This document shows positions 1 to 35,477 of a stretch of DNA of 35,477 nucleotides, in pieces (within the stretch, counting starts at the first letter, position 1; each line of letters starts with the position of its first letter). The position numbers and the translations under genes were made by a program. Below the pieces are notes generated by a model, which saw only the letters and a list, made by a program, of their open reading frames with translations, had not been told where the DNA came from and made no database searches. Source of the DNA: Nitrospirota bacterium (lineage in GTDB: Bacteria; Nitrospirota; Nitrospiria; Nitrospirales; UBA8639); the NCBI GenBank assembly GCA_003695915.1, contig RFGF01000114.1:1-35477 (forward strand), given 5' to 3'.

Positions 1-126
1 CAGCGGCTGGCGAAAGCGCTCTCACGGAATGTGGTGAGCGAGGCGTTCCAAGGGATCGCCCTGTTGACTGAGGGCCGCGTAACGGTTGGCGAGATCAAAA
101 AAGCCCAGTTGGTGGGGTGTCGACAT
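1..126 (-). pseudogene. IS5-like transposase N-terminus with in-frame stop
   Basis: Reading minus from ATG at 126-124 gives MSTPHQLGFFDL and then RYAALSQQGDPLERLAHHIP, followed by TGA at 24-22 and then ERFRQPL in the same frame. Members of this transposase type have a tryptophan at that point (pattern IPWE.FR), so the stop looks like a TGG to TGA change. A good ribosome site (AAGGAGG, minus strand of 135-141) lies 8 nt before the ATG, so the start is well supported. The gene continues past the window edge. The copy is probably inactive unless read through or supplied in trans. The stop is seen directly; the family call comes from N-terminal pattern memory only. Confidence 0.6.
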
Positions 127-195
127 GGTGCATTCCTCCTTGAGAGGATTGATGCCAGAATCAGTCGAGGTTGTCAGTAGTTTTTAGAGGTCCCC
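1..195 (-). mobile_element. Edge of an insertion sequence (IS5-like), partial
   Basis: The window opens inside an insertion sequence. The minus-strand transposase N-terminus (126 down to 1) has the LGFFDL...RYAAL...GDPLERL pattern that I associate with IS5-type transposases. The outer end is probably in the AT-rich stretch 170-195, ending near the run agaggtcccc, because nothing transposase-like lies beyond it. The other end is outside the window, so terminal repeats and target duplication cannot be paired and the boundary at about 195 is a guess. Confidence 0.5.
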
Positions 196-1087
196 TAATG
201 TTAATGGAGCGAGGGCGGAGCCATTTCCGGATGAGATAAAACAGCTTTTGGCAGGTACTCTTGGAACAGCAAATGGGATCCGGGAATTTGGACATCGACA
301 TTCCTCGACATTCTACCAGGGCCCGCTTGGGAAAAACCGTTATTTCAGCGTGAGCGATCGCCAGGCTTTTTGGCGACACGGTCTTGTTCGGTCACGGCTC
401 GTTCAATCCATCGTGCAGAGGAGATTGAAAGATGATTGGGTTCCGTGGCACTGACAAAATATCGTTGTGTCACATGATGCCGGGATTGGACAGGCTGGAT
501 AGGGGGTCGTTGGTGATCGAAGAGATGGTCAAGCTCGGTTATGGCGATTGGATCGGGTCTGGGATGACGGGCTTGCCGCCGGGGTCGTGTGACTTCCGAA
601 TGGACAGGAAACGATGATGTTAGGCAAAATGGAAATGAATGTCCGCGCGTATGTGCGACAGATTCATTTCGGTAGCGTCGATCAGCAAAAAATACATAAA
701 CGATTTGTCCGGTGGTGAACGCAAGCGCGTGCATGTAGATCATGTGCTGAAACACGGGGTGAATGGATGCTGTGGGGTGAACGGACGAACGATCACGATG
801 TCGAGCCTTTGCGCTAACGTAAGGATTGGGACGGGTCGGCGGTTGCACAGTCGTGAGTGGTCATGATCGTTGGTAGTCGGGATCGGATGGCCATATCGAG
901 ATTCGTCGTTGAGGGCAACAGTCGTCTCGTATCGTTTAACTATAAGCAACTATAGCGGAGTTGAAGCCGATCGAAATCGACGGATCCGATAAACAACGAA
1001 ACGGCCGCGCCGCATCCGCTGGCGAAACCGTATTCGTCATGAGTAAGCGGACTGGCCGTGCTGGTGCGAAAGAAAGGACAAAGCAGA
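196..1087. other. Gene-poor stretch between IS edge and membrane protein gene
   Basis: No convincing gene is visible in about 890 bases. The open frames here (for example 432-617 and 639-866 plus, 345-848 minus) overlap one another, are rich in Arg/His/Ser in the manner of frame shadows, and match no family I recognise. A short direct repeat (aactata twice, about 939-955) lies in an AT-rich patch that could hold a promoter for the gene pair starting at 1088, but no well-spaced -35/-10 pair is seen. It may be decayed DNA next to the insertion sequence. Confidence 0.5.
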
Positions 1088-1303
1088 GTGTTGGGACAGC
1101 GACCGGAAGTGGCAATTGCACGGACGTTCGGTATTCTCTGTATCGCAACGGGGTTTATTCTCGGGATGCAGGGGTTGGATGAGCCGGATTCGATTTGGCT
1201 ACCAACGGCCTTGGGGCTGATTGTCACGGGATTGATCGCTCAAGTCTTTGCATTGATACGGTCGTGTCTGGCGCCGAAAGGAGACGATGAACCAAAACCA
1301 TGA
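1088..1303 (+). CDS. Small two-helix membrane protein, unknown function
   Basis: This encodes about 71 residues with two hydrophobic segments (about residues 8-28 and 36-58) separated by a short acidic, polar loop (GLDEPDS), and a charged tail. This is a small inner-membrane hairpin protein of no family I recognise. GTG at 1088 is chosen because AAAGGA at 1073-1078 lies 9 nt upstream; GTG codons at 1058 and 1064 are alternatives. Its TGA overlaps the ATG of the next gene (ATGA, 1300-1303), so the two are probably translated together. The paired hydrophobic segments and the overlap are the main evidence that it is real. Confidence 0.6.
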   Translation: MLGQRPEVAIARTFGILCIATGFILGMQGLDEPDSIWLPTALGLIVTGLIAQVFALIRSCLAPKGDDEPKP

Positions 1304-1731
1304 CGCGCGGCATCCGGAAGCTGAACACGAATGGTTGGTGGCGACCGATAGGTACCATCTTTGCTGTGAGTCTGGTGGCGATCTCGGTGAGCTGTACTCA
1401 TTGGCGGGAAGCATATTTTGATGAAGGGATCGACCATCTCACTCAAATGGATATCCGGAAAAAATTGGGAAAGCCCCATATCGTCAAACAATCGCTGTTG
1501 GAACCAGAGACCACGTGGATCTACCGATACACGCTCACAGAAAGCGAACTCGATCCCTTGGGCATGAAATCGGTGTCCAAAGGCGTCAGCGAAATGGGCA
1601 ACGCAGCCGCTTCACTTATCGGGAAAGGGGGACAGAATGGAACATCACGAGAGGCCGTGTATTGTTTTAAGTATCTCTTGACCTTTGACGAAGAGCAGGT
1701 GCTCCGAGCCTGGAAGCGCGAGCCATGCTGA
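1300..1731 (+). CDS. Putative lipoprotein with BamE/SmpA-like fold
   Basis: This is a 143-residue protein. A basic N-terminus is followed by a hydrophobic stretch (about 17-31) ending at Cys32 in AISVSC, a non-ideal lipobox, so it is probably an exported lipoprotein. The segment after it (LTQMDIRKKLGKPH, then a Trp-Ile-Tyr-Arg-Tyr strand) resembles the helix-strand pattern of BamE/SmpA/OmlA domains, in which 'G.P' follows a short helix and an aromatic strand comes next. There is no strong ribosome site at the usual distance, and the ATG overlaps the upstream stop, so translation is likely coupled to the membrane protein gene. Function is unknown. The BamE likeness is by eye and should be taken as a fold hint only. 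Confidence 0.65.
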   Translation: MTRGIRKLNTNGWWRPIGTIFAVSLVAISVSCTHWREAYFDEGIDHLTQMDIRKKLGKPHIVKQSLLEPETTWIYRYTLTESELDPLGMKSVSKGVSEMGNAAASLIGKGGQNGTSREAVYCFKYLLTFDEEQVLRAWKREPC

Positions 1732-1819
1732 GGCCTCGTACATCCGCCCTATCGTTCATATTTTGCTGGAACGAGACTCGAACAGAGAGCCGATAATCAC
1801 GAAGGCCAAGGTATTCGCC

Positions 1820-2164
1820 GTGCCTGTTTTTCATTCCGGCGCGTTTCTGCAACAATGTTTCGCCGTGCATCCGCTGTCGCTGACGGTCAAGGTGTGGCTT
1901 CAACCGGATAAAATCGGCGTGCTGTGCACGCAGTGCCAGATGCGGCATCGTCTCACCAGCGAAACGTTTTATGTTCACGTGGGATCGGAGATCATTGCCT
2001 CATCAGGAACCCCTAAAAGCTTTCAACATTGTGTCACCGATCACCCCGAAGAGCTTCGTATCGGAGCGGTGGATATTGATCAAAAAACCGTTCAACTTCG
2101 ATGCAGGCTATGCCACCAGGCCTACCGTGTCGATGTCCGCGCCTTTGAAACGTATCGCCCGTAA
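1820..2164 (+). CDS. Small double-CxxC (zinc-knuckle) protein, unknown
   Basis: A protein of about 114 residues with two Cys pairs, CTQC followed by RH, and CRLC followed by HQAY, about 60 residues apart. This suggests a single zinc site formed by two knuckles. The open frame runs back to TTG at 1685 inside the lipoprotein gene. GTG at 1820 is preferred because AAGG at 1808-1811 is 8 nt upstream; GTG at 1865 is another option. No enzyme motif is visible. It follows the lipoprotein gene on the same strand and may share its transcript. The start is uncertain; the C-terminal two-thirds with the paired cysteines is the best supported part. Confidence 0.5.
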   Translation: MPVFHSGAFLQQCFAVHPLSLTVKVWLQPDKIGVLCTQCQMRHRLTSETFYVHVGSEIIASSGTPKSFQHCVTDHPEELRIGAVDIDQKTVQLRCRLCHQAYRVDVRAFETYRP

Positions 2165-2324
2165 GGCGACGTTCGTTTGTCGTCCCATTTCTTCTCTGTC
2201 CCAACGGCGATTCCCACAAGTGTTAGGTTGAGCTGGGACCCATCGATAGCCTCTTGGCGCAAATAAAGCCTGCAGCGTTTACAAGCAGGACTTGAGCGGA
2301 CAACATCATTTGCATAATTTTTGG

Positions 2325-2367
2325 AAAAAGCCTCACACCCCAAAATCGTGCCGTTTGGGGTGTGAGG
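2325..2367 (-). terminator. Rho-independent terminator of the peroxiredoxin gene
   Basis: A perfect 14-bp stem (CCTCACACCCCAAA at 2331-2344 against 2354-2367) has a 9-nt loop. On the minus strand it is followed by C and then five T (2329-2325). It lies 25 nt beyond the peroxiredoxin stop. On the plus strand there is no T run after the stem, so it acts mainly for the minus-strand gene, although the stem could also slow plus-strand transcripts. Confidence 0.88.
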
Positions 2368-2391
2368 GAGGATCGAGAACGGCTGGCTGTG

Positions 2392-3027
2392 CTATTTATT
2401 TGGCTGGGGCGTGTACCGTAAATAGGGTTTCACTGCCCGATAGCCTTTGGGGAAGAGCTTGGCTGCTTCTTCATCCGAAACCGCCGGCGTGATGATACAC
2501 TCTTCGCCCTCGTTCCAGTTGGCTGGGGTGGCGACTTTGTAATTGGCGGTGAGCTGTAAGGAATCCACCACACGAAGGATCTCGTTAAAGTTTCGGCCCG
2601 TTGAGGCAGGATAGGTCAACATGAGTTTGATTTTTTTGTCGGGCCCGATGATGAACACCGACCGAACGGTCATATTGTCCAGCGCGTTGGGGTGAATCAT
2701 GTCATACAAGGTCGCCACCTTCCGTTCGGGATCAGCGATGATCGGATAATTGACGGTGCATTGCTGTGTTTCGTTGATATCGTTAATCCATCCCTTATGC
2801 GACTCCAATGGATCGACGCTGATGGCAATGACCTTGACATTCCGTTTTTTGAATTCGTCCATGATTTTTGCCATGGTGCCGAGCTCGGTCGTGCAGACCG
2901 GCGTAAAATCTTTGGGATGAGAAAACAGGATCCCCCAGCTATCTCCCAGCCATTCGTGAAAATTGATTGTTCCTTCCGTCGTCTCGGCTGTAAAGTTCGG
3001 TGCTTCATCTCCTAAACGCAGTGCCAT
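2392..3027 (-). CDS. 1-Cys peroxiredoxin (Prx6/AhpC-TSA class)
   Basis: This 211-residue thiol peroxidase reduces hydrogen peroxide and organic hydroperoxides. The thioredoxin-fold active site PKDFTPVCTTE has the peroxidatic cysteine at residue 45 with Pro38 and Thr42 in the PxxxTxxC pattern. The length and the long C-terminal arm (WNEGEECIITP, then GYRAVKPYLRYTPQ) match the Prx6 group rather than the shorter AhpC or BCP groups. Further cysteines near residue 88 and in the EEGEEC segment are not in the usual resolving position. ATG at 3027 follows a GAGG ribosome site. The gene stands alone and is closed by the strong hairpin at 2325-2367. No OxyR or PerR site was recognised upstream. Confidence 0.95.
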   Translation of the reverse strand: MALRLGDEAPNFTAETTEGTINFHEWLGDSWGILFSHPKDFTPVCTTELGTMAKIMDEFKKRNVKVIAISVDPLESHKGWINDINETQQCTVNYPIIADPERKVATLYDMIHPNALDNMTVRSVFIIGPDKKIKLMLTYPASTGRNFNEILRVVDSLQLTANYKVATPANWNEGEECIITPAVSDEEAAKLFPKGYRAVKPYLRYTPQPNK

Positions 3028-3935
3028 AGTAAACCTCGCTTGTTAGAAAGGTGATTGATGATCATGTCCATTTCGTCGAACAATGCTTTCTCTCTTGACG
3101 ATCCTCGGTTCGTTGGGATCGGTCTGTGTTTGCCGTCCTCCGACGAGGCAGCTAAAACCGAGATCAACGATTCCAGTCTACGGGATGTTTCGAAAGATGG
3201 TCAACTCGTGTTTAAAGTCATGAAGAGGCGGAATAAAAAACGTAAAAGCGTGATTCGGCCAATGGTGGTTTGCCCGGTCGCCGTTTCCAGTTGCGACGAG
3301 CCGACGATTCTAGTGAAGAGGTCGCCTGCTCGACCAGAAGGTTTCAATACTGACTTGCAAGACCGTGGGACGGTCGATAAACGATCCATCCTGCCTCATG
3401 AGAAAATGATGGGCTCCGGTTCCGGCTCGTATGATCGTCGGTAACGACGGTGAGAAGTGTACGAGCGCGAGCTGCAAGTCAGCCGAAAACGAAGCGGGGA
3501 AACAGCCTAGATTTGCGTCATGACCTCGGGTCAGGCTCGGAACGGTATTAGACAGGCGAGCGAGTCCCCTGTATCTCCGAGAGAACGGGACATCTCGGCC
3601 ACTCCGTCCCAATCATGCCAATGCACTGCCCTGGTTGTCGATTCGTGTCGTTGGATACGATCCGCCGATGTGGAAGCAACTGTTGGAAAGAGGACCGTCC
3701 GAACCAGAATGATGACAGGATCTATTGGGACAATGGAACCCAATGTGCGGAGTCAGAGCGGCAGTTCCGACCCTTGAATGTTCCGATCATCCGACCCTTA
3801 GCGATTCAGTTATTCCAAGGAACAAGATTATGGATCGAGATCCACATATTTCGCTGGATTCCAGCAACGATTCCGGGTATCGTATCTGCTGCTCGGCTTC
3901 ACACGTGCATGAAGCGAATGGAGGATAGGCTGCCG
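3028..3935. other. Gene-poor stretch between peroxiredoxin and PurE-like genes
   Basis: About 900 bases without a gene I would defend. A plus-strand frame (ATG 3058 to 3444, 128 residues) has AAGG 6 nt upstream and so might be translated, but its sequence is low in hydrophobic core, resembles nothing known, and ends in a Gly/Ser-rich tail. The open frame that leads into the PurE-like gene extends back to 3615 but looks non-coding before 3936. No clear promoter for either flanking gene was identified. Confidence 0.45.
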
Positions 3936-4430
3936 ATGGAAACGGATCGAAGGAGGATGGCGCCACAGGTGGGGATTGTGATGAGTTGTCGAAGCGAATG
4001 GGAGACGATGCGTGCTGCGAGCGAGATATTGACCGATTTTGACATTTCCCACGAACAGTGTGTGTTGGCGCCCTACGCCGTTGAGCGTATTCTCAAACAA
4101 ATCTCGGATTTTGAAGCCCAAGGGTTTCGTATCCTCATTGTCTCCGGTGCAGCGTACTTACCCGGACTTCTTGCTGCACACACCACCTTGCCGGTCTTGG
4201 GGGTCCCGATTCCATCTCGGTCTTTTCGTGGGCTGGACAGTCTTGTGGCTATGGTGCAAATGCCTCGAGGGTTGCCCGTCGGCACGTTGGCCATCGGCGA
4301 GGCCGGTGCGGCCAATGCCGCTCTCTTTGCGGTGTCCATTTTGGCTCTCACCGATCGCACCATTCGCGAGCGCTTGCAAGCGTTTCGGGAACGACAGACC
4401 CGAAGTGTGCTCGATGACCGCCTGCCGTAG
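3936..4430 (+). CDS. PurE-fold protein lacking catalytic residues
   Basis: This 164-residue protein is colinear with class I PurE (N5-CAIR mutase of purine synthesis). Strong matches are SRSFRGLDSL, VQMPRGLPVGTLAIG and AGAANAALFA, and the length is normal. The active site is changed: against E. coli PurE from memory, Ser16 is Cys18, Asp19 is Glu21, the Ser-Ala-His-Arg loop (His45, Arg46) is Leu-Ala-Pro46-Tyr47, and His75 is Tyr74. The protonating His and phosphate-binding Arg are therefore missing, so normal mutase activity is doubtful. ATG 3936 is chosen because GGAGG at 3920-3924 is upstream and the family starts here; ATG 3957 is possible. No purK or other purine gene is adjacent. It may be a repurposed paralogue; a true PurE is expected elsewhere. 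Confidence 0.85.
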   Translation: METDRRRMAPQVGIVMSCRSEWETMRAASEILTDFDISHEQCVLAPYAVERILKQISDFEAQGFRILIVSGAAYLPGLLAAHTTLPVLGVPIPSRSFRGLDSLVAMVQMPRGLPVGTLAIGEAGAANAALFAVSILALTDRTIRERLQAFRERQTRSVLDDRLP

Positions 4431-4520
4431 CGCGACCGTCGACCGACCTGTTCAAATACGCGTCTGTCCGAGTGGCTCGCCGTTGAAGCATCATGTTTTC
4501 CTTGGATCGTCATTTCTGCT

Positions 4521-5303
4521 TTATGGAAGCGGATACGATTGACGATACGCGAACAAGGCGATGCTCGCAGCGACGGCAGCGTTCAAAGACTGCACAGCCA
4601 GGGTATGGGGGATGACAATTCGTGTGACAAATGGAAGATCCGGGAGCCCCGTTCCTTCTTCGCCCACTAGCAATCGAACGGCTTGGGGCCAGATGTAGGT
4701 TGACAGGGAGGTCCCACGGAGATCCAAGGCCGTCACCCATTTGAGAAGGCGCGACGCAGCCAGCTCGGCGATACCGGGCCCCCATTCCATGGATTGTCGG
4801 AACACGGCTCCGCTGGAGGTCCGAATGGTTTTGGGATGAAAGGGGTGCGCGGCCTCCCGCAAAAGAACGACCCGATGAACACCGAAAGCACTGCAGCTTC
4901 GAATGATGGCCCCGAGATTGGCGGGATCGCCTGCCGGACAGAGCATTTCCAACCCGCTGGGAGCTTGCGTTAGATCTGCTTTTGGGAGAGAGGGAAGCCG
5001 ACATACGAGAAGAGGGTAATGCGTGCCGAATCGATCCAGTTCACGAAACAAATCGTTCGTAATGCAAAAACGCGCCAGATCGGACGGTTGAGTGGCTGGT
5101 CTCTGATAGGATTCCGTCTCGATGAGTTCGTCGCACAGCGCGGGATGGGCCATGAGGGTTTCGTTGACGAGTTTTTCGCCTGACACAAGGCATTGCTGAT
5201 GCATTTTGATGCCTTTGCTCTCCCATAACGATCGCCAGCGCTGGAAATGAGCATTCCGGCGACTCGTGATACGGCGAGGAGATGAGGACATGGGTGAAGC
5301 CAT
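4521..5303 (-). CDS. SpoU/TrmH-family RNA 2'-O-methyltransferase
   Basis: This 260-residue SPOUT enzyme uses S-adenosylmethionine to methylate ribose 2'-O in rRNA or tRNA. The three knot motifs are present: NLGAIIRSCSAFG (129-141, with the catalytic-type Arg135), LLVGEEGTGLP (211-221) and QSLNAAVAASIALF (238-251). The N-terminal part (ITSRRNAHFQRW, then LVSGEKLVNETL) matches the small substrate-binding domain of RlmB/TsnR-like members, although it is worn. The target base cannot be told from sequence. It converges with the PurE-like gene, with stops 90 nt apart. A second ATG at 5291 could be the start. No partner genes are close. Confidence 0.9.
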   Translation of the reverse strand: MASPMSSSPRRITSRRNAHFQRWRSLWESKGIKMHQQCLVSGEKLVNETLMAHPALCDELIETESYQRPATQPSDLARFCITNDLFRELDRFGTHYPLLVCRLPSLPKADLTQAPSGLEMLCPAGDPANLGAIIRSCSAFGVHRVVLLREAAHPFHPKTIRTSSGAVFRQSMEWGPGIAELAASRLLKWVTALDLRGTSLSTYIWPQAVRLLVGEEGTGLPDLPFVTRIVIPHTLAVQSLNAAVAASIALFAYRQSYPLP

Positions 5304-6886
5304 AAGAGATCAACATCGTGCCAATATGAGGAAGAAGGTCATTGTCTCGACCCTTCATGCACGGTGTTCACTCTCGACGGAAAACGGTTTTTTATCGACT
5401 CGTCGAGAGATGCTTCGAAAAAGAGACGAGCAAAGCCTGAACAATCCTCTGGGAGCGTAGCATAATGCGTGCGCGAAGTTGACCCCCCTAATGATTGCGG
5501 AGCGATGAAAGTTCCCAGGGCATTTTTATTCCATCGAGAGTCACTAGATATGCACCCGCCAACCCGGATGTTGCGTCTCGATGTCAGGATGCTGATCATT
5601 TTCCGGAAGTGCAGTCATTCTGTGTAAGAAGGATGCGGGGAGATTTCGTGTTGTCTGATCCGACATGGATTCACAGCGGGGAGCAGAGCGGCTATCGGCG
5701 GACACTGAAAGTGTTGCTCGAGGTGCTTTGCGTCTTGGGCGTCAGGTGGTCAATCCGGATCGATCAGTCGACGACCTATGCGATCGCGGGCGAGTTGGAC
5801 CGTTGGGCTCGCCATGATCTCGTTGGCTGCTCGGCGAAGAATGACAGCGAGGAGTGCGACTCGGCGCCTTTCATCGCGTCGAACGGAATTGGGCTTCGTT
5901 TCCTCAACAAGTGTCGGCGCATCGTCGGCGTGAACAGCATGATGTCGCGAGAAGCGCGCCGAGTAGTCGTGATACCCTGGAGATGTTTGCCCCAACCATC
6001 GAGTGCCAACGAGGATCGAGAATCCTCCCGATACCGGAGCTGGTATTTCGACAACTGGCCAAGCGCGGCAGAAACATCTTGAGTGAAAAAGATGTGACGC
6101 ATGCTCTTAGTGATGGTCGATGGAATCGGGCATCTCGTCGAGGAGCGAACTCAGTGTGAGCACGACCGGATCGAGCAAGATGGATAGAGCAATCGGGAAA
6201 AATTGCGCACCAGCGAATCCAGAACGTTTCATGCCCTAAGAAATGACCGCGATCCGCTCGCGAAACTTGACAATGAGCTGCATCGGATAGGCGATTGGAT
6301 CAGGCAGCAAGCATGAGCAGCTTTTCCGGTTCCACGGTCTGGTTGCTCATGATCGATGAGGAGATGAGGATCAATTTCCATATATCATCTTAAATCCATC
6401 AATGGACTCACGGCCGTCCGGCCGTGATGCCGTTCTGCATCAAGAAAACGACCATGGATCTAGCATGTTCCGGGACGGATGAATACTCGCGCTCGTTCTG
6501 ACGAGGAAAAGCCGGCAGTGATTTTTGAAACGAGAGAAACGAGGACGACCGACGTTCAGGGCATCGCAGGCTTCAAGCTATGCGCGGAGAGACCATGTAT
6601 GCGGGAAAGCATGGCCATCCTGTGACGATGTCGAGAGGATTGGCTAAACCGAATCCAGGTGAATCACAGCGGCCGGTTGAGTTGCTCGTGCCATCACGCT
6701 CCTTGTGACACGAAACAGGCGATCTCGCATCTACGACGATTCCGATACCCTCTAAGCATGCACCATTGATGTTCGCATATTCAAACGCTTAGGCTCGCAG
6801 GTGGCGGGGCTTCCAGATCCTGTGGCGGCGATATGTGAGGTTTGATCCTGCACGTCTTCATCGGCGGGAACAAGCCGTCGAGGATA
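5304..6886. other. Nearly 1.6 kb with no convincing gene
   Basis: Open frames such as 5495-6082 (plus) and 5776-6102 (minus) overlap in antisense, have no recognisable domain and no good ribosome sites. A perfect 8-bp palindromic hairpin lies at 6408-6427 (TCACGGCC, loop GTCC, GGCCGTGA) but has no T run, so it is not a normal terminator. The stretch may be decayed coding DNA or hold unrecognised RNA genes. No tRNA or rRNA was seen. Confidence 0.5.
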
Positions 6887-7348
6887 TTATTTGTTCGTTC
6901 GGAGCGCCTGATAGCGATGAATGAGAACCAGCATGGTCGGATAGGCGATGAGCGCGCCGAGACTTCCCAGGACACACCCGCCGACAATAAACGGCATGAG
7001 ATAGGGCCTGATCGCCTCAAACAAGTGATCCATCTCGATGTGGTCCCAATCGAGCGGGGCGGCTTGGGGCAGGCCGAGGATCGCAAAACCGGTCGACATC
7101 GTGGCTGCGAGAATGGGCACGATGGTCCAGGGATTGTTCAGGAAGGTCCCGAGAAAGATCGCAAGGTAATTCAGCCGAAAGAGCCATGCGCACAAAAAAG
7201 CACTGAGTGTATGAAAGCCGTAATGCGGAGCAAACGCGATGAACACGCCGATGGCGAATGCCAGGGCGGTGCGATGAGGCGGCTCTTGAAGGTGCAGAAC
7301 TTCTCGCAGTTGCGAACGGAGTGTGGTCCAAGACATCACGGTTGGCAT
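6887..7348 (-). CDS. DUF2062 membrane protein
   Basis: A 153-residue inner-membrane protein with the DUF2062 hallmark in order: RTALAFAIGVFIAFAPHYGFHT (about 26-47), then FRLNYLAIFLGTFLNNPWT (about 57-75), and further hydrophobic segments near 78-92 and 117-146. Members are short membrane proteins of unknown role, sometimes fused to glycosyltransferases. ATG at 7348 is chosen because it lies 8 nt after the thiL stop; ATG at 7336 (MSWTT) is an alternative, and neither has a strong ribosome site. The open frame extends much further upstream inside thiL, but that part is a frame shadow. It is last in the lon-thiL transcript. Confidence 0.85.
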   Translation of the reverse strand: MPTVMSWTTLRSQLREVLHLQEPPHRTALAFAIGVFIAFAPHYGFHTLSAFLCAWLFRLNYLAIFLGTFLNNPWTIVPILAATMSTGFAILGLPQAAPLDWDHIEMDHLFEAIRPYLMPFIVGGCVLGSLGALIAYPTMLVLIHRYQALRTNK

Positions 7349-7356
7349 CGCAGCGA

Positions 7357-8409
7357 TCAGAGGGATGAACGAAAATGCTCGTAGCTGGTCGGTGCGATGT
7401 TTCGGGTTGTGCCATCGGGCATCTTGAGCCGAATGCCGTATCGGGGCGAACAGATCCTGCCGATGGGCGTAATAGGCTCTCCTCGTGATCGGGCCAGCCG
7501 TTCGAGGCGGTGTTGTCGGTCCTGAGGAACCGTAAACAACAGCTCGTAATCTTCGCCGCCGGTCAAGGCCCAATCCATGGGATCTTGGTTCCAGGCTGCG
7601 GCCAAGGTTCGGCATGGTTTAGAAAGGGGAAGCGCTGTGCTGTCGATCTCCGCCCCGACACGGCTTTCCCGACAAAGATGTCCCAGATCTCCAGAGAGTC
7701 CATCGGACAGATCGATGGCCGCAGAAGCGAGTTGACGGGTGGACAGCAGCCGTCCGAGTGCGAGGCGCGCGGTCGGACGAAGATGGCGAGCACGAAGAAA
7801 TTGGTGAAACCGAGGAGGAATCAAGGGAATTGATTGTGATCGGGCCGAGGCTTGCAGAAGGCGCAATCCGGCATAGGCATCGCCCAATGTTCCGCTCACA
7901 TAGAGAATATCCCCGATGCGCGCTCCGTTCCGAGTGAGTACCCGATTCGGTTCGACGCGCCCGAGAATGGTGATCGTGACGTGCAGGCCGGCTCGCGATG
8001 CCGAGGTATCTCCCCCGATGAGCGCGACACCCGCTTTTCGACACGGTGCCATCATGCCACGGTAGAGCGATCGAACATCATTGATGGAACAGGATGGAGG
8101 GAGAGCGAGAGCGGCGAGCACATAGAGCGGTTGTCCACCCATGGCGGCGATATCGCTGAGATTGGCTACGGCACCTCGATACCCAATGTCGTACGTCGAG
8201 GCGAAATGGCGATCGAAATGAACCTGTTCCGTGAGCAAGTCGGTGGAGATCAAAAGATGGGAATCCGCTGACCATCGAATCACGGCGGCATCGTCTCCGA
8301 TCCCGCGGATGAGCTCAGGCCGTGGCGTGGCAAACGAGCGCTTGAGCGCAGCGATCAAACGAAATTCGCCGAGATCTCGGAGCGATCCACGCGAAGCAGG
8401 CGCGGCCAT
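7357..8409 (-). CDS. thiL: Thiamine-monophosphate kinase ThiL
   Basis: This 350-residue ATP-dependent kinase converts thiamine monophosphate to thiamine diphosphate, the last step of cofactor synthesis in the cytoplasm. Motifs of the PurM/ThiL fold are clear: GIGDDAAV (36-43), ISTDLLTEQVHFD (54-66), ANLSDIAAMGG (82-92), LIGGDTSAS (130-138), DLSDGLSGDLGHL, and TGGEDYELLFT near the C-terminus. ATG at 8409 is chosen because the lon stop (8413-8411) is one base upstream, so the two are translationally coupled; a longer frame back to 8754 is a shadow of lon. No other thiamine gene is nearby, so the link to lon seems positional. Confidence 0.95.
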   Translation of the reverse strand: MAAPASRGSLRDLGEFRLIAALKRSFATPRPELIRGIGDDAAVIRWSADSHLLISTDLLTEQVHFDRHFASTYDIGYRGAVANLSDIAAMGGQPLYVLAALALPPSCSINDVRSLYRGMMAPCRKAGVALIGGDTSASRAGLHVTITILGRVEPNRVLTRNGARIGDILYVSGTLGDAYAGLRLLQASARSQSIPLIPPRFHQFLRARHLRPTARLALGRLLSTRQLASAAIDLSDGLSGDLGHLCRESRVGAEIDSTALPLSKPCRTLAAAWNQDPMDWALTGGEDYELLFTVPQDRQHRLERLARSRGEPITPIGRICSPRYGIRLKMPDGTTRNIAPTSYEHFRSSL

Positions 8410-8410
8410 G

Positions 8411-10903
8411 TCACCGGCCGGTCGGATGACGGCTGGGCCCGTTCGTGCGCGTGGCCGGGCGTGTCCGTGACGACGCAATTCGTTTTCGACGGACCGTCGA
8501 GCCCGGCGCATCGAGCACATGAGGGGTAAGTCGGGTTTTTTCTTTCTTGAGCTTGAGCGCTTCGGCCAAGACTTCGGACATGTGCTCAACGAAGACGAAC
8601 CGCAGACCGCGCCGGAGATGTTGAGGAATTTCCTCGAGGTCTTTTTCATTCCGTTTGGGCAAGATAATGGTGGAGATTTTGGCACGCTTGGCTGCCAAAA
8701 TTTTTTCCTTGAGTCCACCGACGGGAAGCACGCGACCGCGGAGCGTGACCTCACCGGTCATTGCGACATCTCGACGCGCCGGGAGGTTGGTGAGGCTGGA
8801 AACGAGCGCTGTGGCCATCGTAATCCCGGCGGAGGGCCCGTCTTTGGGAATGGCCCCGGCAGGGACGTGGATATGGATATCTTTGCGGGAAAAGACATCA
8901 CCGTCGATGTGCAACGCCTTCGTTTGGGACCGGATGTAGCTCAGCGCCGCTTGGGCTGATTCTTTCATGACGTCTCCGAGATGTCCGGTCAACGTCAATT
9001 GTCCCTTCCCTTTTGTCACCGTGGCTTCGACATACAACACATCACCGCCACTTTCGGTCCATGCCAATCCCGTGACGACGCCGACTTCGTCTTTTTCTTG
9101 TTCGAGTTCCGGAAGGTACTTCGGGGCACCCAAGTACTTCGTCAAGTTGCGGGGCGTGACGGTATGCCGATGCGTATCGCCTTCGGCGACGCGCTTGGCC
9201 ACTTTGCGCATCACATTGGCGATTTCTCGTTCGAGGTTGCGTACCCCGGCTTCCCTGGTGTAGTGCGAGATGATTTGATGAAGCGCGGCATCGGTGATTC
9301 GCACATGCGCGTCGGTAATACCGTGCTCCGTCAATTGGCGAGGGATCAGATACCGTTTGGCAATCCCCAATTTCTCTTCTTCGGAATAGCCGGGAATTTC
9401 AAGGACCTCCATTCGGTCGCGTAAAGCCGGCAAAATGGTGTCGGTGAGGTTGGCGGTCGTGATGAACATGACGTCGCTCAGATCAAACGGCACCGCCAAA
9501 TAATGATCGCTGAACGCATGGTTTTGTTCGGGGTCCAGGACCTCGAGGAGTGCGGCCGACGGATCGCCCCGAAAGTCCGTGCCCACTTTGTCGATTTCAT
9601 CCAACATGAATACGGGATTGCTGGTACCGGCTTGTTTGATGCCTTGGATGATACGGCCGGGCAGCGCGCCGACGTATGTTCGGCGATGGCCGCGAATTTC
9701 GGCTTCGTCCCGGGTTCCTCCGAGACTCACGCGGACGAATTCCCGTCCCAACGCTCGGGCAATGGATTTGCCGAGCGAGGTTTTTCCGACGCCTGGCGGC
9801 CCAACGAAGCAGAGGATCGGCCCTTTCATTTGGTCTTTTTTGAGCTTCCGAACGGCCAGGTACTCTACGATGCGTTCTTTGACTTTTTCCAGGTCGTAAT
9901 GGTCTGCATTGAGCACGGCGGAAGCTTGTGCAAGGTCCAGATTGTCTTTCGACTTATGGCTCCACGGCAGATCCACCATCCACTCCAAGTAAGTGCGAAC
10001 CGTTCCAGCCTCTGCGGTGTCGGGATGGAGCTTTTCCAACCGTTTCAGTTGTTTTTCGCATTCCTTCAAGACCTTGGGCGGCATCTTGGCGTCTTCGATG
10101 CGCTTGCGGAATTCCGCAATTTCTTCGGCACGGTCGTCGAGTTCCCCTAGCTCCTTTTGAATGGCTTTGAGTTGCTCGCGCAAAAAGTACTCACGCTGCG
10201 TTTTATCCATTTCCCCCTTCGCCTCGGCCTGAATTTTCTGTTGCATCGACAACACGCCGTGTTCTTTCAACAGAAGCTCGTTCACCAGTCTCAGGCGAGC
10301 CACGGGGTCTTCCGTTTCCAGGACCTGCTGTGTGACATCGACTTTTAGGCCGAGATTGGAAGCGATGATGTCTGCCAAACGTCCTGGATCGTCCATGGTT
10401 TCGATGACCGTCATGACGTCCGGCATGATGGATTTGCCTAAATGGATCAGCTGTTCGAGCCGCTCTTTCGCCGTGCGAATCAGGGCTTCGATTTCCAGCG
10501 ACGATTGCGGGGGAGGCGCTGCCTCGATCTTTTGAATCCGTGCGAGGTAGAACGGGTCCTGTTGTTCCAATGCGAGTACGCGTGCTTTCGCGATGCCTTG
10601 GACCAAGATTTTGATCCGTTCATCCGGAAGTTTGAGCATCCGCATGATGACGCCCACTGTGCCCACAGTGTAGAGATCGTCCGGCCCCGGGTGCTCGATC
10701 TCTTGTGACTTTTGAGCGGTGAGAAAGATCAGACGGTTTTCACTCAGAGCGGCTTCCGTGGCCTTGATCGACAGCTCTCGGCCGATGAAGAGCGGGAGCA
10801 CCATGTAAGGAAAGACGACAATATCCCGAATCGGTAAGAGCGGTAAGACTTCCGGGATTTCAGTTTCGTGGGGAATCGAGTCGGTCTCAGGATGGGCAGT
10901 CAT
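8411..10903 (-). CDS. lon: ATP-dependent protease Lon
   Basis: This 830-residue AAA+ serine protease of the cytoplasm degrades damaged and regulatory proteins. The N-terminal LON substrate domain begins at [20 protein letters not shown] (20-39). A coiled middle region follows, then Walker A GPPGVGKT (368-375), Walker [10 protein letters not shown] (431-439), and the protease domain with catalytic Ser691 in PKDGPSAG and Lys734 in GGLKEK, 43 residues apart as in E. coli. After the protease domain there is a basic, Arg/Thr/Pro-rich tail of about 35 residues that most Lon proteins lack. It heads the lon-thiL-DUF2062 operon and is driven by the promoter at 11098-11127. No CIRCE heat-shock element was seen. 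Confidence 0.98.
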
Positions 10904-11064
10904 GATGAAGTGTGCCTCGATTGGTGTGGCTCGCGTGAATGGTCGGGGCTGCAGGAATCACACACGAGCGAGAAGTCGACGAGCTCAGCTAAAGATAAAC
11001 CAGTTTACCATATCTGGATCCGTCTTCGGCTGGCATGTCACCGTCGTCTTCTCCATGTCTCAAT

Positions 11065-11118
11065 TTTTTGATGTTCTAAATCGATGAATCGTCTTGGATA
11101 CTAGGAGAACATCAAAAA
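11065..11118. promoter_or_regulatory. 13-nt inverted repeat around the lon start site
   Basis: TTTTTGATGTTCT at 11065-11077 is an exact inverted copy of 11106-11118, with 28 bases between. One arm lies in the spacer of the minus-strand lon promoter and the other lies just past the predicted start. This layout would suit a repressor bound at two half-sites, or a looped operator. As an RNA the arms could also pair weakly. No known regulator motif was recognised. Confidence 0.5.
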
Positions 11119-11127
11119 TCTTGTCAA
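11098..11127 (-). promoter_or_regulatory. Sigma-70-type promoter of lon
   Basis: On the minus strand TTGACA (11127-11122) is followed after 18 nt by TAGTAT (11103-11098). The start would be near 11091, giving a leader of about 190 nt before the lon ATG at 10903. The -35 is a perfect consensus and the -10 matches four of six. One arm of the inverted repeat sits in the spacer. Confidence 0.65.
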
Positions 11128-11179
11128 GAAAGGTCAACTGACGCGGATCGCATGCGGACCATAGGCACTAGCTTTTCCC

Positions 11180-11208
11180 TTTACAAGGTCCGAGCCCCTC
11201 TATATAAT
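11180..11208 (+). promoter_or_regulatory. Sigma-70-type promoter of the bamA operon
   Basis: TTTACA at 11180-11185 and a perfect TATAAT at 11203-11208 are separated by 17 nt. A start near 11215 leaves a leader of about 190 nt before bamA. It is the best promoter match in the window and probably drives the long envelope operon. Confidence 0.75.
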
Positions 11209-11402
11209 CGCTGCTGTTCTATACAGAGAGCAGGTGTTGGTTTGTCATACTTGATTTGGATTAATTCTTCTTTATGTGGTCTGACGTTACGGGTACGATC
11301 GTCTATTGAATTCCTGAAACACTGGCGATTTCTTTCCTGAATTTGTTCCCACCTGCTTTGCCTGATTCATAATGCCTTCCACGTCGGCGAACGGAACGGT
11401 GC

Positions 11403-13742
11403 ATGGCACGAGGACGAGACTGGTCCCCAACATGTAATTGGTGGATCAGAGCCGTCTTTCCCGTTTCTCTGCAGCCTTCTTGGACTCAGGTCGTCATAGC
11501 GGGCTGCGTGCTCTGGGGACTCGCCGGCTTCAGCGTCTCGTTCCTCTGGGCGCAAGAAGGAGTTCTCATCCAGGCGATCGAAATTCGAGGCAACCAGCAT
11601 ATTTCCACATCGGCGATAGAAGGTCAGTTGACGATTCGACCAGGAGATGTCTTTCGAGAAGAGCAGCTTCGCGAGCAGATCCAACGAATTTATCGAATGG
11701 GATTTTTTGAAGACGTTCAGGCGCAAACCGAACCGGTCGCTCACGGTGTTCGCGTTGTGTTTGTTGTGCGGGAGAACCCCTTTTTGACGGAAGTCCGGTT
11801 TGACGGAAACGACCATTTCTCCGATGACAAATTGCGAGAACTATTGACGCTTCGTACACAGGTGTTTTTGGATGAAGAACAAGTCAAGGTCAGTGCGGAA
11901 CGGATCCGCAAGGCGTATCAAGAAGATGGGTACTATCACGTCGAAGTGATTCCGGTGATCGAGGAACTTGGAGAAAATCGAAAGCGATTGACGTTTTTTA
12001 TTCGCGAGGGAACGCGTGCCCGCATTCGCGAAGTGCGTTTCGAGGGCCGAACCGCTGTCGAGAAAGACGATCTTCTCGAGGTGATGGCCACGCGCGAGTA
12101 CGTTCCCATTTGGTCGTGGATCACGGATGCCGGCTTGCTGAATAAAGAAGAGATTCCCAATGATGTCGAGCGGATCAAGGAAGTCTACATGAACAAAGGC
12201 TATTTGGATGTTCAGGTCGGCATGCCGCGAATCGAGCTCGATGCGGAGCAAAAATGGTACACGGTGACGTTTCCCATCGTCGAAGGGGAGCCCTATACCG
12301 TGAGCCGAGTGCGATTCGAGGGCAACACGGTCTTTACGGACGAGGAGCTTCAGAAAGAACTTCGTATTCACCCTGGTGATGTGTTTCAGCGCGCGACAGT
12401 GCGCGAAGAAGTGGCTCGGCTGACGGATCTCTACGGCGAGCGCGGGTATGCTTTTGCCGAGATCACGCCGTCCATTCTCCCGGATGCGGCGACGCGCACG
12501 ACGGAAATTGTGTTCCATATCGATGAAGGCGAACTCGTCCGCGTTCGGGAAATTCGCATTACCGGCAACAACAAAACGCGAGACAATGTAATTCGTCGCG
12601 AGCTTCGGATCGAGGAGCAGAGCGTCATCGATTCGCGAGCGATGAAACGCAGCTTCGAACGGCTGAACAATCTCAATTTCTTCGAGACGGTGGAAATTGT
12701 GCCGAAGCCCGTGGATAAGCACCTTGTCGATCTCGAAGTCAAGGTCAAGGAAAAGCCGACAGGGTCTTTCAGCATCGGGGGCGGATTCAGTACGCTGGAT
12801 CAATTTACAGCGATTGCGAATATCACCGAAGGGAACCTGTTCGGCATGGGATACCTCGTGCGGATTCGCGGCCAGGTCGGCGTTCGCCGAACGCTGGGTG
12901 TCGCCACATTTCGCAATCCTGCGGTTTTCGATACCCTAACCTCGCTTCAGCTCGATGCCTTTAGTACGCGAACGAATTTTCGGACCTATTTCGAGGATCG
13001 AGCCGGGGCGAACGTGTCCCTGGGGCGCGCGTTTTCGGAATTTATTTCGGGAACGGTGACTTTGGTCGCCGAGCAGATTCGGATCAAGAATCCCTCCTCG
13101 GACGCTCCACAATTTATTCTGAACCAGTTGGGGACGCAATCGACGACCGGATTCCGTGCAGCGCTGTTTCGAGACTCCCGCGATTATTTCCTCGATCCGC
13201 GACGCGGCTCGCGCGTGGGCATTCGAACGGGCTTCGGGACGGAAGCGTTGGGCGGGACCAACAATTTCTTCTCCGTGTCCCTCGATGGTCTGAAGTACGT
13301 TCCACTGCCAATGTGGGACCTCCGGTATTCGATTCGAGGCCGGTTCGGGTATGGCGACGGATATTCGGGAGACGCATTTCCGCTCTCCGAACTCTTTTTT
13401 GTCGGCGGCATCAATACGGTCCGAGGATTTCAATTCGGGCGTGCCGGTCCGGTGACGTCGGGAGGGACGCCGGCGGGCGGCAACAAGCAATTGATCTTCA
13501 ACAATGATTTGATTTTCCCCGTTCTGCCGGATGCCAAATTGAACGGTGTGCTGTTTTTCGATTATGGAAAAGGCTTTGCGAGAGGGGAAGAGCTGGACTT
13601 GGATCTGCGTCCTGCGGTCGGACTCGAAGTGCGGTGGATTTCCCCGTTTGGTCCGTTGCGGGCAGCCTATGGCATCAATCTCGACCGTCGTCCAAATGAA
13701 CAGCAAGGCGTGTTCGAATTTTCGGTCGGTTCAATCTTTTAA
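11403..13742 (+). CDS. bamA: Outer membrane assembly factor BamA
   Basis: This 779-residue Omp85 protein is the core of the BAM complex, which inserts beta-barrel proteins into the outer membrane. A hydrophobic signal (about 29-48) ends at LWA/QEG, so cleavage after Ala50 is likely. Five POTRA repeats follow (about 53-460), shown by recurring elements such as IEIRGNQHIS, VRFDGNDHFS, VRFEGRTAV, VRFEGNTVF and IRITGNNKTR. The C-terminal barrel starts near GSFSIGGGFS, has the lid-loop VRGF motif (GINTVRGFQFG) and ends in phenylalanine (FSVGSIF), the normal BAM recognition end. The ATG has only a weak ribosome site and about 28 residues precede the hydrophobic core, so a later start is possible. 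It heads the envelope operon. Confidence 0.97.
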   Translation: MARGRDWSPTCNWWIRAVFPVSLQPSWTQVVIAGCVLWGLAGFSVSFLWAQEGVLIQAIEIRGNQHISTSAIEGQLTIRPGDVFREEQLREQIQRIYRMGFFEDVQAQTEPVAHGVRVVFVVRENPFLTEVRFDGNDHFSDDKLRELLTLRTQVFLDEEQVKVSAERIRKAYQEDGYYHVEVIPVIEELGENRKRLTFFIREGTRARIREVRFEGRTAVEKDDLLEVMATREYVPIWSWITDAGLLNKEEIPNDVERIKEVYMNKGYLDVQVGMPRIELDAEQKWYTVTFPIVEGEPYTVSRVRFEGNTVFTDEELQKELRIHPGDVFQRATVREEVARLTDLYGERGYAFAEITPSILPDAATRTTEIVFHIDEGELVRVREIRITGNNKTRDNVIRRELRIEEQSVIDSRAMKRSFERLNNLNFFETVEIVPKPVDKHLVDLEVKVKEKPTGSFSIGGGFSTLDQFTAIANITEGNLFGMGYLVRIRGQVGVRRTLGVATFRNPAVFDTLTSLQLDAFSTRTNFRTYFEDRAGANVSLGRAFSEFISGTVTLVAEQIRIKNPSSDAPQFILNQLGTQSTTGFRAALFRDSRDYFLDPRRGSRVGIRTGFGTEALGGTNNFFSVSLDGLKYVPLPMWDLRYSIRGRFGYGDGYSGDAFPLSELFFVGGINTVRGFQFGRAGPVTSGGTPAGGNKQLIFNNDLIFPVLPDAKLNGVLFFDYGKGFARGEELDLDLRPAVGLEVRWISPFGPLRAAYGINLDRRPNEQQGVFEFSVGSIF

Positions 13743-13778
13743 TTCCTACTCAATGGGACAAGACAACGAGGCTTTGTT

Positions 13779-14375
13779 GTGATGATGGAAAAAGAAACAG
13801 ACCGGATGATTCGATCGGCAAGTCGAACATGGAGCCTCAGCATCGTGGCGATCCTGGTTTGTTTAGGGAGCATGCTCGCAAATGGCGGGTGTGCGACGAC
13901 CGCGCCCTCTGGAGCTTCGAATGCTCCCACAAGTATCGGAGTGGTGAATCCACAACGGATTTTGAGCGAGACAACGGTCGGCCAGCACGTGACGGAGCAA
14001 TTGAACAGCTTCATGAAGGATCGCCAGATGCTGTTGGAGCTTGAACAACGAGAATTGCGCAAGCTCGAAGATGAGTTGGTATCGCAGGGCACGGTGCTCA
14101 GTCCTGAGGCTCGGAAACGGCGGGAAGATAAATTTCGCCGGCGGATGATCGCCTACCAGCAAAAGGTGGCTGATCTGAATCGCGAGGTGCAAGAAAAACA
14201 AAAAGAGTTGCTGGACGAGTTTCGGGCCCATGTCAAACGGGTTGTGGCGTCCCTGGCGCAAACTCGAGGGCTGCTGGTGGTGCTCGAATATGGTCCGGGC
14301 ACGTCGACGCTCTATCACCAACCACAACTCGATCTCACGGAACAGGTCATTCAGGCGATGAACCAAACGCCATAG
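13779..14375 (+). CDS. OmpH/Skp-family periplasmic chaperone, possible lipoprotein
   Basis: This 198-residue OmpH-family protein is expected to hold unfolded outer-membrane proteins in the periplasm. The N-terminal signal (about 19-33) ends at LANGGC, so it may be lipidated at the cysteine, unlike the soluble E. coli Skp. The family start IGVVNPQRILSET is followed by a long charged coiled-coil (about 65-150, heavy in Glu, Lys, Arg, Gln) that forms the tentacle-like arms, and a final strand region (LLVVLEYGPGTSTLY). It sits directly after bamA as in many Gram-negatives. Unlike the enterobacterial order, the next gene is fabZ, with no lpxD in between. Confidence 0.88.
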   Translation: MMMEKETDRMIRSASRTWSLSIVAILVCLGSMLANGGCATTAPSGASNAPTSIGVVNPQRILSETTVGQHVTEQLNSFMKDRQMLLELEQRELRKLEDELVSQGTVLSPEARKRREDKFRRRMIAYQQKVADLNREVQEKQKELLDEFRAHVKRVVASLAQTRGLLVVLEYGPGTSTLYHQPQLDLTEQVIQAMNQTP

Positions 14376-14464
14376 ACTACGGGTGCCTTTGCACTCGGGG
14401 ACTTGCGCAGGTGGATGCCTTCCCTTAAGCACGGGCTTGGCGTAAGCTGAACAAGGAGGAGCGT

Positions 14465-14920
14465 ATGTCTGAATCGGGCCTTCCTATTGGCGATCTCCAC
14501 ACGGTTCTGCCCCATCGGTTTCCGTTTCTTTTGGTCGATCGCATCACCGAACTCGAGAAAGGTCGTCGCATCAAAGGCTACAAGAACGTAACCGTCAACG
14601 AACCGTTTTTTCAGGGGCATTTCCCTGGGCGGCCGGTCATGCCCGGTGTGTTGATTCTCGAGGTGATGGCCCAAATCGGAGGGGTGCTGGCCATTAAAAC
14701 GGGAACGGGAACCGGTCGGCCGGTCGTCTATTTAACCGGCATCGACAAGGCCAAGTTTCGCAAACCCGTGGTACCGGGGGATCGATTGCAGGTCGAAATC
14801 GAGGTGGTTCGGCACAAGCCACCGTTTTGGAAAATGGAAGGAAAAGCCTCAGTCGATTCGGTCCTCGTCTGCGAAGCGGAAATGATGGCCATGGTCACGG
14901 AGGACTCATCGCCTGCGTGA
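14465..14920 (+). CDS. fabZ: 3-hydroxyacyl-ACP dehydratase FabZ
   Basis: This 151-residue hot-dog-fold enzyme removes water from 3-hydroxyacyl-ACP in type II fatty acid synthesis and competes with LpxA for hydroxyacyl-ACP. Active-site His52 and Glu66 lie in [21 protein letters not shown] (residues 50-70), and the substrate-tunnel motif [12 protein letters not shown] is at 15-26. A strong ribosome site (AAGGAGG, 14454-14460) precedes the ATG. Its place between skp and lpxA is the standard envelope cluster order except for the missing lpxD. Confidence 0.97.
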
Positions 14921-14987
14921 CCATGGCCGATAGCCAAGCACGCGGAATCTCCATCGAGCGCAGTGGTCTTATCTGAGGGGTGTCAAA

Positions 14988-15797
14988 GTGAATATCCATC
15001 CGACAGCATTGGTGCATCCGAAAGCTGAAATCGAAGAGGATGTCGTGATCGGCCCATATTGTGTCATTGGCGAACACGTGAAAATCGGGCGCGGGTCGCG
15101 GCTCATTTCCCATGTCTATATCGAAGGGCATACGGAGATCGGCCAACGATGCCAAATTTTTCCGTATGTGTCGATCGGGACGCCACCCCAGCATTTGCAA
15201 TATCGTGACGAGCCGACCCGCGTGATCCTGGGCGATGACAATATCGTTCGTGAATACGTGACGATTAATCGGGCGACGTCGTTCGGAGGAGGCATCACGC
15301 GACTGGGGCATCATAATTTTTTGATGGCCTATGTCCATATCGCGCATGATTGTGAATTGGGGAACCATGTGGTCATGGCCAATGCGGCGACGCTGGCTGG
15401 GCATATCACCATCGGCAATTATGCCGTGATCGGCGGCTTGGTAGGGGTCCATCAATATGTCCGAATCGGGGATTATGCGATGATCGGCGGATGCTCGGCT
15501 CTCGGTCGAGATGTCCCGCCGTTCATGCGGGCTGCCGGAGGTTATCGGGCAAAGCTCTTCGGCTTGAACTCCATTGCCTTGCGCCGGCATGGATTTTCCA
15601 ATGAACGCATCGCTATCTTACGACAGGCCTACGATCTGTTGTTCCGTCAAGGCTATCGGTTGAACGAAGCGACGAAACTGGCCCGCTCGCAATATTCCGA
15701 CAGCACCGACGTGTTGATGTTGTTGACGTTTATTGAAAGCTCGCGGCGAGGTTTGTGCCACGCCTCATCGAGGGATTTGGATGACGAAGAACTCTGA
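14988..15797 (+). CDS. lpxA: UDP-sugar O/N-acyltransferase LpxA
   Basis: This 269-residue cytoplasmic trimer starts lipid A synthesis by moving a 3-hydroxyacyl group from ACP to the 3-position of the UDP-sugar. The left-handed beta-helix hexapeptide repeats fill the N-terminal two-thirds, and the catalytic His120 is in HIAHDC (His125 in E. coli). GTG at 14988 is the start. One odd point is the E. coli QDLKY segment, whose Asp74 contacts the sugar 3-OH, which reads QHLQY here (His69, Gln71). That change, together with the GnnA-like gene nearby, suggests that the acceptor could be the 3-amino sugar. The last 17 bases overlap lpxI. Confidence 0.96.
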   Translation: MNIHPTALVHPKAEIEEDVVIGPYCVIGEHVKIGRGSRLISHVYIEGHTEIGQRCQIFPYVSIGTPPQHLQYRDEPTRVILGDDNIVREYVTINRATSFGGGITRLGHHNFLMAYVHIAHDCELGNHVVMANAATLAGHITIGNYAVIGGLVGVHQYVRIGDYAMIGGCSALGRDVPPFMRAAGGYRAKLFGLNSIALRRHGFSNERIAILRQAYDLLFRQGYRLNEATKLARSQYSDSTDVLMLLTFIESSRRGLCHASSRDLDDEEL

Positions 15798-16695
15798 ATC
15801 CGTACCGAACTCGTCTCACGCTCGTCCGCTCGAACCGCACGAGCCGATTGTCGGGCCGATTGGGCTCATTGCCGGGAGTGGCCGATTCCCGATTATCTTT
15901 GCCGAAAATGTGCGGCGTATGGGTTATGCGGTTTCCGCCATTGCGCATATCGGCGAAACGGACGAGGCCCTGGCCCACTATGTCGATCGCATTCATTGGA
16001 TTCGCATCGGCCAATTTACCAAAGCGCTCAATGCCCTCAAAGGCGACGGTGTTTCCCAGGCGGTGATGCTCGGGGGCATCAAAAAAACCCACGTGTTTAC
16101 CACCGTGCGCCCGGATCTTCGAGCGATCATGTTGTTTCGGCGGTTGAAAAATTGGAAAGATGACGGCATCTTGCGGGCCGTGGCTGACGAACTCGAACGG
16201 GAAGGCATCCGGATTCGAGAATCGACGTTCGGACTCCACAGCATTTTGGTCGATGAAGGGGTGTTGACGAAGCGGACGCCGTCGTCCAAAGAGTGGCAGG
16301 ACATCGAATTCGGGTGGGAGATCGCTGGCGAAATCGGCAGGTTGGATATTGGCCAATGCGTGGTCATTAAGGAACGGGTGGTCGTGGCTGTGGAAGCCGC
16401 GGAAGGAACCGACGAAGCCATCCGTCGGGGTGGGAGTTTGGCTCGATCGGGCGCCGTAGTGGTGAAACGGTGTAAACCGCATCAAGACCTGCGATTTGAT
16501 TTGCCGGCCATTGGACCCCAGACGATCGACACGATGCGCGCGGTGCAGGCGACCGTCTTGGCCGTCGAGGCTGGTCGAACGGTCATGATCGATCGCCAAG
16601 ATCTGCTGCAACGTGCGAACGATGCTCGGATTGCCATTGTGGGAGTCGCCACTCCTACCCCTGATGCTGGTCGTTCTTCGTCGCACGTGACGTGA
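15781..16695 (+). CDS. lpxI: UDP-2,3-diacylglucosamine pyrophosphatase LpxI
   Basis: A 304-residue DUF1009-family protein. LpxI cleaves UDP-2,3-diacylglucosamine to lipid X and UMP, replacing the LpxH of enterobacteria. The family N-terminus GPIGLIAGSGRFPIIFAEN, the MLGGIKKTHVF segment and the C-terminal block (GTDEAIRRGG, then KPHQDLRFDLPAIGPQTI) are all present. ATG at 15781 overlaps the end of lpxA by 17 nt, and the upstream GAGGG serves as ribosome site. The gene fills the lpxH step in this otherwise complete cluster. Confidence 0.93.
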   Translation: MTKNSESVPNSSHARPLEPHEPIVGPIGLIAGSGRFPIIFAENVRRMGYAVSAIAHIGETDEALAHYVDRIHWIRIGQFTKALNALKGDGVSQAVMLGGIKKTHVFTTVRPDLRAIMLFRRLKNWKDDGILRAVADELEREGIRIRESTFGLHSILVDEGVLTKRTPSSKEWQDIEFGWEIAGEIGRLDIGQCVVIKERVVVAVEAAEGTDEAIRRGGSLARSGAVVVKRCKPHQDLRFDLPAIGPQTIDTMRAVQATVLAVEAGRTVMIDRQDLLQRANDARIAIVGVATPTPDAGRSSSHVT

Positions 16696-16766
16696 GCGAG
16701 CACGTCAGTGGCCGCGGGAGTCCATTGGTCCATTCGAATCCGTCAACGAGGCGTTCAGGAAAACGC

Positions 16767-17759
16767 ATGAGGCCCCTTGCCGTGGCGGTCATTGGTGTTG
16801 GGCACCTGGGCCAGCATCATGCTCGAATCTACTCCACGCTGCCCGGTGTCCATCTGGCCGCGGTAGTCGATACTAACCCTGCTCGTGCGGCATGGGTCGC
16901 AGAACGCTATGGCGGGCAACCGGTCACGGACTTTGCCGCCGTCCTCTCGCACGTCGACGCCGTGAGTGTCGCCGTGCCGACATCGGTGCATTATCCCATA
17001 ACAAAAGCTTGCTTGGAGGCGGGGCTCCATGTTTTGGTGGAAAAACCCATTGCTTCGACGGTCGATCAGGCCGAAGAACTCGTCGCGCTGGCTGCCCGTA
17101 TGCAACGGGTACTTCACGTCGGGCATATCGAGCGGTTCAATCCGATCATCGAAAAAATTCGTCCCTATGTGACCGAGCCTCGCTTTATCGAATGTCATCG
17201 ATTGAGCCCCTTCCAGCCCCGCGGTACGGATGTGGATGTGGTGCGGGATTTGATGATTCATGATTTGGATATGATATTGTCTTTTCGGCCCGGGCCGTTA
17301 CGAGATCTTCGCGCCGTCGGCCTGACGGTGCTCTCCTCCCATCTCGATATCGTGAATACCAGAATGGAATTTGCCAGCGGATGTGTGGCGAATCTCACGG
17401 CATCTCGCGTGTCGACTGGGCGGCTGCGGAAACTGCGAGTCTTTCAATCCGCCAGTTATTGCACGGTGGATTATCAGACGCGTGATGCCGTGATCCAGCA
17501 ACGAATGGGGGAGTCGAGCAATGGGGCGATCTCTTCCGTTGTGACACACCATTTGCGCGGAACGAACGAGGAACCGCTGAGTCGTGAATTGAGCGCATTC
17601 ATTGAGGCGATCCGCGGAAAATCCGCTCTAGGGGTATCCGGTGAGGAGGCCGTCGCGGCGCTCAAACTTGCGCAGCAGGTGCTCGATGCGATTGCGAGCG
17701 GTCCGGCTGCCGATGCGTCGTCTTCTCGATGGCCGTCCTGTCCATCGCCCGGGCTGTGA
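16767..17759 (+). CDS. Gfo/Idh/MocA oxidoreductase, GnnA-like
   Basis: This 330-residue NAD(P)-dependent sugar dehydrogenase has the Rossmann motif AVIGVGHLGQHHA (7-19), the EKP signature with Lys93 (VEKPIAST), GHIERFNP (119-126) and the catalytic-site segment DLMIHDLDMI with His165. In Acidithiobacillus and Leptospira, a protein of this family (GnnA) oxidises the 3-OH of UDP-GlcNAc so that GnnB can add an amino group, making the precursor of amide-rich lipid A. Location inside the lpx operon favours that role, but no GnnB is in the window. ATG 16767 (AGGA upstream) fits the family start; GTG 16692 overlapping the lpxI stop would add 25 residues. Sure of family, moderate on role. Confidence 0.9.
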   Translation: MRPLAVAVIGVGHLGQHHARIYSTLPGVHLAAVVDTNPARAAWVAERYGGQPVTDFAAVLSHVDAVSVAVPTSVHYPITKACLEAGLHVLVEKPIASTVDQAEELVALAARMQRVLHVGHIERFNPIIEKIRPYVTEPRFIECHRLSPFQPRGTDVDVVRDLMIHDLDMILSFRPGPLRDLRAVGLTVLSSHLDIVNTRMEFASGCVANLTASRVSTGRLRKLRVFQSASYCTVDYQTRDAVIQQRMGESSNGAISSVVTHHLRGTNEEPLSRELSAFIEAIRGKSALGVSGEEAVAALKLAQQVLDAIASGPAADASSSRWPSCPSPGL

Positions 17760-17767
17760 GCGAGCGT

Positions 17768-18895
17768 ATGCGACGGATCTTCATCGTCACAGGCGAAGCC
17801 TCTGGCGACCTTCATGGTGCCAACCTGGCGAAAGCGCTGTTTGCGCTGCGGCCCTCGCTTTCCCTCATTGGCGTGGGCGGAAGCAAAATGGCCGAGGCCG
17901 GGGTTCAATTGCTGCCAGGGATTGATCGGGTAGATGCGATCGGTGTGCCGGGTTTCGCGCAACTGTGGAGAGGGGTGCGAACCCTTTCCCGGCTGAAGCG
18001 ATTTCTGCGCATGACCCCATTGGACGCCGTGGTCTTTATCGATAGTCCGGGAATGAACCTGCGCTTAGCCAAGACGGCGGCCAAAATGGGACATCGCGTC
18101 GTGTATTATATTGCGCCTCAGGTCTGGGCCTGGGGTGCGAGGCGACTCGAGGTCATCCGTCGAACCGTCGATCGTTTGCTCGTCATCCTGCCCTTTGAAG
18201 AATCATACTTTCGTGCGGCAGGGATCCCGTGTGAATTCGTTGGTCATCCCTTGCTAGACGTCATTGCGCCGTCCTATCACAAACCGGCCTTGCGCGCGCA
18301 GTTCGGGTTGTCGCCACATGGATTCGTGCTGGGCCTGCTTCCCGGCAGCAGAGTGCATGAAGTCGAACAATTTTTGCCGGTTATGCTCGATGCGGTGAAG
18401 CGGGTGCATGATCACGAGCCGTTCGAGTGTCTCCTCGCTCGGGCAGAATCCATTCCCGCGCAGCTGGTCGAAAGGATCGTGATCCAATCAGGGCTCAAGG
18501 TCAAAGTCGTGGCGAATCAGGCCAACGAGGTGATGGCAGCTTCGGACTTATTGGTGACCGCTTCGGGGACGGCCACGCTGCAGGCGGCAATTATTGGAAC
18601 ACCGATGATGATCGTGTATCGGGTATCATGGGTGACGTATCGTGTCGCCAAATTGTTGGTCAGGATCCCATATATCGGACTCGTGAATATTGTGGCTGGG
18701 CGGTTTGTGGCTCCGGAATTGATCCAGGATCAGATGACGGCGGAGCGCCTGGCAGGCGAGATACGTCAGTTGCGCGAGAATCCTCAACGGCTCGAAGCGA
18801 TGCGAGCGGATTTTCAACACATTCGGCAGGCGCTGGGTGGACCAGGGGCATCCAAGCGGGCGGCGGAACGTGTGTTGGCGGAGGCCATGCGGTGA
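17768..18895 (+). CDS. lpxB: Lipid-A-disaccharide synthase LpxB
   Basis: This 375-residue GT19 enzyme joins UDP-2,3-diacylglucosamine to lipid X, making the beta-1,6 disaccharide of lipid A at the inner face of the inner membrane. Family segments are TGEASGDLHGA (near the N-terminus), VGGSKMAEAG, FIDSPGMNLRLAK, YYIAPQVWAWG, FVGHPLLD, LGLLPGSRVHEV, ASGTATLQAA and a YRVSWVTYRVAKLL membrane-binding stretch. ATG 17768 is 8 nt after the preceding stop; an earlier in-frame ATG at 17729 overlaps that gene. The gene ends in a GTGA overlap with msbA. Confidence 0.96.
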   Translation: MRRIFIVTGEASGDLHGANLAKALFALRPSLSLIGVGGSKMAEAGVQLLPGIDRVDAIGVPGFAQLWRGVRTLSRLKRFLRMTPLDAVVFIDSPGMNLRLAKTAAKMGHRVVYYIAPQVWAWGARRLEVIRRTVDRLLVILPFEESYFRAAGIPCEFVGHPLLDVIAPSYHKPALRAQFGLSPHGFVLGLLPGSRVHEVEQFLPVMLDAVKRVHDHEPFECLLARAESIPAQLVERIVIQSGLKVKVVANQANEVMAASDLLVTASGTATLQAAIIGTPMMIVYRVSWVTYRVAKLLVRIPYIGLVNIVAGRFVAPELIQDQMTAERLAGEIRQLRENPQRLEAMRADFQHIRQALGGPGASKRAAERVLAEAMR

Positions 18896-20643
18896 ACGCC
18901 GTTTTGTGGCGATTGATGACATATGTCCACCCTTATCGATTCCGTCTCGTGGGGGCCGGCTTGTGTTCCATCGGCGTCGCGGGTCTATCCGCGGCCTATG
19001 CTTGGCTCATTCAGCCCGTGTTGGATGGCATTTTTGTGGAACGAGACCGACTCATGTTGATGGTGTTGCCTCCGGCGATCCTCGGTGTCGCCCTCCTCAA
19101 GGCGCTCTGTGCCTATGGGCAAGGGTATCTGATGAGTTACGTCGGCAATTGGTTGGTCGCAGATCTTCGCCAACAGTTGTTCTTGCAACTGGTCCGGCTT
19201 CCGGTGCGGTTTCACGATGCCAACACATCGGGGCGGTTGGTGGCCCGGGTCATCAACGATGTGAATGATATGGGCAATGCGGTGCCGAATTTGTTGAAAG
19301 ATCTTTTCCAGCAAGGTTTGACGTTTTTGGCTCTTGTGGCGGTCGTGTTCTATCAGAACTGGAAATTGGCATCGATTCTTCTTTTAGTGATTCCTCTTTC
19401 TGCCGTGGTTTTGGTTCGGGTGAGCATCCGCCTGAGGGGGTTGGCCAAACGCGGTCAAGAATCCATTGGCGATATGGCGTCTGTGTTAAAAGAAGCGTTT
19501 GCAGGGATCAAAATTGTAAAAGCCTATGGACGGGAAGAGACCGAGGGGGAACGGTTCGGCGCCACCAATCGCTCGTTTCGAGGAGCCAATCAAAAAGCGG
19601 CACAGGTCTCAGCCTTGGTCTCGCCCATGATGGAAGTGATCGGCGTCATGGGAATCGTGATCATCATTTGGTATGGTGGGCATCTCGTAATCAACGGGGT
19701 CATGTCGCCTGGCTCTTTTTCCTCCTTTATGGCGGCGATGTTTATGGCCTATGCGCCGATTCGTCGACTGGCCGGTGCCAATCAGTCCCTTCAACGGGCG
19801 CTGGCTGCGGCCCAACGGGTATTCACTGTCCTGGATATGGAAAACGAGCATGAGCGAGATGAGGGAAAACCCTCCTTGCCCCGCATCCGTCGATCGTTGG
19901 AGTTTCAGGATGTGACGTTTCAGTACGAGGGAGCGAAAGAACCGGCGCTGCGAAACATCAATTTGCACGTCAAAGCAGGAGAAGTGGTGGCCCTCGTCGG
20001 AGCCAGCGGGAGCGGCAAATCCACTCTGGTCAGCTTGGTCCCTCGATTCTATCGCCCTACGAGTGGAAAAATTTTGATCGACGGCACGGATATTCGAGAG
20101 GTGAACCGGGCATCGTTGCGGCGACAAATCGGCATCGTTTCGCAAGATACCGTCTTGTTCGATGATACGATCCGGAATAATATTGCTTACGGGCGATGGG
20201 ACGCGACGGATGAGGAAATCGTTCGGGCGGCGCAGGCTGCCTTTGCGTGGGAGTTCATCGAGCGGCTCCCCGATGGACTGGAAACGGTCGTGGGCGAGAA
20301 TGGGGTGCGGCTTTCCGGTGGCCAACGGCAGCGGCTGGCGATCGCCAGGGCCATTCTTCGCGATCCGCCGATCTTGATCCTCGATGAAGCGACGTCTGCG
20401 CTCGATTCGGAGTCAGAGAAACTGGTGCAAGAGGCGCTTGCTCGGCTGATGCGGCACCGAACGACTTTGGTGATCGCGCATCGCCTCTCCACGGTTCAGC
20501 ATGCGGATCGCATCGTGGTGCTGGACAAAGGGCGCATCGTGGAAATGGGGACCCACGAGACACTGCTTCGTCGAGGGGGTGTCTATACGAATTTGTATCG
20601 TTCGCAGTTTCGCGCCCTGTCGTTTGAAATGCTGGCTCCGTAA
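18892..20643 (+). CDS. msbA: Lipid A export ABC transporter MsbA
   Basis: This 583-residue half-transporter forms a homodimer that flips lipid A-core across the inner membrane using ATP. Six transmembrane segments occupy about residues 17-285. The nucleotide-binding domain has Walker A GASGSGKST (370-378), Q-loop SQDT, signature LSGGQ (474-478), Walker B ILILDEA (494-500) and the H-loop AHRLST. GTG at 18892 is chosen because GGAGG (18880-18884) is 7 nt upstream, it overlaps the lpxB stop as GTGA, and the length equals E. coli MsbA closely. The open frame running back to 18427 is a shadow of lpxB. Confidence 0.96.
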   Translation: MNAVLWRLMTYVHPYRFRLVGAGLCSIGVAGLSAAYAWLIQPVLDGIFVERDRLMLMVLPPAILGVALLKALCAYGQGYLMSYVGNWLVADLRQQLFLQLVRLPVRFHDANTSGRLVARVINDVNDMGNAVPNLLKDLFQQGLTFLALVAVVFYQNWKLASILLLVIPLSAVVLVRVSIRLRGLAKRGQESIGDMASVLKEAFAGIKIVKAYGREETEGERFGATNRSFRGANQKAAQVSALVSPMMEVIGVMGIVIIIWYGGHLVINGVMSPGSFSSFMAAMFMAYAPIRRLAGANQSLQRALAAAQRVFTVLDMENEHERDEGKPSLPRIRRSLEFQDVTFQYEGAKEPALRNINLHVKAGEVVALVGASGSGKSTLVSLVPRFYRPTSGKILIDGTDIREVNRASLRRQIGIVSQDTVLFDDTIRNNIAYGRWDATDEEIVRAAQAAFAWEFIERLPDGLETVVGENGVRLSGGQRQRLAIARAILRDPPILILDEATSALDSESEKLVQEALARLMRHRTTLVIAHRLSTVQHADRIVVLDKGRIVEMGTHETLLRRGGVYTNLYRSQFRALSFEMLAP

Positions 20644-20653
20644 CCTCGCACCC

Positions 20654-21337
20654 ATGCGAGTTCCAGTTCCCGAATGGGTCTTGTTTCGTGTATTGCCGGT
20701 CGTCGGCGCCAGGTGTATTCGGTTTTTGGGGAAGCGCCTTCATCTCGAAACACGAGGGACGGAACATGTGGATACCCTGTATCGAGAAGGACGTAACGCG
20801 ATCTTTGCCTGCTGGCATGGGCGGCAACTCATGATGCCGTATGGGTACCGGGGCAAGGACGTGTATGTTTTGGTCAGCAGCCATCGGGACGGAGAAATCA
20901 TTTATCAAATTCTCCGACGGTTCGGATACCATGCGGTTCGGGGATCGACAACGCGAGGCGGCCAACAGGCGTTTCGGAAACTGGTTCAGATCGGTCGAGC
21001 CGGGGCTGATATCGTCATTACCCCGGATGGGCCTCGAGGGCCATGTTGCCGTGTGCAAATGGGCGTGATTCAACTGGCGAAGATGACGGGATTGCCGATT
21101 GTGCCATGGACGTTTGCCTGCTCGCACAAGCATGTCTTCGGGAGTTGGGACCGTTTCATGGTGCCGTATCCCATGGGAATCGGTCTGTATGCCTGGGGCA
21201 ATCCGATATGGGTCGAATCAGATGCCAGCAAGGCTGTTCTTGAAGCGAAGCGAATTGAATTGGAGTGCGCACTCAATCGGCTTTCGGAAGAGGCGGATGC
21301 TGCGGTCTCCCAGACGGCAGCGACAGCTGTACGATGA
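20654..21337 (+). CDS. DUF374 lysophospholipid-type acyltransferase
   Basis: A 227-residue DUF374 protein. This family is related to glycerol-phosphate and lipid A acyltransferases and often sits beside waaA. Motifs are CWHGRQLMMPY (53-63), SSHRDGE (75-81), RGSTTRGG (96-103) and TPDGPRGP (123-130). The His and the Asp-Gly-Pro-Arg-Gly loop correspond to acyl-transfer and phosphate-binding sites. No LpxL or LpxM homologue is seen in the cluster, so this protein may add a secondary acyl chain to lipid A, but that role is inferred from context. It begins 10 nt after the msbA stop. Confidence 0.88.
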   Translation: MRVPVPEWVLFRVLPVVGARCIRFLGKRLHLETRGTEHVDTLYREGRNAIFACWHGRQLMMPYGYRGKDVYVLVSSHRDGEIIYQILRRFGYHAVRGSTTRGGQQAFRKLVQIGRAGADIVITPDGPRGPCCRVQMGVIQLAKMTGLPIVPWTFACSHKHVFGSWDRFMVPYPMGIGLYAWGNPIWVESDASKAVLEAKRIELECALNRLSEEADAAVSQTAATAVR

Positions 21338-21436
21338 TGCTCGATAGCGGCGAGGCTAGGATGAACGCGAACCAGATTGCGCCAGAACGAAGGCTTTCTC
21401 CATGCTGAGACCATAAGAAAGCGCGTCGTCTGAACA

Positions 21437-22852
21437 ATGGGTTGGATCATCTACAATCTTTTGCTGATACTGATTTCTCCCCTGATCGTCCTCGTCCTGT
21501 TGTCGAAGGCGCGGTGTCGCCGCGGATTCATCCAGCGCTTAGGGTACGTCCCGCCTCGACTCCGTGCCATGTCCCAGCAGCCGATTTGGGTTCATGCCGT
21601 CTCGCTCGGAGAAGTGTTGACGGTCGCTCCGCTGGTCAAGATCTTGCGTGCGTCGTATCCGCATGTGCCGCTGGTAGTGTCCACCGTGACGGAAACCGGG
21701 CGCGAGGCCGTGGAGCAACGGCTTGCCGGGGTCGCTGAGCATTGCTACTTGCCATTGGATTTTCCATGGGCCATAGGTGCCTATATCCGAGCATTGCGAC
21801 CGCTGGCCTTCATCTGTGTGGAGACGGAATTGTGGCCCAATCTTTTTGCGCGCCTGCATCGCGACGGGGTTCCTAGCGTGCTCGTCAACGGTCGGATCTC
21901 CTCACGATCGTTTCGCCGTTATGTGTGGATTCGGCCGTTCATGCGCCGTCTCCTGGCCAAGGTGAGTCTCTGTTTGATGCAATCCGATCGCGATGTCCAT
22001 CGGATTTGCCAACTCGGTGCGGATCCACGTCGTGTGTTTCGAATGGGCAATATGAAATGCGATCAGGGATTAGAGCACGATTCCGATGACCAACGATTCA
22101 CGCGCGAAACATTGGGTGTAGGCGAATCGGAAATTCTCTTCGTGGCCGGGAGCACGCATCCCGGCGAAGAAGCGGCCTTGTTGCGGGCGTATCTCGCCAT
22201 TAGAAAGGAGTATCCGCAGGCGGTCCTTCTATTGGCGCCGCGCCATATCGAACGGGCCGATGAAGTAGAGCGCCTGATTCGGCAATGCGGCCTGTCCGTC
22301 ATTCGCCGAAGTCTAATGGGCCATGGGGCTCCTGTCGATACGGCTCATTCGTCGAGCCGCGTGATTTTGTTGGACACGCGAGGCGAACTCGCCGCTATCT
22401 ATGCGTTGTGCCGCATAGCCTTTGTGGGCGGCACCTTGGTCCCGATTGGAGGACATAACTTGCTGGAGCCGGCTCGATGGGGTAAGCCGGTCCTCTTTGG
22501 CCCATATGTCGATCACTGTGCGGAAATTGCCGAAGCGCTGGTGCAGGCGGGCGGAGGAATCCAGGTCAAAGATGAGAGCGAGCTGACAATGTATCTGCGC
22601 AAAGCGATTTGCGCTCCCCATTGGGCTGAGGAGATCGGGCGAGCAGCACGTACGGTCGTCGAGGCCAACCGCGGTGTCGTGGCCTCGACGGCTCGATATC
22701 TCGAGACCCTCTTGGCCGACTCCGCTAACGTACCGCCCATGGATGTCGCCGAGGCGCCGTCGAATGCTTCAGTCAATGCTCGCTCGCCGATCGTTTCTAA
22801 AGGGGCACCTGGTACGTCGATTCCCGTTGCCCGGAGTGCAGGGTCCCGCTGA
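21437..22852 (+). CDS. waaA: Kdo transferase WaaA (KdtA)
   Basis: This 471-residue GT30 enzyme transfers Kdo from CMP-Kdo to lipid IVA at the inner membrane. An N-terminal membrane anchor (about 5-23) is followed by WVHAVSLGEV with catalytic Glu59, then ETELWPN, LVNGRIS, GNMKCDQ, VAGSTHPGEE and GGTLVPIGGHNLLEPA, all family hallmarks. The C-terminal tail of about 40 residues after the GT fold is Ala/Pro-rich and not conserved. Whether it adds one, two or more Kdo units cannot be told. A 99-nt gap precedes it, the largest inside the lpx operon after the one before fabZ is discounted, but no promoter or terminator stands out. Confidence 0.96.
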   Translation: MGWIIYNLLLILISPLIVLVLLSKARCRRGFIQRLGYVPPRLRAMSQQPIWVHAVSLGEVLTVAPLVKILRASYPHVPLVVSTVTETGREAVEQRLAGVAEHCYLPLDFPWAIGAYIRALRPLAFICVETELWPNLFARLHRDGVPSVLVNGRISSRSFRRYVWIRPFMRRLLAKVSLCLMQSDRDVHRICQLGADPRRVFRMGNMKCDQGLEHDSDDQRFTRETLGVGESEILFVAGSTHPGEEAALLRAYLAIRKEYPQAVLLLAPRHIERADEVERLIRQCGLSVIRRSLMGHGAPVDTAHSSSRVILLDTRGELAAIYALCRIAFVGGTLVPIGGHNLLEPARWGKPVLFGPYVDHCAEIAEALVQAGGGIQVKDESELTMYLRKAICAPHWAEEIGRAARTVVEANRGVVASTARYLETLLADSANVPPMDVAEAPSNASVNARSPIVSKGAPGTSIPVARSAGSR

Positions 22853-22904
22853 CCATCCTTCGATCGTGTTCATCCGATAAAGACCCGCTGAGCCTTTGCC
22901 GTCG

Positions 22905-24017
22905 ATGACTTTTCTGCTGTCTCGTCATCTCCGTATGCGATGGGATCTCAGGAACTGTTGCCCATGGGAAGGCGTGGGCAAGTGGCTGAGCATCCCTTAT
23001 GGATGGGCCATACAATTTCGTGGCTATCTCTATGATCGGGGATGGCTGTCGTGCCATCGTTTGCCCCGGCCGGTTATGAGCGTGGGAAATGTGACGGTCG
23101 GAGGAACAGGAAAAACCCCCGTCGTCATTTGGCTGACCCAATGGCTCCAATCCCAGGGCTGGCGGGTCGGCATTTTGAGCCGGGGCTATGGACGATCGCA
23201 GCCCTCTCGAATGGTTTTGGTGTCGGATGGACAGGCGGTGGTGGCGACACCCCGCGAGGGCGGAGACGAGCCGGTACTGATTGCGCGCCGCTGCCCCGGA
23301 TCCATCGTGGCTGTGGGATCGGACCGTTATCGGGTGGGGCGCTGGGTATTGGAACAATACGAGGTGGATTGTTTTGTGCTAGATGACGGATATCAACATC
23401 GGGCACTGCATCGGGACCTCGATCTGGTGTTGATCGATGCCACGGACTATCGAGGATTGTCGGGATTGCTCCCAATGGGGCGACTCCGCGAGCCGTTGAG
23501 CGGCATCGAACGCGCAACGGCGGTGGCACTAACCCGAGCCGGCGTAAAGGAGTCGGTCCAAGGAGTGGTCAGGCTGTTGGAGGAGGCGACAGGACGCTCC
23601 ATGGACCCCATATTGGTCGATTTCTCAGTTCGGAATTTCGCACATGTGGCGACCGGCATGCAGGAACCTGTCCAGTGGATACAAGGCAAGCGAGTGCTGT
23701 TGGTGTGCGGAATTGGGAATCCTTCCGCATTTCGTACCGCTGTGCAGGACCTGGGGGCGGATATCAGGGGGGTGCGCATCTACCCCGATCACCATGAGTA
23801 TCACCGGAGCGAGGTCGAGGAGATGTTGACACTGGCGCGCAGTCAGCAGGCCGAGCTTATCTTGACAACGGAAAAGGATGCCGTGAAATTACAGCCATGG
23901 CTGGGCTCCCAGCATCCGGTCTGGGCGGCCTGTCTTGCCGTGCACATCGATGAGCAAGGACGGAAGCGGTTGACGGCGCACTGCCAAGCGGTGATGACCG
24001 CGATGGCACGAAGGTAG
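22905..24017 (+). CDS. lpxK: Tetraacyldisaccharide 4'-kinase LpxK
   Basis: This 370-residue membrane-associated kinase phosphorylates the 4'-position of the lipid A disaccharide. The Walker A site is SVGNVTVGGTGKTP (59-72); further family blocks are ILSRGYGRS, GDEPVLIARR, DDGYQHRALHRD and LPMGRLREPL, and the C-terminal TTEKDAVKL. ATG at 22905 is preferred; TTG at 22896 and ATG at 22935 are in frame. It lies between waaA and waaF, with 4 nt to the next start. Confidence 0.95.
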   Translation: MTFLLSRHLRMRWDLRNCCPWEGVGKWLSIPYGWAIQFRGYLYDRGWLSCHRLPRPVMSVGNVTVGGTGKTPVVIWLTQWLQSQGWRVGILSRGYGRSQPSRMVLVSDGQAVVATPREGGDEPVLIARRCPGSIVAVGSDRYRVGRWVLEQYEVDCFVLDDGYQHRALHRDLDLVLIDATDYRGLSGLLPMGRLREPLSGIERATAVALTRAGVKESVQGVVRLLEEATGRSMDPILVDFSVRNFAHVATGMQEPVQWIQGKRVLLVCGIGNPSAFRTAVQDLGADIRGVRIYPDHHEYHRSEVEEMLTLARSQQAELILTTEKDAVKLQPWLGSQHPVWAACLAVHIDEQGRKRLTAHCQAVMTAMARR

Positions 24018-24021
24018 ATGG

Positions 24022-25119
24022 ATGAAATCGGTGGCATGCGACACAGACTCAGTGACGAAAATGCTCGTGCGGGTTCCCAATTGGATAGGGGACGCTGTGA
24101 TATGCACGCCGGCGCTGCTCGATCTTCGCGCGAACTTTCCTGCTGCAACCATGACGGTGCTTGCCAGGCCGGCGATCGGAGACTTGTTGCGCGAACATCC
24201 TGCAGTCGATGAAGTGTTCGTCTATGATTATCGCGGAGTGCACCGAACGGGATGGGGGAAAGTCTCGTTGGCCATGGAGTTGAGACGACGGGCGTTCGAT
24301 GTAGCCGTGCTCTTTCAGAACGCCTTCGAAGCGGCGTGCCTTGCAGCATTGGCCGGCATTCCAGAACGCTGGGGCTATGCGACGGATGGGCGGGCGCTGT
24401 TGTTGACTGCTGCGGTTCCCGTTCCTCCTGCCCGCCGATTTGTGCATCAGGTCTTGTATTATCGCGGACTTCTCGAGGATTTGGGATTGAGGACGGGGAC
24501 GGAGGGGCCCCATTTGGTGGTCACGCCAGAGGAAGAATATGCGCTCGCGCATCGATTCCCTGAATTGGCGGCGGTACGCCATGTGGTGTGTCTCAATCCG
24601 GGATCGGTGTATGGAACGGCCAAACGCTGGCTTCCCGAACGCTTCGCATGGGTCGCCGATCGGCTGGTCGAAGAATGCCGGAGCGTGCTGGGCGATGGCA
24701 CGGTTCGCTGCGTGATCGTCGGAGGGAAAGGCGAAGAAGCGTTGGGGAGGACGATCAGAACCCTCATGCACACGCAACCGGTGGTGCTGTCGGGAAAGAC
24801 CACGATCCGAGAATTGATGTGCGTGGTCAAACGGAGTCTGGTTTTTCTGACGAACGATACCGGGCCCATGCATATCGCCGATGCCTTCGGCATTCCCATT
24901 GTGGCGGTGTTCGGTTCCACCGACCCCCGCACGACCGCCCCCTATCGGGCAGGATACAGGCTTGTGCGCTCGCCGGTCTCTTGTGCGCCGTGTTTGCTGC
25001 GGCATTGTCCCATCGATCATCGGTGTATGACGCAGATTTCGGCCGAAGAGGTGTTTCAGGCAGCGCGTGCAGCCGTTCTGGCTGGGTCGTCGCCGGTGGC
25101 TCAGGCGAGCCGGAGCTGA
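24022..25119 (+). CDS. waaF: ADP-heptose:LPS heptosyltransferase (WaaF type)
   Basis: This 365-residue GT9 enzyme adds an L-glycero-D-manno-heptose to the LPS inner core in the cytoplasm. The N-terminal motif VRVPNWIGDAV carries the catalytic-type Asp24, and the C-terminal fold has LNPGSVYGTAKRW (the Lys-Arg-Trp of WaaF proteins), LTNDTGPMHIADAFGIPIVAVFGSTDP and a cysteine cluster (CAPCLLRHCP, then C near 335) typical of heptosyltransferase II. ATG at 24022 is chosen for its ribosome site (AAGG 24011-24014, 7 nt away); ATG 24061 matches the usual family start. The choice of WaaF over WaaC rests on the PNWIGD and KRW motifs. Confidence 0.93.
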   Translation: MKSVACDTDSVTKMLVRVPNWIGDAVICTPALLDLRANFPAATMTVLARPAIGDLLREHPAVDEVFVYDYRGVHRTGWGKVSLAMELRRRAFDVAVLFQNAFEAACLAALAGIPERWGYATDGRALLLTAAVPVPPARRFVHQVLYYRGLLEDLGLRTGTEGPHLVVTPEEEYALAHRFPELAAVRHVVCLNPGSVYGTAKRWLPERFAWVADRLVEECRSVLGDGTVRCVIVGGKGEEALGRTIRTLMHTQPVVLSGKTTIRELMCVVKRSLVFLTNDTGPMHIADAFGIPIVAVFGSTDPRTTAPYRAGYRLVRSPVSCAPCLLRHCPIDHRCMTQISAEEVFQAARAAVLAGSSPVAQASRS

Positions 25120-25132
25120 AAGGCCGAAGGCC

Positions 25133-25729
25133 ATGCGCCATCTTCACGACAGGGTGACCATCTTCCTCGATCGCGATGGGACCCTCAATCATGATATCGG
25201 ATACGTGACATCGCCGGACGCGTTGACGCTCTTCGACGACGCAGTCGATGCGGTGCGGCGGCTCAATCACGCGGGGAGTCAAGTCATTCTGGTGACCAAT
25301 CAATCTGCGGTGGGTCGAGGGTTGATGAGCCTGGCCGATCTCGATGCGATTCATCGTCGGTTGAAGGACATGTTACGAGCCGGCGGTGCGCACCTCGATG
25401 GAATTGTATTCTGTCCTCATCAGCCAGAAGCCGGTTGCCGATGCCGAAAGCCGGCATCGGGCTTGATCGATCAAGCGGCTACGATCTTCGACATCGATAT
25501 GCATCGCAGCTATGTGATAGGCGATAAACGCACGGATATGGAATTGGCCGTTCATGTCGGTGCAGTCGGTGTCTTGGTGACGACCAGCCCGTTTGGCCAA
25601 CAGGCACTCCGCGAAGTAGAGACCGGACGCCTGTGCGTCGGTGCCGTCGCGTCGAACTTGTCCGGTGCAGTGGATTGGATTCTGGAAAATAGCCGGATGC
25701 GGTTGCGGCAGAAGAGCGTTGGATCCTGA
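25133..25729 (+). CDS. gmhB: Heptose-1,7-bisphosphate 7-phosphatase GmhB
   Basis: This 198-residue HAD-family phosphatase removes the 7-phosphate from D-glycero-manno-heptose 1,7-bisphosphate on the way to ADP-heptose. It has FLDRDGTLN (11-19; Asp13 nucleophile, Asp15 acid), VTNQSAVGRG (54-63), a zinc site CPHQPEAGCRC (94-104; Cys94, His96, Cys102, Cys104), Lys106 and VIGDKRTDMELA (128-139). The zinc loop separates it from plain histidinol phosphatases. ATG 25133 follows GAAGG closely. It supplies the donor used by the adjacent heptosyltransferases; gmhA, hldE and hldD are not in the window. Confidence 0.94.
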   Translation: MRHLHDRVTIFLDRDGTLNHDIGYVTSPDALTLFDDAVDAVRRLNHAGSQVILVTNQSAVGRGLMSLADLDAIHRRLKDMLRAGGAHLDGIVFCPHQPEAGCRCRKPASGLIDQAATIFDIDMHRSYVIGDKRTDMELAVHVGAVGVLVTTSPFGQQALREVETGRLCVGAVASNLSGAVDWILENSRMRLRQKSVGS

Positions 25730-25792
25730 TGTCGGTCGCAATGAAGCCGTGAGCCTGATTGCCCCCAGGGCGAATGTCAGAAACAGGAACTG

Positions 25793-26566
25793 ATGGCAGA
25801 ACGAACGGATCAAAAAGTGTCAGCGGTGGTCATCGCCTATAATGACGAACCGAATATGCACGGATGCCTGGAAAGTCTCACGTGGGCGGATGAAGTGATC
25901 GTCGTCGATTCCTTCAGTACAGATGCGACCGCCGAGATTAGCCGGAAATATACGGACAAAGTCTTTCAACATGCCTTTCACGGTTTCGGGCGGTTACGCA
26001 ACGAAGCGGTGGCACATGCGTCCTATGATTGGGTGTTCAGCTTGGACACCGATGAACGGGCTACCCCTGAGGTCAGAGATGAAATTCGTCAAAAATTGCG
26101 AGAAGGGCCGGATGCCGATGCCTACTTCGTTCCCCGGCACAATTATTTTTTAGGCCGACGCATCAAACATTGCGGATGGTATCCTGACTATCGGCAGCCG
26201 CAATTTTTTCATCGGCAGCGAATGCGGTACACGGAAGACGTGGTGCACGAAAGCTTCGAAGTCCAGGGAAGGACCGGGTATTTCCGGTCACATGTCGAGC
26301 AGCGACCGTTTCGAGACATCGATCACTATTTGCAGAAAATGGATCGGTATTCGACGTTGCGGGCCAAAGCGATGCAGGAGCACGGCGTGCGGTTCCGTTA
26401 TCATCAGCTCGTGACCCATCCCGTGTTCACGTTTTTCAAAATGTCCGTGCTACGATTAGGGATGCTCGACGGAATGCCCGGGCTGATTCTCTCCGGCTTG
26501 TATGCCTATTACACGTTCGTCAAGTACGCCAAACTCTGGGAACTCGAACAGGCCGAGGCGTGGTGA
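25793..26566 (+). CDS. WaaE/KdtX-like GT2 glycosyltransferase
   Basis: This 257-residue GT2 transferase belongs to the WaaE/KdtX group, which add a beta-1,4-glucose to heptose I in the LPS inner core of Klebsiella and Serratia. The N-terminal SAVVIAYNDEPNM and EVIVVDSFSTDATAEI, the GFGRLRNEA segment, DXD-type LDTDE (84-88) and the C-terminal DGMPGLILSGLYAYYTFVKYAKLWE block are family marks. A paralogue of the same design occurs at 32956-33843. It is the last gene of the tightly packed operon; the sugar it transfers cannot be told from the sequence. Confidence 0.9.
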   Translation: MAERTDQKVSAVVIAYNDEPNMHGCLESLTWADEVIVVDSFSTDATAEISRKYTDKVFQHAFHGFGRLRNEAVAHASYDWVFSLDTDERATPEVRDEIRQKLREGPDADAYFVPRHNYFLGRRIKHCGWYPDYRQPQFFHRQRMRYTEDVVHESFEVQGRTGYFRSHVEQRPFRDIDHYLQKMDRYSTLRAKAMQEHGVRFRYHQLVTHPVFTFFKMSVLRLGMLDGMPGLILSGLYAYYTFVKYAKLWELEQAEAW

Positions 26567-26892
26567 ATCGAGGGGCCTGGCCGCACGAAAAGCAAGAACC
26601 TAGGAATGGAAAGGCGGTCGACGACTCCGCTTGATCGACAGCATGCCATTGGGTGCGATGCAGTGTCTTTTGCACGATCGTTCGGTCACAGGAGAACGTT
26701 GCGATACGCCGCTTGAAACGGAAGGTTCCACGTGCTCATGCGTTTAGGTTTTAGAATGTCCACGCTTGCATGTCTGACCTGACGTCAAGTCATGACGAGC
26801 GAGGTGCGAGACAATCCCGAGACCACCTATCGATAATCGATTGTCCGGCCTTCGGGTAAACGACCGCCCATATCACGAAAATCCATCGCCGC
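26567..26892. other. 326-nt gap inside the LPS gene series
   Basis: No gene or strong promoter is seen. An ATG-starting frame that runs across 26841-27413 is a shadow of the heptosyltransferase gene. The gap separates the packed operon from the second heptosyltransferase, so an independent promoter is plausible, but no -35/-10 pair of good quality was found. Confidence 0.5.
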
Positions 26893-27933
26893 ATGAACAT
26901 CCTGGTCATCAAATTAACCTCTCTGGGGGATGTGCTTCATGCGACAGGGCACATTCGGACGATCAAGGAAAACTATCCCCACAGCCATCTGACGCTCTTG
27001 ACGGCGGAGGCGTCGTCGGAGATTTATGCCTACAATCCGCATGTCGACCGGCTTCTGGTTTTTCAGCAACAGCGGGTCAAACGCGAATGGTTGCGCCAGC
27101 CACGATGGGTGGCTGCACACCTGCTCGCCCTGATGCAAGAAGTACGCCGGACGCCATTCGATTTGGCCTTCGATCTCCAGGGCCGGTTCAAGTCCGTGAT
27201 GTTCCTCTATGCTGCCAATGCCAAACGGAAATTCGTCAAAGGGCGATGGTGGGGGCTCCAACGCTTTCGGCAGCCCGAACTCCATGCGATCACAGAGATG
27301 GATCGAGTTCTCGAGCTTGCGGGCTTGCGGGTCGTCGATACCAGGATGGAGATCGTGACCTCTCCGGTGGAGCAGAAGACCATCAATACGCTGGTGGAAC
27401 AGATCAACCCTGAGCGAAAGCCGATGATTCTCGTAAGCCCCTACACGCGATGGAAAACCAAAAACTGGGCTATGGAGAAGTTTCGACGACTCTTCGACGA
27501 CTTTCCGTTGGATGCGGTGATTCTCTTTACCGGGACACAGGAACGGCGTGAGGAGATCGACCATGTGGTCGCCGCGATCCGATACCCCGGCGTGATCAAT
27601 CTTGCCGGGTCCTTGAGCTTGCTCGAATTCGCCGAACTGATGAAGCGCGTGGATCTGGTGGTGACCGGCGATAGCTTTGCCATGCATCTGGCGGGCGCGG
27701 TCCAGGTGCCGGTGATTGCGTTGTTCGGCCCGACCGATGAAACGCGTATCGGCCCTGTCGGGGATCGGGCCGTGGTCATGCGTGCGGAAACCGACTGTCG
27801 ACGGTGTTATGAACGCGAATACTGCCGGCAGAATTGCATCGATGCCATCGAGCCGGAGGTCGTTCTAGCAGCGATCCGACAACAACTCTCCATGCCGCGC
27901 GCTCAGCATCGTGAGTGCACGTCGAGGTGGTGA
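26893..27933 (+). CDS. GT9 heptosyltransferase (WaaC-like)
   Basis: A 346-residue ADP-heptose-type transferase. The N-terminus NILVIKLTSLGDVLHA has the catalytic Asp13 of WaaC in the right position, and the C-terminal half has VVTGDSFAMHLAGAVQVPVIALFGPTDETR, where Asp/Ser-x-x-x-His binds the ADP-heptose diphosphate. It also has the Cys-rich tail CRRCYEREYCRQNC seen in some GT9 members. The middle PYTRWKTKNWA is the Lys-x-Trp type region. It may add the first heptose to Kdo or a further one. The stop overlaps the next gene's start. Confidence 0.9.
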   Translation: MNILVIKLTSLGDVLHATGHIRTIKENYPHSHLTLLTAEASSEIYAYNPHVDRLLVFQQQRVKREWLRQPRWVAAHLLALMQEVRRTPFDLAFDLQGRFKSVMFLYAANAKRKFVKGRWWGLQRFRQPELHAITEMDRVLELAGLRVVDTRMEIVTSPVEQKTINTLVEQINPERKPMILVSPYTRWKTKNWAMEKFRRLFDDFPLDAVILFTGTQERREEIDHVVAAIRYPGVINLAGSLSLLEFAELMKRVDLVVTGDSFAMHLAGAVQVPVIALFGPTDETRIGPVGDRAVVMRAETDCRRCYEREYCRQNCIDAIEPEVVLAAIRQQLSMPRAQHRECTSRW

Positions 27934-29048
27934 GTCGACCGCCGTTACATATCCTGCATACGGAGTCCTCCTTGGGTTTGGGAGGACAGGAATTGCGCAT
28001 CGTGGCAGAAGCGCAAGGTCTGCGCGCACGAGGCCATGCGGTGGTTCTTGCCGTCCAACCGAGCTCTCAGCTTGCCCGCTTGGCGCGCCAGGCCGGCATC
28101 GCCGTGGAAGAGATCCGTATGAGTCCCGAGCGTCTTCCTGCGATCATCGCGGACTTTCTGCGCGCGATCCGGCATCACCGGGTGGATGTGATCAATACCC
28201 ATGGCTCTTTGGATAGCTGGGCGGCTTCGATAGCCGGCCGACTCTCTGCCAGAAAACCGGTCATCGTTCGAAGCCGTCATAAAACGACCCCGATCGCTCC
28301 ATCGTGGCGGCATCGCGTGCTGTATCGTTCATTGCCCCATGCCATTGTTACGACCGGTGAAGCCGTACGCAGGCATTTGGTAGAAGAGCACGGCGTCCCT
28401 TCCGAACGAGTCGTCTCGATCCCTACCGGCGTGGATGTGCGACGCTTTGTCCGACATGGCCATCCGGATAGGTCTTCGGAACATGGCGAAGATAACGAAG
28501 AGACAATCGTCGGGACAGTCGCATTTCTTCGCGATTATAAGGGACTCGACGTGTTGATCGCCGCTGCGCGAGAGATCGTGGCTGTGCACCCGCATGTCAA
28601 GGTTTGGATTATCGGTGAGGGGCCCGAGCGAGGGCGGCTGGAACGCATGATCGACGACCTCGGCCTCGAGAAACATGTGAAGCTGTGGGGGCATCGAACG
28701 GAGATTCCTCAGTGGTTGTCCTGCATGAAGGTGTTTGTCATGCCCTCCACAGGGGCTGAAGGGGTTCCGCAAGCACTGACGCAAGCGTTAGCGATGGAGC
28801 GCCCGGTTGTGGCCTCTTCGGTGGGAGGAATTCCGGAGGTCGTCGAGCACGGCCTTACCGGTCTGCTGGTACCACCCAATGATCCGAATCGCTTAGCCAA
28901 GGCGGTTCTCTTGCTGCTCGGCAATCCTGTCCTTCGTGACAGGCTCGGGCGTGCAGGACGTCGCCGTGTCGTAGAGGAGTACAGTCTGACGCGGATGCTG
29001 GAAAAAACAGAAGAGCTGTATTATCGTCTGCTTTATGGCCATGGATGA
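27930..29048 (+). CDS. GT4-family glycosyltransferase
   Basis: This retaining GT-B transferase has about 372 residues. Near the N-terminus ILHTESSLGLGGQELRI is the glycine-rich acceptor loop, followed by VINTHGSLDSWAAS and SIPTGVD. The C-terminal Rossmann domain has VAFLRDYKGLDVLI, IIGEGPERGRLE and the nucleotide-sugar E-x7-E type region MPSTGAEGVPQALTQALAMERPVVAS. It probably extends the LPS core after the heptoses. GTG 27930 overlaps the previous stop as GTGA, the pattern used elsewhere here; GTG 27915 is 5 codons longer. The sugar and linkage are unknown. Confidence 0.9.
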   Translation: MSRPPLHILHTESSLGLGGQELRIVAEAQGLRARGHAVVLAVQPSSQLARLARQAGIAVEEIRMSPERLPAIIADFLRAIRHHRVDVINTHGSLDSWAASIAGRLSARKPVIVRSRHKTTPIAPSWRHRVLYRSLPHAIVTTGEAVRRHLVEEHGVPSERVVSIPTGVDVRRFVRHGHPDRSSEHGEDNEETIVGTVAFLRDYKGLDVLIAAAREIVAVHPHVKVWIIGEGPERGRLERMIDDLGLEKHVKLWGHRTEIPQWLSCMKVFVMPSTGAEGVPQALTQALAMERPVVASSVGGIPEVVEHGLTGLLVPPNDPNRLAKAVLLLLGNPVLRDRLGRAGRRRVVEEYSLTRMLEKTEELYYRLLYGHG

Positions 29049-29178
29049 GAGACAAGCTGGCGCTCTTTGGCTAGCATGACGACTTTCATCTAGAAGAAGG
29101 CGATAACCGCTGTTTGCCGAGTGCTGGAAACGAACCGGTTCAGGTCACGACCGTCTCGAGCGACTCAATGGAAAAAAC

Positions 29179-29668
29179 ATGCTGAAAGACGCGTTTGACA
29201 GATTGTTGAAACAGTTCGTGCCCGCTGTCCAGGCGCACTATGGGGACCGTCTCGTCACCGTCGTCGTCTATGGATCGGTCGCTCGTGGGACGATGAGGCA
29301 TGACTCGGATGTCGACGTCTTGATTGTCGCTAAGATCTTCTGGAGGGACGTATGCAACGGCGGAGGGAATTCGATGCTGTGGAAGAGGCATTGGCTCCGG
29401 TTCTGGCTGCACTCCGTGGTCAAGGGGTGATCACGACGTTGGCAGCGATCCTCAAAACACCGGAGGAAGTCGAAGCGGGCAGTCCGCTTTTTTTGGATAT
29501 GGTCGAAGATGCCAACATTCTTTATGATCGCGAGGGGTTTTTGCTCAGCGGTTAGACTGGTTGCGTGCTCGTTTGCGGGAACTTGGCGCCAAGCGTATTT
29601 GGCGAGGCAATGTTTGGTATTGGGATCTCAAGCCCGATTACCAACCCGGTGAGGTATTTGAATTGTGA
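29179..29668 (+). pseudogene. MNT-type nucleotidyltransferase with two frameshifts
   Basis: A minimal nucleotidyltransferase (Pol-beta fold) of the kind paired with HEPN proteins. The catalytic GSVARGTMRHDSDVDVLIV (32-50) reads normally to AK at 29334. The rest, DLLEGRMQRRREFDAVEE and then ILKTPEEVEAGSPLFLDM, is in the next frame, as if one G were missing after 29334. A second single-base loss in the T run 29538-29542 puts QRLDWLRARLRELGAKR and PGEVFEL in a third frame, ending at TGA 29668. With both bases restored the protein is about 163 residues, the normal size. It is either a decayed gene or two sequencing errors. It ends in a GTGA overlap with the HEPN gene. Confidence 0.85.
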
Positions 29669-30105
29669 CGAATGAATCCCTTGCACGGAGCTATCTGAAA
29701 AAAGCGACTGATCGGCTCAAGGTTCTGGATGTCCTCTTTGCCGAACAGGCCTATTCCGGCGTGGTACGAGAAGCACAGGAATTGGTTGAGCCGGCGCTCA
29801 AAGGGATGTTGCGGGCCGTGGGCATCGAACCTCCAAAATTACACGATGTGGGCGGGTTGCTCGTTGAGCATGCCGGTCGGTTTCCTGTAGACATCGGAGG
29901 AGATTTGCCGGAGCTGGCCGCCATTTCTCGTGAGTTGCGGAAGGAGCGTGAACTCGCGTTTTACGGGGATAGCGATTTTATTCCCACAGAGGAATATACC
30001 CTCCACGATGCTCAGCGGGCCAGACAGCAGGCTGAAAGAGTTTTGCAGGTCGCTCGCCGAGTCATGCTGAGTGACTCGAACGGATCCGATACACCCTCGT
30101 CGTAG
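29665..30105 (+). CDS. HEPN-domain protein, partner of the MNT gene
   Basis: This 146-residue all-helical HEPN protein includes the family segments ARSYLKKATDRL, VREAQELVEPALKGMLRAVGIEPPKLHDVG and RELRKERELAFYGDSDFIP. HEPN/MNT pairs act as toxin-antitoxin or nucleotide-based defence modules. In classic HepT toxins an R-x4-6-H motif cuts RNA; here the corresponding site reads R95-E-x-A-F-Y100-G-D with no His, so RNase action is doubtful. GTG 29665 overlaps the stop of the nucleotidyltransferase, showing a two-gene unit. The frame is intact although its partner is broken. Confidence 0.82.
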   Translation: MTNESLARSYLKKATDRLKVLDVLFAEQAYSGVVREAQELVEPALKGMLRAVGIEPPKLHDVGGLLVEHAGRFPVDIGGDLPELAAISRELRKERELAFYGDSDFIPTEEYTLHDAQRARQQAERVLQVARRVMLSDSNGSDTPSS

Positions 30106-30230
30106 CGCATGGAGGAGTACACGACCGGCGCAATAGCGGCGACTACTCTGAAAGGTACCGAGCGGCCTGATGAGCTCCGCATGATCAATGAGGGCTGTAT
30201 GCCTGGCGCTGTGAGGGATTGAAGGATCGA

Positions 30231-31070
30231 ATGAAAGTCAGCGGATTTACCTTCATACGGAATGCCATTCAGTACGATTTTCCTGTAGTGGAGGCAATAC
30301 GCTCGGCTTTGCCGATCGTTGACGAGTTCATTGTTAACGTTGGTCGATCAGAAGATAATACTCTAGAACTCATTCAGTCTATCGATTCTTCAAAGATCAA
30401 AATTATAGAAACAGTTTGGGACGATTCTTTAAAGGAGGAAGGCCGCATCTTTGGCATCCAACAGGATATCGCGTTGCGCCACTGTACGGGAGATTGGGCT
30501 TTGTGTCTGCAAGCAGATGAGGTCCTTCATGAAGATGACTATCCAGCAATTCAGGGAGCAATGACACAGTATTTGTTCGACCCCCAGGTTCTCGGCTTAG
30601 TTTTTTCCATGCGTCATTTCAAGGGAGATTATTGGTCGATAGATCCATGGATGTATCGGAAAGCTACGCGTATCGTACGGAATAGGGAAACGATTCGATC
30701 AACGACAGATTGCTGTGATTTTGTTGCGGAAGGAGTAAAAGGCATGCTGAAGAGTGGTCCGCATGCCCGTTTAATCAATGCGCGCATATTTCATTACGGT
30801 TGGGTCAAAGATCCAGAGGTTCTTAAACGAAAACTAATCTTTCAGATTAGCCGTCATGATGGGAAGCATTTATCTGAGGAAGAGATCGACTTTCAGGCAT
30901 ATCTACGGGCCCAGTTCCCCACTTATTCCATTCTTAAAGAATATAGAGGCACACATCCTATTGTGATGAGCGAGCGGATTGCGCGAAGCCGACGTTTACG
31001 CCCGCGTATAAATAGATGGCTGAATCTAGCTTTCTATCGAGAAATTTTCAAACATGGTTTTAAAGGATGA
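30231..31070 (+). CDS. GT2-like glycosyltransferase, LPS or O-antigen
   Basis: A 279-residue protein with a GT-A-type start (KVSGFTFIRNAIQYDFPVVEAI), a nucleotide-sugar region FIVNVGRSEDNTLELI and a DXD-like LQADEVLHEDD, as in GT2 enzymes of variable polysaccharide clusters. The ATG at 30231 has AAGGA just upstream; the TTG at 30219 is less likely. Base composition is clearly more AT-rich than in genes before 29100, suggesting transfer. Its TGA overlaps the ATG of the 45-codon ORF that follows. Substrate unknown. Confidence 0.82.
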   Translation: MKVSGFTFIRNAIQYDFPVVEAIRSALPIVDEFIVNVGRSEDNTLELIQSIDSSKIKIIETVWDDSLKEEGRIFGIQQDIALRHCTGDWALCLQADEVLHEDDYPAIQGAMTQYLFDPQVLGLVFSMRHFKGDYWSIDPWMYRKATRIVRNRETIRSTTDCCDFVAEGVKGMLKSGPHARLINARIFHYGWVKDPEVLKRKLIFQISRHDGKHLSEEEIDFQAYLRAQFPTYSILKEYRGTHPIVMSERIARSRRLRPRINRWLNLAFYREIFKHGFKG

Positions 31071-31204
31071 ATAATACAATGCAAAAAAGCGAAGCTGAAA
31101 TCTTTGATGCTTTTCCTGCTTTGTGTTTACGGCCACTTGTTAGTTCAATGCAAGGCTTTATCATGAAATCCTCTGGAGAGGATTTGGTGGTCAATCTTTT
31201 ATGA
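31067..31204 (+). CDS. 45-residue ORF overlapping both neighbours by ATGA
   Basis: ATG at 31067 overlaps the stop of the upstream transferase (ATGA, 31067-31070) and its own TGA (31202-31204) overlaps the ATG of the downstream gene (31201-31204). The 45-residue product (MNNTMQKSEAEIFDAF, then a mixed hydrophobic part ending VVNLL) matches nothing I know and has no clear membrane helix. AAAGG is adjacent to its ATG, too close for normal initiation, so coupled re-initiation would be needed. Overlaps at both ends are unlikely by chance and suggest either a real small gene or a translation relay to the next gene. Confidence 0.5.
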   Translation: MNNTMQKSEAEIFDAFPALCLRPLVSSMQGFIMKSSGEDLVVNLL

Positions 31205-32922
31205 CCGCTGTTCCCTCCCATCTGCGGCTCTCTGTTTCCAATCTTCCACAGACTTATGAAGGGGCCATCTACTTTATTTTGGGGCCTGGTCTCGGGGACG
31301 CAGTCAATGATTTGAGAATCCTTCATGAAGTTCGGTCGCGTTATCTCAAAGCAGAATATGTGGTGTATGCTGATCAGCGTTGGCGGGCACTGTATGAAAA
31401 TGTACCTGATTTGTGCAGATGTTCCTTGCGTTTGCATGAAGCGGCCCCATCGGCCGGATCCATAACTAAAAGCAAACCTTATCATGAGGTCTATGAAGCC
31501 ATTATGGAAGAGATTGGGCAGGCGCTGAAACAAGCACCGGGCTATCTGGCGCTCGGTGGGTTTAAATGTGCTGATCAGCTTCCCCGGCGGGAGCTTAGTC
31601 TGGCGATGAAGGCGCGTGCCATCGATCTGCCGCTGCCGGATTCTCGCTGCCGGCCATACTTACCAATTGATGAAACGATCTTAAACCAAGCCCAAGTTTT
31701 TTTGGCAAAGCATGGACTCACGCCCGGTGAGTATTGCGTTGTGGCACCTCATACCTTTCCCGATAAGATGTGGAACCAGCATGCATGGGAGCTTCTCATC
31801 ACCGGTCTTAGACAAGACACTGGACTGCCCGTTTTGCTCTTAGGGGTGCCTGGCTATCCTCCCATAGCACGACATCTCGTTCATGAAGCCCTGGGTCTTC
31901 CGCTACCAGTCGTGGCTGGGTTGATCGCGCTGTCTCGCGGATTTATCGGGCTCGACTCTGGGCTGAGTCACGTTGCTGCCTGCTATGATCTTCCGATTGT
32001 TGTCTTGAATCCTCAAGGGAAATTTCCGCCCTTTCTAATCGAACCACACAGTCCCTATCGGTGGATTCACTTAACGCCGGGAATCTATGGCCATCAGCCA
32101 ATTCCTCCGCAATCCGTTCTCGATCTCGTAGTGGCCGCGCTCGCGCAAAGAATGCCTGATCGCTGCCCTCTGTGTGGTCAGATACCATTTGTCCTGGGTG
32201 CCCGATCATCGAGAATTCTCTATCTATGCCGCTGTGGCTTACTGTTTGCCATGGACGCTCTTCAAAAAAGCTCGGTTCGGAGTGCACCCCCCGATCGAGC
32301 TCTTGATAGGCTACCAGTGACGATCGCCGGCCTCGTCAAGTATAAAGAGCATCTTCAGCATTCGAATGAAGAAGGGGGAATTTGCTCACCTCTCGTGATT
32401 GCTTTCGAGCATTGGGATGCTCAGTCTCTTTCCCCTGAAAAGCTTCTTGCTGACACGCAACGAGAACTTTGGTGGAGCTGGGACGCCGTCTATCGGCTCC
32501 TTTCGCAAAATGGGTGGATGATTCGTGAGACGCAAAGGAACGAGAAAGCTGGTAGGAGGCAGAGAGGCGCCATGAATCTTACTCTGTACGCGGATCGCCA
32601 TGCATCTCTGAAAAAAGATTGTGTGTTGAACGTACCTTGGAAACAGAAGCTTGTGCCTGTCAAACGATCGGTCCATGATCAGTGGCTTTCTTGGTCCTCT
32701 TTTTGGAAGGTCGAGGAAATTGAAGGGCTCGGTTGGCAATTACTTCGCGAAGGTAAGGAACGGGAAGGGCGAGAACTCTTACGCCTTGGAGTATGGCTCC
32801 ATCCTCGATGGCGGACGATTTCTCGATTAATTCGTGCAGAATGTCAGGGGATCATGATGCGCTTCTGTTCAACGATCCGTTTCTCTTTTCATCACGACGG
32901 CACTAGAGGGCAGCAACTTTGA
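31201..32922 (+). CDS. GT9-like transferase fused to zinc-knuckle and methyltransferase-like tail
   Basis: A 573-residue protein. Residues 20-320 look like an ADP-heptose-type GT9 enzyme: YFILGPGLGDAVNDL with Asp33, APHTFPDKMWNQHAWELL (183-200) and GFIGLDSGLSHVAACYDLPIVVLN (247-270). A Cys knuckle follows (CPLC at 322-325 and CRCG at 343-346), of the type found at the start of sugar C-methyltransferases. The remaining part (about 350-573) has WWSWDAVYRLLSQNGW, which resembles the C-terminal end of such methyltransferases, but no GxGxG SAM site is present. It could be a fusion left by deletion. The start follows the 45-codon ORF by an ATGA overlap. Confidence 0.75.
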   Translation: MTAVPSHLRLSVSNLPQTYEGAIYFILGPGLGDAVNDLRILHEVRSRYLKAEYVVYADQRWRALYENVPDLCRCSLRLHEAAPSAGSITKSKPYHEVYEAIMEEIGQALKQAPGYLALGGFKCADQLPRRELSLAMKARAIDLPLPDSRCRPYLPIDETILNQAQVFLAKHGLTPGEYCVVAPHTFPDKMWNQHAWELLITGLRQDTGLPVLLLGVPGYPPIARHLVHEALGLPLPVVAGLIALSRGFIGLDSGLSHVAACYDLPIVVLNPQGKFPPFLIEPHSPYRWIHLTPGIYGHQPIPPQSVLDLVVAALAQRMPDRCPLCGQIPFVLGARSSRILYLCRCGLLFAMDALQKSSVRSAPPDRALDRLPVTIAGLVKYKEHLQHSNEEGGICSPLVIAFEHWDAQSLSPEKLLADTQRELWWSWDAVYRLLSQNGWMIRETQRNEKAGRRQRGAMNLTLYADRHASLKKDCVLNVPWKQKLVPVKRSVHDQWLSWSSFWKVEEIEGLGWQLLREGKEREGRELLRLGVWLHPRWRTISRLIRAECQGIMMRFCSTIRFSFHHDGTRGQQL

Positions 32923-32955
32923 GGCTCTCAGACTAATGAAGACGATTTGAGGTGG

Positions 32956-33843
32956 ATGAGCAAGATGGAAACGATTTCATGTGCCATTGTAGTCTTTAAT
33001 GAAGAGCGGAACATCGAAGCGTGTTTGGAATCGGCGAAATGGATGGACGAAATTATTGTTGTCGATGCGTTCAGCACAGACCGCACGGTTGAGATTTGTC
33101 GTCGATATACGGAGCGGATATTCCAGCGACCGTGGCAAGGATTTGGCCCACAAAAAAACTTTGCGATCGAACAAGCGACATCGGATTGGGTTTTTATTCT
33201 AGACGCCGATGAGCGGATCCCCTCAGATCTGAAAAGGGAAATTCAATCCATCCTAGAAGATCAGAGACCGGACAGCCCGGTGGCCTTTTCGGTTCCACGA
33301 AAAAATTATTTCTATGGGAATTGGGTGATGCATGCCGGCTGTTATCCGGATTACCAATTACGCCTTTTTCGACGGGGTGTCGGAAAATTAAACGATGAAG
33401 AACCCCATAATAAATTTATCTTCGAAGGTCGGTCAGGTGTGTTGCAAACGCCTTTGGAACATTTTACAGAACGAACCATTGATGATCACTTCAGGAAATT
33501 TCGGAACTTTACCACCCTCGCTGCACAGGAACGCGGTAAAACCAAACAGCACGTCCGATGGGCCGATCTGCTCATCCGACCGATATTCACTTTTTATAAA
33601 TACTATATAGTCAGATATGGATATAAAGACGGCATGCCGGGCTTTCTCATCAGTGTTTTTGCAAGTATGTATACATTTGTGAAGTATGCCAAATTATGGG
33701 AGCAAACATCCGGTGTCGATCAATATCGATTGAAGGCCGGCATATCTCAAGTTGAAGAGACAACGGAAAGGCCTTTCACGGTACCAAACAAAAAATCGTT
33801 TGAAAAGGCCAAATTGACCGGTATTGGAAAGAAAAAATTTTGA
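32956..33843 (+). CDS. WaaE/KdtX-like GT2 glycosyltransferase, second copy
   Basis: This 295-residue GT2 transferase has the same plan as the enzyme at 25793-26566: CAIVVFNEERNIEACLES, IIVVDAFSTDRTVEI, GFGPQKNFA, DXD-type LDADER (82-87), then DGMPGFLISVFASMYTFVKYAKLWE. It differs in an extra C-terminal tail of about 45 residues, rich in Lys and Thr. It is likely to act on an outer-core or second heptose residue. ATG 32956 follows GAGG closely; ATG 32965 has better spacing. DNA around it is AT-rich compared with the first copy, so acquisition from another lineage rather than local duplication is likely. Confidence 0.88.
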   Translation: MSKMETISCAIVVFNEERNIEACLESAKWMDEIIVVDAFSTDRTVEICRRYTERIFQRPWQGFGPQKNFAIEQATSDWVFILDADERIPSDLKREIQSILEDQRPDSPVAFSVPRKNYFYGNWVMHAGCYPDYQLRLFRRGVGKLNDEEPHNKFIFEGRSGVLQTPLEHFTERTIDDHFRKFRNFTTLAAQERGKTKQHVRWADLLIRPIFTFYKYYIVRYGYKDGMPGFLISVFASMYTFVKYAKLWEQTSGVDQYRLKAGISQVEETTERPFTVPNKKSFEKAKLTGIGKKKF

Positions 33844-34160
33844 ATTATTATTAATGCTGTTAATCCTATGTAAGGCAATCGATCGGTATGAATCGCCGAC
33901 CGGATTGAAGACTTGACATATGATCGTGTTTCCTGAATCGCTGTCAATCGGATTCTAAAAAATGACGTCATATGTCGTACGAACAGATTAGGCGAAAGGG
34001 CACGCATCACCTTAAGAGTCTACTAATTGAATCCTAAAAACTGATGAAATCCTCGGAATGTTTTCAATGCAAAACGCATTTGATACATACGAAATTGATT
34101 CGAAACAAGACAGGCAGGAACGCCTATAATTTAGAGAGTTGAGCTGGCATTAGCGTTGAG
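33844..34160. other. AT-rich gap before the FkbM gene
   Basis: No gene is seen in about 315 bases. A 9-nt inverted repeat (GACATATGA at 33915-33923, TCATATGTC at 33968-33976) lies here, and TATAAT at 34125-34130 could be the -10 of the next gene. The remainder shows nothing that I can name. Confidence 0.5.
34125..34130 (+). promoter_or_regulatory. Possible -10 box for the FkbM gene
   Basis: A perfect TATAAT lies 30 nt before the ATG at 34161. No matching -35 is found at 16-18 nt (a TTGATT at 34095-34100 is 24 nt away), so this is a weak call that rests on the -10 alone. Confidence 0.3.
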
Positions 34161-35099
34161 ATGTTCTCCCTCATGATCATTTCACCTGAAAAAAGCAGAA
34201 GTGTTATCCGTAATTGGATGCTTAAACGCATGCGCATTGGTCGGTCAAAAATGAAAAAACTATTTCGGCTTATGATAGATCCTGAGCAAATCGTGGAAAT
34301 AAAACCTGGCCTGCGATTGTCTTTGGATTTACGAATTGCTAATCAAGATAGTATTTTTTGGTTTTTTGAAGAAACCGAGCCCGCGTTACAGTGGCTAATC
34401 AAAAAGCTTCTTCCTGAAGGAGGGACTTTTTTCGATGTTGGAGCCAACGTGGGTTTGATGGGTTTGCTAGCGGCAGCTGATAAAAAAGCACGTGTATTTT
34501 TTATTGAACCACATCCCCGACTAGCGGAAAGCATTCGCGAAAACATTAAATTGAATACATTGACTCCGTTACCTCAAATTCTTGAATGGGCAGCATCTGA
34601 CAAGGAAGGCGAATCGCAGCTTTATATTCACAATCCCAAAAATGATGGTGCTCATACGCTAAAAGAATTCCCGGATGCTATTGGAAAGTGTAAGGTGCGA
34701 ACCCGGCGATTGGACAATTTTCTGAATGAGGTCAAAATTAAAAGAATTGAACTCATGAAAATAGACACGGAAGGTCATGATTTTCAGGTTTTAAAGGGAT
34801 TGGGCGATTATTTGGATCCATCAATCATTTCACTTCTCTATGTTGAAATGGAACATTTCTCTACCCTTTCTAGAGAGACATGGGACCTTCTCTGGGGAAA
34901 AGGATATGTACCTTATTTAGCCGTTCCAGCTTTTATCGATACATTGTATACATTTCAAAAACTGGAAAAAATGGGTAAAACAATAACCTTTTTTCGACCT
35001 GTTAATAGTCTTGTTGGCGGGAATATGTTGTGGTGTAAGCCGGGATCAACTTATGATGTTTTATTGAATCAATACTTTTTGAAGGCATCAAATTTATAA
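34161..35099 (+). CDS. FkbM-family SAM methyltransferase
   Basis: A 312-residue FkbM-type methyltransferase. The SAM site TFFDVGANVGLMG (89-101), the acidic ribose-binding motif FFIEPHP (113-119), the LDNFL segment and KIDTEGHDFQVLKG are diagnostic. Members put O-methyl groups on sugars of polysaccharides and on other small molecules, so capping or decorating LPS chains is plausible. Strong AT bias, Lys/Ile-rich codon use and the insertion sequence just downstream mark it as acquired. ATG 34161 is used; ATG 34173 (MIISPEK) and ATG 34218 (MLKRM) could also serve. Confidence 0.9.
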   Translation: MFSLMIISPEKSRSVIRNWMLKRMRIGRSKMKKLFRLMIDPEQIVEIKPGLRLSLDLRIANQDSIFWFFEETEPALQWLIKKLLPEGGTFFDVGANVGLMGLLAAADKKARVFFIEPHPRLAESIRENIKLNTLTPLPQILEWAASDKEGESQLYIHNPKNDGAHTLKEFPDAIGKCKVRTRRLDNFLNEVKIKRIELMKIDTEGHDFQVLKGLGDYLDPSIISLLYVEMEHFSTLSRETWDLLWGKGYVPYLAVPAFIDTLYTFQKLEKMGKTITFFRPVNSLVGGNMLWCKPGSTYDVLLNQYFLKASNL

Positions 35100-35218
35100 A
35101 GAAATTAAATAAAATAAAGGATTATACCTGATCATGGTGCTGATCCGTCTTGAAAAAGGCAGCAGCTTTGGCTGTAAGCTTCCCTGGTCAACCCCCGGTT
35201 TTAGGTCCAGCTTTTAGT

Positions 35219-35477
35219 TAGAACCTATCTCAAAATTATTGACAGCGTAAATATGCCTAAGTATAAGGACGTTGATGCTGCGTCTGAGCGACGACCACTG
35301 GAACCGGATCTGGGAACACTTCCCCGAAGAACATCTCCCGGACAGCCGGCCAGGACGCAAGCCCGTTCCCGCCCGCGCGGTCCTCGAGGCCGCGCTGTGG
35401 ATTCCCACTACCGGGGCCCAATGGCACCTGCTGCCCCAGTGCTACCCGAACGACAAAACGGTGCATCGCCGGTTTCA
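35219..35477 (+). mobile_element. Left part of an IS5-family element, cut by window end
   Basis: The composition changes sharply near 35219 from AT-rich to GC-rich, and a transposase gene begins at 35275. The left terminal repeat probably starts around GAACCTATCTCAAAA (35221-35235), a sequence typical for the ends of IS427/IS1031-group elements. The right end is outside the window, so repeats and target duplication cannot be checked. Confidence 0.75.
35275..35477 (+). CDS. IS5-family (IS427/IS1031-like) transposase, partial
   Basis: The first 67 residues of a transposase are visible: LRLSDDHWNRIWEHFPE, then SRPGRKPVPARAVLEAALWI, TTGAQWHLLPQCYPNDKTVHRRF, the well-known N-terminal domain (DUF4096-type) of IS427/IS1031 transposases. 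The ATG at 35275 has AAGGA 5 nt upstream. The reading frame is open to the window edge, where the DDE catalytic part would follow. It is not the same kind of transposase as at positions 1-126. Confidence 0.9.
   Translation, partial: MLRLSDDHWNRIWEHFPEEHLPDSRPGRKPVPARAVLEAALWIPTTGAQWHLLPQCYPNDKTVHRRF

Follow-up and report, generated by a model that had tools for sequence, protein, structure and literature searches.

GnnA takes the first step toward a less common, amide-linked variant of the lipid A sugar in the outer membrane. The closest described system is that of Acidithiobacillus ferrooxidans, with solved GnnA structures (PDB 7bvj and 7bvk) and the gene order lpxA-gnnA-gnnB-lpxB, and gnnA-gnnB-lpxB operons are also present within the phylum Nitrospirota (e.g. 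at loci L054, L061 and L071). Legionella has the order gfo-lpxB, a lone gnnA before lpxB, with an orphan DegT aminotransferase elsewhere in the genome. A Gfo/Idh/MocA (Gfo) dehydrogenase and a DegT C3-aminotransferase likewise work together in the WbpB-WbpD-WbpE pathway to UDP-GlcNAc3NAcA, which acts on a uronic acid.

Here we analyse a stretch of 35,477 nucleotides from a Nitrospirota bacterium (the window; contig RFGF01000114.1). Its lpx operon resembles that of A. ferrooxidans in the fold and motifs of the Gfo protein and in the place of its gene between lpxA and lpxB, but it has no adjoining gnnB, has lpxI between lpxA and the Gfo gene, and encodes an LpxA with His instead of Asp. The other Nitrospirota operons carry an orthologue of the Gfo gene at that position (32–46% identical); unlike the window, they include a GnnB-clade aminotransferase and, where LpxA was seen, an Asp, once a Ser.

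A probable GnnA-type gene in the lpx operon

LpxA, LpxI, a Gfo protein and LpxB are encoded head to tail in one overlapping row on the plus strand, downstream of fabZ (14465–14920, plus strand), an open reading frame that is kept as a neighbor in relatives. LpxA (14988–15797), the UDP-GlcNAc (or UDP-GlcNAc3N) acyltransferase, matches the NCBIfam equivalog PRK05289 with 364 bits (cut-off 226) and is present in a single copy, a search of its own genome returning one match. LpxI (15733–16695), the UDP-2,3-diacylglucosamine diphosphatase, scores 141.6 bits against NF047836, below the cut-off of 400, and is kept in the operons of relatives; its true start is probably further in than 15733. LpxB (17729–18895), the lipid A disaccharide synthase, matches TIGR00215 with 275.6 bits (cut-off 190). 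The Gfo gene (16692–17759) lies among these lipid A genes as given in a preliminary description of this DNA, and there is no aminotransferase gene between it and lpxB in the window operon.

The Gfo gene very probably encodes a GnnA-type enzyme. In a phmmer search against solved structures, A. ferrooxidans GnnA (7bvj) ranks first with 185.8 bits, the next match scoring 68.5, and the two proteins are 36% identical over the solved chain. The AlphaFold model of the window protein (pLDDT 91) retrieves in Foldseek five A. ferrooxidans GnnA chains as top matches (6.6e-35), followed by the next family at 3.8e-24. Furthermore, the EKP motif, with its conserved lysine, and the DLMIHDLD motif are common to both proteins, and the position before lpxB is that of gnnA in gnnA-gnnB-lpxB operons. 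The earlier designation of the gene as GnnA-like is thus upheld by its nearest solved relative, in sequence and in fold, by its motifs and by its place in the operon. Among NCBIfam models, the archaeal equivalog for UDP-GlcNAc 3-dehydrogenase scores highest, but its cut-off of 450 is missed at 194.6 bits, so the assignment rests on closeness and not on a curated threshold.

A search of plasmids returned mostly haloarchaeal Gfo proteins, 36–39% identical to that of the window, and one from Legionella. Haloarchaea are not known to make lipid A, and the presence of GnnA-like proteins there indicates that this type of enzyme also serves other nucleotide-sugar pathways.

Paired and lone gfo genes

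Of the 148 genomes covered in the phylum, 138 have the Gfo gene. In 24 of 40 sampled loci it is separated from lpxB by an aminotransferase gene; the other 16 lack one and include all 14 sampled loci of the window's class; most other sampled lineages have gnnA-gnnB-lpxB at the same place. Both gfo-aminotransferase-lpxB and lone gfo-lpxB occur among named genomes of many phyla, the lone form often behind lpxA-lpxI, while Acidithiobacillus-like genomes have lpxA-gnnA-gnnB-lpxB with a GnnA 57–68% identical to that of A. ferrooxidans. In the Gfo tree, lone and paired forms are interspersed, with 10 changes between them, at least three of which are forced by strong branches.

Five genomes without a Gfo gene (G084, G141, G038, G120 and G007) were considered as true losses and rejected, as LpxB is absent too and LpxC is present; missing contigs are probably the cause. 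Real loss, with lpxB present and no Gfo gene, is found in G139 and in family f8. At the G139 locus (L178), an open reading frame of ~230 codons resembling a small kinase lies between lpxI and lpxB instead.

Residue 69 of LpxA marks the lineage

In an ungapped alignment with an offset of 5, LpxA His69 (codon 15192–15194, plus strand) aligns with E. coli Asp74, as the preliminary description had it. According to that description, Asp74 of the E. coli enzyme contacts the 3-OH of the sugar, and the substitution had been read as fitting an N-linked acyl chain at position 3. This reading does not hold up in the comparison. His is found in every examined LpxA of the window's order, including those of G040 and G082, both without a DegT protein, and Asp occupies the site in almost every gnnA-gnnB locus of the phylum, in Geobacter, in Thioalkalivibrio, in two Legionella species and in the Acidithiobacillus-like genomes. 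The exceptions are L055, with Ser, and some Desulfobacterales-type lone-gfo loci, with Ala or Ser. Across the phylum loci, Acidithiobacillus-like genomes and Legionella compared, we found no residue at position 69 that is diagnostic of GlcN3N users. We therefore consider it highly improbable that His69 is itself a change of specificity toward UDP-GlcNAc3N, even though it is invariant within the order. Judged from these alignments, residue 69 appears to be a marker of lineage that carries no information on the acceptor.

LpxA Gly168 (15489–15491) aligns with the acyl-chain ruler residue of E. coli, Gly173, which predicts a chain of the 3-hydroxy-C14 type. Each of ten genomes of family f16 (G010, G019, G028, G035, G041, G045, G049, G053, G057 and G061) encodes two LpxA homologues, and the two could act on different acceptors.

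The genome encodes no operon-type GnnB

Counting DegT proteins at E ≤ 1e-15, we found three full-length members in the window's own genome, on contigs C34, C98 and C69. The C34 protein is a WbpE homologue that adjoins WbpB and WbpD, completing a WbpB-WbpD-WbpE set on that contig, and the C98 protein is hereafter called L002 (G000:C98:54980-56104). In three trees, the aminotransferases of the lpx operons, with the Acidithiobacillus-like ones among them, fall into a single clade with 99% support, and none of the three DegT proteins of the genome belongs to it, L002 and the WbpE homologue both being placed outside. Identities of 47–53% to the operon copies had suggested L002 as a relocated operon GnnB orthologue, a candidacy rejected by the trees and by an AU test, in which a topology that keeps the L002 type with the operon clade is 53.7 log units worse (p = 0.0101). 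Similarly, the best aminotransferase match falls in the GnnB clade in none of 23 named lone-gfo genomes.

The preliminary description had made its proposal of a diamino-sugar lipid A depend on a GnnB somewhere in the genome. A canonical GnnB is absent from the genome; what the search did yield is an unlinked aminotransferase of the sugar C3 type, L002, as a candidate substitute.

L002 as a candidate partner of the GnnA-like enzyme

Among the closest solved relatives of L002 are DesV, QdtB and WbpE, all sugar aminotransferases. Most of the window's order encodes L002-type proteins (63–70% identity), which have no Gfo- or WbpD-like neighbor in 28 of 30 loci and are the sole DegT protein of G056, G109 and G141. 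In the streamlined genome G137 (1.8 Mb, 99% complete), the single Gfo protein is that of the lpx operon and the single DegT protein is of the L002 type, and this joint survival of two orphans is the pattern that a GnnA/GnnB pair, once split, would leave.

Unlinked genes have precedents. The gnnA and gnnB genes of Mesorhizobium loti are reported to be unlinked (PMC5644692), and GlcN3N has been reported for Legionella pneumophila (PMC8036547), a species other than the Legionella read here. Among the latter, L. santicrucis combines a lone gnnA with just one DegT protein, which, unlike L002, belongs to the WbpE clade. Together these cases make an unlinked, non-canonical aminotransferase credible. 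The lpx Gfo protein of the window is in turn far from WbpB.

In the window's family, L002 adjoins genes resembling halves of a phosphonopyruvate decarboxylase (L168, G000:C98:47000-63000, and L169), and the same neighborhood contains look-alikes of a class-V aminotransferase, a nucleotidyltransferase and a CDP-alcohol phosphotransferase; these genes likely belong to an aminoethylphosphonate pathway. At six other loci (L156, L158, L159, L163, L140 and L141), a DegT gene has as its neighbor a gene for a Gfo dehydrogenase fused to a hexapeptide acetyltransferase (in L159, 533 aa), an arrangement that resembles fused WbpB and WbpD next to their partner.

From the gene identities, the operon, the clade membership and the distribution shown above, we infer a three-step route. 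The GnnA-type dehydrogenase would oxidize UDP-GlcNAc at C3; an unlinked DegT enzyme not orthologous to canonical GnnB, most likely L002 and less likely the WbpE homologue on C34, would aminate the 3-keto sugar; and LpxA would N-acylate the resulting UDP-GlcNAc3N. The lipid A backbone would then consist, at least in part, of a 2,3-diamino sugar with amide-linked chains. We give this route, with its unlinked aminotransferase, an even chance in the window organism.

The Gfo gene is kept in genomes without a DegT partner

A tree of 34 genomes shows two losses of the L002 type, one of them in a 12-member clade whose genomes all keep the Gfo gene. An L156-type aminotransferase is present in seven of these genomes and neither type in five, two of which, G040 and G082, have no DegT protein at E ≤ 1e-15. 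Outside the order, G008 likewise has a Gfo gene and no DegT protein. The Gfo motifs are intact in the genomes lacking DegT, and between G040 and G060 the Gfo gene is under the same constraint as lpxB (dN/dS 0.136 and 0.145, respectively; the LpxI value for this pair is a frame artefact and was left out). The Gfo gene is thus not strictly dependent on a DegT partner, which is the main reason why our confidence in a diamino lipid A does not exceed even odds.

These genomes bear on two other explanations of the lone gene. One is that it is the leftover of a lost GlcN3N pathway, gnnB having disappeared from the class and gnnA persisting with little or no function. The paired operons widespread in the rest of the phylum and the losses in G139 and f8 are compatible with such decay; however, almost all of the order keeps the gene, its motifs are intact and its dN/dS is 0.07–0.16, and we regard a leftover as improbable.

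The other is that the lone Gfo protein, though homologous to GnnA, has a different, DegT-independent role in lipid A synthesis, so that GlcN keeps its ester at C3. This would account for the retention of the gene, with intact motifs and ordinary constraint, in G040, G082 and G008, for the recurrence of the lone gene before lpxB across many phyla, and for the missing GnnB-clade enzyme in the 23 named genomes. On the other hand, some of the aminotransferase losses are recent, because G034, nearly identical to G040, still has one (G082 branches deeper); all lone-gfo genomes beyond these few have some DegT protein; the interspersed Gfo tree does not set lone forms apart from paired ones; and in Legionella the arrangement is lone, yet GlcN3N is reported for L. 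pneumophila. We consider such a role possible but clearly less probable than the diamino-sugar route. The broader idea that a DegT-free GnnA has an unrecognized lipid A role common to many bacteria with a lone gnnA in the lpx operon is more doubtful still.

Implications

For annotation, the residue at LpxA position 74 (E. coli numbering) should not be taken to predict the acceptor, nor should a lone gnnA be taken on its own as proof of diamino-sugar chemistry. If the diamino-sugar route with an unlinked aminotransferase is correct, the job of GnnB would have passed to a different aminotransferase subclade, and amide-linked diamino-sugar lipid A would extend across much of the phylum Nitrospirota.
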